Assembly (NCBI GenBank): GCA_902802805.1
Contig: CADCNE010000009.1
Span: 1 to 47,157, forward strand
Direction: 5' to 3'
DNA from: an uncultured Eubacteriales bacterium
GTDB lineage: Bacteria > Bacillota > Clostridia > Christensenellales > CAG-138
DNA length: 47,157 bases
This document shows positions 1 through 47,157 of this stretch, piece by piece; position 1 is the first letter of the stretch; each line of letters starts with the position of its first letter. Under the pieces are notes generated by a model. That model did no database searches, had not been told where the DNA came from, and saw only the letters and a program-made list of their open reading frames with translations. Made by a program: the position numbers and the translations under genes.

Positions 1-131
<131 letters not shown>

Positions 132-179
132 TCACCCGCAAACGGATATTGTAACGGCTGCGGGTATCTGCCGAAAGGA

Positions 180-253
180 TGGAGCGGGTGAAGGGAATCG
201 AACCCTCGTGACCAGCTTGGGAAGCTGGAGCTCTGCCATTGAGCTACACCCGC
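180..253 (-). tRNA. tRNA-Gly, anticodon CCC
   Basis: The minus strand folds into a complete cloverleaf of 74 nt. The acceptor stem is GCGGGTG/CACCCGC. The anticodon arm is CCAGC-TTCCCAA-GCTGG with anticodon CCC, reading GGG codons. The T arm is GAGGG-TTCGATT-CCCTT. The 3' CCA is encoded (minus strand of 180-182) after discriminator T at 183. It lies between ftsQ and tuf on the same strand. Confidence 0.96.
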
Positions 254-273
254 ACATTTCCACGGTACGCACT

Positions 274-302
274 ATTTTAACCGTTTCTTTCGGAAATGTC
301 AA
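274..302 (-). promoter_or_regulatory. Sigma-A-type promoter for tRNA-Gly (and possibly tuf)
   Basis: On the minus strand there is a perfect -35 TTGACA (297-302) and -10 TAAAAT (274-279) with a 17-bp spacer. The -10 ends 20 bp before the tRNA 5' end at 253, as expected for a stable-RNA promoter. It lies in the 125-bp gap after ftsQ, so the cell-wall operon and the tRNA have separate starts. Confidence 0.8.
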
Positions 303-378
303 TGGATTCTTGCGGCTTGAAAGGCTATATTTTCAACCGATAATTCGGTCGCCTCCGGCGCATTTCCCCAGGGAGAGT

Positions 379-1836
379 TTACCCCGTAAAACCTCCCTGA
401 TTGAAGGGCGGCGGGGTGTCCGGGCCGGGGGTGGCGTCCGGGTCGGGGGTGTTGTTGGGCGCGGGGGTGACGGAGGGCTCGTCCGGGTTCCGCTGGGCGG
501 GAACGAACATGGTGGCGTTGGGGGACGGGGAGGCGGCCACATAGCCCACCTCGTGGGGGGAGATGACCACGCCGTTCTTGCTGTAGAGGTAGATGGTCAC
601 GCTGTCCGCGCCCCGGCCTATGTACTGGGTGGCCTTGTCCATGATGGCGGTATAGTTCTTTCGGAGCCGGTTCAACTTGGTGAACAGGTCCGAGGTGTCC
701 CCCACCTCGATGCGGTAACCCTCGGGGGTGTAGAGGCTGATGCCCATGGTCTCGGTGAGGTCCACGGTCTTGATCTTGTCGGAAAGGCCCAGCTCCTCCA
801 AGGTGGAGAGCACGTCCAGCATGCTCTGGACCTGCTCGTCCGCCGGATCGCCGATGCGGCCGCCCCGGTTGGCGCCGGTGATGATGAGCCCCTGGACCAA
901 GGGCAGCCCCGTATAGCTGGACGCGTCGCTCTCCAGCACGATGCCCGCCCGGTCGATGATGGCGATGTACTCCTTATTGGGGCCCCAGGCCACGGCGCCC
1001 GCCCGGCCCCGCTCCTCCAGGGTGATGCGGATGCGGTTGGGGAAGACGTACTTGACGGTGGCATTGAGATAGGGGTCCCGGCGCAGCTTCTCCTGGGCCT
1101 CATCCAGGTCCTGGAGCAGGATATGCTTCTGCAGCTTCAGACCGGAGGCGGTGATCAGCTCCTCCTTGGTATACCGGGTGAGGGTCCCCACCACGTCGAT
1201 GCTGCGGATGAGGAAGGTGAAGTAGCCAGCGAGGAGCAGCAGCACGAACAGGCCCAGCAGCACCAGTATGGCGTACAGCCGCTTCTTCCGTTCGACCCTT
1301 CGCTGGGCCCTGCGCTGTTCCATCTCCAGACGACGCTGCTTTTGGCGAAGCTTGTCCCGTTCGCTGGCCCGCTTCCGAGCCTCCTCCCGCTCCCGCAGGA
1401 CCTCGGTCTCGTTGAGAAGCAGGGTGGTGGTGGCCTTCTTGGCGTGCTTGCGCTTGCCGTAGCGCTCCTTGGGACGCTTCTTGCGGGGGACCTTGCCCGT
1501 CCGGCGACCGAAGCGGTCGAAGGCAAAGGATTCTTTGGAGGCGTTCCCGGTCCTGTCGAACTTCTCCTCGGGCTCGACGTAGCTGGCCTCCTCGTCGGTG
1601 GGCAGGGGCATGCCATACTCCGTATGGGCAGGCTCCGCCTCCTCCCCGTCCGCGCCGTCCTCTTCGGTCTCTTCGTCTTCGGCGGCCAGGTCCTCTTCCT
1701 CTGCGGCCTCCTCGTCCTCGTCGTCGTCGGAGAACAGGGAACCCACCGAGGCCTCTTCCTCCTCGTCGTCGTCGGCAAACAGGTCGATATACCCCTCCGG
1801 CTTATTCTTTTTTTTGCGCCGTTCGTCGTCCTTCAC
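379..1836 (-). CDS. ftsQ: Cell division protein FtsQ/DivIB with long charged N-terminal region
   Basis: Bitopic divisome protein that, with FtsL and DivIC, controls septal peptidoglycan synthesis. The 485 residues have a cytoplasmic region of about 186 residues, a single membrane helix at about 187-210 (LYAILVLLGLFVLLLLAGYF), and a POTRA domain starting at IRSIDVVGTLTRYTKEELI (about 210-277). The beta domain contains the usual PNRIRITLEER stretch. The C-terminal tail from about residue 440 is rich in Pro and Thr. The cytoplasmic head is unusual: residues 23-92 are mostly Asp/Glu and 111-187 mostly Arg/Lys. The start codon directly abuts the murA stop, as in other clostridial clusters. The family call is firm; the role of the charged head is unknown. 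Confidence 0.92.
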   Translation of the reverse strand: MKDDERRKKKNKPEGYIDLFADDDEEEEASVGSLFSDDDEDEEAAEEEDLAAEDEETEEDGADGEEAEPAHTEYGMPLPTDEEASYVEPEEKFDRTGNASKESFAFDRFGRRTGKVPRKKRPKERYGKRKHAKKATTTLLLNETEVLREREEARKRASERDKLRQKQRRLEMEQRRAQRRVERKKRLYAILVLLGLFVLLLLAGYFTFLIRSIDVVGTLTRYTKEELITASGLKLQKHILLQDLDEAQEKLRRDPYLNATVKYVFPNRIRITLEERGRAGAVAWGPNKEYIAIIDRAGIVLESDASSYTGLPLVQGLIITGANRGGRIGDPADEQVQSMLDVLSTLEELGLSDKIKTVDLTETMGISLYTPEGYRIEVGDTSDLFTKLNRLRKNYTAIMDKATQYIGRGADSVTIYLYSKNGVVISPHEVGYVAASPSPNATMFVPAQRNPDEPSVTPAPNNTPDPDATPGPDTPPPFNQGGFTG

Positions 1837-3093
1837 CTAATCGTCCTCTCTTCGTATGACCGCCCCCACGCCGCGGAGGGTGGCCGCAAAATCCGCGTAG
1901 CCCCGGTCGATGCGCTCCGCCCGCTCCACCACGGTGATGCCCTCGGCCCGAAGGCCTGCCAGGGCGAGGGCCGCCCCGCCCCTGAGATCGTGGGCCGTGA
2001 CCGTGGCCCCGTGGAGGCTCCTGACCCCCCGGATCACCGCCGTGCGGCCCCTGAGATCGCAGTCGGCGCCCATGCGCCTTAGCTCTGCCCCGTGGCGGAA
2101 CCGGTCTTCAAACACGTTTTCCTCCAGAACGGAGGTGCCCCGGGCCACGGTGCACAGAGCGAACATCTGGCTCTGCATGTCCGTTGGGAATCCGGGATAG
2201 GGCAGCGTCACCAGGCGCCGCAGCTCCCTGGGCCGCTCCGGCCCCTCGATATCCAGGTCCCCGCCCTCGATCCGGATGCGGCAGCCCGCCTCCTTCAGGG
2301 CCGTCAGCGGGGCGGAAAGATGCTCCTTTCGCCCGCCGCGTATCACGAGGTGGCCGCCGGTGATGGCCGCCGCCACCATGTAAGTGCCCGCTTCGATCCG
2401 ATCCGGCAGGATGGCATGGGCCGTGGCCCGGCCCCGCCGTCCGCCCCGGACGCGGATGCGGGAGCTCCCCTCCCGCCGCATGTCAAAGCCCGCCCCGTTC
2501 AGAAAGGCCATGAGATCGTCGATCTCCGGCTCCCGGGCCGGGTTCACCAAAACGGTGTCCCCCTCCGCCCCGCAGGCCGCCATGATCAGATTCTCCGTGG
2601 CGCCCACGCTGGGGTATTCAAGGGCGATCTCCGCCCCGCCTCTTGGGCGTCCCAGGCAGCGGATGCGCCCCGACGCCTCGTCCACCTTCACACCCATGGC
2701 CCGAAACCCCTTCAGGTGCAGGTCCACGGGCCGGTTGCCGATGTCGCAGCCCCCGGGGTAGGGCGCCTCCGCCGCCCCAAAGCGGCCCAGGAGGGGCCCC
2801 AGCAGAAACACGGAGGAACGGATGGACCCGGCCAGCCCCTCCGGCAGCTCCGCCGTCCGGGCGCTGCCCGCGTCGATGAACAGGTCCTCCCCCGCCCATT
2901 CCGCCCGGCAGCCCAGGGCCTTCAGCAGGCCCACCATATGCTCCACGTCCGTGAGCCGGGGACAGTTGCCGATCCGCACCGGCTCCGGCACCAGCATGGC
3001 CGCCGCCAGGATGGGCAGGGCGGCGTTCTTGGCCCCCCGCAGGTTGATCTGCCCCTTCAGGGCGTGACCGCCTTCGATGATGAGCTTCGCCAT
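1837..3093 (-). CDS. murA: UDP-N-acetylglucosamine 1-carboxyvinyltransferase MurA
   Basis: Cytoplasmic enzyme of the first committed step of peptidoglycan synthesis, moving enolpyruvate from PEP to UDP-GlcNAc. The 418 residues match the usual family length. The N-terminal GAKNAALPILAAAML carries Lys22. The active loop PGGCDIGNRPVDLH has the catalytic Cys116, target of fosfomycin, and the PEP-binding Arg121, so the enzyme should be active and fosfomycin-sensitive. The C-terminal half has YPGFPTDMQSQ, the conserved substrate-binding motif. The gene has a GAAGGAGG ribosome binding site, lies 64 nt behind ftsW and ends where ftsQ begins. Confidence 0.97.
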   Translation of the reverse strand: MAKLIIEGGHALKGQINLRGAKNAALPILAAAMLVPEPVRIGNCPRLTDVEHMVGLLKALGCRAEWAGEDLFIDAGSARTAELPEGLAGSIRSSVFLLGPLLGRFGAAEAPYPGGCDIGNRPVDLHLKGFRAMGVKVDEASGRIRCLGRPRGGAEIALEYPSVGATENLIMAACGAEGDTVLVNPAREPEIDDLMAFLNGAGFDMRREGSSRIRVRGGRRGRATAHAILPDRIEAGTYMVAAAITGGHLVIRGGRKEHLSAPLTALKEAGCRIRIEGGDLDIEGPERPRELRRLVTLPYPGFPTDMQSQMFALCTVARGTSVLEENVFEDRFRHGAELRRMGADCDLRGRTAVIRGVRSLHGATVTAHDLRGGAALALAGLRAEGITVVERAERIDRGYADFAATLRGVGAVIRREDD

Positions 3094-3106
3094 AGGTCCC
3101 CTCCTT

Positions 3107-3135
3107 CTGCCCGCATACCATAGGATATGCGGCAG
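3107..3135 (-). other. Hairpin between ftsW and murA
   Basis: In the 64-nt gap, CTGCCCGCATA (3107-3117) can pair with TATGCGGCAG (3126-3135) with one bulged base. The hairpin lies just upstream of the murA ribosome binding site. There is no U-run, so it is not an ordinary terminator. It could be an RNA processing or stability site, or chance. Confidence 0.35.
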
Positions 3136-3157
3136 GGAGAGAAACCGTGCCGGTATA

Positions 3158-4309
3158 CTAAATATCCACGTCCCGGCTGATATTCAGCAGGATGCCCATG
3201 GACACCATGAACACCAGCAGGGACGAGCCCCCCGCCGAGATGAAGGGCAGGGGCTGGCCCGTGGTGGGCGCAAGGCCCGTGACCACGGCGATGTTGATGA
3301 ACACCTGCAATCCGAACACGATGGAGATACCGGCCGCCATCAAACTCCCGTACCGGTTCCGGCACTTCAGCGCCACCCGCATGCCCCGATAGACGATCCA
3401 GGCGTACAGCAGGATCACGAGGGCGCCGCCCACCATGCCGAACTCCTCGCAGACGATGGCGAAGATGAAGTCCGACTCGCCGTAGGTCATGTACAGCATC
3501 TTCTGGTAGCTGTTGCCGAGGCCCTTGCCGAACCAGCCTCCGGAGCCGATGGCGTAGAAGGACTGGATGAGCTGGTAGCCGTCCCCGTGGGGGTCCTTGA
3601 AGGGATCACGGAAAGACGTCAGTCGGGCGAGGCGGTAGGACGCCGTGGTAGCGAGCACGATGAACAGCACCACGCCGATGGCGCCCACGACGATGATCCA
3701 CCGTTCGTCCATGCCGCCCACGTACAGCAGGATCGCGCCGATGCCCGCCACGATCACGGCCATGGACATGTTGGGCTGGAGCATGATGAGGCCGGCGATG
3801 ACGCCGATGACCAGGAGCATAGGCGCGAGGCCCAGCGTGAAGGTGCGCATCTGGTCCTTATGCCGGGCCATGTAGGAGCACATGAAGAAGATCATGCCGA
3901 ACTTGGCGATCTCCGAGGGCTGGATGGACACGCCCGCGAACCGGAGCCAGCGCCGGGCGCCGTTCAATGTGGCCGCGCCGGTCTCACCGCTGCTGCCGAT
4001 GAACAGCACCATGATGAGCAGGGCTATGGACACCAGCAGGAACATGTACCGGACCTTGTCGAGGTAGCGGTAGTTCACCCTCGATACGATCAGCATCAGC
4101 GGATAGCCGATGGCCATGTAGACCAGCTGCTTTCTCAGGTAGTAGTACCCGTCCCCGTTCTGGGTGTGGATGGCGTAATAGTAGCTGGCGGAAAAGACCA
4201 TCACGAGGCCGAAGGCGCACAGGATCGTGACGACCAGCAGGATCGAAAAATCCATGCTGCCCGTCTGCTTCTTATAGGTGGTCAGTTTTCGCCTTGCCGC
4301 TTTCTCCAT
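3158..4309 (-). CDS. ftsW: SEDS-family septal peptidoglycan polymerase FtsW/SpoVE
   Basis: Polytopic membrane glycosyltransferase that polymerises lipid II and works with a class B PBP, here the SpoVD-like protein of the same operon. The 383 residues have the expected run of about ten membrane helices. Signature stretches are GARRWLRFAGVSIQPSEIAK, GDGYQLIQSFYAIGSGGWFG, ESDFIFAIVCEEFGMVGG and TGLAPTTGQPLPFISAGGSS. The ATG follows the murD stop by 3 nt. In spore formers this slot may hold spoVE; sequence alone does not separate ftsW from spoVE. Confidence 0.94.
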   Translation of the reverse strand: MEKAARRKLTTYKKQTGSMDFSILLVVTILCAFGLVMVFSASYYYAIHTQNGDGYYYLRKQLVYMAIGYPLMLIVSRVNYRYLDKVRYMFLLVSIALLIMVLFIGSSGETGAATLNGARRWLRFAGVSIQPSEIAKFGMIFFMCSYMARHKDQMRTFTLGLAPMLLVIGVIAGLIMLQPNMSMAVIVAGIGAILLYVGGMDERWIIVVGAIGVVLFIVLATTASYRLARLTSFRDPFKDPHGDGYQLIQSFYAIGSGGWFGKGLGNSYQKMLYMTYGESDFIFAIVCEEFGMVGGALVILLYAWIVYRGMRVALKCRNRYGSLMAAGISIVFGLQVFINIAVVTGLAPTTGQPLPFISAGGSSLLVFMVSMGILLNISRDVDI

Positions 4310-4312
4310 AGT

Positions 4313-5665
4313 TTACTCGAATTTTCTAACGATATCTTTGAACACTCTGCCCCGCTGCTCGTAGTTCTCGAACATGCCCCAGCTGGCGCAGGCGGGAGAA
4401 AGGAGGACGTTGTCCCCGGGCTCGGCCAGCTCCCGGCACTTCTCCAGGGTCTCCCGGAAGGTGTCGCACCGATAGCAGATGTTGTCGAAGCCGTGGCGCT
4501 TGGCGGTCTCCAATATCTCGTCCGCCGTCTGGCCCAGGACCACGCAAGCCTTCACGTGGCTGCCGGGCAGGGCGTCGAAGACCTCCTCGAAGCCCGTGTG
4601 CTTGTCGTAGCCGCCCAGGATGAGGACGGTGGGCCGGTCCATGGCCTCGATGGCCTTGACGGTGGAATCGGGGTTGGTGCCCTTGCTGTCGTTGATGTAG
4701 CGGACGCCGGAGCGCTCGCAGACGAACTCGATCCGATGCTCCACCCCCTGGAAGGTGCGCAGGGTCTCCTTAATTACGGCCTCGTCCACTCCCTGGCTCA
4801 GGGCCAGCAGGGCGCAGAGCATGGCGTTCTCCAGATTGTGGCCGCCGGGGATGTAGATCTCCTTCCGGTCCATGAAGGGCTCATCCTTGCCCGAAAAGCG
4901 GAGCATGATCATGTCCCCGTCCATGTACATGCCCTCGGGCACCTTCTCCTTGCGGGAGAAGTAGAGGACGTGAGCGGGGGTGAGCTTCGCAAAATCCCGG
5001 ACGATGGGATCGTCCCAGTTCAGCACGGCGAAGTCGTCGGCGGTCTGGTTGTCGAAGATCTTGGCCTTGGCGGCGATGTACTTATCCATGGACCCGAACC
5101 GGTCGATGTGGTCCGGGGTGATGTTGCACACGCCCGCGGCCTTGGCGTGGAAGCGCACGTTCCCCTCGAGCTGCAATGCGGCGGTCTCAGCTACGATCAC
5201 GTCCCCGGGCTTCGTCTCCATGGCGTGGGCGGAGATGGCCACGCCGATGTTCCCCAGCACGAAGGTCTTCCGGCCCGAGGCCTTGAAGATCTCGCCGGTG
5301 AGGGTGGTGCAGGTGGTCTTTCCGTTGGTACCGGTGATGCAGACGAAGTCGGCCTTCGAATACCGGTAGCCAAGCTCGATCTCGCTGATGACCTCGATGC
5401 CCCGCCGTTGGGCCTCCACGATGAAGGGCCTAAAGAAGGGGATGATGGGGCTGGGGATCAACAGGTCCACCCCGTCCAGGAGGTCCATGGGATCGTCCCC
5501 CAGGCGCACCTCGTAGGCGATGCCGGAAAGAGCGTCGAACAGACCCTTGATCTCCGGCTTCATGTCGTTGATGATGACCCGATAGCCGTTTTCATAGAGG
5601 AGCCGGGCGGCGGCGATGCCGCTCTTGGCCATACCCACGATGAGCGCCGTTTTTTGTTGTGCCAT
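4313..5665 (-). CDS. murD: UDP-N-acetylmuramoyl-L-alanine--D-glutamate ligase MurD
   Basis: Cytoplasmic ATP-dependent ligase adding D-Glu to UDP-MurNAc-L-Ala. At 450 residues it has family length. The N-terminal Rossmann-like domain begins ALIVGMAKSGIAAARLLYENG. The central domain has the P-loop CITGTNGKTTCTTLTGEIF, and ITPDHIDRFGSMDKYIAAKAKIF carries the region of the carbamylated lysine. The C-terminal domain has GVRYINDSKGTNPDSTVKAI, typical of MurD, and LLSPACASWGMFENYEQRG near the end. It sits between mraY (15-nt gap) and ftsW (3-nt gap). Confidence 0.96.
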   Translation of the reverse strand: MAQQKTALIVGMAKSGIAAARLLYENGYRVIINDMKPEIKGLFDALSGIAYEVRLGDDPMDLLDGVDLLIPSPIIPFFRPFIVEAQRRGIEVISEIELGYRYSKADFVCITGTNGKTTCTTLTGEIFKASGRKTFVLGNIGVAISAHAMETKPGDVIVAETAALQLEGNVRFHAKAAGVCNITPDHIDRFGSMDKYIAAKAKIFDNQTADDFAVLNWDDPIVRDFAKLTPAHVLYFSRKEKVPEGMYMDGDMIMLRFSGKDEPFMDRKEIYIPGGHNLENAMLCALLALSQGVDEAVIKETLRTFQGVEHRIEFVCERSGVRYINDSKGTNPDSTVKAIEAMDRPTVLILGGYDKHTGFEEVFDALPGSHVKACVVLGQTADEILETAKRHGFDNICYRCDTFRETLEKCRELAEPGDNVLLSPACASWGMFENYEQRGRVFKDIVRKFE

Positions 5666-5680
5666 AGTTCAGTACCTCGC

Positions 5681-6685
5681 TTATTTTGTAAAGATATAGA
5701 TGCTCAGGGCGCAGCAGACGCCGGTGAGGAGCATATACAGAGCCGTGATCTTGGGTTCGCTGACCCCCAGCAGCTCAAAGTGGTGATGGAGGGGCGCCAT
5801 CTTGAACACCCGCTTCCCCTTGCGGAACTTGTAGGAGCCCACCTGGATCATGACGGACAGGACCGAGAGCACGAAGGGGATGGCCATGAGCGGGAGGAGC
5901 AGCGGCGACTTTGACACCAGAGCCTCCATGGCGATGGCCCCGCCCAGGGCCAGGGAGCCCGTGTCCCCCATGAAGATCCGGGCCGGATAGGCGTTGAACA
6001 GCAGAAATCCCATGAGGGCCCCTGCGCCCGCCGCCGCGTAGACGGACATGCCGCCGTAGTTGGCGCTTTGCCCGGTCCAGCCGCCCGTCAGGGGCATGAG
6101 CGCGAAGAGGATCACGAAGCATAGCTGGACCACCAGGGAGGTCCCCGCCGCCAGGCCGTCGACGCCGTCCGTCAGGTTCACTCCGTTCATGGTCCCCATG
6201 AGCACGAACAGGGCGAAGGGGATGTAGAAGAAGTCAAGATCCCAGCTTTTCCCCGAGAAGGGCAGGGTGATGGCGGAGCCCACCGCGTCGCTCCGGTAGA
6301 GCCAGGCCGCCGCCAGCAGGGAGACCACGAACTGCAGCAGCACCTTCTGGTAGGGCAGCAGGCCCATGCTGGTGCCCGTGCTGATCTTGATGAAATCATC
6401 CAAAAAGCCCATGAGGCCGCAGAGGACCGTCACCAGCAGCACCGGCAGCACCAGGGAGAACCCCTCCCGCACGCCGATAAGGGAAGCAAGGAGCCACCCA
6501 AGCAGCAGGAACACCCCGCCCACGGTGGGGGTCCCCGCCTTCTTCTGGTGGGAAGGCGGCCCCTCCTGGCGCTCCGACTGGCGAAAGTCCATGCGCTTGA
6601 GGAAGCGGATCACCGCGGGTCCCGGGATGGCGGTGAACAGGAACCCCAGCAGCACCGCCAGAAGCAGCTTATGTACCGAGGCCAT
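5681..6685 (-). CDS. mraY: Phospho-N-acetylmuramoyl-pentapeptide-transferase MraY
   Basis: Integral membrane enzyme moving phospho-MurNAc-pentapeptide to undecaprenyl phosphate to make lipid I. The 334 residues span about ten helices. Family motifs are intact: GPPSHQKKAGTPTVGGVF near the start, the acidic pair in GFLDDFIK, NLTDGVDGLAAG, NAYPARIFMGDTGSLALGG, and the histidine motif MAPLHHHFELLGVSEPKI. The ATG lies 17 bp inside the 3' end of murE. murF, which commonly sits between murE and mraY, is absent here. Confidence 0.97.
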   Translation of the reverse strand: MASVHKLLLAVLLGFLFTAIPGPAVIRFLKRMDFRQSERQEGPPSHQKKAGTPTVGGVFLLLGWLLASLIGVREGFSLVLPVLLVTVLCGLMGFLDDFIKISTGTSMGLLPYQKVLLQFVVSLLAAAWLYRSDAVGSAITLPFSGKSWDLDFFYIPFALFVLMGTMNGVNLTDGVDGLAAGTSLVVQLCFVILFALMPLTGGWTGQSANYGGMSVYAAAGAGALMGFLLFNAYPARIFMGDTGSLALGGAIAMEALVSKSPLLLPLMAIPFVLSVLSVMIQVGSYKFRKGKRVFKMAPLHHHFELLGVSEPKITALYMLLTGVCCALSIYIFTK

Positions 6686-8123
6686 CTGTTCCCTCCCGTA
6701 AATATTCCTCCACGATCTCCAGATCGTCGAAGTGATGCTTCTCGCCGTTGATCTCCTGATAGGTCTCGTGGCCTTTGCCCGCCACCACGATCACGTCCCC
6801 GGCGACCGCCATGTCGAGGGCGTAGTGGATGGCCTTGCGCCTGTCCTCGATGATCACGTAGGGGGCGGCGGTCCGGCGGATGCCCTCCTCGATGCTGTCG
6901 ATGATGGCCATGGGGTCCTCGGACCGGGGGTTGTCACTGGTGACCACGGAGAAGTCCGCGTTGCTTCCGGAGATCTCGCCCATGATGGGGCGCTTGCCGT
7001 GGTCCCGGTCCCCGCCGCAGCCGAAGACGCTGATGAGCCGGTTCTTCGCGAAGCCCCGGGCCGTAACCAGCACGTTCTTCAGGGCGTCGGGCGTGTGAGC
7101 GTAATCCACATACACGGCAAAGGGGCGACCGAAGGTATTCGCCGCCTGGAGCCGGCCCACCACGCAGGGAAGCTTCTCAAGGCCGGTGCGGATGGTCTTG
7201 AAGGGGATGCCCGCCGCGGTCATCAGGGCCGCCGTGCCCATGGCGTTGTACACGGAGAACAGGCCCGAGATGTGCAGGTCCACCCGCCCGTCGCCCTTGG
7301 GGGTGAACAGGTGGAAGGAGGCGCCGGCGGTGGTGATCTCGATGCTCTTTGCATAGAAATCGCCGCCCTTGCAGATGCCCATGGTCCACAGCGGACAGGG
7401 CAATCCCTCGCTCATATAGGCCGCGGCCGGGTCGTCGTCGTTGACGATGGCCAGATCCGTCTGATAAAAAAGCTTTTTCTTGGCCGCTCGGTAGGCCTCG
7501 AAGGTCTTGTGATAGTCCAGGTGGTCCTGGGTCAGATTGGTGAACAGGGCCGCCTTGAAGCGGATGCCCGCCGCCCGGTTCTGGGCGAGGGCGTGGCTGC
7601 TGACCTCCATGATGACCAGGTCCACGCCCCGTTCAACCATGTGAGCGAGGAGCCTAAACAGGTCCACGGACTCGGGGGTGGTGCGCTCGGTCTCCACCAC
7701 CTCGTCGCCGATCAGGTTGTGGATGGTGCCGATGAGGCCCACCTTGAGGCCCGCCTCCTCCGCCACGGCCTTGACCATGTAGGTGGTGGAGGTCTTGCCG
7801 TTGGTGCCGGTGACGGCCAGCATGGTCATCTTCCGCTCGGGATGGTCGAAGAAGCAGGCCGCCGAACGGGCCATGGCTTCCCGCCCGTCGGTGACCAGCA
7901 GCTGCGGCACGTCGATGGGCAGCTTCTCCTCCACGATCAGGGCCGCGGCCCCCTTGTCCACCGCCTGTTGGGCGAATCTATGCCCGTCGGTCTTCTCGCC
8001 GCGAAGGCAGCAGAACAGGGCTCCGGGCACCACCTTTCTCGAATCGTAGGCGACGTCGGTGATCTCGGCCTCCCGCTCCGGCAGGCCCGCATGCAGCTCT
8101 TCGGCTATCCTGGATAACAGCAT
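6669..8123 (-). CDS. murE: UDP-MurNAc-tripeptide ligase MurE, diaminopimelate type
   Basis: Cytoplasmic ligase adding the third residue of the stem peptide. The P-loop TGTNGKTST is at residues 105-111. MEVSSHALAQNR, NLTQDHLDYHKT and the lysine-rich KKKLFY stretch follow. The motif SDNPRSEDP has DNPR at residues 397-400, which in this family marks meso-diaminopimelate rather than lysine specificity. VYVDYAHTPDALKNVL and the HGKRPIMG stretch of the C-terminal domain are also present. The 484 residues are of normal length. The 3' end overlaps mraY by 17 bp, showing tight coupling. Confidence 0.96.
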   Translation of the reverse strand: MLLSRIAEELHAGLPEREAEITDVAYDSRKVVPGALFCCLRGEKTDGHRFAQQAVDKGAAALIVEEKLPIDVPQLLVTDGREAMARSAACFFDHPERKMTMLAVTGTNGKTSTTYMVKAVAEEAGLKVGLIGTIHNLIGDEVVETERTTPESVDLFRLLAHMVERGVDLVIMEVSSHALAQNRAAGIRFKAALFTNLTQDHLDYHKTFEAYRAAKKKLFYQTDLAIVNDDDPAAAYMSEGLPCPLWTMGICKGGDFYAKSIEITTAGASFHLFTPKGDGRVDLHISGLFSVYNAMGTAALMTAAGIPFKTIRTGLEKLPCVVGRLQAANTFGRPFAVYVDYAHTPDALKNVLVTARGFAKNRLISVFGCGGDRDHGKRPIMGEISGSNADFSVVTSDNPRSEDPMAIIDSIEEGIRRTAAPYVIIEDRRKAIHYALDMAVAGDVIVVAGKGHETYQEINGEKHHFDDLEIVEEYLREGTDGLGT

Positions 8124-8144
8124 ATCTTCTCCTTGTGTTCCGGT

Positions 8145-10334
8145 CTACTCCTGTGTCTTCGCGCCGGAGAATTCTACGTGGACCGTGGTCCCCTTGGGCA
8201 CTTCGGTGCCCTCGGGATACTGGGCCATGGTCACCGTGCCCGCGCTGTTGCTTCGATCGTAGTCCATGACCAGCCCCGCCTTGGTGAGGGCGTCCAGAGC
8301 GTTGATCCGGTTCTTGCCCTCCAGCTTGGGCACCTTGGTCATCTCGATCTCCTCCTCCTCCCCCTGGAAGGTGGTCCAGGCGGTGTAGAGGATCACGGGG
8401 CTGCCCCTCACCACGAAGTTCCCCGGAGACGGGCTCTGCCGCTGGACCGCGGCCGCCTTCTCGCTCTCCATATACACCGCGTCGAGGCCCGCGCTCTTCA
8501 AAGCGGCGGTGGCCTGCTCCACGGTCATGCCCCGCACGTCCGGCACGGACACGGCGCTTTCCTTCCGGTCCGTGGGCACGGAGAAGTAGGTGAGCACGTT
8601 CTTCAGGACCTGCTGCACGTAGGGGGCGGCCACGGTGCTGCCGTAGACCACGGGGACCTGGGGTTCGTCCACGATGATCATGCACAGGTATTCCGGGTCG
8701 TCCGCCGGGACGAAGCCCACGAAGGAGGCTACCAGCAGGGTACTCGATACCTTCCCGTTCTCGTCGTACTTCTGGGAGGTGCCGGTCTTGCCGCCCACGC
8801 TGTAGCCGGGGATGGCCGCGTTCCTGCCGCTGCCGGAGTCCACCACGCCGGTGAGATATTTGCGGATGAGGGCGGAGGTCTCGGGGGTGATGACCTGCCG
8901 GACCACCTCCTTCTCGTGATGCTCCAGCACCTCGCCGGAGGTAGCGGTCACGTCCTGGACGTAATAGGGTTTCAAAAGTTCCCCGCCGTTGATGGCGGCG
9001 CACACGGCCATGGCCATCTGCATGCCCGTGCAGGAGATGCTCTGTCCGAAGCCGATGCGGGCGAGGTCCGTGTCCCGGATGTACTTCTTGTGGGTCACCT
9101 TGCCGGTGGTCTCGCCGCCGATGCCCACGCCGGTCTTGTCGTTCATGCCGAAGGCGTAGATGTACTCGTAGAATTTGTCCGTGCCCATCTTGATGGCCAT
9201 GGACATGAAGGCCGGGTTGCAGCTGTTCTGGACCGCCTGAGCCAACGTCTCGCTGCCGTGGCCCTTACTGCGCCAGCACTTGATCTTCTGGCCCAGGACG
9301 TTCAGGTACCCCTTGCACTTGAAGGTGGTCCCGTCGTTCACCGTGCCGGAGTCCAGGGCCGCCGCCAGGGTGACCACCTTGAAGACGGAGCCCGGCTCGT
9401 AGGTCTCGGTGACCATCCGCTGCCGGGACAGGTCCAGCAGCGTCTCCGCGTCGGTCCGGGGCGGGTTGTTGGGATCGATGGTGGGGTAGGAGCTGATGGC
9501 GTAGATCTCGCCGGTCTTGGGGCTCATGACCACGCCGTAGGCGTACTTGGCCAGGTTGGTCCTGGCCGCCTCCTCGAGAGCGTTCTGCAGAAAGCCCTCG
9601 ATGCCCGTGTCCACGGTGAGCTGGATGGCGGCGCCGCCGATGGGGGCGATGTAGGAGCTCTCGCCGCCGGGGATCTCGTTGCCGTCCCGGTCCGTTTCGG
9701 CGATCTGCTTGCCGTCCACGCCGGAGAGGACCGTGTTGTAGGAGAGCTCCACGCCGGTCTGGCCGTCACCGTCCACGTTGGTGAAGCCCAAAAGCTGGCC
9801 GAACAGGTTCCCCTCGGGGTAGTTCCGCTTCACGTCGGAGTAGTAGCTGATGGCCCGGTTCTCCTGGAAGGTGACCAGCTGGGCGATGACGTTGGATTCC
9901 ACCTGGTCCTTGATCTTCACCTGCTGATAGGGCTTGCCGTCCTTGGGGTTGATCTTGGTCATCTTGGCGATGATGGACTCATAGTTCACATTGAGCAGGG
10001 TGGAAAGGATGTTGGCGATACGCTCCCTATCCGCGTCCTCCGTGATGGCCTGGGGGTTCACGCAGACCTGGTAGGTGGTGTAGCTCTCGGCGAGGACGTT
10101 GCCGTTTCTATCCAATATCCTGCCCCGCTCCGCCTTCAGGGACAGGGAGCTCTGCCACTGGCGCTGGGCCATCTTGGCGTACTCGGGGCCCTTGACGATG
10201 GACACGTAGTAGAGGTTCACGAGGAGCGCTAAAAGGAGCAGCACGGCAAGAGCGGAAGCCACCAGCAGCTTCCGGCGAAGGCGGGATATGCGGGGCCGAC
10301 GGCCCCTTGCCTTTTTCCGCTTCCTTTTCTCCAC
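8145..10334 (-). CDS. Class B penicillin-binding protein, FtsI/SpoVD-like, with two PASTA domains
   Basis: Septal or spore-cortex transpeptidase that cross-links strands made by the SEDS partner FtsW. The 729 residues start with a basic cytoplasmic stretch and a membrane helix at about 23-43 (LLVASALAVLLLLALLVNLY). The dimerisation domain begins ERGRILDRNGNVLAE. The transpeptidase domain has the three active-site motifs: SVFK with Ser316 and Lys319, SCN at 371-373, and KTGTS from Lys516. Two C-terminal PASTA repeats begin VSVPDVRGMTVEQATAAL and VPKLEGKNRINALDAL, followed by a short tail. PASTA repeats in this genomic position suit SpoVD or Pbp2x-type proteins. It follows ftsL by 17 nt and precedes murE by 21 nt. 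Confidence 0.94.
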   Translation of the reverse strand: MEKRKRKKARGRRPRISRLRRKLLVASALAVLLLLALLVNLYYVSIVKGPEYAKMAQRQWQSSLSLKAERGRILDRNGNVLAESYTTYQVCVNPQAITEDADRERIANILSTLLNVNYESIIAKMTKINPKDGKPYQQVKIKDQVESNVIAQLVTFQENRAISYYSDVKRNYPEGNLFGQLLGFTNVDGDGQTGVELSYNTVLSGVDGKQIAETDRDGNEIPGGESSYIAPIGGAAIQLTVDTGIEGFLQNALEEAARTNLAKYAYGVVMSPKTGEIYAISSYPTIDPNNPPRTDAETLLDLSRQRMVTETYEPGSVFKVVTLAAALDSGTVNDGTTFKCKGYLNVLGQKIKCWRSKGHGSETLAQAVQNSCNPAFMSMAIKMGTDKFYEYIYAFGMNDKTGVGIGGETTGKVTHKKYIRDTDLARIGFGQSISCTGMQMAMAVCAAINGGELLKPYYVQDVTATSGEVLEHHEKEVVRQVITPETSALIRKYLTGVVDSGSGRNAAIPGYSVGGKTGTSQKYDENGKVSSTLLVASFVGFVPADDPEYLCMIIVDEPQVPVVYGSTVAAPYVQQVLKNVLTYFSVPTDRKESAVSVPDVRGMTVEQATAALKSAGLDAVYMESEKAAAVQRQSPSPGNFVVRGSPVILYTAWTTFQGEEEEIEMTKVPKLEGKNRINALDALTKAGLVMDYDRSNSAGTVTMAQYPEGTEVPKGTTVHVEFSGAKTQE

Positions 10335-10351
10335 GTTCGTCCTTTCTATGG

Positions 10352-10795
10352 TCAGTTATCGTTCCAGCTCATGACGCGGCCCACGTTCTGGTTGGCCTCG
10401 TTGATGGTGGTGTAGTCGTTGAGGGTGCTCTGTTCCTTTCTGAGCAGGGAGATCTTCTCCTTGTAGGAGGAGATGTCGCTCTCCAGGGTGTGGATCTCCG
10501 TGTATATCTTGGCGATCTGGGCGCTGCCGCTGATGGCCAGGATGGCCGTCGCCGCGATGAGGAACACGGCGAGGATCATGAGGATGCGGGAATAGACGGG
10601 CACCTGGGGCTTCTCCGCCTCCACCGCCTGCTGCTTCTCCAGATCCTTCTCCCGGGGCTGGGGATAGACGGGCAGGCTCTCCGCCACTTCCTCGATCATC
10701 CGCACCTCCGGCCCGTTCCGGTGGGAAGGAGCGTATATGCGGGTCACCGGTGCCACGGCGCCGTTTTGTTTCTCCGTGTCAAAGGAGACTTCCAT
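10352..10795 (-). CDS. ftsL: FtsL-like septum protein (membrane helix plus coiled coil)
   Basis: Small bitopic protein that in other bacteria pairs with DivIC/FtsB and FtsQ to activate FtsW-PBP. The 147 residues have a cytoplasmic part of about 70, one membrane helix (ILMILAVFLIAATAILAIS), and an extracellular heptad-rich coiled coil (IYTEIHTLESDISSYKEKIS and onward). Sequence identity in this family is poor, so the assignment rests on topology and on the conserved slot between rsmH (5-nt gap) and the class B PBP. Confidence 0.82.
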   Translation of the reverse strand: MEVSFDTEKQNGAVAPVTRIYAPSHRNGPEVRMIEEVAESLPVYPQPREKDLEKQQAVEAEKPQVPVYSRILMILAVFLIAATAILAISGSAQIAKIYTEIHTLESDISSYKEKISLLRKEQSTLNDYTTINEANQNVGRVMSWNDN

Positions 10796-10800
10796 CGGAC

Positions 10801-11796
10801 TTACGCCCTCCCTTCTCTATACGTGTTCTTTCCGGTACCTATGCCACCGTCCAGCTTTTCGAGAGCTCTCAGCTTGCAGCAGGCGGACCGGCTGTTCTCT
10901 TTCTGCTCCGCCTCGCAGGCGGTCAGGGGGTGCTTGGTCAATACTTTCCCGTAGGGCGTCCGGCCGCAGACGCACTGGGGGCTCTTGGGTGGGCAGACGC
11001 AGGGGTTCTCCGCCGTTTTAAAGGCGGTCTTCACGATCCGATCCTCCAAAGAGTGGAAGGTGAGGACCACGATCCGGCCGCCGGGGTTCAACAGGTCGAT
11101 GCAGCCGTCCACCGCGTCCCGAAGACCCTGGAGCTCGCCGTTCACCTCGATGCGGATGGCCTGGAAACAGCGGCGGGCCGGGTGCTGCTGCTCCCTGTGG
11201 CGGAACTTGGCGGGGATGGCGCCGGCGACGATGTCCGCGAGCTCAGTGGTGGTCTTGATGGGCTTTTTAGCCCGCTCTTCGCAGATGCGCCGGGCGATCC
11301 CCGGTGAGAAGCGCTCCTCGCCGTAGTCCCGGAAGATGCGGACCAGGTCCTTCTCCGCGTACCCGTTCACCACGTCCGCCGCGGTGAGGGGGGCACTTTG
11401 GTCCATGCGCATGTCGAGGGGGGCCTCCGCCTTGTAGGAGAAGCCGCGGCTGGGCTCGTCCAGCTGGTAGGAGGACACGCCGAGGTCCAGGAGGATGCCG
11501 TCCGCCCCGGTGACGCCTCGCTGCAGCAGCAAAGTCTTCATGTGGAAGAAGTTGCCGTGGATGGCGGTGATCTTCTCGCCGAAGGGGCGAAGGCGTTCTG
11601 TCGCCGCCCGGAGGGCCGTTTCGTCCCGGTCGATGCCGATGAGACGGCCGGTGTCGGGCAGGAGGTCAAGTATGGCCTCGCTGTGGCCGCCGCCGCCCAG
11701 GGTGCCGTCCACGAACACGCCGCCGCGCTTGGGCTCGAGCAGGTCCGTCACTTCCCGGACCATGATGGGTACATGATGAAACGCGCCGTTTTCCAT
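10801..11796 (-). CDS. rsmH: 16S rRNA (cytosine(1402)-N(4))-methyltransferase RsmH
   Basis: SAM-dependent methyltransferase acting on C1402 of 16S rRNA in the 30S decoding centre. The start is the ATG at 11796, giving MENGAFHHVPIMVREVTDLL and 331 residues; an ideal AAAGGAGG lies 8 nt upstream. The reading frame stays open further upstream, but that stretch is intergenic repeat. Motif I is VFVDGTLGGGGHSEAIL, and LLDLGVSSYQLDEPSRGFSY and GGRIVVLTFHSLEDRIVK are RsmH signatures. It is the first gene of the cell-wall operon; the mraZ gene that often precedes it is missing. Confidence 0.96.
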   Translation of the reverse strand: MENGAFHHVPIMVREVTDLLEPKRGGVFVDGTLGGGGHSEAILDLLPDTGRLIGIDRDETALRAATERLRPFGEKITAIHGNFFHMKTLLLQRGVTGADGILLDLGVSSYQLDEPSRGFSYKAEAPLDMRMDQSAPLTAADVVNGYAEKDLVRIFRDYGEERFSPGIARRICEERAKKPIKTTTELADIVAGAIPAKFRHREQQHPARRCFQAIRIEVNGELQGLRDAVDGCIDLLNPGGRIVVLTFHSLEDRIVKTAFKTAENPCVCPPKSPQCVCGRTPYGKVLTKHPLTACEAEQKENSRSACCKLRALEKLDGGIGTGKNTYREGRA

Positions 11797-11851
11797 GACA
11801 GACCTCCTTTCCGCCCGCAAGGGCATACGTCCACATATATATACAGAGTGT

Positions 11852-11880
11852 ATTATATCGCAAATGCACTCGTTTGTCAG
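11852..11880 (-). promoter_or_regulatory. Promoter of the division/cell-wall operon
   Basis: The minus strand has -35 CTGACA (875-880 of the 11.8-kb block) and a perfect -10 TATAAT (11852-11857) with a 17-bp spacer. Transcription would start about 50 nt ahead of the rsmH ATG. No other good promoter is obvious until the tRNA promoter past ftsQ, so rsmH through ftsQ may be one transcript of about 11 kb. Confidence 0.75.
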
Positions 11881-11910
11881 TATAGGTACGTATTTTTTCA
11901 CATTTTTCTT

Positions 11911-12046
11911 TTGCCGCTTTTTCTCTTTAGACAAAGAGAAAAAGCGGCGGAAAAAGAGAAACTTAAGAAAAAAAGAAGGCTGTGTACGAAGCACAGCCTC
12001 ATTCTTAAAGTTCTTTTGGTCACCTTTTCTTTCAAGAAAAGGTGGT
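11911..12046. repeat. Composite palindromic element, copy A
   Basis: Three stem-loops in a row in the gap between the PIG-L fusion gene and rsmH. First, CCGCTTTTTCTCTTT (11914-11928) pairs perfectly with 11933-11947. Next, an outer pair AACTTAAGAA / TTCTTAAAGTT (ending 12012) encloses an AGGCTGTG/CACAGCCT hairpin (11977-11999). Last, a 24-nt palindrome CACCTTTTCTT..AAGAAAAGGTG (12021-12044). The arrangement is the reverse complement of copies B and C. The CACC palindrome faces the 3' end of the PIG-L fusion gene. Confidence 0.85.
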
Positions 12047-12062
12047 GCTTTTAATAAATTCC

Positions 12063-14600
12063 TTATTTCGTCACTTTCTCGGAATATCCGAACAGCAGCC
12101 CGTCGGGCAGGGTCCTGAGCTGGCTCCAGTCCTTCTTGTTGCCGCCCTTGTTGAGCCGCTCGCCCATGAAGATCAGGGCCGCGGACACGCCGCCGTCCAT
12201 GTTGTAGGCCTGCTGACAGCCGAAGGACGCCATCAGCTCCGCAAACTCGTTGAGGTCCCAGCCAAGGTTGGCCTTGGGATAGTCGCTTCGGTATCCGCCC
12301 ACGATCACGATGAAGTGGCCCGGCTCCACCATGCCCACGCCGACCCGGGGGTTGGTCTTGAACAGCCAGTTGTTCTCCAACGTCTTTTCGCCGGTCTTGA
12401 CCCCATCCTGGACCAGGATAGGTCCGAAGGAGATACAATTCTCCACGCCGTCCTCAGCGATGAGCTGGGCGGAGGTGATTTTCTCCTTGGGAATGAGCTC
12501 GATGGAGCGGGTCTCCGGGTGCCAGAGCATCAGATCCGCCTTGTTGCTGTCGAGATAGATCCACCCGTCCCGGATCAGCACGCCCTTCTTGTCCTTGTCC
12601 ATATGGATCAGGTTGTCGCCGGTGATCATCACCACCGCCTTATAGCGCTTGGCGATGTTCATGGCGCTGTCCTTCTGGGCGCCGGCCCGCTGTTCGTTGC
12701 CGAAGCCGGCCCTGAACTCGTCCGCCCCCATGTAGATATCCGCCACATAGTAGGGGAATTCCATCTTGGCGCAGACGCCCGTGTACCGGGTGATCTCCAC
12801 GGAGAAGGTGCTGTTCTTATACAGCCACTTGCCGCCGTCCTCGTCCATCTGCACGATCTCCTCCCCGTCGGTGAAAACGCCGGCGAAGGGATCGGGGGTG
12901 GCCGTGGGTTCCGGGGTGGGCGTGGCCGTAGGCTCCGGCGTCGGCTCCGGCGTGGCCGTGGGCTCCGGCGTCGGGGTAGGCGTCGGTTCCGGCGTCGGCG
13001 TGGGGGTCGGCGTCGGCGTGGCCGTGGGCACGGCCGTCTTTGCCGCCTCCGCCGCCAGCAGGTCGTCAAATTCTTCCGCCGCGGCCGCCTGGCGCTTATT
13101 GAGGGACGCGGCCTGGTAGAGGCCCACGCACAGGAGGGCGGCGGCCAGAACGGGCACCAAAATGCCCACGATCACGGGGATCTTCGCCACGATCGCCCGC
13201 TTGAGTATCATCAACAGTATGAACAGCACCGCCGCCAGAGCCAGCGACAGGAGGATGGGCATGACCACCTTCCTCGTATCCGCCAGCCGCGGGAGCGGGG
13301 TGGGCACGGGCGTAGAGGGCACGACCGTTTCCGCCGCGATCACCGGCGCGACCGTGGGCTCAGCCGTGGGCGCAGGGGTGGGTTCCTCCGTAGGCTCGGG
13401 GGTCGGCTCCTCGGTGGGCGCGGCCGTCGGCTCCTCGGTGGGTTCCGGGGTGGGCGCAGGGGTAGGCTCCGGGGTCGCTATGGGCGTAAAGGTGATGTTC
13501 TCCAGCATGTCCCCGTTCTTATCCTTGCCCACGGTGGTGTGGTAGGGGATGTAGGTATCCTCCCTATAGGGAGTGTAGTGGAAGTTGCGCAGGGAAGCGT
13601 ACCCCTCCTCGTAAAGGGCGGCCGCCTGGTCGTAGCCCGCGGAGAAGTCGTAGGATGCTCCGTTCTTGTCGCCCTTCTCCACGGCAAAGTAAACTTTTTT
13701 CAGCCAGGGGAGGTTCTTGAGCCGCTTATAGATGCCGGTGAAGACGGAATAGGCGGTCTCAGCTTCGCCCATGATAGGAAAATGTCGGGTCTTGCCATGG
13801 GTCACGATGACGGCGGGCCGATAGGCTTCGATCACGTTCAGCAGCTCCCGGGACACGTCGCCGTTCTTTTCCCAGCTGGTCTTCAAGATCTCCGGGTCAA
13901 GGGACCGCCGGCCGGTGGTGTTCAAAAAGATAGGCTCGTTCTGAACGCCCAGCTTCCACAGGGTGCGGAAGCACTCCTCCTGCCGGCCCCGGTTGTAGGG
14001 GTTCAGGTACACGATCTGCACGGGCACGCCCCGCTCCGCCAGGGACGGCAGCAGCCCGCCGAAGCAGGAGAGTTCCTCCCCCGGATAGGCGACGATCAGC
14101 ATGATGGCGGGCTCCTTCAGCGGCGCCTCGAATCGGGGCAGCTCCTCCGGCAGCTCGCCGATCGTGAAGGCGGACAGCTCCGAGATGGCGCACTCCTCTT
14201 TGAAGGTCAGCGTGAACCCGCAAACGCCCTCCTGGGGCGCGGCGTAATACTCGTTCCACAGGGCCGGGGAAAGGTCCGCTTCGGCCACGGTCTTATTTTC
14301 CCGGTCCAGCCAGGCGATCTTCACGGAGGAGGGGACCTTCTGCCACCCGATATAGGCGTATCCCATCTCCTGACCGCCGGACAGGGTCACGGACTCCGCC
14401 TTTTTATAGGACACATAGGAGCTGTAGACGCCGTCGTTCAGCCTGTCGGCGTAGTCGGCGTGCTTCTCGTCCCGGACGGTCAGCACTTCCCTGAGGTCGA
14501 TCGCTTCGTCTTCGGCCGCGGCAACAGAAAAGACGGTATTGGCCGCCAGGATCAATACCGTTAATAGCAATATAAAGATTATTCGCAGAGTCTTTTTCAT
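12063..14600 (-). CDS. Membrane protein: degenerate PIG-L deacetylase fused to phosphodiester glycosidase (NAGPA-like) domain
   Basis: The 845 residues contain, in order: a signal peptide (1-29), a jelly-roll-like region (about 40-150), a PIG-L-like fold (about 165-345), a Pro/Glu/Thr linker (374-437), two membrane helices (about 445-466 and 474-496), a second Pro/Thr linker (523-570) and a NAGPA-type domain (about 600-840). The NAGPA part has PRVGVGMVEPGHFIVIVGG and QAYNMDGGVSAALIF, typical of glycosidases that expose or cleave phosphodiester-linked sugars, including on wall polymers. In the PIG-L part the metal motif AHPDDE reads AYPGEE, and the later HxxH region reads THGKTRHFPIMGEAET, so zinc binding and deacetylation are doubtful. 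Both end domains would lie outside the cell. It follows dnaN by 3 nt. The exact substrate is unknown. Confidence 0.8.
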   Translation of the reverse strand: MKKTLRIIFILLLTVLILAANTVFSVAAAEDEAIDLREVLTVRDEKHADYADRLNDGVYSSYVSYKKAESVTLSGGQEMGYAYIGWQKVPSSVKIAWLDRENKTVAEADLSPALWNEYYAAPQEGVCGFTLTFKEECAISELSAFTIGELPEELPRFEAPLKEPAIMLIVAYPGEELSCFGGLLPSLAERGVPVQIVYLNPYNRGRQEECFRTLWKLGVQNEPIFLNTTGRRSLDPEILKTSWEKNGDVSRELLNVIEAYRPAVIVTHGKTRHFPIMGEAETAYSVFTGIYKRLKNLPWLKKVYFAVEKGDKNGASYDFSAGYDQAAALYEEGYASLRNFHYTPYREDTYIPYHTTVGKDKNGDMLENITFTPIATPEPTPAPTPEPTEEPTAAPTEEPTPEPTEEPTPAPTAEPTVAPVIAAETVVPSTPVPTPLPRLADTRKVVMPILLSLALAAVLFILLMILKRAIVAKIPVIVGILVPVLAAALLCVGLYQAASLNKRQAAAAEEFDDLLAAEAAKTAVPTATPTPTPTPTPEPTPTPTPEPTATPEPTPEPTATPTPEPTATPDPFAGVFTDGEEIVQMDEDGGKWLYKNSTFSVEITRYTGVCAKMEFPYYVADIYMGADEFRAGFGNEQRAGAQKDSAMNIAKRYKAVVMITGDNLIHMDKDKKGVLIRDGWIYLDSNKADLMLWHPETRSIELIPKEKITSAQLIAEDGVENCISFGPILVQDGVKTGEKTLENNWLFKTNPRVGVGMVEPGHFIVIVGGYRSDYPKANLGWDLNEFAELMASFGCQQAYNMDGGVSAALIFMGERLNKGGNKKDWSQLRTLPDGLLFGYSEKVTK

Positions 14601-14603
14601 GAT

Positions 14604-15651
14604 TTAGAATATCCGCATGGGGACCACCAGGAAGAAGCAGTCCTCCCCGTTCACGGGCCGGATCACGCAGGGGTTGATAGGGCTGTTGCACTCCAGGTAC
14701 ACCTTGTCTTCCTCCACGTTTTTCAGCACGTTCAATAAAAATCTGGGGTTGAAGGCGATGTTGAGCCCGTCGCCCATGACCTGAGCCGTGATCTCGTCCT
14801 CGATCTTGCCCACCACGCTCTCGGCCTTGACCGCCATATTCTCGGCGCCGATCTTAAGGAGCACGCTGTTGTTCCCGTCCCGGGACACCAGCTGAGCCCG
14901 GTCCACGCTCTCCATAAGGGCTTCCTTTTCCACTAAAACCCGGGTCTTGCAAGCTTTGGGCAATATCCGCTTATAATCGATATAGTCGCTGTCGATGAGC
15001 CGGGAGATCAGGACGGAACCGCCCATGTCCGCCTTCATGTGGGTCCGGGAGAAGGTGAGGGCCGCTTCTCCCTCCCCTTCCTCCAGCATGCGGCTGATCT
15101 CGGAGATCGCCTTGCCGGGCACCACCACCCGCTTTTCGGGAACTTCCCTTTCGATGGTCATGCTGTTCTTGGCGAACTGGAAGGAATCGGTGGCCACCAT
15201 GGACAGAGTCTTTCCCTCGGTCTCCATCAGCACGCCGGTGAGGGAGGGATGGGCCTCGTCCACCGCCACCGCAAAGGCCGTATGGTCGATGATCCGCTTA
15301 CCCTTCTCCCGATCGAAGGTGATGGTGAAGGTATCGTCCCCGTCGAAGGTCATCTGAGGGTACTCCTCGTACTCCATGCACTGGAGCTGGTTCACGCTCC
15401 GGCCGCACCGGATGGTCAGGGTCTGGCCGTCCAGGGAGAAGAAGGCGTTCCCCTCGGGGAGCTTTCTCACGATGTCAGAGAAGATGCGCCCCTTTATGAC
15501 GCACTCGCCGCTTTCCTCCACGATGGCGGGCAGCAGGCACTCCTTCTGCAGCGTAAGATCGGAGCACGGGCATGGTGGAGCGGACGGGCAGGGCCTTGGA
15601 GACGGACAGGACGCCCTCTTTCAAAATATTGGAGTTTACGTTGAATCTCAT
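14604..15651 (-). pseudogene. dnaN: DNA polymerase III beta subunit (sliding clamp) with internal deletion and frameshift
   Basis: The processivity clamp of the replicase. The true start is the ATG at 15651, reading MRFNVNSNILKEGVLSVSKA and then RSTMPVL. After this the frame is lost near 15558-15564. The rest reads on in another frame from SDLTLQKECLLPAIVEESGE to the normal clamp end CFFLVVPMRIF. Compared with E. coli and B. subtilis DnaN, about 16 residues between MPVL and SDL are missing. The remaining length (1048 nt) needs 2 mod 3 nt to restore frame; adding about 50 nt would give about 365 residues, the normal size. Because DnaN is essential, an assembly or sequencing error is more likely than true loss. 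It follows dnaA across oriC and precedes the PIG-L fusion by 3 nt. Confidence 0.85.
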
Positions 15652-15956
15652 TTTCAGTACCTCGCTTTTCAACAGAGTAACACGGCCGTATGGTTTTCTC
15701 AACCCTTCCGATCCCGATTTTACAAGATGTTGAAATTTTGGGAGGGAGAGATATTTTAGATTTATTTATAGTGGTAGTTATAGTAGGGCATGTGTCCGGT
15801 GGGGATAAGGGGCAAAAAGACGGCCGCGTCTAAAATAAAGCTGTGGACGAGGCTGTGGCTGACGTGTGGACTAAGACCAGGGGTTATTCCTGTTGTCCCC
15901 GCTGTCCAAGCTGTCCACCGTTTTCGTCCACAGGGTTTCCACCGCTGTGGATGAAC
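15652..15956. other. oriC: Chromosomal replication origin oriC (dnaA-dnaN intergenic region)
   Basis: The 305-bp gap holds DnaA-box-like 9-mers: TTATCCCCA (15800-15808, minus), TCGTCCACA (15842-15850, minus), TAGTCCACA (15865-15873, minus), TCGTCCACA (15924-15932, plus) and TCATCCACA (15946-15954, minus). Next to the first box, the minus strand has a short G+C stretch and then CTA/TAA-type triplets (15769-15786) matching the DnaA-trio pattern, followed by an A+T-rich stretch (15751-15770). This box, G+C, trio, A+T order is the basal unwinding arrangement known from B. subtilis. Gene strand bias also switches at this locus. Confidence 0.88.
15751..15786 (-). other. DNA unwinding element with DnaA-trio motif
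   Basis: Read on the plus strand, 15769-15786 is TAG-TGG-TAG-TTA-TAG-TAG, six triplets in phase, next to the A+T-rich block 15751-15770. On the minus strand this follows the TTATCCCCA box in the order expected for DnaA filament loading. The triplet assignment is by eye. Confidence 0.65.
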
Positions 15957-17273
15957 TCATCCCTCGGCGATCTTCTTGCGGATATCCTCCATGCTCCGGC
16001 GGAACTCCCCGTCCTCCTTCATCATGGACTCGATCCGGCCGCAGGCGGAGATGGCGGTGGTGTGGTCCGTCCTGTCGAAGAGGAGGGCGATCCGCTTATA
16101 GGGAAGGGAGAGCATGTCGTGGCAGAGGAACATGGCGATCTGCCGGGGCACCACCACCTCCTTGTCCCGGCGCTGGGACATGAGGCTTTGGAGGGTGATG
16201 TGGTAGTAGTCCGCCACGATCTCCTTGATCCGGGTGGGGGTCACCTCCACCTTGTTCTCCTCGGGCAGCAGGTCCTTGAGGGCCTCCCGGGCGAGAGACA
16301 TGGTGACGGGCTCCTCCTTTAGATTGGAATAGAAGAAAACTTTTGTCAAACTGCCTTCCAGCTGGCGGATATTATTCGGCACGTGCTCGGCGATGAACTG
16401 GATGATGGAATCGTCCACCATCTTCCCCTCCTGCTGGGCCTTGTTACGCAGGATGGCGATACGGGTCTCGATGTCCGGCTCCTGGATATCGGTGATCAGA
16501 CCGCCCTCCAGCCGGGAACGGATGCGCTCCTCCAGGTTGGCGATCTCCTTGGGCGGCCTGTCGGAGCTGATGACGATGGCCTTGCCCGCGTTGTGCAGGG
16601 TGTTGAAGGTGTTGAAGAACTCCTCCTGAACGGACTGCTTGTTGGCGATGAACTGGACGTCGTCGATCATCAGCAGGTCCACGTTCCGGAACCGGTGGCG
16701 AAACTCCGCATTCTTGCCCATGCGCAGGGCTTCGATGAGATCGTTAGTAAAGGTCTCGCTGGTGGCGTACAACACCCGGGCGGTGGGATAGTTCTCCTTC
16801 ACCGCGTGACCGATGGCGTGCATGAGGTGGGTCTTGCCGAGGCCCACGCCGCCGTAGAGGAACAGGGGGTTATATACCCGGCCGGGGGCGTTGGCCACCG
16901 CCTGGGCCGCCGCGTGGGCGAAGCGGTTGGAGTTGCCCACCACGAAGGTGTCGAAGGTATACCGGGGGTTCAGGGCGTAGACGCTGGGGGTGGTGGTCTC
17001 CTCGCTCCCGTCGAAATCCCGCCGCTGATCGGGCAGGATGAGCATCACGTCCACGATCTGGGTGTTGGCCTGCTTGACCGCGATGCGCAGCGTGTCCTTA
17101 TAATATTCCGTGATGGTGGACTTGGTGGCGGTGTCCGGGCACTGAATGATCATGATGCCATTTTGGATGGTGACGGGCTCCAAAACCTCGATCCAGCGAT
17201 TGAAGCTGAGAGAGGACATCTCCCGCCGTATATTTTCACGGGCCAGCGCCCAGATGCCTTTGATCTGTTCCAT
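15957..17273 (-). CDS. dnaA: Chromosomal replication initiator DnaA
   Basis: AAA+ ATPase that binds DnaA boxes and opens oriC. The chosen ATG at 17273 gives MEQIKGIWALARENIRREMS and 438 residues; AGGGAG lies 8 nt upstream, and the in-frame ATG at 17336 would lie in the promoter. Domain I is residues 1 to about 80, followed by a short linker. Domain III has Walker A GGVGLGKTH (141-149), Walker B LMIDDVQF (201-208) and the arginine-finger region RIRSRLEGGL. Domain IV ends with RTDHTTAISACGRIE, a variant of the DnaA signature. It is transcribed toward oriC and dnaN. Confidence 0.97.
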   Translation of the reverse strand: MEQIKGIWALARENIRREMSSLSFNRWIEVLEPVTIQNGIMIIQCPDTATKSTITEYYKDTLRIAVKQANTQIVDVMLILPDQRRDFDGSEETTTPSVYALNPRYTFDTFVVGNSNRFAHAAAQAVANAPGRVYNPLFLYGGVGLGKTHLMHAIGHAVKENYPTARVLYATSETFTNDLIEALRMGKNAEFRHRFRNVDLLMIDDVQFIANKQSVQEEFFNTFNTLHNAGKAIVISSDRPPKEIANLEERIRSRLEGGLITDIQEPDIETRIAILRNKAQQEGKMVDDSIIQFIAEHVPNNIRQLEGSLTKVFFYSNLKEEPVTMSLAREALKDLLPEENKVEVTPTRIKEIVADYYHITLQSLMSQRRDKEVVVPRQIAMFLCHDMLSLPYKRIALLFDRTDHTTAISACGRIESMMKEDGEFRRSMEDIRKKIAEG

Positions 17274-17307
17274 TCCATATTCTCCCTGAGTATACTTGAG
17301 CCTACCT

Positions 17308-17336
17308 ATCATACCAAAGAAAAACCCAAAAAGCAA
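17308..17336 (-). promoter_or_regulatory. dnaA promoter
   Basis: Minus strand -35 TTGCTT (17331-17336) and -10 TATGAT (17308-17313) with a 17-bp spacer. The -10 is about 35 nt ahead of the dnaA start at 17273. Confidence 0.65.
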
Positions 17337-17391
17337 AGGGTTTTTGGAGGAAGAAAGGAGAAAAAAACGCCTGTATCCGGAGTTTTTTTGA

Positions 17392-17439
17392 CAGACACAA
17401 TATATAGACGCTCACCGGTTTTCAGACACAATTTATAGA
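17392..17439. repeat. 17-bp direct repeat pair in the dnaA-hydrolase divergent gap
   Basis: CAGACACAATATATAGA (17392-17408) and CAGACACAATTTATAGA (17423-17439) differ at one base and start 31 bp apart, close to three helical turns. A second pair, TATCCGGA at 17374-17381 and 17455-17462, flanks them. The 312-bp gap holds no gene, and these may be operator or origin-accessory sites. Confidence 0.6.
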
Positions 17440-17533
17440 AGAAAAGAAATGATCTATCCGGAAACTTCAAAGAGGCCAAGCCGGAGGTCCTGCCTCTGTT
17501 TTCACTTGTTTACAAATATTTACAGACCCGTTC

Positions 17534-17562
17534 TTGCGGGCGGGAGGGGTTTGCGGTATAGT
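17534..17562 (+). promoter_or_regulatory. Possible promoter of the hydrolase-signal peptidase operon
   Basis: TTGCGG (17534-17539) and TATAGT (17557-17562) have a 17-bp spacer. The ribosome binding site AAAGGAG at 17568-17574 follows closely, so the leader would be short. This is a weak match. Confidence 0.4.
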
Positions 17563-17585
17563 ATGCTAAAGGAGAATGTGCAACT

Positions 17586-18470
17586 ATGCCTTATTGGTAC
17601 CGGCCCATCGTGAATTCCGATCTCATCGGGGAGAAACTGACCATCCAGCTGCCCGGGTTTCCCGGCGGCAAGGCGGAGAAGTGCTCCATCCATTATATCA
17701 CCCTGGGCGAGGGGGAGCCGCTGCTGCTGGTCCACTCCCTGGGCCAGAGCATCTACACCTGGCGGGACCTCATCCCCTTGCTGGCGGAGAAATACAACGT
17801 GATCGCCCTCGATCTCGTAGGCTCCGGGTTTTCGGGCCGGCCCGTGTCCATGAACTACTCCATGGACGAGATGGCGGACGCCCTGGTGGAGTTTCTCAAG
17901 GCCCTGGACCTCGACCACGTCCACGCGGTGGGCTCGTCCCTGGGGAGCATGTACCTCCTTCGAGCCATGACCCGGTTCACGGAGATGTTCGACAAGGTGA
18001 CGGTCCTCTGCCCCGGCGGGATCACGAAGCAGATGCCCCGGAAGATCCGGCGGATGGCGACGCCCTTCATCGGCCCCTTCGTCCGGGAGGGATACACCAG
18101 AAAAGATGTAAAGAACGCGCTGCAGCAGTGCTACTATGACAGCACCGTGCTCACGAAGGAGGTCCTGGACGAGTATTTTGAGACGTTGGACAGCTACTCC
18201 TCCAGGCAGGCTCTCATGTACTGTCTCAGAAATTTCGACGAGGAGCTGGTGTGGGACGGGCTCAAGGCGAGCGAGCATCCGGTGTTCGTGCTCTGGGGCG
18301 AGGAGGATCGGATGCAGCCCTTCGAGAACCTGGAGAAGGCCCAGAAGGCGCTGAAGAAGGGCGAGTTCTTCTCCGTGCGGAACGCGGGCCACTTCTTCCA
18401 GGAGGAGAAGGCGGACATCCTGGCGGATATGATCGACAAATATATCCTCTATGGAGGGGACGGGGTATGA
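17586..18470 (+). CDS. Alpha/beta hydrolase
   Basis: Serine hydrolase of the alpha/beta fold, 294 residues. The oxyanion region is LLLVHSLGQS (about 47-55). The nucleophile elbow is VGSSLGS with Ser118. The acid is probably in LWGEEDRM and the histidine in NAGHFFQEEK near the C terminus. No signal peptide is seen, so it is probably cytoplasmic. Esterase, lipase, C-C hydrolase and haloperoxidase-like functions are all possible, and the substrate cannot be told. It opens an operon with DUF951 and two signal peptidases, its stop overlapping the next start (ATGA). Confidence 0.85.
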   Translation: MPYWYRPIVNSDLIGEKLTIQLPGFPGGKAEKCSIHYITLGEGEPLLLVHSLGQSIYTWRDLIPLLAEKYNVIALDLVGSGFSGRPVSMNYSMDEMADALVEFLKALDLDHVHAVGSSLGSMYLLRAMTRFTEMFDKVTVLCPGGITKQMPRKIRRMATPFIGPFVREGYTRKDVKNALQQCYYDSTVLTKEVLDEYFETLDSYSSRQALMYCLRNFDEELVWDGLKASEHPVFVLWGEEDRMQPFENLEKAQKALKKGEFFSVRNAGHFFQEEKADILADMIDKYILYGGDGV

Positions 18471-18670
18471 TCGAGAACTTCTCCCTGGGAGACCGGGTGA
18501 TATTGAAGAAGCCCCACGCCTGCGGCGAGAACCTGTGGGAGATCGTGCGGGTGGGGGCGGACGTGAAGCTAAAATGCACCGCCTGCGGCCGGGTGGTCAT
18601 GCTGGACAGGTTGGAGTTTTTGAAGCGAGCCAAGAAGCTGCTGACCTCCGGGAAGGATGAAACATGCTGA
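18467..18670 (+). CDS. DUF951 family small protein
   Basis: A 67-residue protein typical of Bacillota. It has the pattern FSLGDRVILKKPHACGENLW, then EIVRVGADVKLKCTACGR and VVMLDRLEF. Three cysteines (one CG, one CxxC) might bind a metal, but this is inference. It starts inside the hydrolase stop (ATGA) and its last 7 bases overlap the signal peptidase start. The function is not known; the family often lies near the origin or chromosome partition genes. Confidence 0.88.
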   Translation: MIENFSLGDRVILKKPHACGENLWEIVRVGADVKLKCTACGRVVMLDRLEFLKRAKKLLTSGKDETC

Positions 18671-19269
18671 CGAACAAGGATAAAAAGAGGATGCAGAGGA
18701 TGGTGGCCCAGCGGAACGAGCGTCTCAAGGGCGGCCGGTTTTGGGATATTATGGAATATCTGATCACGCTTCTGTTGATGATGGTGCTGGCCTTCTCCAT
18801 CCGGGCCGTCATCTTTGAGCCCATGCGGGTGAAGGGGTCCTCCATGAAGGACACCCTGCAGCCGGGGGACTATATGGCGGTGGAGAAGCTGAGCTATATC
18901 GTCACGCCCATGAAGCGGGGGGACGTGGTCATCTGCTACTACCCCAACAATGACGAGTATACCTGCGTGAAGCGGATCATCGGCCTTGCGGGGGACACCA
19001 TCACCATCGAGGGCGGCGTGGTCAGCGTGAACGGGGTGCGGCTCCAGGAGGACTACGTGACCACCGGCATGACCCCCAAGCACGACGGGACCTATGAGGT
19101 GGAAGAGGGCTGCATATTCGTCATGGGCGACAACAGACTGGTCTCCCGGGACAGCACCGACGGCATGGTTGGGAACATCCCCGCGGAACGGGTCATCGGC
19201 CGGGTGCGGCGGGTGCTGCTGCCGTTCTCCCGGGCCAAGAAGCTGGGGGATATCCGGTACGATATATGA
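18664..19269 (+). CDS. lepB: Signal peptidase I
   Basis: Membrane-bound protease removing signal peptides from secreted proteins. The 201 residues have an N-terminal membrane helix (about 29-50, MEYLITLLLMMVLAFSIRAV). Box B GSSMKDTLQPGDY carries the nucleophile Ser60, and box D VKRIIGLAGDTI the general base Lys103. FVMGDNRLVSRDSTDGMVG is the conserved C-terminal box E. This is the Gram-positive single-helix type. It overlaps DUF951 by 7 bp and the second peptidase by 4 bp. Confidence 0.93.
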   Translation: MLTNKDKKRMQRMVAQRNERLKGGRFWDIMEYLITLLLMMVLAFSIRAVIFEPMRVKGSSMKDTLQPGDYMAVEKLSYIVTPMKRGDVVICYYPNNDEYTCVKRIIGLAGDTITIEGGVVSVNGVRLQEDYVTTGMTPKHDGTYEVEEGCIFVMGDNRLVSRDSTDGMVGNIPAERVIGRVRRVLLPFSRAKKLGDIRYDI

Positions 19270-19823
19270 GCGGCGAGAGCTTGCCTCTGCGGCGGGAAAA
19301 CTGCAGGAAGCTGCACCGGCAGCATACCGTGTGGCGCTGGACGTTCAGCACGGTCCTGGCCGCGCTGTTCATGATCTTCGTATGCTTCGTGTGGTTCAGC
19401 TGGGCGAGGATCGGCAACGATTCCATGGCGCCGACCCTCAAAAAGGGGGACCTGGTGCTGGTGGATCGGATCTACAAGTACTGCTACGAGATCGAGCGCA
19501 CGGACATGGTGGCCTATCGCCGGCCCGGCACCGGAGAGCTGCTGATCAAGCGGGTGGTGGCCACGGGGGGCGAGACCGTCAGCGGCCAGAACGGTTCCCT
19601 GTGGATCGACGAAAAGTACCGGCTGAACGAGGACGAGTACGGTCCCGTGAACACGGCGGATTTCGACGCGGTCACGGTGCCCAAGGGGTACGTGTTCGTG
19701 CTCTCTGACGACAGGCAGTACCTGGAGGACAGCCGGGAGGAGGACATCGGCTGCGTGGCCCTGGACGACATCGTCGGGGTCATGCACGTGCGGATATCGC
19801 CCTCGTTCCAGATATATCAATAA
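19266..19823 (+). CDS. Second signal peptidase I-like protein
   Basis: A 185-residue paralogue directly behind the first. There is one membrane helix (about 27-46, FSTVLAALFMIFVCFVWFSW). NDSMAPTLKKGDLV carries Ser53 and LIKRVVATGGETV carries Lys95, so the Ser/Lys dyad is intact. The box E equivalent is divergent: VLSDDRQYLEDSREED replaces GDNR..SRDS. It may process a special substrate set, but that is inference. The start overlaps the upstream stop (ATGA). Confidence 0.85.
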   Translation: MSGESLPLRRENCRKLHRQHTVWRWTFSTVLAALFMIFVCFVWFSWARIGNDSMAPTLKKGDLVLVDRIYKYCYEIERTDMVAYRRPGTGELLIKRVVATGGETVSGQNGSLWIDEKYRLNEDEYGPVNTADFDAVTVPKGYVFVLSDDRQYLEDSREEDIGCVALDDIVGVMHVRISPSFQIYQ

Positions 19824-19837
19824 AAAAGGCGGCAGGT

Positions 19838-20974
19838 ATGAACGCAGATAAAGAAAAGCTCTCCTATATTTGCTCCCAGTTCCGCATCCCGGGGGAGATC
19901 CTGGTGTACCGCTGGATCCCCAGCGGGCATATCAACGAGGCCTACTACGCCGCGGTGTACGACGGCAAGGAGATCTACCAGCTGCTCATCCAGCGGATCA
20001 ACACGTACGTATTTCGGGACCCGGTGGGCATGATGGGGAACATCGATCGGATCACCGAGCATATCCGTTCTCAGGAGCGGACCATGGAGAAGCGCCGGCG
20101 CCTCCACTTTAGGCATACGGCCCAGAGGAAGAACTATCTGGTGCTGAAAAACGGCGTGGCGGCGGACGAGAACACGGTGGATTTCCAGGACCCGGCGGTG
20201 GAGTTCTGGCGGGTGTACAACTTCATCGAGTACTCCACGTCCTATGAGACCGCGGGCGGGAACCCGGACGTGCTCAAAATGAGCGGGAAGGCCTTCGGCA
20301 AGTTCCTCAGGCAGCTCCAGGACTTCGACGCCAGCTCGCTCATGGAGTCCATCCCCCATTTCCACGACACCCGGTATCGGCTGGACGCCTTCTTCCGGGC
20401 TGTGGAAGAGGATCCCCTGGGGCGGGTGAAGGACGCGGAACGGGAGATCGAGACGATCCGGGCGAACCGGGCTTTCGGCTGCACCCTCTGCGAGAAGATC
20501 GACCGGGGGGAGCTGCCCATCCGGGTGACCCATAACGACACCAAGACCAACAACATCCTCTTTGACAAGGACACGCTGGACCCGCTGGTGATCATCGACC
20601 TCGATACCTGCATGCCGGGGCTCGCCTGCTACGACTTCGGCGACACCGTCCGGTTCGCCGCCTGCACGGCGGAGGAGGACCAGCCGGAGGGCATGGCCCT
20701 GGACCTCGACCTTATGAGGGCGTACACCGAGGGGTATATGAGCGAGGCGAAGGATATCCTGACCGAGGCGGAGATCGCGTCGCTGCCTGTGGGCGCGGCG
20801 GTGATCACCCTGGAGCTCGCGTCCCGGTTCCTCCTCGACTATCTCATCGGGGACAAGTATTTCCGCATCGACTACCCGGAGCAGAACCTGCGGCGCGCCC
20901 AGGCGCAGCTGGCCCTGTTCGCCGACATGATGGCGCATATGGACGAGATGAAGGCGATCGTTAAGGATTGTTAA
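19838..20974 (+). CDS. Phosphotransferase family sugar kinase, NahK-like
   Basis: A 378-residue member of the aminoglycoside phosphotransferase fold. The catalytic loop VTHNDTKTNNILFD and the metal-binding segment VIIDLDTCMPGLACYDFGD match N-acetylhexosamine 1-kinase (NahK) and relatives, which phosphorylate GlcNAc or GalNAc at C1 in host-glycan salvage. The N-lobe has WIPSGHINEAYYAAVYDGKE and LLIQRINTYVF. No other glycan-salvage genes are nearby, so the sugar is not certain. It follows the second signal peptidase by 14 nt and is probably last in that operon. Confidence 0.8.
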   Translation: MNADKEKLSYICSQFRIPGEILVYRWIPSGHINEAYYAAVYDGKEIYQLLIQRINTYVFRDPVGMMGNIDRITEHIRSQERTMEKRRRLHFRHTAQRKNYLVLKNGVAADENTVDFQDPAVEFWRVYNFIEYSTSYETAGGNPDVLKMSGKAFGKFLRQLQDFDASSLMESIPHFHDTRYRLDAFFRAVEEDPLGRVKDAEREIETIRANRAFGCTLCEKIDRGELPIRVTHNDTKTNNILFDKDTLDPLVIIDLDTCMPGLACYDFGDTVRFAACTAEEDQPEGMALDLDLMRAYTEGYMSEAKDILTEAEIASLPVGAAVITLELASRFLLDYLIGDKYFRIDYPEQNLRRAQAQLALFADMMAHMDEMKAIVKDC

Positions 20975-20993
20975 GGAAGGATTAAAAGCCTGA

Positions 20994-21129
20994 TCCTTTT
21001 TCTTGGAAGAAAAAGGACCAAAAAGAACTTTAAGAAGGGATACAGCTGTCGTATGTATAGCTATATCCCTTCTTAAGTTTCTCTTTTTTCGGTCCCTTTT
21101 TTCTCTTTCGAAAAAGAGAAAAAAGGGAC
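20994..21129. repeat. Composite palindromic element, copy B
   Basis: Between convergent genes (the NahK-like kinase and mscS). Stem 1 is TCCTTTTTCTT (20994-21004) with 21007-21017, loop GG. Stem 2 is AAGAAGGGATA (21032-21042) with TATCCCTTCTT (21064-21074), extended outward by AACTTT / AAGTT. Stem 3 is GTCCCTTTTTTCTCTTT (21092-21108) with 21113-21129, 17 perfect pairs and loop CGAA. It fills most of the 169-bp gap and may end both transcripts. Confidence 0.88.
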
Positions 21130-21143
21130 ACAAAATCCAAATC

Positions 21144-21959
21144 TTATTTATCCGTATGCAAGTCCACCTGCTGGTGAGCGAGGGGCAGCGCGTTCTCCGT
21201 GAGTGCCTTCTGGACGGCTTCGTTGAGGCCGAAGTACACGGTCCAGTAGTCGCCGGACTTGAACCAGGTGCGGAGCTTGAAGGTGGGCAGCCCTCCCTCG
21301 GTGACGGTGACCAGCGCCTCAGGGGCGGGGTCGTCAATGACCAGCTCATTCTTCTTGGCGCAGTCCAGGAGCAGCTCGCAGACCTTCTCCTTGTCGGCGG
21401 CGGGGCTGAGGGTCACGTCGATGTCCAGACGCCGGATCTCGTTGGCGTTCAGGTTCTTGATGGCGGCGTTGGCGAGGGCCCCGTTGGGCAGGGTGATCTG
21501 TAAATTGTCTGCCGTGGCGATGACAGTGTAGAACAGGGTCACCTTCTTCACCGTGCCATCATGGGCACCGTCGCTGATGAAGTCGCCCACCTTGAAGGGC
21601 CGGAACACCATGAGCATGATGCCGCCCGCCAGGTTAGCGAGCGACCCCTGCAGCGCCAGGCCGATGGCCAATCCGCAGGAGCCCAGGACCGCTAATATGG
21701 AGGCAGTGGGCACGCCCACGGTGGTGACGGCCATGATAATGACCAGGGCATACCCCAGCGCTTTGAGGGCGCTGGCGAAGAAGCTCTGCAGCTCGGTGGT
21801 CTGCTTCTTGTAGAAGACCGTCTTTTTCGCCAGATTCACCAGCAGCTTTACCAGCCACAGACCTACCACCAGGATGAGCAATGCGGCCACGATCCGCATG
21901 GCCAGCTCCGCAATGTCGGTGCCGATGAGGGCGCCCAGGTCCACTTTCCGTAGAATCAT
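21144..21959 (-). CDS. mscS: Small-conductance mechanosensitive channel, MscS family
   Basis: Membrane channel that opens under osmotic downshock. The 271 residues have three helices. The pore helix region reads GVPTASILAVLGSCGLAIGL then ALQGSLANLAGGIMLMVFRP, which matches MscS closely. The cytoplasmic beta domain FKVGDFISDGAHDGTVKKV and LPNGALANAAIKNLNA follow. An AGGAGG site precedes the ATG. It lies 33 nt behind leuS and probably shares its transcript. Confidence 0.93.
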   Translation of the reverse strand: MILRKVDLGALIGTDIAELAMRIVAALLILVVGLWLVKLLVNLAKKTVFYKKQTTELQSFFASALKALGYALVIIMAVTTVGVPTASILAVLGSCGLAIGLALQGSLANLAGGIMLMVFRPFKVGDFISDGAHDGTVKKVTLFYTVIATADNLQITLPNGALANAAIKNLNANEIRRLDIDVTLSPAADKEKVCELLLDCAKKNELVIDDPAPEALVTVTEGGLPTFKLRTWFKSGDYWTVYFGLNEAVQKALTENALPLAHQQVDLHTDK

Positions 21960-21992
21960 AGTTTTTTCCTCCTTTTTTGCTGAGTATAGGGT

Positions 21993-24332
<2,340 letters not shown>

Positions 24333-24380
24333 GATTGCCTCCTGAAAAATGGGTAGAGAGCCTTGCTTTCTTAATCTATT

Positions 24381-24409
24381 AATGTATAACCTTTGAGAGC
24401 TTTTGTCAA
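24381..24409 (-). promoter_or_regulatory. leuS-mscS promoter
   Basis: Minus strand -35 TTGACA (24404-24409, perfect) and -10 TACATT (24381-24386) with a 17-bp spacer. It is back to back with the lgt promoter; the two -35 boxes are 5 bp apart. Confidence 0.8.
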
Positions 24410-24414
24410 CAAAC

Positions 24415-24443
24415 TTTACAAGGCGGGGCAAGTGTGGTAAGAT
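24415..24443 (+). promoter_or_regulatory. lgt promoter
   Basis: -35 TTTACA (24415-24420) and -10 TAAGAT (24438-24443) with a 17-bp spacer. It sets the lgt start at 24476, because the possible GTG at 24434 lies inside the spacer. Confidence 0.7.
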
Positions 24444-24475
24444 GCAGAAAAATTCCCCGGGAGGCCCCGTTTTTC

Positions 24476-25225
24476 ATGCATCCGTTTCTGCATATAGGAA
24501 ATATCTCGCTGCCCATGTACGGGCTCTGCACCATGGTGGGGACCGTGTTTGCACTGATCGCCGTGTTCCGGCTTAGGAAAAAGGGGTCGCCCCTTTCCGA
24601 GGACAACCTGCTGGACGCCCTCATCTGGGCCATCCTGCTGGGGTTTTTGTGCTCCAAGATCCTGTACTTCATCGTGGAGCCGCCCCAGATGCCCCACAGC
24701 TGGGCGGAGCTCTGGGACCTGATCACCGCAGGGCTGGTATTCTACGGCGGGCTCCTGGGCGGGCTGTTGGGCCTGGTGTTCGTGAGCCTGAAGACGAAGA
24801 AGCATATCATCACCTACGCGGACCTCATGACCCCCTGCTTCTGCCTGGCCCACGCGGGCGGGCGCATCGGCTGCCTCATGGCGGGCTGCTGCTACGGCAT
24901 GGAGTACACCGGCCCCTGCGCCGTGGTGCTGGACGGGGTGTCCCGGCTGCCCACCCAGCCCATGGAGGCCGCCTTCCTGGTGATCCTCTCCGGCATCCTC
25001 ATGGCCATCTATCTCAAGAAGCCCCGCCGGGGCACGGTGACGGGCTGGTACATGGTCCTCTACGCCGTGTGGCGGTTCGGCATCGAGTTCTTCCGGGCGG
25101 ACTTTCGGGGGAACGTAGGGCCCCTGTCCACCAGCCAGTTCATCTCCCTGTTCATCTTCGCCTTCGGCGTCTACCTGTTGATCCGGAGCAGGAAGGCTGT
25201 CAATGATTTTATAACAGAGGAATGA
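24476..25225 (+). CDS. lgt: Prolipoprotein diacylglyceryl transferase Lgt
   Basis: Membrane enzyme that moves diacylglycerol to the lipobox cysteine of prolipoproteins. The ATG at 24476 gives MHPFLHIGNISLPMYGLCTM and 249 residues with about seven helices. FYGGLLGGLLG corresponds to the HGG region of E. coli Lgt (Tyr in place of His). HAGGRIGCLMAGCCYGMEY contains the essential arginine, with a CCYG variant instead of NFINGE. VWRFGIEFFRADFRGN is the third conserved arginine region. The CCYG form is frequent in clostridia, so I call it Lgt, with slight doubt over a paralogue role. Confidence 0.87.
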   Translation: MHPFLHIGNISLPMYGLCTMVGTVFALIAVFRLRKKGSPLSEDNLLDALIWAILLGFLCSKILYFIVEPPQMPHSWAELWDLITAGLVFYGGLLGGLLGLVFVSLKTKKHIITYADLMTPCFCLAHAGGRIGCLMAGCCYGMEYTGPCAVVLDGVSRLPTQPMEAAFLVILSGILMAIYLKKPRRGTVTGWYMVLYAVWRFGIEFFRADFRGNVGPLSTSQFISLFIFAFGVYLLIRSRKAVNDFITEE

Positions 25226-25236
25226 TTGGAAGCATC

Positions 25237-25380
25237 TGAACCTTTTCTTGAAAGAAAAGGTTCAACCAAAAGAACTTAAGAATGGGGCTGTTTTTTGTGA
25301 ACAGTCCCTTTATTATTCTTAAGCTTTTCTTTTTTGGGCGACTTTTTTCTCTTCACCGAAAAGAAAAAAGTCGCAAAAAG
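25237..25380. repeat. Composite palindromic element, copy C
   Basis: Between lgt and parA, same orientation as copy B. Stem 1 is TGAACCTTTTCTT (25237-25249) with 25252-25264. Stem 2 is GGGGCTGTT (25284-25292) with AACAGTCCC (25300-25308), one G-U pair, flanked by CTTAAG / CTTAAG. Stem 3 is GCGACTTTTTTCT (25338-25350) with 25362-25374. Together with parS and the parA promoter it fills the 248-bp gap. Confidence 0.87.
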
Positions 25381-25398
25381 AAAAAAGTCATCCCCCCA

Positions 25399-25414
25399 CG
25401 TTTCACGTGAAACA
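25399..25414. promoter_or_regulatory. parS: parS site 1 (ParB binding site)
   Basis: CGTTTCACGTGAAACA has the full 14-bp palindrome core GTTTCACGTGAAAC of Spo0J-type parS, with one mismatch to the 16-bp consensus at the first base. It directly abuts the -35 box of parA. Confidence 0.95.
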
Positions 25415-25443
25415 TTGCTTTTTCTGACGGGGTACGGTATACT
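25415..25443 (+). promoter_or_regulatory. parA-parB promoter
   Basis: -35 TTGCTT (25415-25420) and -10 TATACT (25438-25443) with a 17-bp spacer. The -35 begins one base after parS site 1, so ParB bound there should influence polymerase. Confidence 0.75.
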
Positions 25444-25473
25444 GAGGCCATAAACGATAAAGGAGAACCGTCC

Positions 25474-26235
25474 TTGGCAAAGATCATCTGCATCGCCAAT
25501 CAGAAGGGCGGGGTGGGCAAGACCACCACCGCCGTGAACCTGTCCGCCTGCGTGGCCCAGCTGGGCAAGCGGGTGCTGTTGGCGGACATCGACCCCCAGG
25601 GGAACGCCACCAGCGGCCTGGGCGTCAACAAAAATAAGCTGGACCTTTCCGTCTACGACGTGCTCATCAACGACGTGGACGCGGCGGAGGCCATCCGGGA
25701 CACCATGATCGACGGTCTGAAGCTCCTGCCCTCCCAGGTGGATCTGGCCGGGGCGGAGGTGGAGCTGGTGAACCTGCTGGCCCGGGAGCAGCGGCTGAAG
25801 AACGCCCTGGCCCCGGTCCGGGACCGGTTCGACTACATCTTCGTGGACTGTCCGCCCTCCCTGGGCCTGCTGACGCTGAACGCACTGACCATGGCGGACA
25901 CCCTGCTGGTGCCCATCCAGTGCGAATACTACGCCCTGGAGGGCCTGAGTCAGCTCATGAACACGGTGAAGCTCATCCGCCGGAGCCTGAACCCCGGCCT
26001 GGAGGTGGAGGGCGTGGTCCTCACCATGTTCGACGGCCGGACCAACCTCTCCCAGCAGGTGGTGGGCGAGGTCAAGCGGTTCTTCCGCAACAAGGTATAC
26101 GACACCATCATCCCCCGCTCCGTACGGCTGGGCGAGGCCCCCAGCTTCGGCCTGCCCATCAGCCTCTACGCGCCTAAGAGCACGGGGGCGGTGGCCTATG
26201 AGACCCTGGCGCGGGAACTGGTGGAGAAAGCGTAA
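25474..26235 (+). CDS. parA: Chromosome partition ATPase ParA/Soj
   Basis: Deviant-Walker ATPase that moves ParB-parS complexes and, in Bacillota, also acts on DnaA. It starts with TTG at 25474, set by AAAGGAG 8 nt upstream and by the conserved beginning AKIICIANQKGGVGKTTTAV. Other motifs are VLLADIDPQGNATSGLG and FVDCPPSLGLLTLNAL. At 253 residues it lacks the long N-terminal HTH of plasmid ParAs, so it is the chromosomal Soj type. It is followed by parB after 12 nt. Confidence 0.96.
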   Translation: MAKIICIANQKGGVGKTTTAVNLSACVAQLGKRVLLADIDPQGNATSGLGVNKNKLDLSVYDVLINDVDAAEAIRDTMIDGLKLLPSQVDLAGAEVELVNLLAREQRLKNALAPVRDRFDYIFVDCPPSLGLLTLNALTMADTLLVPIQCEYYALEGLSQLMNTVKLIRRSLNPGLEVEGVVLTMFDGRTNLSQQVVGEVKRFFRNKVYDTIIPRSVRLGEAPSFGLPISLYAPKSTGAVAYETLARELVEKA

Positions 26236-26247
26236 GGAGGTACAGCC

Positions 26248-27099
26248 ATGGCGAACAAAAAGGGCCTGGGGCGCGGCCTGGACGCCCTGTTGGAGAGTTT
26301 CGAGCCGGGAAAGGGCCCGGCGACCCTGCAGGAGGTCTCGGTCTACGACATCGACACCAACCCCGATCAGCCCCGGAAGACCTTCGACGAAGAGAAGCTG
26401 AACGAGCTGGCCACGTCCATCCGGACCCACGGCATCGTCCAGCCCCTGATCCTCTATCGGCAGGGGAACCGGTACACCATCGTGGCCGGGGAGCGCCGCT
26501 TTCGGGCGGCCCGGCTGGCGGGGCTCAAGGCGGTGCCCGCCGTCATCACGGACAAGGAGGAGCATGAGCTCCAGGAGGTGTCCCTCATCGAGAACCTGCA
26601 GCGGGAGGATCTGAACCCCGTGGAGGAGGCGGCCGCCATCCGGTTCCTCATGATCCAGCACAACCTGACCCAGGAGGAGGTCAGCAGCCGCATCGGCCGG
26701 AGCCGGCCCGCGGTGACCAACGCCCTGCGGCTCCTCAACCTGCCCGAGAGCGTCCAGGGGATGCTGAAGGACGGCACCCTGTCCGCAGGCCACGGGAAGA
26801 TGCTGGCGGGCCTCGACGACGCGGAGAAGGCGGAGAAGCTGGCCCAGAAAGCGATCCGGGAGGGCTGGAGCGTGCGGCAGATGGAGGAGGCGGTGCGCCT
26901 GGACGCCCTGCCCCGTAAAAAGGTCAGCCGCCGTATGGACCCGGAGGTCCGCCGCACCGCCAGCGCCATCCGCAGCAAGCTTCGGGCCAAGGTGTCTATC
27001 GAGGGCGACCAGGAGAAGGGGAAGATCATCATCTCCTACTTCTCCAAGGACGATCTCATGAACATCTGCGACACCATCCTGGGCGTGGAAGAGGTGTGA
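26248..27099 (+). CDS. parB: Chromosome partition protein ParB/Spo0J
   Basis: CTP-dependent DNA clamp loading at parS. The 283 residues begin KKGLGRGLDALLESF. The N-terminal CTPase has TNPDQPRKTFDEEKLNELA and the GERRFRAARLAGL motif, with ENLQREDLNPVEEA after it. The HTH region reads LTQEEVSSRIGRSRPAVTNA, then LRLLNLPESVQGML. The C-terminal dimerisation part is short. GGAGG lies upstream of the ATG. Two parS sites flank the parAB pair. Confidence 0.96.
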   Translation: MANKKGLGRGLDALLESFEPGKGPATLQEVSVYDIDTNPDQPRKTFDEEKLNELATSIRTHGIVQPLILYRQGNRYTIVAGERRFRAARLAGLKAVPAVITDKEEHELQEVSLIENLQREDLNPVEEAAAIRFLMIQHNLTQEEVSSRIGRSRPAVTNALRLLNLPESVQGMLKDGTLSAGHGKMLAGLDDAEKAEKLAQKAIREGWSVRQMEEAVRLDALPRKKVSRRMDPEVRRTASAIRSKLRAKVSIEGDQEKGKIIISYFSKDDLMNICDTILGVEEV

Positions 27100-27160
27100 A
27101 AAACAAGAGTTTTTCACACGCGTAGTTTGTGCCTTTGCCGCGGAGCAGCGCGGCAATTTT
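27095..27160 (+). terminator. Two hairpins after parB, the second terminator-like
   Basis: TGTGAAAAAC (27095-27104) pairs perfectly with 27109-27118 and overlaps the parB stop codon. Then TTGCCGCG (27135-27142) pairs with CGCGGCAA (27149-27156), followed by TTTT, a short intrinsic-terminator form. An outer imperfect pair (GTAGTTT at 27122 and AAAACTAC near 27176-27183) encloses the second hairpin. Confidence 0.6.
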
Positions 27161-27203
27161 GCAAGCAAAACCGGCAAAACTACCAAAAGGAAGCATATTA
27201 GAT

Positions 27204-27219
27204 TGTTTCACGTGAAACC
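27204..27219. promoter_or_regulatory. parS: parS site 2 (ParB binding site)
   Basis: TGTTTCACGTGAAACC has the complete palindrome core and one mismatch at the last base. It ends immediately before the ATG of the next gene at 27220, occupying the place where a ribosome binding site would be. Confidence 0.95.
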
Positions 27220-27591
27220 ATGACGAAGGAAGAGCTGTTCGCCTACATCGAGCGGGAATATGGCGTGACACCGGACTATCCCTGGCTGGATTCGCCGGAG
27301 GGGGCCGTGTTCCGCCATGCCGACAACCGGAAGTGGTTCGCCCTCGTCATGCCCATCCCCCGGCGCTATGCCTACCCGGGCGAGCCCGGCGAGGTGGACG
27401 CCGTGAACCTCAAGTGTGATCCGGTCCTGTCCGCCATGCTGCGCCATGAGCCGGGCATCCTCCCCGCCTACCACATGAGCAAGGTCCACTGGATCACCGT
27501 TCTGCTGGACGGCACGGCAGATGACGATCGGCTCAAGTTTTTGTTGCAGCATAGCTTCGAATTGACGAGAAGCAAAAAAGGAAAGAAATAG
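27220..27591 (+). CDS. MmcQ/YjbR family protein
   Basis: A 123-residue protein of the MmcQ/YjbR (DUF419) family, proposed to bind DNA from its double-wing-like fold; the role in cells is unknown. Family hallmarks are VTPDYPWLDSPEGAVFRHAD, NRKWFALVMPI, VDAVNLKCDPVL and the end block PAYHMSKVHWITVLLDG. It ends with a basic tail SKKGKK. The natural family start MTKEEL falls exactly after parS site 2. The only purine-rich stretch, AAAAGGAAG at about 27185-27193, is 26 nt away, so the ribosome binding arrangement is abnormal. Confidence 0.88.
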   Translation: MTKEELFAYIEREYGVTPDYPWLDSPEGAVFRHADNRKWFALVMPIPRRYAYPGEPGEVDAVNLKCDPVLSAMLRHEPGILPAYHMSKVHWITVLLDGTADDDRLKFLLQHSFELTRSKKGKK

Positions 27592-27599
27592 TATGATTT

Positions 27600-27755
27600 G
27601 TCGCTTTTTTCTCTTCGGTGAAGAGGAAAAAAGCGGCGCAAAAAAGAGAAGCTTAAGAAAAAATGAGATGGCTATGCGCAATACATAGCCATCTTCTCAA
27701 GTTTCTCTTTTTGGGCGACTTTTTCTCCTTTGTCTAAAGAGAAAAAGTCGCAAAA
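27600..27755. repeat. Composite palindromic element, copy D (symmetrical form)
   Basis: Between the convergent MmcQ and yhaM genes. The first arm is GTCGCTTTTTTCTCTTC (27600-27616) with 27620-27637, one bulge. The centre is AGATGGCTATG (27666-27676) with CATAGCCATCT (27684-27694), framed by CTTAAG and TCAAG. The last arm is GCGACTTTTTCTC (27715-27727) with 27739-27751. Both outer arms are of the CTCTT type, unlike copies A-C, where one outer arm is the CCTTTTTCTT type. Confidence 0.87.
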
Positions 27756-27762
27756 AAATATT

Positions 27763-28710
27763 TTATTTCCTTCCGTGCTGGTACAGCTGCCGGTTGTCCA
27801 GCGCCCACTGGCGCTCGGAGAAGCCGCCCTTCACCACGCCGTCGAGAGCCGTGAACATCTCAAAGAGCTGCGCGTCCAGCCGATCCAGGGTGGAGAGCAC
27901 CTCCGCCTCCGGGAACATGGGGAACTTCGGCGAGCCGAACTCCGGCTGCCCGTGGTGGGAAAGGAGCATGTGCTCGATGAGGACGGCGGTCTCCTCGGGG
28001 ACCTGCAAAAGCTCCGCGGCGGCACGGACCTCGGCCATGCCGATGTTGATGTGCCCCAGCAGCTGCCCCTCGGCGGTGTAGGCGGAGGCCACGCCCAGTT
28101 TCCCGGTGTCCAGTTCCGTCAGCTTCCCAAGATCGTGGAGGATCGCCCCGGCCACGATCAGCTCCTCGTCCAGCTGCGGATACCGGGCGGCCACGGCCTT
28201 GCCCAGGGACACGATGTTCAGGGTGTGCTCCAGAAATCCCCCCCGGGTGGCGTGGTGCAGCTTCACCGCGGCGGGATAATAGAGCATCTCCGCCTTGTGT
28301 GCCTTCATCAGGTACTGGACCAGGCGCTTCAGGTCCTGATCCCGGAAGCCCTCGGTCTCCCGCCACAATATCTCGTATGCGGCGTTGGGGTCCTGGGGCG
28401 AGCAGGGGACGATCTTGGACATGTCCACGTCGTCGGACTCGTTGGCCTGGCGGATGCGCTCGATCTTCAGCTGCTCGGAATCCTTCCAGATGGTGACGGT
28501 GCCCCGGACCTTCACGATGTCCTCGGGCTCGAACATGCCCATGGAGGGGCCGTAGTTCCAGATCTTGGCCACGCACTCGCCGCCGGCGTCCGCCAGCACC
28601 ATGTCCATGTACGCGCCGCCCTTGCTGTCCGTGCGAATGGCCGCGCTCTTCACCATGCAGAAGCCCTCCGTCTGCTGACCGGGGGCGTTCAGGATGCTCA
28701 TTCTGCTCAT
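27763..28710 (-). CDS. yhaM: 3'-5' exoribonuclease YhaM family (OB-fold plus HD domain)
   Basis: Metal-dependent HD-domain nuclease that shortens RNA 3' ends, or a close relative. The ATG at 28710 (MSRMSILNAPGQQTEGFCMV) has GGAG 7 nt upstream and gives 315 residues, very near B. subtilis YhaM. The N-terminal OB-like domain has DMVLADAGGECVAKIWN. The HD domain has HHATRGGFLEHTLNIV, then AGAILHDLGKLTEL with the HD pair, and LIEHMLLSHHGQPEFGSPK. It points toward MmcQ, across copy D of the repeat. Confidence 0.9.
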   Translation of the reverse strand: MSRMSILNAPGQQTEGFCMVKSAAIRTDSKGGAYMDMVLADAGGECVAKIWNYGPSMGMFEPEDIVKVRGTVTIWKDSEQLKIERIRQANESDDVDMSKIVPCSPQDPNAAYEILWRETEGFRDQDLKRLVQYLMKAHKAEMLYYPAAVKLHHATRGGFLEHTLNIVSLGKAVAARYPQLDEELIVAGAILHDLGKLTELDTGKLGVASAYTAEGQLLGHINIGMAEVRAAAELLQVPEETAVLIEHMLLSHHGQPEFGSPKFPMFPEAEVLSTLDRLDAQLFEMFTALDGVVKGGFSERQWALDNRQLYQHGRK

Positions 28711-28742
28711 GTAAGATCTCCATTCATTCCATAGATGAGTAC

Positions 28743-28770
28743 AGTATACCAGATTTTTCCGTTTTGGCAA
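28743..28770 (-). promoter_or_regulatory. yhaM promoter
   Basis: Minus strand -35 TTGCCA (28765-28770) and -10 TATACT (28743-28748) with a 16-bp spacer. It is divergent from the mnmG promoter. Confidence 0.7.
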
Positions 28771-28779
28771 ACAGGAACA

Positions 28780-28808
28780 TTGTAGATTTTCATGGGCTAT
28801 GCTATACT
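28780..28808 (+). promoter_or_regulatory. mnmG promoter
   Basis: -10 TATACT (28803-28808) is good; -35 TTGTAG (28780-28785) is weak, with a 17-bp spacer. The leader to the ATG at 28832 is short, with GGAG in the middle. Confidence 0.6.
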
Positions 28809-28831
28809 GCTATACATAGGAGTATGCGCAC

Positions 28832-30724
28832 ATGAGCAATGAACGGACAACCAGGCCCCTTATGGGGGAGCGATTCGACTGCGTGGTGATCGGCGCGGGC
28901 CACGGCGGCTGCGAGGCGGCCCTGGCCTCCGCGCGGATGGGCTTTAAGACGGCCTTGCTCACGCTGAACCTGGACAGCATCGGCATGATGCCCTGCAACC
29001 CGTCCATCGGCGGCACCGGCAAGGGCCATCTCGTTCGCGAACTGGACGCCATGGGCGGCGAGATGGGCCTCGCCGCCGACGACACCCTGATCCAGATGCG
29101 CATGCTGAACACGGGCAAGGGCCCCGCCGTCCACTCCCTGCGCGCTCAGATGGACAAGCGCCGCTACCACGAGCGCATGAAGGCCGCCCTGGAAGCCGAG
29201 GCGAACCTGACCGTCATCCAGAGCGAGGCCGTGGACTTCGAGACCGAAAATGGCCGCATCTCCGGCGTACTTACGGCGGAGGGCTTCTGCTACCCCTGCC
29301 GGGCGGCGGTCCTGTGCACGGGCGTGTACCTGAAAAGCCGCATCCTCATCGGCGAGTTCGTCCGGGACAGCGGCCCTAACGGTATGTTAAGAAGCGAGGG
29401 CCTGTCCGGGAATCTCAGCCGCCTCGGCATCCCTCTGCGCCGCTTCAAGACCGGCACGCCGCCTCGGGTCAAGCGGGGCACCCTGGACTTTTCCAAGATG
29501 GCCGTCCAGGAGGGGGACGAGCCCACGCCCGCCTTCTCCTTCCTTCATGACGGGTTGCACCTCGTCCAGGACCGGTGCTGGCTCACCTACACCAACGCGG
29601 ACACCCATGGGATCATTTTGAGCAACCTGGACCGGTCCCCCCTCTACGCGGGCCGCATCCACGCCACGGGCACCCGCTACTGCCCCTCCATCGAGGACAA
29701 GGTGGTGAAGTTCGCCGACAAAGACCGGCACCAGCTCTTCATCGAGCCCGAGGGCCGGACCACCCAGGAAATGTACGTCCAGGGCCTTTCCACCAGCCTG
29801 CCCGCCGACGTGCAGGAGGCGATGCTGCGCACCATACCGGGCCTTGAGAAGGCCCAGATCATGCGCTACGGCTACGCCATCGAGTACGACTGTTTGGACC
29901 CCCAGGCCCTGGACCTGAGCTTCATGGTGCGATCCGTCCCCGGCCTCTTCTCCGGCGGCCAGATCAACGGCAGCTCCGGCTACGAGGAGGCCGCCGCCCA
30001 GGGCTTCTACGCCGGGGTCAACGCCGCCCTGTACGTAAAGGGCGAGGCGCCATTTATTATAGGAAGGGACGAGGGGTATCTGGGCGTGCTGGTGGACGAC
30101 CTGGTCACCAAGGGCACCCCGGAGCCCTACCGGATGATGACCTCCCGCTGCGAGTATCGGCTCCTGTTGCGGCAGGACAACGCCGACGAGCGATTGACCG
30201 AAAAGGCCCGGCGCACGGGGCTTATCTCGGATGAACGATACGAAAAGCTCCTCAAAAAACGGGAGAAGGTGGCCGCTGCCCGGGCCAGGCTCGATAAGCG
30301 GGTCCCGGCGGACGAGAAGCTGCGGGCGTACCTGGAGAGCGTGGGCGAATCTGTCCCTCATGATGGGGCGAAGCTTTTCGAACTTCTCAAGCGGCCCGGG
30401 GTCACGTATACGGGGTTGTTGGGCCTCTACGGGGACGATCTCGATCCCTTGGACGCCGAGACGTTGGAGCAGATCGACGTGATGGCCCGGTACGACGGGT
30501 ACATCGAGAAGGAGAAGCGGGAGGTGGAGCGGATGCGGAGCCTTGAAAACCTGGCCCTGCCTGCCGACTTCGACTACAACAGCCTCTCGGGGCTCCGATT
30601 GGAGGCCCGGCAGAAGCTGAACGGGGTGAGACCATGTAGCATCGGCCAGGCGTCCAGAATTTCCGGTGTCTCACCGGCGGACGTGAGCGTGCTGCTGGTG
30701 GCCCAGAAACGGGGGATGCTGTGA
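28832..30724 (+). CDS. mnmG: tRNA uridine-5-carboxymethylaminomethyl modification enzyme MnmG (GidA)
   Basis: FAD enzyme that with MnmE makes cmnm5U34 in tRNAs. The 630 residues begin with the dinucleotide fold FDCVVIGAGHGGCEAALASA. GMMPCNPSIGGTGKGHLVRE and MLNTGKGPAVHSLRAQMDKR are MnmG signatures. RFKTGTPPRVKRGTLDFSKM and GLFSGGQINGSSGYEEAAAQ follow. The C-terminal MnmE-binding region ends with RPCSIGQASRISGVSPADVS. The stop overlaps the rsmG start (GTGA). mnmE is not in the window. Confidence 0.97.
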   Translation: MSNERTTRPLMGERFDCVVIGAGHGGCEAALASARMGFKTALLTLNLDSIGMMPCNPSIGGTGKGHLVRELDAMGGEMGLAADDTLIQMRMLNTGKGPAVHSLRAQMDKRRYHERMKAALEAEANLTVIQSEAVDFETENGRISGVLTAEGFCYPCRAAVLCTGVYLKSRILIGEFVRDSGPNGMLRSEGLSGNLSRLGIPLRRFKTGTPPRVKRGTLDFSKMAVQEGDEPTPAFSFLHDGLHLVQDRCWLTYTNADTHGIILSNLDRSPLYAGRIHATGTRYCPSIEDKVVKFADKDRHQLFIEPEGRTTQEMYVQGLSTSLPADVQEAMLRTIPGLEKAQIMRYGYAIEYDCLDPQALDLSFMVRSVPGLFSGGQINGSSGYEEAAAQGFYAGVNAALYVKGEAPFIIGRDEGYLGVLVDDLVTKGTPEPYRMMTSRCEYRLLLRQDNADERLTEKARRTGLISDERYEKLLKKREKVAAARARLDKRVPADEKLRAYLESVGESVPHDGAKLFELLKRPGVTYTGLLGLYGDDLDPLDAETLEQIDVMARYDGYIEKEKREVERMRSLENLALPADFDYNSLSGLRLEARQKLNGVRPCSIGQASRISGVSPADVSVLLVAQKRGML

Positions 30725-31407
30725 GCGACATGAAGGATTTGCTGAAAAGGGCCCTGCCCCAGGCGGACGAGCGAGCTTTGGACCGGTTCGAGATCTACCA
30801 CCGGCTCCTCAGTGAGTGGAACGAGAGGATGAACCTGACCGCCATCACAGACCCGGTGGCCGTGGCCGAAAAGCACTTCGCCGACTCGTTGGCCGCGTTG
30901 CCCTATCTCAAGCCCGGCATGAAGGTCGTCGACGTGGGCACGGGGGCCGGGTTCCCCGGGGTGCCCCTGCTCATCATGGAGCCCGGATTGGAGCTGACGT
31001 TGGCGGACAGCCTCCAAAAGCGGCTGACCTTCCTGGACGCCCTGCTCAAAGAATTGGGCCTAAAGGCCGCCCTGGTCCATGGCCGGGCGGAGGACCTGGG
31101 GCAAAACAAGCTCTACCGGGAGCAGTTCGACGCGGCCCTCTCCCGGGCGGTGGCGAATCTGCCGGTGCTGTTGGAGCTGACCACCCCCTTCGTCAGGGTG
31201 GGCGGCACGGCCATCGCCTACAAGGGCGACGCCGACCAGGAGCTGGAAAGCGCCAAAACGGCGGCCTTTCTGCTCCACGTGAAGCTGCGCAGCGTGGACC
31301 TTGATTCCAACCTGGGCAAGCGGTGCCTGATCTTCGCGGACAAAAATGCCCCCACGCCGAGATCGTACCCCCGGAAGGCCGGGACACCCAGCAAGAAACC
31401 TTTGTAA
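30721..31407 (+). CDS. rsmG: 16S rRNA (guanine(527)-N(7))-methyltransferase RsmG (GidB)
   Basis: SAM methyltransferase for G527 of 16S rRNA; loss gives low-level streptomycin resistance in other bacteria. The 228 residues begin at GTG overlapping the mnmG stop; an ATG 9 nt on is a possible alternative. NERMNLTAITDPVAVAEKHF and the SAM motif KVVDVGTGAGFPGVPLLIME are diagnostic, and RAEDLGQNKLYREQFDAALS then RAVANLPVLLEL follow. pth starts 15 nt further on. Confidence 0.96.
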   Translation: MSDMKDLLKRALPQADERALDRFEIYHRLLSEWNERMNLTAITDPVAVAEKHFADSLAALPYLKPGMKVVDVGTGAGFPGVPLLIMEPGLELTLADSLQKRLTFLDALLKELGLKAALVHGRAEDLGQNKLYREQFDAALSRAVANLPVLLELTTPFVRVGGTAIAYKGDADQELESAKTAAFLLHVKLRSVDLDSNLGKRCLIFADKNAPTPRSYPRKAGTPSKKPL

Positions 31408-31422
31408 ATCGGAGGAATACAT

Positions 31423-32016
31423 ATGTTCGTTATCGCCGGATTGGGCAACCCCGGGCTCAGCTACCGGAAGACCCGGCACAACATCGGCTTCATGGCCCTG
31501 GACGTGCTCGCCGACCGAATGGGCGTGAAAATAAAGGACAAGAAGTTTTCCGGCCTCCTGGGCGAGGGCGAATTGAACGGCGAGCGGGTCATCCTCGTCA
31601 AGCCCCAGACCTACATGAACCTGAGCGGCGACTGCCTGCAGCAGGTCATGCACTTCTATAAGCTCCCCCCGGAGAAGCTCCTGGTCCTCTGCGACGACGT
31701 GGACCTGCCCTGCGGGAGTTTGCGCATCCGGGCCAGGGGCTCCGCGGGCACCCACAACGGCCTAAAGAGCATCATCGCCTGCCTAAACTCCGAGAACTTC
31801 CCCCGCATCCGCATCGGCGCGGGCCAGGACGTGAGCCTGCAGCTCAGGGACTATGTGCTCAAGCGCCCCAGTAAGGACGAGCAGGTCACCCTGGCCGAAG
31901 CCTACGAGAAGGCGGCGGACGCGGCGGCGCTCATCGTGAAGGGGGACGTGGAGGGGGCCCAGAGCCGCTTCAACAAGCGCCACGAGAAGAACCCCCGCCA
32001 GACGGCTGACGAATGA
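31423..32016 (+). CDS. pth: Peptidyl-tRNA hydrolase
   Basis: Releases peptides from prematurely dropped peptidyl-tRNAs. The 197 residues carry all active-site motifs: GLGNPGLSYRKTRHNIGFMA with the catalytic histidine, KPQTYMNLSGD, LCDDVDLPCGSLRIR with the aspartate, and SAGTHNGLKSI with the substrate asparagine. GGAGG lies upstream. The stop overlaps the mfd start (ATGA), a pth-mfd pairing common in Bacillota. Confidence 0.97.
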   Translation: MFVIAGLGNPGLSYRKTRHNIGFMALDVLADRMGVKIKDKKFSGLLGEGELNGERVILVKPQTYMNLSGDCLQQVMHFYKLPPEKLLVLCDDVDLPCGSLRIRARGSAGTHNGLKSIIACLNSENFPRIRIGAGQDVSLQLRDYVLKRPSKDEQVTLAEAYEKAADAAALIVKGDVEGAQSRFNKRHEKNPRQTADE

Positions 32017-35000
32017 AGGAAATCCTGCAAAATCAACTGAAGAAGGACCCGGCGGTCGTCGAACTGCTGTCGGGGCTGAAGGAGGGAAGGGGCCCCGCGG
32101 CGGTCTTCTCCCTGCCCGACGCGGCCCGGGCACCGGTCTTCGCGGCCCTCTCGGAGGAGCGGGCCACTCTCATCGTCCTCGATACCGAGGCGGCGGCCAT
32201 CGAGCTGTACAACGAAATAAAGGCCTACCGATCCGACGCCCTGCCCTTTTTGCCCCGGGAGCTGCCCCTGGTCCACGTGCAGGCGGCGGCCCCGGAGCGC
32301 CGGAGCCAGCGGCTGGGGGTTTTGTCCCGGCTGGTTTTGGGCGTGCCCACCCTGATCGTCACCTGCGCGGCGGCCCTCATGGAGCGGCTGGCCCCGCCGG
32401 AGGCCTTCATCTCCCAGGTGAAGGTGGTGAAGCGGGGCGACACCCTGCCCCCCCGGGAGCTGCTGTTTGATCTGGTCAGCGCGGGCTACGAGCGGGTGGA
32501 CATGCTGGAGGGCCCCGGCCAGGTGGCCCTTAGAGGCGATATCCTGGACGTGTTCCCGCCCCAGGGGGAGGACCCCTGCCGGATCGAGTTCTTCGACGAC
32601 GAGGTGGACCAGCTCCGCTGGTTCGACGTCGCCACCCAGCGGTCCATCCGCCAGACGGATCGGGCTTTGCTCCCGCCCGCCTTTGAGACGCCCCAGCCCG
32701 GGGCAAGGGTCCGCAAAGCCCTGAAAGCCCTGGGGGATCGGGCGGGTTTCGATCGGGAGCGGGAGGACTGGGCGGAAAACCGGCCCACGTTAGGCGCGGA
32801 CGTGCTGCTGCCGCTACTCTATGACGAGGAGGCCAGCCTCCACGACTATCTGCCCGCCGACTGCTTCCGGCTGGTCCTGGAGCCGGACCGGGTGCTGGAG
32901 GAGGGCCGCACCGGCCGGACGTTGTTCCTCGAGTCCGTCACCGCCATGCTGGAACGGGGGGAGGGCCACCCGAAGCAGGCGAAGCTCCTTCGGGAGGACG
33001 GGCACCTGACCGAGGTGTTGAACACCCGGCGGACGGCGGCCGTCTATGCCCTGTTCCGCACCAGCCGGGATCTCGAGCACCGGATGCGGGTCACCTTCAC
33101 CCTGGAGGGCGCGCCCATGTATCTCGGCGACATGGGGGAGCTGGTCCGGGAACTGAAGCGGTTCCGCCAAAACGGCGGCAGCGCCCTCCTCTACGGCGGC
33201 GAGAGCGCCGACGCCCTGCTGTCGAGTTTACAGGACGAGATACGCTGCGCGACAGCGGATGATCTCACCCGGGACCCGGAGCCCGGCGAGATACTCATAC
33301 TAAAAGAAAGTTTACCCCGGGGCTTCCTGTGCCCGGCCCAGAAGCTGTTGGTGCTGACGGGGGCGGAGCTCTTCGGCAAGCGGCTGAGCCGGCCGCGAAA
33401 GAAGAAGAGCGGCCTGAAGTTTTCCGACCTCACCGTGGGGGATTACGTGGTCCACGAGGCCCACGGCGTGGGCCGGTTCGTGGGCGTGGAGCAGCTCACG
33501 GTGGAGAACAGCACCCGGGACTACCTTCTCCTCCTCTATAAGGGCGGCGACAAGCTCTACATCCCCACGGACCAGCTGGATCGGATACAGAAGTACATGG
33601 GCTCCGACCGCGAGGACGCGGCCCCCGCCCTGAGCAAATTGGGCGGCGGCGAGTGGCAGCAGAAGGTCCAGAAGGCCCGGGCGGCGGCCAGGAAGCTGGC
33701 CGTGGACCTGGCGGCCCTGTACGCCAAGCGGGCCTCCCAGCAGGGCTTCGCCTTCTCCCCCGACACCCCCTGGCAGCGGAAGCTGGAAGCGTCCTTCCCC
33801 TTCGAGGAGACGCCGGACCAGCTCCGGTGCATCCGGGAGGTGAAGGCGGACATGGAGAGCCGCCGGCCCATGGACCGCCTTCTCTGCGGGGACGTGGGCT
33901 ACGGCAAGACCGAGGTGGCCATCCGGGCGGCCTTCAAGGCGGTCCAGGACGGGAAGCAGGCGGCGCTCCTGGCCCCCACCACGATCCTGGCGCAGCAGCA
34001 CTTTGCCACCATATCGGAGCGGTTCGCCGCCTTCCCGGTGACGGTGGGGTGCCTCTCCCGCTTCCAGACCCCCAAGGAGCGGGAAAACGTGAAAAAAGCT
34101 CTGGCCACCGGCGAACTCGATATGGTCATCGGCACCCACGCTCTGCTGGCCAAGGACGTGAAGTTCAAAGATTTAGGCCTCCTGATCATCGACGAGGAGC
34201 ATCGCTTCGGCGTGAACCACAAGGAGCAGATCAAGGCCATGCGCAGCCAGGTGGACGTGCTGACCATGACGGCCACGCCCATCCCCAGGACCCTCAATAT
34301 GGCCATGACGGGGGTGCGGGACGTGTCCGTCATCGAGACGCCGCCGGAGAACCGGTTCCCGGTCCAGACCTACGTGGTGGAGTATACCGACGCCCAGATC
34401 GCCGCCGCCATCCGCCGGGAGCTCTCCCGCGGCGGCCAGTGCTTCCTGGTCAGCAACAAGGTCATGGGCATGGAGAGCACGTTGAGCCACTTCCAGGAGC
34501 TGGTGCCCGAGGCCCGGTTTATCATGGCCCACGGGCAGATGCCCGAGCACATGCTGGAACAGGCCATGCTGTCCTTCATCCAGCGGGAGGCGGACGTGCT
34601 GCTGTGCTCCACCATCGTGGAAAGCGGCGTGGACATCCCCAACTGCAACACCCTGGTGGTGTTGGACGCGGACAAGCTGGGCCTTGCCCAGCTCTACCAG
34701 CTTCGGGGCCGGGTGGGGCGCAGTAACCGCATCGCCTACGCCTACTTTACCGTGCCCCAGAGCCGGTCCCTGCCCGAGGCGGCCCAAAAGCGGCTGCTGG
34801 CGGTGCGGGAGTTCACCCAGTTCGGGGCCGGGTATCGCCTGGCCATGCGGGATCTGGAGATCCGCGGCGCGGGGAGCCTTTTGGGCGCGGAGCAGCACGG
34901 GCACCTGGCCGACGTAGGATACGAATACTACTGCAAGCTGATCCGCCAGGCGGTGAACGAGGCCACGGGCCGGGAGGATTCGCCCCTCATCGACACGGCG

Positions 35001-35453
35001 GTGGACGCTCCCGGGGACGCCTACGTGCCCAAGGGCTTCGTAAACGGGGAGCTGCAGCGCATGGCCATGTACAAGCGCATCGCCGAGATCGAGGACATGG
35101 ACATGTTCGACGACATGTACGACGAGTTCACCGACCGGTACGGGGACCTGCCGGACAGCGTGGAGCGGCTGATGCGGCTCTCCCTCATCAAGCATCTTGG
35201 GGCCCGGGCCGGGTTCCAGTCCGTCACCGTGAAGCCCGGGAAGGCCACCTTGAAATACGACCCCAGCGCCCGGCCAGACGGGGGCAGGCTCCTGCTCGCT
35301 TTGTCGGGCGAGCAGGGGGCCCGGCTCCTTGCCGGGGACCCGGCGGCCGTGGAGGTGGCCGTGAAGGGCCGCAGCGCGGACGATTTCGTAAAAAAACTGC
35401 CACAATTTCTTTCCATTCTGGCGGATTGCAACCGGTCGGACGAAAGAGTATAA
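32013..35453 (+). CDS. mfd: Transcription-repair coupling factor Mfd
   Basis: DNA translocase that removes stalled RNA polymerase and recruits UvrA. The 1146 residues include an N-terminal UvrB-homology part (GYERVDMLEGPGQVALRGDI, then LDVFPPQGED), and an RNA polymerase interaction domain around LTVGDYVVHEAHGVGRFVGV. RecG-like helicase motifs are Walker A GDVGYGKTEVAI (from Gly626), the DEEH box at residues 727-730, TMTATPIPRTLNMAM and RGRVGRSNRIAYAYF. The C-terminal TRCF domain begins near PKGFVNGELQRMAMYKRIAE. Family length is normal. The stop codon overlaps the -10 box of the next promoter. Confidence 0.97.
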   Translation: MKEILQNQLKKDPAVVELLSGLKEGRGPAAVFSLPDAARAPVFAALSEERATLIVLDTEAAAIELYNEIKAYRSDALPFLPRELPLVHVQAAAPERRSQRLGVLSRLVLGVPTLIVTCAAALMERLAPPEAFISQVKVVKRGDTLPPRELLFDLVSAGYERVDMLEGPGQVALRGDILDVFPPQGEDPCRIEFFDDEVDQLRWFDVATQRSIRQTDRALLPPAFETPQPGARVRKALKALGDRAGFDREREDWAENRPTLGADVLLPLLYDEEASLHDYLPADCFRLVLEPDRVLEEGRTGRTLFLESVTAMLERGEGHPKQAKLLREDGHLTEVLNTRRTAAVYALFRTSRDLEHRMRVTFTLEGAPMYLGDMGELVRELKRFRQNGGSALLYGGESADALLSSLQDEIRCATADDLTRDPEPGEILILKESLPRGFLCPAQKLLVLTGAELFGKRLSRPRKKKSGLKFSDLTVGDYVVHEAHGVGRFVGVEQLTVENSTRDYLLLLYKGGDKLYIPTDQLDRIQKYMGSDREDAAPALSKLGGGEWQQKVQKARAAARKLAVDLAALYAKRASQQGFAFSPDTPWQRKLEASFPFEETPDQLRCIREVKADMESRRPMDRLLCGDVGYGKTEVAIRAAFKAVQDGKQAALLAPTTILAQQHFATISERFAAFPVTVGCLSRFQTPKERENVKKALATGELDMVIGTHALLAKDVKFKDLGLLIIDEEHRFGVNHKEQIKAMRSQVDVLTMTATPIPRTLNMAMTGVRDVSVIETPPENRFPVQTYVVEYTDAQIAAAIRRELSRGGQCFLVSNKVMGMESTLSHFQELVPEARFIMAHGQMPEHMLEQAMLSFIQREADVLLCSTIVESGVDIPNCNTLVVLDADKLGLAQLYQLRGRVGRSNRIAYAYFTVPQSRSLPEAAQKRLLAVREFTQFGAGYRLAMRDLEIRGAGSLLGAEQHGHLADVGYEYYCKLIRQAVNEATGREDSPLIDTAVDAPGDAYVPKGFVNGELQRMAMYKRIAEIEDMDMFDDMYDEFTDRYGDLPDSVERLMRLSLIKHLGARAGFQSVTVKPGKATLKYDPSARPDGGRLLLALSGEQGARLLAGDPAAVEVAVKGRSADDFVKKLPQFLSILADCNRSDERV

Positions 35454-35454
35454 T
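35426..35454 (+). promoter_or_regulatory. Promoter of the foldase gene, inside the mfd 3' end
   Basis: -35 TTGCAA (35426-35431) and a perfect -10 TATAAT (35449-35454) with a 17-bp spacer. The -10 includes the mfd stop codon. The expected start near 35461 makes the GTG at 35491 the better translation start of the next gene. Confidence 0.78.
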
Positions 35455-35490
35455 GGGGCAAAGCATATGGATAGAAAGGAAAAACTGACC

Positions 35491-36915
35491 GTGAGCAAGA
35501 AACTATTGGCTCTGTTGCTGTGCCTGGCGCTGACGCTGGGCATGGTGGGCTGCCTCGAAGAGAACAAACAGACGGAGGCCGCCCAGCCCGCGGCCACCGA
35601 GGCCACGACCACGGCCACGGCCGCCGACACCGCCGAGACCGACGAGCTGCCCGCCTTCAAGCTGGGGGACTTTACCGTCACCGTGGGCGAGGTGCGCAGC
35701 AGCTACAACACCATCGTGGAGTATATGAGCTACTACGGCATGGCCGCCCCCTCCACCGCCGAGGAGATCCAGCAGTATCGGGACATGATCATCGAGGACC
35801 TGCTCAACGCCAAGGTCCTGCCCTGGAAGGCCAAGGAGATGGGCGTGGAGCTCACCGAGGAGAAGAAGGCTGAGGTGGCAAAAGAGGTGGAGGAGCTCAT
35901 CGCCGAGTATGCCTCCGACTATCTGGAGGACGCCAAAGCGGAGCTCGGCGAGGACGCCGACGCGGCGGCCATCGCCCTGAAGGCCCGGGAGATCCTGGAG
36001 CAGGACGTGGCGGACTACTTCGGCTACCCCTTCGAGCAGTGGCTGAGCGAGGTCACCGCCTCCTATGAGGAGAACGCCCTGACGGAGCTGCTGCAGGAGA
36101 AGTTCAACGAGACCGTCACCGTGACCGAGGAGCAGGCCAAGGCCTGGTTCGACGCGGAGCTCCTCGACCAGCAGACCAGCTTCGACGGGGACTATACCGC
36201 CTACAAGACCCGGGCGGACGCCTATCTTTCCGGCGAGTCGGACGTGGCCCCCCTCTACACTCCCGAGGGATTCGGTCAGATGCAGATCATCACCGTGGAC
36301 GTGGACCAGGAGAACAGCGCCGCCTATTCGGCCAACGAGCTGGAGATGACCGGCCTCGAGGCGGAGTACGGGAAGCTGTTTTTGCGGGGCCTCGACGAGG
36401 ATAGGCAGGCCGAGATCATGGTCCGGTACGAGGAGCTGCTGGCGGAAAACACCGTCCTGCTGCAGAAGGATCGGGACAAGGCCGACCAGGTCCGGGCGGA
36501 CGCCCTCGCCGGCAAAGACTTCACGGAGATCTTCAACGCTTACTCCAACGAGGAGGGCGGCATGGGCTACTACGGCTACGCCGAGGGCGACGAGAGGCGC
36601 AACGGCGTGGTGACCTTCTACACCCTTGCCCAGGACGCCGACTGGCCGGAGCAGGTCTGGCAGGCCGCCTCGGCCCTGAAGGAGGGGGAGGTGTCGGAGC
36701 TTTTGCAGATCGACGACAGCTTCTATATCATCAAGCGCCTGGGGGACCTCTCTTCCACCAGCGCCGCCTTTGAGGACGACCCCGCGGCCTACACCGCCGC
36801 CGCCCTCGCCGACAAGCAGGCCGAGGAGTGGGACGCGGTCCAGGAGGACTGGACCCGTGAGGCCCGGAACGCCGCGGAGTTCTTCGAAGACAATTACGCG
36901 GGCGTGGGCCTCTGA
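35491..36915 (+). CDS. PrsA/SurA-like peptidylprolyl isomerase lipoprotein (foldase)
   Basis: Probably a membrane-anchored extracellular foldase. The GTG at 35491 (474 residues) has AAAGGA 10 nt upstream; an in-frame ATG at 35467 lies only about 6 nt past the likely transcript start. The signal peptide SKKLLALLLCLALTLGMVGC ends in a lipobox-like MVGC, then a Glu/Thr/Ala-rich linker. The SurA-N-like region runs from VGEVRSSYNTIVEYMSYYGM. The parvulin domain is recognised by GKDFTEIFNAYSNEEGGMGY, LKEGEVSELLQ and DSFYIIKRLGD. It depends on Lgt, also in this window, for lipidation. The acyltransferase gene follows with a one-base overlap. Confidence 0.83.
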   Translation: MSKKLLALLLCLALTLGMVGCLEENKQTEAAQPAATEATTTATAADTAETDELPAFKLGDFTVTVGEVRSSYNTIVEYMSYYGMAAPSTAEEIQQYRDMIIEDLLNAKVLPWKAKEMGVELTEEKKAEVAKEVEELIAEYASDYLEDAKAELGEDADAAAIALKAREILEQDVADYFGYPFEQWLSEVTASYEENALTELLQEKFNETVTVTEEQAKAWFDAELLDQQTSFDGDYTAYKTRADAYLSGESDVAPLYTPEGFGQMQIITVDVDQENSAAYSANELEMTGLEAEYGKLFLRGLDEDRQAEIMVRYEELLAENTVLLQKDRDKADQVRADALAGKDFTEIFNAYSNEEGGMGYYGYAEGDERRNGVVTFYTLAQDADWPEQVWQAASALKEGEVSELLQIDDSFYIIKRLGDLSSTSAAFEDDPAAYTAAALADKQAEEWDAVQEDWTREARNAAEFFEDNYAGVGL

Positions 36916-37685
36916 TGGGCGCCCCGTCTTTGAAAAGACCGGAGGTGGGCGACAAGCCCACCTCCTTCATCTATCGGGTACTGCGGTATCTCATCTGGCT
37001 CGGCTTCCCCAAGTGGGAGATGCAGGGCGTGGAGAACCTGCCGGAGGGGGCCTCGGTCATCGTGGGGAACCACAGCCAGATGTACGGGCCCGTGGCCGGG
37101 GAGCTGTATACCCCCGGGCGGCACTGGGTCTGGTGCGCCGGGGAGATGATGGACCGGGCGGAGGTGGCGGCCTACGCCTACCGGGATTTCTGGTCCAACA
37201 AGCCCCGGGCCCTGCGTTGGTTCTACCGGCTGATGAGCCATATGATCGTGCCCCTCGCTTTGTGCCTGTTCAACAACGCCCACACCATCGGCGTGTACCA
37301 CGACGCCCGGGTCATGTCCACCTTTCGGGAGTCGGTGCAGAAGCTGAAGGCCGGGGACCGGCTGGTGATCTTCCCCGAGTGCTACGAGGAGCACAACCAC
37401 ATCGTCCACGCCTTCCAGGACCGGTTCGCGGACCTGGGCCGCATGTACCATAGGCAGACCGGGGCCGTCCTCCCCTTCGTGCCCCTGTACGTGGCGCCGG
37501 AGCTGGGGGTGCTGACCTTCGGCCCGCCCGTTTTCTACGACCCCGCCGCCCCGGCGGAGGCGGAGCGAAAGCGCGTGGCGGCCGCCCTCATGGACCGGAT
37601 CACCGACATGGCCCTTGCTCTGCCGCCCCACACCGTGGTCCCCTATCCCAACGTGCCCCGGCGGGATTATCCCCGGAGCCGATAG
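36915..37685 (+). CDS. PlsC-like 1-acylglycerol-phosphate acyltransferase family protein
   Basis: A 256-residue LPLAT-fold protein. Block I reads VIVGNHSQMYGPVAGELY, where the catalytic HX4D motif has Gly in place of Asp. Block III is RLVIFPECYEEHN (usually FPEG), and block IV may be LPFVPLYVAPE. The order of blocks supports the fold, but the catalytic dyad is incomplete, so acyl transfer from acyl-ACP or acyl-CoA to a lysophospholipid is uncertain. The start overlaps the foldase stop by one base. A strong terminator follows. Confidence 0.78.
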   Translation: MGAPSLKRPEVGDKPTSFIYRVLRYLIWLGFPKWEMQGVENLPEGASVIVGNHSQMYGPVAGELYTPGRHWVWCAGEMMDRAEVAAYAYRDFWSNKPRALRWFYRLMSHMIVPLALCLFNNAHTIGVYHDARVMSTFRESVQKLKAGDRLVIFPECYEEHNHIVHAFQDRFADLGRMYHRQTGAVLPFVPLYVAPELGVLTFGPPVFYDPAAPAEAERKRVAAALMDRITDMALALPPHTVVPYPNVPRRDYPRSR

Positions 37686-37714
37686 CCGCCCTTTCCGCCG
37701 GAGGGCGGGTTTTT
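37686..37714 (+). terminator. Intrinsic terminator after the PlsC-like gene
   Basis: CCGCCCT (37686-37692) pairs with AGGGCGG (37702-37708), loop of 9 nt, followed by GTTTTT. It begins 1 nt after the stop codon. Confidence 0.85.
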
Positions 37715-37784
37715 CAAACGACCGTCCTCTAAGCGGGCCATTCGTAAAAGGCCCCTATAGCAGCCTGCTCATTCCACCCCCCGT

Positions 37785-37897
37785 TGTCATCCTGAGCCGC
37801 AGGCGAAGGATCTCAGAACGTAACAGCGTATACCGCGTAAAAGCAGCTCGTTTCGGCCAGCAACGTTCAGAGATCCTTCGCTTCGCTCAGGATGACA
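37785..37897. repeat. MITE-like inverted repeat, TGTCATCCTGAG family
   Basis: Terminal inverted repeats of 36-37 bp: the left arm starts TGTCATCCTGAG (37785-37821), and the right arm (37862-37897) is its near-exact complement, ending CTCAGGATGACA. Only a few positions differ, mainly in the CGCAGG / CGAAGC segment. About 40 bp lies between. The arm sequence with GAAGGATCT is one I recognise as recurring between genes in many bacterial genomes. No transposase is present. Confidence 0.85.
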
Positions 37898-37977
37898 TAT
37901 TTGTTTGTTGTCAGCGCTATAAACAGGGGGTTCTGCCATGAAGTCCCACCTTTTTAATATTTTTGGAAAAAAAGGTA

Positions 37978-38008
37978 TTGACTTTCCCCCTGGTGGAAGC
38001 TGTATAAA
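37978..38008 (+). promoter_or_regulatory. MerR-type promoter with 19-bp spacer and dyad operator
   Basis: -35 TTGACT (37978-37983) and -10 TATAAA (38003-38008) are separated by 19 bp, the overlong spacer typical of MerR-family control. The spacer holds the dyad CTTTCCCCCTGGTGGAAGC, resembling known MerR-family operators. It lies just ahead of the merR-like gene, so autoregulation is expected. Confidence 0.8.
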
Positions 38009-38033
38009 GGAGACGAAAGGACGGGCGACGGCC

Positions 38034-38678
38034 ATGAAGATACAACAGGTGGAGGAGCTGGTGGGCATCTCCAAGAAGAACATCCGCTTCTACGAGGCCG
38101 AGGGGCTCCTGAGCCCGGGCCGGGCCGAGAACGGCTATCGCTCCTACGGCCAGGGGGACGTGCTGCGGCTGAAGCAGATAAAGCTCCTCCGGAAGCTGGC
38201 CGTGCCCATCGAGGACATCCGCGGTCTGCTGCAGGGCGAGGGGTCGCTGGAGACCTGCCTCACGAAGCAGCTCAGGGAATACGACCGGCAGCGGGAAAGC
38301 CTCTCCGCCATGGAGGGCATGACCCGGGAGCTTTTGAGCCGCCCCGGCCTCACCCTGGAGGGATTGGACGCGGAGGGGTGCCTCGACAAGATCGAGCGCC
38401 TCGAAAAGGAGGGACAGAATTTTATGGACGTGTCGAAGAAGGACGTGCACCGGAAGAAGACCTCGGGGGCCGTGCTGGGGGCGGCCATCGTCATCGCCCT
38501 GCTGCTGCCCGTGGTGTTCGGGATACTGTGGGCCAACGGGCAGTCGCCCCTGCCCATCGGGATACTGCTTCTGATCGCGGGCGTGCCCGTGATCGTTATC
38601 ATCTGCATCGTAGCGGTGCTCATTCAACGCATCAAGGAGATCAAAGGAGGAGAAGAAGATGAAGCTGCTCAGTATTGA
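38034..38678 (+). CDS. Membrane-anchored MerR family transcriptional regulator
   Basis: The ATG at 38034 (MKIQQVEELVGISKKNIRFY) begins exactly at the MerR HTH and gives 214 residues; earlier in-frame codons lie upstream of the promoter. The winged HTH runs about 1-70, with YEAEGLLSPGRAENGYRSYG as the wing region. A helical linker to about 125 follows, then two membrane helices (about 144-167 and 173-198) and a short acidic tail. No metal-binding cysteine cluster is seen. Most MerR regulators are soluble, so the anchor is the notable feature. It overlaps the YbjQ gene by 20 bp. Confidence 0.88.
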   Translation: MKIQQVEELVGISKKNIRFYEAEGLLSPGRAENGYRSYGQGDVLRLKQIKLLRKLAVPIEDIRGLLQGEGSLETCLTKQLREYDRQRESLSAMEGMTRELLSRPGLTLEGLDAEGCLDKIERLEKEGQNFMDVSKKDVHRKKTSGAVLGAAIVIALLLPVVFGILWANGQSPLPIGILLLIAGVPVIVIICIVAVLIQRIKEIKGGEEDEAAQY

Positions 38679-39000
38679 CAACATTCCGGGCCAGCAGATC
38701 GAGGCCCTGGGCATGGTGAAGGGAGCCGTGGTGCAGACCAAGCACTTCGGCAAGGACTTTATGGCGGGCCTCAAGACCCTGGTGGGCGGCGAGATCGCGG
38801 CCTACACGGAGATGCTCAACGAGGCCCGGCAGATCGCCGTGAAGCGCATGGTGGACGAAGCCAAGACCCTGGACGCCGACGCCATCGTGGGCATCCGCTA
38901 CGGGTCCGCCCAGGTCATGCAGGGGGCCGCCGAGGTGCTGGCCTACGGCACGGCGGTGAAGATCGTGGGCCCCGCTAAGGAAGGAACGGTGCGGCTGTGA
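38659..39000 (+). CDS. YbjQ/UPF0145 family protein
   Basis: A 113-residue member of the YbjQ (DUF74, heavy-metal-binding-like) family, which forms pentameric rings in known structures; the function is not established. The pattern is IPGQQIEALGMVKGAVVQTK, EMLNEARQIAVKRMVDEAKT, LDADAIVGIRYGSAQV and AYGTAVKIV. AGGAG lies upstream. It overlaps the MerR gene by 20 bp and the protease gene by 4 bp, so the three products are probably made together. Confidence 0.88.
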   Translation: MKLLSIDNIPGQQIEALGMVKGAVVQTKHFGKDFMAGLKTLVGGEIAAYTEMLNEARQIAVKRMVDEAKTLDADAIVGIRYGSAQVMQGAAEVLAYGTAVKIVGPAKEGTVRL

Positions 39001-39785
39001 GCGTGCCGGCCCTGTCCATGGCGCTCATGGCCGCGGCCATGGTGTTCGCCTTCGGGGCGCCCTTCGTGCTCCTGTTCCATTATAAGAAGCGGGGCGCCCA
39101 GGTGCTGCCCTTCTTCATCGGCTGCGCCGTGTTCGTCGTCTTCGCCCTCATATTGGAGGCCCTGGTCCACAACATCGTGCTCAAGGGCCTGCCCGTGGGG
39201 GAGAAGATCATGGGGAACACCCTGCTCTACGCCCTCTACGGCGGGCTTATGGCGGGCCTGTTTGAAGAAACGGGCCGGTTCCTGGCCTTCAAGACCGTGC
39301 TGAAAAGCAGGCTGGACAACGATAGGAACGCCCTCATGTACGGGGCGGGCCACGGCGGCATCGAGTGCATCCTGATGCTGGGCTTCGCCTACGCCAGCAA
39401 CCTCATCATGTCCGTGATGATCAACGCGGGCCTGGCGGACAAGCTGACCGCGGGGCTCTCCGGGGACATGCTGGCCGAGATCGAGGCCGTCTTCGGCACC
39501 CTGACCGGCACCCCGCCCACCACCTACCTTCTGGCCGTGGTGGAGCGGTGCGCGGCCCTCGTCACCCACATCTCCCTCTCCGTGCTGGTGTGGTTCGCCG
39601 CCAAGAAGCCCGGGAAGGGCTGGCTCTTCCCCCTGGCGATCCTCCTGCACGCCATCCTGGACGGCCTCACGGTGATCCTGGCCGCCCGCCTTCCCGTCGT
39701 CGCGGTGGAGGGCTGCCTGGTGGTCATAGCGGCGGTGCTCGCCGGTATCGCCTGCATCGTCTGGAAGCGGAACGCGGAAGTGTAA
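38997..39785 (+). CDS. YhfC family intramembrane metalloprotease-like protein
   Basis: A 262-residue polytopic membrane protein with about seven helices, starting at GTG inside the YbjQ stop. GLFEETGRFLAFK with the Glu pair (90-91), and MYGAGHGGIECILML (His119, Glu123) match the YhfC branch of glutamic/CPBP-type intramembrane proteases. A later FPLAILLHAILDGLTVIL gives another conserved His and Asp. The family assignment is from motifs. Acting on the neighbouring membrane-anchored MerR protein is a hypothesis. Confidence 0.83.
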   Translation: MSVPALSMALMAAAMVFAFGAPFVLLFHYKKRGAQVLPFFIGCAVFVVFALILEALVHNIVLKGLPVGEKIMGNTLLYALYGGLMAGLFEETGRFLAFKTVLKSRLDNDRNALMYGAGHGGIECILMLGFAYASNLIMSVMINAGLADKLTAGLSGDMLAEIEAVFGTLTGTPPTTYLLAVVERCAALVTHISLSVLVWFAAKKPGKGWLFPLAILLHAILDGLTVILAARLPVVAVEGCLVVIAAVLAGIACIVWKRNAEV

Positions 39786-39800
39786 ATACGTACCATAACG

Positions 39801-39835
39801 CAGGAGCGGAGGGGTTTCCCTCCGCTCCTGTATTT
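39801..39835. terminator. Bidirectional intrinsic terminator
   Basis: CAGGAGCGGAGGG (39801-39813) pairs perfectly with 39818-39830, loop GTTT, followed by TATTT. It ends the MerR-YbjQ-YhfC operon and may also serve the convergent NlpC/P60 gene. Confidence 0.88.
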
Positions 39836-39862
39836 CATGTCGAAGATGATTCGCCAGAGGCG

Positions 39863-41866
39863 TCAGCCCCAGATCCTGTACGCCATCAGGAAGTGCTCGG
39901 TCCAGTAGTTGGTGGACACGCTGGAACGGATGACCACGCAGCCGGCGGAGCTGCTGGCGTCGATCATGCGGCCGCCGCCCATGTAGATGCCCACGTGGCC
40001 CGTGGAGTCGCTGCTGCCGGAGAACACCAGGATGTCGCCCCGCTTGAGGTCGCTCATGCCCTCGATCCGGGTGTACTTGGAGCAGGTGCGCCAGCGGACG
40101 CTGGTCATGTAGCTGGGGTTGGCCCCCGCCTGCTTCAAACACCAGTAGACGAAGCCGGAGCAGTCGAAGCTGTCGGGCCCCTTGGCGCCCCGCACGTAGG
40201 GGCAGCCCACCCGGCTCTCCGCCGCGGCGATCATACCCTCGATGCCGCTGCCGTAGTTGCCCACGGGCTTCGATGCCTGGGGCGTGGCCGTGGGCTCCGC
40301 CGTGGCCTCAGGCTCGGGTTCGGGCGTGTTTTCCGCCGGCGCAGGGGTGTCCTGGGGGATGGACTCGGGGGTGGTCTCCACGTAGATGATGTCGGGATTG
40401 GGCACCCAATCTGTCTCCTGGGGCACGGGCGTGTAGGTTTCCGGCGCCTCCGTGGGCTTGGGCGTCGCTTTGGCCGTCGCCTTGGCCGTGGACTTGGTCT
40501 TCGACGTGGCCTTGGCCGTGGCTTTGGCGGTGGCCTTCGCGGTAGCCTTCGCTGTGGTCTTGGCGGTAGCTTTCGCCGTAGCCTTGGCGGTGGCCTTCGC
40601 CGTGGGTTTCGCCGTAGGCTTGGGCGTCGGCTTGGGCGTGGGTTTGGGCGTGGGCGAGGGCGTGGGCGTGGGGGCGGGGACCACCGAGTCGGACAGGAGC
40701 TTTCGGATGGTCTCCGATCCCATTTGGCCGTCCACGGCGAGGCCGTTGCGGCGCTGGAACTCCTCCACCGCCTTGACGGTGGGCTCCCGATAGTTGCCCG
40801 AGACCTGGTCAAACGTCAGATAGCCGTATTTATACAGCAGCCGCTGCAGGGCGGTCACGTCCTTGCCGCGGGCTCCCAGGGTGAAGGCGTGGGCGGACAC
40901 GTCCTCCTCGTTGAGCATCTCGATGGTGCCGAGGCTCAGGTTCCCGTCGGCCACCAGGCCGTTGTCTTCCTGAAAGCGGGAGACGGCCAGGGCCGTGAGC
41001 TTGCCGTAGACCCCGTCAGGCTGTATCACCAGATACCCCAGCTTCAGCAGCCGCTGCTGCCAGAAGAGGATCTGATCGGACTTGTCCCCGATGCGCATGT
41101 AGTTGGCCACGGGCTCGTCCCCGAAGAGGGTCTCCAGGATGGCGGAGTCCACGGAAGTGCCGTCCCCCAGCCGGTTGAGGGTCCGGAACCGGGCCACGGC
41201 CTGGGCGGTCTCCTCCCCGAAATAGCCGTCCGCCGGGATCGTCAGATACCCCAGCTCGATGAGCCGCTCCTGGATGCTCTCCACCTCCATGCCCTCGTCT
41301 CCGGGGAGCACGGCGTAGAGGGCGGCGTCCTCGGCCTTCAGCTTCAAAAAGGTGTCCTTGTCGCAGAGGCCCGTCACGGGCAGACCGTTGCGCCGCTGGA
41401 AGACGGAGACGGCGTTGGCGACGCCTGCGCCGTACAGGTCCTCCGGCTGCTCGAATTCAAGGTATTCGAGCGTCATCAGCCGGATCTGGATGTCCAGCAC
41501 GATGGGCGAACGCATGCCCGTGCCGATCACGTCCCCGTTCAGGGGGTTCAGGGTGGGCGTGGGCGTGGGCACCGCCGTGGGCACCGGCGAAGGCGTGGGC
41601 GAGGGCAGGGCCGTGGGCGCGGGGGTCGCTGTGACCGGCGCGGCGGTCCGATCCTGGATGGGCGGCGTGGGCGTCACCCGGACCACGTGCTCGTTGCGGT
41701 TGAGGTCCGGCTGCTCCACCGCCACGGCCAGGAAGGAGTCGTGCAGATACTCCCGGACGTACAGCCCCCCGGCCAGGATCAGGCCCAGCACCAAAATAGA
41801 CAGGAGCCAGACCAGCACCGCGGTGGTCTTGTTCCGTCCCTTCTTTTGCTGTGGCTGCTTCTCCAT
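39863..41866 (-). CDS. NlpC/P60 peptidoglycan hydrolase with four peptidoglycan-binding repeats
   Basis: A 667-residue surface enzyme. A basic N terminus and one membrane helix (about 15-39, TAVLVWLLSILVLGLILAGG) anchor it. A Pro/Thr linker follows, then about four PG_binding_1-type repeats (DIQIRLMTLEYLEF; ESIQERLIELGYLTI; LFWQQRLLKLGYLVI; TALQRLLYKYGYLTF). A Lys/Ala/Thr tract comes next, then a second acidic Pro-rich linker. The C-terminal NlpC/P60 domain has catalytic Cys569 in FDCSGFVYW and His624 in GHVGIYMGGG, so endopeptidase activity on stem peptides is likely. A -10-like TACAAT lies at 41894-41899 (minus) and AGGGGAGG-type purines precede the ATG. Confidence 0.92.
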   Translation of the reverse strand: MEKQPQQKKGRNKTTAVLVWLLSILVLGLILAGGLYVREYLHDSFLAVAVEQPDLNRNEHVVRVTPTPPIQDRTAAPVTATPAPTALPSPTPSPVPTAVPTPTPTLNPLNGDVIGTGMRSPIVLDIQIRLMTLEYLEFEQPEDLYGAGVANAVSVFQRRNGLPVTGLCDKDTFLKLKAEDAALYAVLPGDEGMEVESIQERLIELGYLTIPADGYFGEETAQAVARFRTLNRLGDGTSVDSAILETLFGDEPVANYMRIGDKSDQILFWQQRLLKLGYLVIQPDGVYGKLTALAVSRFQEDNGLVADGNLSLGTIEMLNEEDVSAHAFTLGARGKDVTALQRLLYKYGYLTFDQVSGNYREPTVKAVEEFQRRNGLAVDGQMGSETIRKLLSDSVVPAPTPTPSPTPKPTPKPTPKPTAKPTAKATAKATAKATAKTTAKATAKATAKATAKATSKTKSTAKATAKATPKPTEAPETYTPVPQETDWVPNPDIIYVETTPESIPQDTPAPAENTPEPEPEATAEPTATPQASKPVGNYGSGIEGMIAAAESRVGCPYVRGAKGPDSFDCSGFVYWCLKQAGANPSYMTSVRWRTCSKYTRIEGMSDLKRGDILVFSGSSDSTGHVGIYMGGGRMIDASSSAGCVVIRSSVSTNYWTEHFLMAYRIWG
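40452..40676 (-). repeat. Low-complexity coding tract (Lys-Ala-Thr-Ala and Pro-Thr-Pro-Lys repeats)
   Basis: About 12-nt period repeats coding KATAKATA-like units and then PTPKPTPK units inside the NlpC/P60 gene. Synonymous changes between units show it is not a fresh slippage product. The product is a long basic, extended spacer. Confidence 0.8.
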
Positions 41867-41942
41867 GGTCTGCCTCCCCTTTTCTTAAGAACTATTGTAG
41901 CGAAACAAGGGGCTTTTTGTGTTAACGGCCCGTAAACAAACT

Positions 41943-41978
41943 GCGGGAAACTTGCAACATTAGCATGAATTTTCCCGC
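41943..41978 (-). terminator. Possible terminator of the DUF6291 gene
   Basis: GCGGGAAA (41943-41950) pairs with TTTCCCGC (41971-41978) around a 20-nt loop. On the minus strand it is followed by AGTTTGTTT. It is a weak form, placed downstream of the DUF6291 gene and upstream of the NlpC/P60 gene. Confidence 0.4.
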
Positions 41979-42002
41979 GGCCTGCCAGGCTGTCCCAGGG
42001 GG

Positions 42003-42740
42003 TTACAGTTCGTTGAGGTCCAGGGAGATTTCCTCTATCCTGGCATGAGAGGGCTTCTCGTCGTAGTTCAGCAGCGTGTTTCGCTGCCGGTCCCGGCGCT
42101 TTCTTTGGGCCATGTCCAAAACGCTCTGCACCGTGTCCGCGATGGGCCCCGGGCCGGCGCTCTTCTGGGCGTCCCGCTTCTCCCAGGCCCGGACCAGGGC
42201 CTGCCAATCCCGGATGGGGTGCTGGCCCACCTGCCAGCCGGTGGCGGCGTAATAGTCGTAGAAGTAGTCCGGGTCGATGCCGTTCCCTCGTTCCCGACAG
42301 TAGCTCTCTATTTCCTCCCGCTCCGGTATGTGTGTGCCCGCCGGCGCGGCCTGTTCATACACATACTCCTGCTCCTGATCTTGATCTTTCTTTTGTTCCT
42401 GATATTGTTCTTGATCTTGTTCTTGGGCATTTTCGCTATGCTTGGCCATGCTTGTGCTATCCTTAGGCATGCTTGAAGCATCCGTCCCCTTGCTCCACCG
42501 GGCTTCGGCACCTTTGCGCGCTCTCTCCCGGTTGGCCTCCACCTTGCTCTCGTAGGCTGCTGCCTCCCGGTCGATGGTCCGCCGGGCCACGGGCCACACG
42601 AAGCGCTCGTTCCCCTCCAACGCCACCTCGGTGCCGTCCATGGCGTAGCTCAGCATGGCCTCGAACAGGCGGCCCTTCTCCGCGTGGTCCAGGGGCTCCA
42701 TCAGCTCCCGAAAATCCGTGAACACCTTCAAATACGTCAT
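42003..42740 (-). CDS. DUF6291 domain protein (phage replication-like)
   Basis: The ATG at 42740 (MTYLKVFTDFRELMEPLDHA, 245 residues) has GGAGG at 42749-42753. The N-terminal 65 residues match DUF6291 (GRLFEAMLSYAMDGTEVALE, GNERFVWPVARRTIDREAAA), usually found in prophage and plasmid replication modules of clostridia. The middle is a Gln/Glu/Asp-rich low-complexity stretch. The C-terminal half (EIESYCRERGNGIDPDYFYD, GWQVGQHPIRDWQALVRAWE) resembles replisome-organiser tails. No phage genes lie near, so it is an orphan. A -10-like TACAAT lies at 42760-42765 (minus). Confidence 0.78.
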   Translation of the reverse strand: MTYLKVFTDFRELMEPLDHAEKGRLFEAMLSYAMDGTEVALEGNERFVWPVARRTIDREAAAYESKVEANRERARKGAEARWSKGTDASSMPKDSTSMAKHSENAQEQDQEQYQEQKKDQDQEQEYVYEQAAPAGTHIPEREEIESYCRERGNGIDPDYFYDYYAATGWQVGQHPIRDWQALVRAWEKRDAQKSAGPGPIADTVQSVLDMAQRKRRDRQRNTLLNYDEKPSHARIEEISLDLNEL

Positions 42741-42816
42741 ATCCTCATCCTCCGGCTCCATTGTACCGCAGGGGGAGGGCCTTGGCTTACGATAATTCGT
42801 TCATATTCATTGCACA

Positions 42817-42854
42817 ACAAAAAGCGGCGCAGCCCTGGGGAGGGACTGCGCCGC
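42817..42854 (-). terminator. Intrinsic terminator of the pepV-ydcF operon
   Basis: GCGGCGCAG (42824-42832) pairs with CTGCGCCGC (42846-42854). Read on the minus strand it is followed by TTTTTGTT. It lies 26 nt after the ydcF-like stop. Confidence 0.85.
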
Positions 42855-42880
42855 GGATGCGCCTGGGGCCCGGGAAGGCC

Positions 42881-43708
42881 TCAGTCGCCGTACATCAGGT
42901 GGTAGTATTCGTCCCGCTGTTCTTCGGGAAGGTGCAGGATGTCGAGGAGCTGGTACATGGCGATCATATAGTCCGGCCCCGGGTCCTGAGGGGCGAGATA
43001 GGAGTAGCCGTCCAGCACCTCCACCTCGTACCCCTGCTCCGCCCCGTAGCGGGCGGCCATGGCGGCGTAGAGGACCTGGCCCCGCCGCTGATGGTAGTGG
43101 GAGGTGATGACGGTAAGGGTCTGCACCTGGGCCGCCTGCAGCATGGCCATGACGTTGCTGGCGTTCTGGGCGGTGTCCATGGCCTCCTCCTCCGTGAGGA
43201 TGCGGTCAGGGTCCAGGCCCCACGCGTCCGTCAGGTACGCCTTCATGAGGCCGGCCTCGGTGTGGCCGTCAGGGTTGTTCTCCCCCGTGGCGCCGCCGGT
43301 GCAGATCACCAGAGATTCGGGGAAGGCCATGGCCGCGGCCGCGGCGGCGTCGCAGCGGCTCCTGAGCTCGTCGGTCATCTCCCCGTTCACCAGCTCAAAG
43401 CCCAGCACCACGAAGGCGTGCCGGCCGTGGACGGGGATGGTCTTCGGGTCGTCCCGCCCGTACAGCAGCGGCGTATAGGCGGGGTCCACGTAGAGCTGCC
43501 GCCAGCGTTGAGCCACGGTCAGGATCAGGGGGTCGTCCACCGCCGCCATATCCTGTTCCAGGCGGCCGACGGTCTGGGCGGAGGGCGTCTCGGCGGCCAT
43601 GTACATGTCCACCAGCAGCTGGGGGACGGGGTCGCCCTCCTCTGCCAGGGCGGAGAGGGGCGTCACGAGGAGCGCCAGGGCCAGGACCAGCAGCAGGAGG
43701 CGCTTCAT
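42881..43708 (-). CDS. YdcF/ElyC family (DUF218) exported protein
   Basis: A 275-residue protein with a signal peptide (KRLLLLVLALALLVTPLSAL, cleavage near ALA-EE). The DUF218 core has HAFVVLGFELVNGEMTDELR, LVICTGGATGENNPDGHTEA, the DTAQNASN block and VITSHYHQRRGQVLY. Some family members (ElyC, SanA) act in envelope integrity; the biochemical role is not settled. It follows pepV by 13 nt and is closed by a terminator. Confidence 0.85.
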   Translation of the reverse strand: MKRLLLLVLALALLVTPLSALAEEGDPVPQLLVDMYMAAETPSAQTVGRLEQDMAAVDDPLILTVAQRWRQLYVDPAYTPLLYGRDDPKTIPVHGRHAFVVLGFELVNGEMTDELRSRCDAAAAAAMAFPESLVICTGGATGENNPDGHTEAGLMKAYLTDAWGLDPDRILTEEEAMDTAQNASNVMAMLQAAQVQTLTVITSHYHQRRGQVLYAAMAARYGAEQGYEVEVLDGYSYLAPQDPGPDYMIAMYQLLDILHLPEEQRDEYYHLMYGD

Positions 43709-43721
43709 AGGCAGGCCCGCC

Positions 43722-44999
43722 TTATTCCGCCGCCAGGCGCCGGAGGCACTCGGCCATATAGCGGGTGTTGAAGAGCATCTCGGAGAGGAGGATGTTCTCG
43801 TTGGCGATGTGGCAGAGGTCGGGCCGGTCGGGCCGGGTGACGCCGATGGCCACGGCGTTCTTGAACTTCCGGGCGTAGGTGCCGCCGCCGATGGAGAGGG
43901 GCTTCGCGTCCCGGTCCCCGGAGAGCTCCCCGTACACGTCCATGAGGGTGCTCACCAGCTCCGTGTCGGGGGCGATGTAGTGGCCCAGGGAGTTGGACCG
44001 GTCCTGGACAACAAAGCCCAGGGCCCCCATGCGCTCATCGATGGGCCCGGTCAGCTGCTCAAAGGTCATGGAGGCGGGGTAGCGGCAGTCGAAGCCCACG
44101 GTGACGCCGGTTTCGTCGGCGATGAGCCGGGTGACGGCCAGGGTCAGCCGCCCGGAGGCGTCGGTGAAGTCCACGCCCAGGCCCTCGCCGTGGTTCACGC
44201 CGCAGAACAGGGGCACGAGGCCGGCGAAGGTCTTTTTGTCCTCGGCGGGCAGGTCCGCCTCGGAGAGACCGCGCAGGAGCTTCATCAAAGCGTTGTCCGC
44301 GTGGTCCGGCATGGAGGCGTGGCCCTCCTTGCCTTTATACGCCAGGGCGGGGACCTCGCTGGCGGCCTCGCCGGGGATCACGTTCATGGCCGTGCCCACC
44401 TTGGCTCGGACAGCGGTGGGGTACGCCTTTTTGAAGACCATGTGGGAGATGTTCATTTCGGAATTGACCACGGGGTAGCTGGCGTCCGGGGTGAAGGCCA
44501 TGGTGGGCTCGCCCTCCACCTCCCGATACCGCTCCATGCCGGTGGAGCCCCGCTCCTCGTCGCAGCCCAGCAGGATGCGGACCCGGCGCTTCATCTTCGC
44601 CCCGCTCTCCTTCAGGGCGTACAGGGCGTAGAGGGCGGACACCGCGGCGCCCTTGTCGTCCGCCGTGCCCCGGCCGTACATGGCCCCGTCGTGGATCTCG
44701 GCCCCGTAGGGGGGATAGGTCCAGCCCGTGCCCTCCGGGACCACGTCCAGGTGGGCCATCACCGCCACCAGCTCGTCCCCTTCGCCGTACTCCACCACGC
44801 CGCAGCGGGCTTCCACGTCCCACACGTTCTCAAAGCCCAGCTTTTTCGCGATCTCCTGGGCCTTCCGAAGGGCGTTATACACGTTCTCCCCGTAGGGCAT
44901 GCCCTCCTTGGGTTCGCCCCGGGACACGGAGGGGATGCGGATGAGTTCCTGCAGGTCCTTCACCTGGTTTTCAAAGCTTTTTTCGATGATGTCGCGCAT
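43722..44999 (-). CDS. M20 family dipeptidase, PepV-like
   Basis: Di-zinc peptidase of the M20A family, probably cytoplasmic. The metal and active-site motifs are MAHLDVVPEGTGW (His, Asp), GRGTADDKGAA (bridging Asp), LLGCDEERGSTGM (Glu pair), FTPDASYPV (Asp) and DLCHIANENILL (last His). The RNSLGHYIAP-like and SIGGGTYARKFKN segments fit PepV. At 425 residues it is shorter than the usual 460-470, mostly through a smaller lid. The ATG has GGGAGG upstream. Confidence 0.88.
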   Translation of the reverse strand: MRDIIEKSFENQVKDLQELIRIPSVSRGEPKEGMPYGENVYNALRKAQEIAKKLGFENVWDVEARCGVVEYGEGDELVAVMAHLDVVPEGTGWTYPPYGAEIHDGAMYGRGTADDKGAAVSALYALYALKESGAKMKRRVRILLGCDEERGSTGMERYREVEGEPTMAFTPDASYPVVNSEMNISHMVFKKAYPTAVRAKVGTAMNVIPGEAASEVPALAYKGKEGHASMPDHADNALMKLLRGLSEADLPAEDKKTFAGLVPLFCGVNHGEGLGVDFTDASGRLTLAVTRLIADETGVTVGFDCRYPASMTFEQLTGPIDERMGALGFVVQDRSNSLGHYIAPDTELVSTLMDVYGELSGDRDAKPLSIGGGTYARKFKNAVAIGVTRPDRPDLCHIANENILLSEMLFNTRYMAECLRRLAAE

Positions 45000-45027
45000 G
45001 ATGACCTCCCATAGATTTGTTGTGCTT

Positions 45028-45033
45028 ATTCTA
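45028..45033 (-). promoter_or_regulatory. Extended -10 element ahead of pepV
   Basis: The minus strand has TAGAAT at 45028-45033, preceded by TGTGA, the same upstream bases as in the PAP2 and deoD promoters. No good -35 is seen. Confidence 0.45.
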
Positions 45034-45093
45034 TCACAAGCGGGGGAGAAAAAGAAGCCCCCATTCCGCCATCATTTCTTCACGTTTCGCTTA

Positions 45094-45122
45094 TTGAATC
45101 CAAAGCCGCGATGTGATACAAT
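45094..45122 (+). promoter_or_regulatory. Promoter of the PAP2-family gene
   Basis: -35 TTGAAT (45094-45099) and -10 TACAAT (45117-45122) with a 17-bp spacer ending TGTGA. Confidence 0.72.
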
Positions 45123-45147
45123 ACGAGACCTGAGAGAGAGAAATCGC

Positions 45148-45831
45148 ATGAAAAAAGGGTGTATCAACCGAATCGTGGGCTTGGTGCCGGGGTACGGCTG
45201 GGCATGCTTCCTGATCTTGGCGGCATGCCAGGCTATCGTATTCTGCGCCACCCGCATCCCCCTCCAGTACATGGACAAGCTGGACCTCAGCATCCCTCTC
45301 GACGGCCGCATCCCCTTCCGCCCCGAATGGATCACCATCTACGTGCTGTCTTTCGCCTCCTGGGCCATCACCTTCTTCCTGCTCTTCCGGCAGCGCAGGG
45401 AGCACGTGTATAGGAACTCGGCGGCGTATCTGTGCACCCTGGTGATCACGCTGGCCTGCTTCCTGCTGTTGCCGGCGGAGCTGAAGCGGCCGGAGGTGCC
45501 GGGCACGGACTTCTTCTCCTGGCTCACCCGGTTCATCTATTTCGTGGACCAGCCCAACAACCTGTGCCCGTCCCTGCACGTGGTGTGCAGCTACTACTGC
45601 TGGCGGGCCCTATGGGACACGGAGGGCATCCCCCTCTGGTATCGGCGGTTCAATTTCGTCTTTTTGCTGCTGGTGTGCGCCTCCATATTGCTGGTGAAGC
45701 AGCACCTCATCGTGGACATCCCCGCCGGCGTCCTCGTGTCGGAGATCCCCCTGCAGCTTGCTAAACGCTTCCAATGGGAGCGGCTGGGGTTCGCCGTGGA
45801 GGAGCGGATGACCCGGAAGAAAGGCCAATAA
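45148..45831 (+). CDS. PAP2-family membrane phosphatase/phosphotransferase-like protein
   Basis: A 227-residue polytopic protein; the ATG at 45148 ([20 protein letters not shown]) is just past the promoter. About six membrane helices are seen. [18 protein letters not shown] and [15 protein letters not shown] give the PSxH and HxxxD motifs of the PAP2_C group, which includes inositol-phosphoceramide-synthase-like enzymes and lipid phosphatases. The first basic PAP2 motif (KxxxxxxRP) is not obvious. The substrate is unknown; lipid phosphate hydrolysis in the membrane is the likeliest role. Confidence 0.8.
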
Positions 45832-45835
45832 TCAG

Positions 45836-45865
45836 TTGTCAAAGGGCCACGGCCTGTGATACAAT
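45836..45865 (+). promoter_or_regulatory. deoD promoter
   Basis: -35 TTGTCA (45836-45841) and -10 TACAAT (45860-45865) with an 18-bp spacer ending TGTGA. Confidence 0.72.
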
Positions 45866-45896
45866 ATCAGAAAACATATCGGGAGGAACACACGCC

Positions 45897-46610
45897 ATGA
45901 AGACACTGAATCTCACGCCCCATATCGGCTGCGCGCCGGAGGATTTCGGCAAGACCGTGCTGATGCCCGGCGACCCCCTGCGCTCCAAGATGATCGCGGA
46001 GACCTACCTCACCGACGCGGAGCTGGTCAACAACATCCGGGGCGTCCAGGGCTACACCGGCTACTACAAGGGCAAGCGGGTGTCCGTCATGGCCAGCGGC
46101 ATGGGCATGCCCGCCATCGGCATCTACTCCCATGAGCTGTTCAACTTCTTCGGCGTGGAGAGCATCATCCGCGTGGGCTCCGCCGGCGGCATGAATCCCG
46201 ATCTCAAGCTCTTCGACATCGTCATCGGCCAGGGCGCCTGCTACAACAGCTCCTTCGTGAGCCAGTACGCCCTGCCCGGCACCTACTCCGCCATCGCGGA
46301 CTTCGGCCTCTGCCGCAAGGCCGTGGACGAGTGCGAAAAGCGGGGCCTCCGCTACAAGGTGGGGAACCTGCTGGCCTCCGACAACTTCTACTGCGACGCC
46401 GTGGACCAGACCGCCTGGGTGAAGATGGGCGTGCTGGCGGCGGAGATGGAGTCTGCGGCCCTCTACATGAACGCGGCCCGGGCGGGCAAGAAGGCCCTGT
46501 GCATCTGCACCATCTCGGACCTGATCGCCGGCGGCGAAGCCACCACCCCCGAGCAGCGGCAGAACGCCTTCCACGATATGATCCAGGTGGCGCTGGAGAT
46601 CGCGGAATAA
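45897..46610 (+). CDS. deoD: Purine nucleoside phosphorylase, DeoD type
   Basis: Cytoplasmic hexameric enzyme splitting purine (deoxy)nucleosides with phosphate for salvage. The 237 residues match the family. [20 protein letters not shown] then [65 protein letters not shown] and the catalytic Asp in [19 protein letters not shown] are all present. GGGAGG lies 10 nt before the ATG. It is single, with its own promoter and terminator. Confidence 0.96.
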
Positions 46611-46626
46611 GCTTCACAGCATACGA

Positions 46627-46654
46627 AAAGCAGCCCCGCAGGGCTGCTTTTTTA
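46627..46654. terminator. Intrinsic terminator after deoD
   Basis: AAAGCAGCCC (46627-46636), loop CGCA and GGGCTGCTTT (46641-46650) run into TTTTA. The run of A before the stem also makes it workable from the minus strand. Confidence 0.88.
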
Positions 46655-46678
46655 TATAAGATGGTTTTTATCCCCTCT

Positions 46679-46738
46679 GCTTCTCTTTTTTGGTCCTTTT
46701 TTCTCTTCTCATGAAGAGAAGAAAGGACGGAGAAAACC
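46679..46738. repeat. Composite palindromic element, copy E (right arm only)
   Basis: GTCCTTTTTTCTCTTC (46693-46708) pairs with 46713-46728 (one G-T), loop TCAT, preceded by the same TTCTCTTTTTTGG lead-in seen before the last arm of copies B and C. The centre and the first arm are missing. It lies between the convergent deoD and yugP genes. Confidence 0.8.
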
Positions 46739-46741
46739 CCC

Positions 46742-47157
46742 TTAATTCCTCCTTCTGTTCCCGTTCACCAGCATGAAGAACCGGAGGAAGGAGAGCAGGG
46801 AGCCGAGGGCGGCCAGGATGTAGGTCCAGGCGGCGGCGGAGAGGACCTTCTGGGCGTCGGAGCGGTTGGAGTAGTCGATGTACCCGCCGCGATCGAGGAG
46901 CTCCAGCCCCCGGCGGCTGGCGTTCAGCTCCACGGGCAACGTCACCACCTGGAACAGGAACATGGCCCCGTAGAGGGCGAGGCCGATGACCGCCAGGGGG
47001 TAGAGGTTCATGAAGAGGCCGATCAGGATCATGTAGGGCCCCAGGGTCGCGCCCAGGTTGGCCGTGGGCAGGATGGCCGTGCGCCACTTGATGGGCGCGT
47101 AGTTCTCCTGGTACTGGAGCACGTGGCCGATCTCGTGGGCCGCGATGGCGAGGGCCG
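46742..47157 (-). CDS. Zinc metallopeptidase YugP family, C-terminal part (cut by window edge)
   Basis: Membrane-bound neutral zinc protease-like protein. The visible C-terminal 138 residues include, at the window edge, ALAIAAHEIGHVLQYQE with the HExxH zinc motif, then three or so membrane helices (YMILIGLFMNLYPLAVIGLA; AAWTYILAALGSLLSFLRFF). FQVVTLPVELNASRRGLELL is typical of YugP, with its extra zinc-site region. The start lies outside the window to the right. The substrate is unknown. Confidence 0.9.
   Translation of the reverse strand, partial: ALAIAAHEIGHVLQYQENYAPIKWRTAILPTANLGATLGPYMILIGLFMNLYPLAVIGLALYGAMFLFQVVTLPVELNASRRGLELLDRGGYIDYSNRSDAQKVLSAAAWTYILAALGSLLSFLRFFMLVNGNRRRN

What the first reader, a model, noticed from the sequence alone, without database searches (positions are those of the whole stretch)
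37978..39785. Membrane-anchored MerR + YbjQ + YhfC intramembrane protease operon: possible proteolytically released transcription factor
The MerR-type regulator ends with two membrane helices and is translationally coupled (20-bp and 4-bp overlaps) to YbjQ and to a YhfC-family protein with EETGR and GAGHGGIE motifs of glutamic intramembrane proteases. Established: intramembrane proteases release anchored regulators in other systems (site-2 protease, rhomboid). Inference: YhfC may cut the MerR anchor, perhaps gated by the YbjQ ring, releasing it to act on its own 19-bp-spacer promoter. I know no described system of this make-up.
Basis: partly seen in the sequence, partly recalled or inferred. 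Interest (0 to 1): 0.78.

Follow-up and report, generated by a model that had tools for sequence, protein, structure and literature searches.

The report
Membrane-anchored MerR regulator with protease-like partner
A bacterium carries a small self-regulated operon in which a DNA-binding regulator is fixed in the cell membrane and made together with a YbjQ protein and a protease-like membrane protein (YhfC); the grouping recurs in other bacteria, so it looks like a real but untested membrane-signalling unit.

Summary
Between two terminator-like stems lies one operon: merR (38034-38678, HTH plus two C-terminal TM helices), ybjQ (20-nt overlap), yhfC (4-nt overlap), behind a MerR-type promoter with a 19-bp spacer. 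Relatives show more. (1) The promoter is present in 16 of 17 operons compared (window included); in two Treponema operons it precedes yhfC, the first gene there. (2) The anchor is a module that also exists as a separate 2-TM protein followed by ybjQ (34 of 35 loci), so YbjQ belongs to the anchor. (3) Where the module carries the HTH, a protease-like membrane protein follows ybjQ in 13 of 13 testable loci (11 YhfC; 2 Rce1-like, in genomes without a YhfC match); where it stands alone, 0 of 35. (4) A second, not detectably related anchored MerR (2 TM + zinc ribbon) also neighbours YhfC, but also ABC transporters, and occurs in genomes without YhfC. The linkage is real and recurrent; cleavage is unproven. 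I favour a membrane-bound one-component regulator inducing a membrane effector (0.45) over proteolytic release (0.35). YbjQ reads better as the anchor's partner than as a gate.

The parts
37686..37708 (+). Terminator-like stem after the upstream acyltransferase-like gene
37978..38008 (+). MerR-type promoter/operator TTGACT-19 bp-TATAAA with a TTCC..CC.GG..GGAA dyad
   Evidence: same spacing in 16 of 17 type-I operons compared; genus scan
38034..38678 (+). merR: HTH (res 1-68), dimerisation helix, juxtamembrane linker, two TM helices (type-I anchored MerR)
   Evidence: residues 1 to about 113 match solved MerR-family structures
38346..38468 (+). Juxtamembrane linker (res 105-145), with G..F.D before TM1
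   Evidence: 42% mean pairwise identity against 29% for TM1 and 25% for TM2, 8 sequences
38472..38528 (+). TM helix 1 (res 147-165)
   Evidence: hydropathy
38562..38618 (+). TM helix 2 (res 177-195)
   Evidence: hydropathy
38643..38652 (+). Likely ybjQ ribosome-binding site AAAGGAGGAG inside the merR 3' end; with the overlap it can explain the conserved tail KGGEEDEAAQY
   Evidence: sequence; tail identical in 8 of 8 close relatives, window included
38659..39000 (+). ybjQ (PF01906; UPF0145), overlaps merR by 20 nt
   Evidence: solved relatives 1y2i, 2gtc, 1vr4, five chains each
38997..39785 (+). yhfC (PF10086), 262 aa, 6 predicted TM helices, overlaps ybjQ by 4 nt (GTGA)
39264..39278 (+). YhfC EETGR motif (E90, E91, R94)
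   Evidence: E90, E91, R94 54 of 54
39342..39365 (+). YhfC GAGHGGIE motif (H119, E123)
   Evidence: H119, E123 54 of 54; G116 52 of 54
39648..39662 (+). YhfC HAILD motif (H218, D222)
   Evidence: H218 54 of 54; D222 52 of 54 (N in two)
39800..39831 (+). Terminator-like stem (14 pairs) after the operon

Best explanation
A membrane-bound one-component regulator with its own effector operon. SHOWN by sequence: a MerR-type HTH and dimerisation helix are joined by a conserved linker to a 2-TM module; the module and YbjQ form a gene pair that also occurs without the HTH; the operon has a conserved MerR-type promoter; in all 13 testable HTH-bearing loci a protease-like membrane protein (YhfC, or an Rce1-like protein) follows ybjQ. 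INFERRED: the MerR dimer stays at the membrane with YbjQ docked on the cytoplasmic side of its helices; a membrane-borne signal (for example a membrane-active compound or lipid/protein damage) changes the helix bundle; the HTH then untwists the 19-bp-spacer promoter and switches on the operon; YhfC is the induced effector, an intramembrane enzyme acting on membrane substrates, and may feed back on the regulator.
For: MerR-type promoter in 16 of 17 type-I operons compared; in L085 and L068 it precedes yhfC because yhfC is the first gene. Second operators upstream of yhbY in 5 of 12 genus genomes suggest action in trans. Partner swapping: type-I MerR with YhfC or Rce1-like; type-II MerR with YhfC, or with an ABC transporter (L190, L191), or with neither, the pattern expected of regulator plus target gene. 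Of 9 HTH-bearing type-II loci read in the class sample, 5 lie in genomes without a YhfC match (four re-tested), so an anchored MerR does not need it. 98 of 138 YhfC rows have no anchored MerR nearby, so YhfC has work of its own. Membrane-bound regulators are a described class (PMC10269533, passages only; that BcrR and CadC act without cleavage is recalled).
Against: No signal, localisation or expression data. For type I the partner is protease-like in 13 of 13 and never an ABC transporter, which is more selective than a free choice of effector. The linker is better conserved than the TM helices, which also fits a processing site. The yhbY sites do not look like an immunity regulon.
Confidence: 0.45

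Rival explanations
1. Regulated intramembrane proteolysis: YhfC, or the Rce1-like protein in its place, cuts the MerR anchor near the cytoplasmic face, possibly in the conserved linker, and frees the HTH dimer to act on the operon and on distant sites such as yhbY.
For: HTH-bearing anchor with a protease-like protein in 13 of 13 testable loci, HTH-less anchor in 0 of 35. Two different families fill the same slot, and neither Rce1-like genome has a YhfC match. Putative catalytic residues intact. Two anchored-MerR modules without detectable homology (hhalign probability 2.0) and one anchored Cro/CI-type HTH protein (L181) neighbour YhfC. In the two Rce1-like operons the linker differs (FMNI and a 3-residue gap where the YhfC operons have F.D and no gap). 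Gene overlaps suggest coupled synthesis.
Against: No cleavage data. Anchored type-II MerR exists in genomes without a YhfC match. Most YhfC rows have no anchored MerR nearby. TM helices are not conserved. The 13 loci come from 3 genera, and a regulator sitting next to its target gene would give the same contrast. The linker difference may be one event (two genomes of one genus).
Confidence: 0.35
2. Stable membrane complex without proteolysis: the 2-TM module, the YbjQ ring and YhfC form one assembly (YhfC as sensor or scaffold, like members of the CPBP group without protease role), and the HTH is an add-on that reads its state.
For: L109: YhfC and the 2-TM module lie in one open frame directly before ybjQ, with no HTH. 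ybjQ follows the stand-alone module in 34 of 35 loci and overlaps it in 33. CPBP-like proteins thought not to be proteases are described (LnsB, SpdC; PMC7387801 passages).
Against: L109 is a single metagenome-assembled case, and an internal AAGGAGG plus TTG at 4778 could start the module separately. Putative catalytic residues are kept in YhfC, while that paper reports divergence in LnsB. The 35 stand-alone loci show no YhfC within the flanks read.
Confidence: 0.12
3. Chance or hitch-hiking neighbours without functional link.
For: YhfC has diverse neighbours, and its type-I copies fall in 6 separate groups of a quick tree.
Against: 21 of 30 YhfC loci read in the family (the best 30 places; 40 genomes had a match) have an anchored MerR adjacent; gene order differs in Treponema but the set persists, with the promoter in two of three; replacement by an Rce1-like protein.
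Confidence: 0.03

Closest known systems
Transmembrane transcription regulators (one-component; ToxR, TcpP, CadC; BcrR recalled)
   Same: HTH plus TM helices in one protein; some have an associated partner protein (PMC10269533 passages)
   Different: MerR-type HTH at the N-terminus with a C-terminal 2-TM module and a 19-bp-spacer promoter; YbjQ and YhfC partners. In the passages found by 'MerR' in that paper the only match was the author name Merrell; its tables were not seen
PrsW/RsiW and other regulated intramembrane proteolysis (recalled)
   Same: A membrane protease acts on an anchored regulator; DUF2324 is called another PrsW-like peptidase in PMC3482391 (one passage; that DUF2324 is YhfC is recalled)
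   Different: Here the anchored protein would itself be the DNA-binding factor; cleavage is untested
YhfC family PF10086
   Same: 158.1 bits; putative catalytic residues kept
   Different: In my set mostly without an anchored MerR nearby (98 of 138 rows)
MerR family metal/drug regulators (CueR, CadR, BrlR, EcmrR)
   Same: Residues 1 to about 113 match solved structures; 19-bp-spacer promoter
   Different: The part after the dimerisation helix is a linker and two TM helices; best PDB stretches end by residue 127 (36 sequences listed)
YbjQ / UPF0145 family PF01906
   Same: 122.5 bits; three solved relatives, five chains each
   Different: Paired with a 2-TM membrane module, here fused to an HTH; I know of no earlier report of this pairing (25 papers hold the names, 20 listed, none opened for this)

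Membership tests
MerR family | N-terminal winged HTH above Pfam cut-off | tested here: met
   PF13411 67.3 bits against cut-off 21.6
MerR family | Dimerisation helix after the HTH | tested here: met
   Profile matches to CueR, CadR, BrlR reach residues 95-127; by sequence only
MerR family | 19/20-bp-spacer promoter with dyad | tested here: met
   16 of 17 type-I operons compared; L096 missed within 130 nt
MerR family | Soluble C-terminal effector-binding part | tested here: not met
   Linker plus two predicted TM helices instead; the HTH-level membership stands
YhfC family (PF10086) | Match over curated cut-off | tested here: met
   158.1 bits, cut-off 24.2
CPBP/PrsW-type intramembrane protease | Conserved EExxR, H, HxxxD residues | tested here: met
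   E90, E91, R94, H119, H218 in 54 of 54; D222 in 52 of 54; that these are the catalytic motifs is recalled
CPBP/PrsW-type intramembrane protease | Detectable homology to, or same fold as, Rce1 | tested here: inconclusive
   hhalign against a 2-row Rce1-like alignment: probability 0.2; no significant PDB relative by sequence; structure prediction switched off
CPBP/PrsW-type intramembrane protease | Proteolytic activity | not testable with these tools
   bench assay needed
Regulated intramembrane proteolysis system | Protease always present with the anchored factor | tested here: inconclusive
   Type I: 13 of 13 testable loci; type II: YhfC adjacent in 2 of 9 HTH-bearing loci read in the class sample, and 5 of the 9 genomes have no YhfC match
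Regulated intramembrane proteolysis system | Cleavage releases an active fragment | not testable with these tools
   bench assay needed
Transmembrane transcription regulator | DNA-binding domain and TM helices in one chain | tested here: met
   helices by hydropathy only
Transmembrane transcription regulator | Works from the membrane | not testable with these tools
   bench assay needed
YbjQ family (PF01906) | Match over cut-off | tested here: met
   122.5 bits, cut-off 23

The most novel reading that the evidence does not exclude
A new type of regulated intramembrane proteolysis in which the DNA-binding protein itself, a MerR-family dimer, is tethered by a YbjQ-associated two-helix module and is released by a CPBP-superfamily intramembrane protease made from the same autoregulated operon; lineages have swapped one protease family (YhfC) for another (Rce1-like).
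Probability: 0.33. Interest if true: 0.82.

Novelty: new variant of a known kind. Interest (0 to 1): 0.57.

Why it matters
MerR regulators are, to my knowledge, normally soluble; a membrane-anchored branch with a shared promoter logic would extend the family to membrane signals. It also gives three poorly known things a testable setting: YbjQ (following a 2-TM membrane module in 34 of 35 stand-alone loci), YhfC, and the 2-TM module. The swap of YhfC for an Rce1-like protein makes the question 'is the enzyme the output or the activator?' directly testable with one mutant series.

Tried and rejected
Chance adjacency: rejected. Metal sensing by conserved cysteines: the dimer-helix Cys of the window protein is absent in the Treponema and f97 relatives, so not supported. 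Conserved tail KGGEEDEAAQY as a functional peptide: can be explained by the ybjQ ribosome-binding site and start codons; RIKEI just before it is conserved too (74%). Homology of the MerR anchor to the stand-alone 2-TM protein resting only on that tail: tested by trimming; hhalign probability 98.4, then 96.9 without the 11-residue tail, then 59.4 without RIKEI as well; trimmed-set controls gave 0.2, 0.5 and 1.3, and A4 against A5 gave 2.0. So much of the signal beyond the tail comes from RIKEI. Type-I and type-II anchors being homologous: not detected. Plasmid-borne copies of MerR: no match at 1e-12. Anti-phage defence: only an HTH match to mad1, E 8e-9. L145 has a rhomboid-family gene ending 156 nt before the called start of a stand-alone 2-TM gene; single case, taken as chance. 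The palindrome at 37803-37881: two patterns that I wrote did not even match the palindrome itself, so they test nothing. YhfC tree: quick, simple model, one of 139 loci dropped for a missing or short match; label changes type I 5, type II 9, both together 14, not compared with shuffles; type I forms 6 and type II 12 pure groups. Neighbours of YhfC with Pfam names (bPH_5, SMR, GNAT, DUF3108) were not followed.
Full report
OBSERVATION. The region reads as one operon. A terminator-like stem (37686-37708) follows the preceding acyltransferase-like gene and a 14-pair stem (39800-39831) follows yhfC. Between them lie merR 38034-38678, ybjQ 38659-39000 and yhfC 38997-39785, overlapping by 20 and 4 nt. 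Pfam confirms the three families (PF13411, PF01906, PF10086). Hydropathy gives two C-terminal TM helices in MerR and six in YhfC. A PF13411 search finds no second MerR gene in the assembly in which the window lies (1 match; 93.5% complete, 5.8% contaminated).

TYPE-I OPERONS ELSEWHERE. With the C-terminal half as query (A4), 28 of 103 genomes of the family had a match; 12 are HTH-bearing (E at most 2.5e-47), 15 are stand-alone 2-TM proteins and one (L160) is a weak hit inside a long frame without ybjQ. Of the 12, 11 are followed by ybjQ and yhfC; the twelfth (G048) is cut 89 bases after merR by the contig end. In G045 (L143) yhfC is split into two frames. With the full-length profile A8 in 297 genomes of the order, 8 matched at 1e-25: four of the genus (own included), two of family f97 (G484, G451) and two HTH-plus-RDD proteins (G553, G457) that lack the 2-TM module and have YhfC elsewhere in the genome. 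In 299 genomes of the phylum only the own genome and one MerR with a different spacer and two TM helices (L246) matched. In 5 genomes of f97 the same two matched. L032-L035 have the contig lengths of family genomes already counted; new are a Lachnospiraceae locus (L108, merR-ybjQ-yhfC) and three Treponema loci (L068, L085, L096) with the order yhfC-merR-ybjQ.

REPLACEMENT OF YhfC. In G484 and G451 merR-2TM and ybjQ are followed by a protein of PF02517 (Rce1-like type II CAAX endopeptidase; 61.8 and 55.3 bits), 31 nt after ybjQ in one and overlapping by 4 nt in the other, by the first possible start. Both carry EExxxR, H and HxxxN. Neither genome (92% and 95% complete) has a PF10086 match. These two genomes are of one genus.

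THE ANCHOR IS A YbjQ-PAIRED MODULE. A2 searched in 291 genomes of the class hit 21: the own genome and 20 stand-alone proteins of 71-134 aa (as called), each followed by ybjQ, overlapping in 19 (L132 has a gap). With the 15 of the family this makes 35; ybjQ is seen in 34, overlapping in 33, and the remaining one (L154) ends near a contig edge. Profile comparison supports homology with the MerR anchor (98.4; 96.9 after removing the 11-residue tail; 59.4 without RIKEI too; controls 0.2-2.0). None of the 35 loci shows a YhfC-profile match. Five frames of at least 110 aa with four or more TM helices occur in them, none with EExx(x)R; four of the five were checked in Pfam (TrkH twice, Gate, ABC2), the L154 frame was not. 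The loci are 1.7-3.3 kb long and some end at contig edges, so more distant genes would be missed. HTH-bearing 13 of 13 against stand-alone 0 of 35 gives Fisher p about 5e-12, but the 13 come from three genera and are not independent. L109 (found through YhfC, so not counted) has yhfC and the module in one frame, then ybjQ, and no HTH; an internal ribosome-binding site and TTG leave open whether it is a true fusion.

PROMOTER. In 16 of 17 type-I operons compared a TTGAC-19-TAnnnT/TATA box lies within 130 nt of the first gene; L135 was left out because its contig starts too close, and L096 has only a weaker box further up. In L085 and L068 it precedes yhfC, the first gene there. A genus scan (12 genomes, up to 3 mismatches) found the operator in 11, with no match to the reversed pattern; in 5 (G040, G043, G044, G047, G048) a second copy lies just upstream of yhbY (CRS1_YhbY by Pfam in L231; the other four by the same start), a ribosome-assembly gene (function recalled); G042 has a 3-mismatch match elsewhere. 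The own genome has one site. G038 has neither site nor type-I MerR.

TYPE-II ANCHORED MerR. A different protein, MerR HTH plus 2 TM plus a zinc-ribbon-like C-terminus, neighbours yhfC in 11 of 30 family loci (type I: 10; neither: 9; the best 30 places were read, 40 genomes had a match) and in 2 of 30 loci read of the class set (L165, L167), which also carry a separate 2-TM-ribbon protein. Hydropathy flags only one of the two helices in several of them (for example L026, L029, L031, L165, L167). Type-I and type-II anchors are not detectably homologous (2.0). In a class search with A5, 40 of 291 genomes matched and 30 loci were given; 9 are HTH-bearing (L190-L197, L206). Of these 2 adjoin yhfC (L192, L193), 2 adjoin an ABC transporter (L190, L191), 4 adjoin neither (L194-L197), and L206 has no YhfC match but its other neighbours were not read. 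G204, G334, G346 and G278 have no YhfC match, and G212 is not among the hits. Of the other 21 loci two ribbon proteins were checked in Pfam (L204, and L181/L200); both have a Cro/CI-type HTH, and the second lies 9 nt before a yhfC.

YhfC. In 54 aligned YhfC sequences E90, E91, R94, H119, E123, E183, R184 and H218 are the same whether or not an anchored MerR is adjacent (12 with, 42 counted as without). Of 138 rows in the tree set (some genomes counted twice because two searches found them), 18 adjoin type I, 19 type II, 2 ribbon-type proteins, 1 the bare module and 98 none of these within the flanks read. L088, counted as ribbon-type, starts near a contig end and may be a cut type-II MerR. Sequence comparison did not link YhfC to the Rce1-like proteins (0.2, two-row alignment), so their common superfamily rests on the literature: DUF2324 is called PrsW-like in PMC3482391 (one passage; that DUF2324 is YhfC is recalled), a pneumococcal review lists a YhfC family intramembrane metalloprotease (PMC7939560, passages), and Pfam names PF10086 so. 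CPBP-like proteins thought not to be proteases exist (LnsB, SpdC; PMC7387801, passages).

MECHANISM. Across eight diverse type-I MerR proteins mean pairwise identity is 68% in the HTH, 42% in the juxtamembrane linker, 74% in RIKEI, but 29% and 25% in the two helices. So DNA binding, the linker and the cytoplasmic end of TM2 look constrained, the helices hardly beyond hydrophobicity. In the two Rce1-like operons the linker differs from that of the YhfC operons (FMNI and a 3-residue gap). This fits either a processing site or a signalling hinge. The tie to a protease-like protein favours release (0.35); the swap of YhfC for ABC transporters and its absence in type-II genomes, and the many YhfC genes without an anchored MerR, favour a regulator plus effector (0.45). 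ABC exporters and CPBP (Abi) proteins are both known as immunity factors against membrane-active peptides, and BcrR is a membrane-bound regulator of such an exporter (recalled, no call); a sensor of membrane-active compounds is therefore my leading guess for the signal.

NOVELTY. Searches for YhfC with intramembrane, MerR with YbjQ, MerR with membrane-bound factor terms, MerR with CPBP, UPF0145/YbjQ, and yhfC with B. subtilis returned no paper whose listing (title, start of abstract) describes such a system; only open-licence PMC papers are held, lists were partly cut, and most hits were not opened. The census of transmembrane regulators (PMC10269533) was seen only as passages; its tables were not seen and may list MerR proteins. 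I rate it a new variant of a known kind.

Noticed in passing
L231, L225, L232, L235, L236 (genus relatives): MerR-type operator just upstream of yhbY in 5 of 12 genus genomes, as if the regulator also controls a ribosome-assembly gene.
   Followed up: partly
L113-L132, L145-L159: A small 2-TM protein followed by ybjQ (34 of 35 loci) is a recurring gene pair in Clostridia relatives; no function known to me.
   Followed up: partly
L181/L200, L204: Cro/CI-type HTH proteins with the same 2-TM plus zinc-ribbon end as the type-II MerR; L181 adjoins yhfC.
   Followed up: partly
L244, L245: Close relatives of the window's HTH fused to an RDD membrane domain; their genomes have YhfC elsewhere.
   Followed up: partly
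L246: MerR protein with a long spacer of unknown kind and two C-terminal TM helices, in a genome without a YhfC match.
   Followed up: no
37803-37881: Imperfect palindrome (19-nt arms, 95% complementary) in the intergenic region before the operon, resembling a dispersed intergenic repeat (recalled); not tested properly.
   Followed up: partly
L182, L186: Small proteins next to yhfC; the L182 one matches the bacterial PH domain bPH_5, the similar-looking L186 one has no Pfam match.
   Followed up: no
39863-41866 (-): NlpC/P60 protein with peptidoglycan-binding repeats and a Lys/Ala/Thr/Pro-rich low-complexity stretch, convergent with the operon.
   Followed up: no
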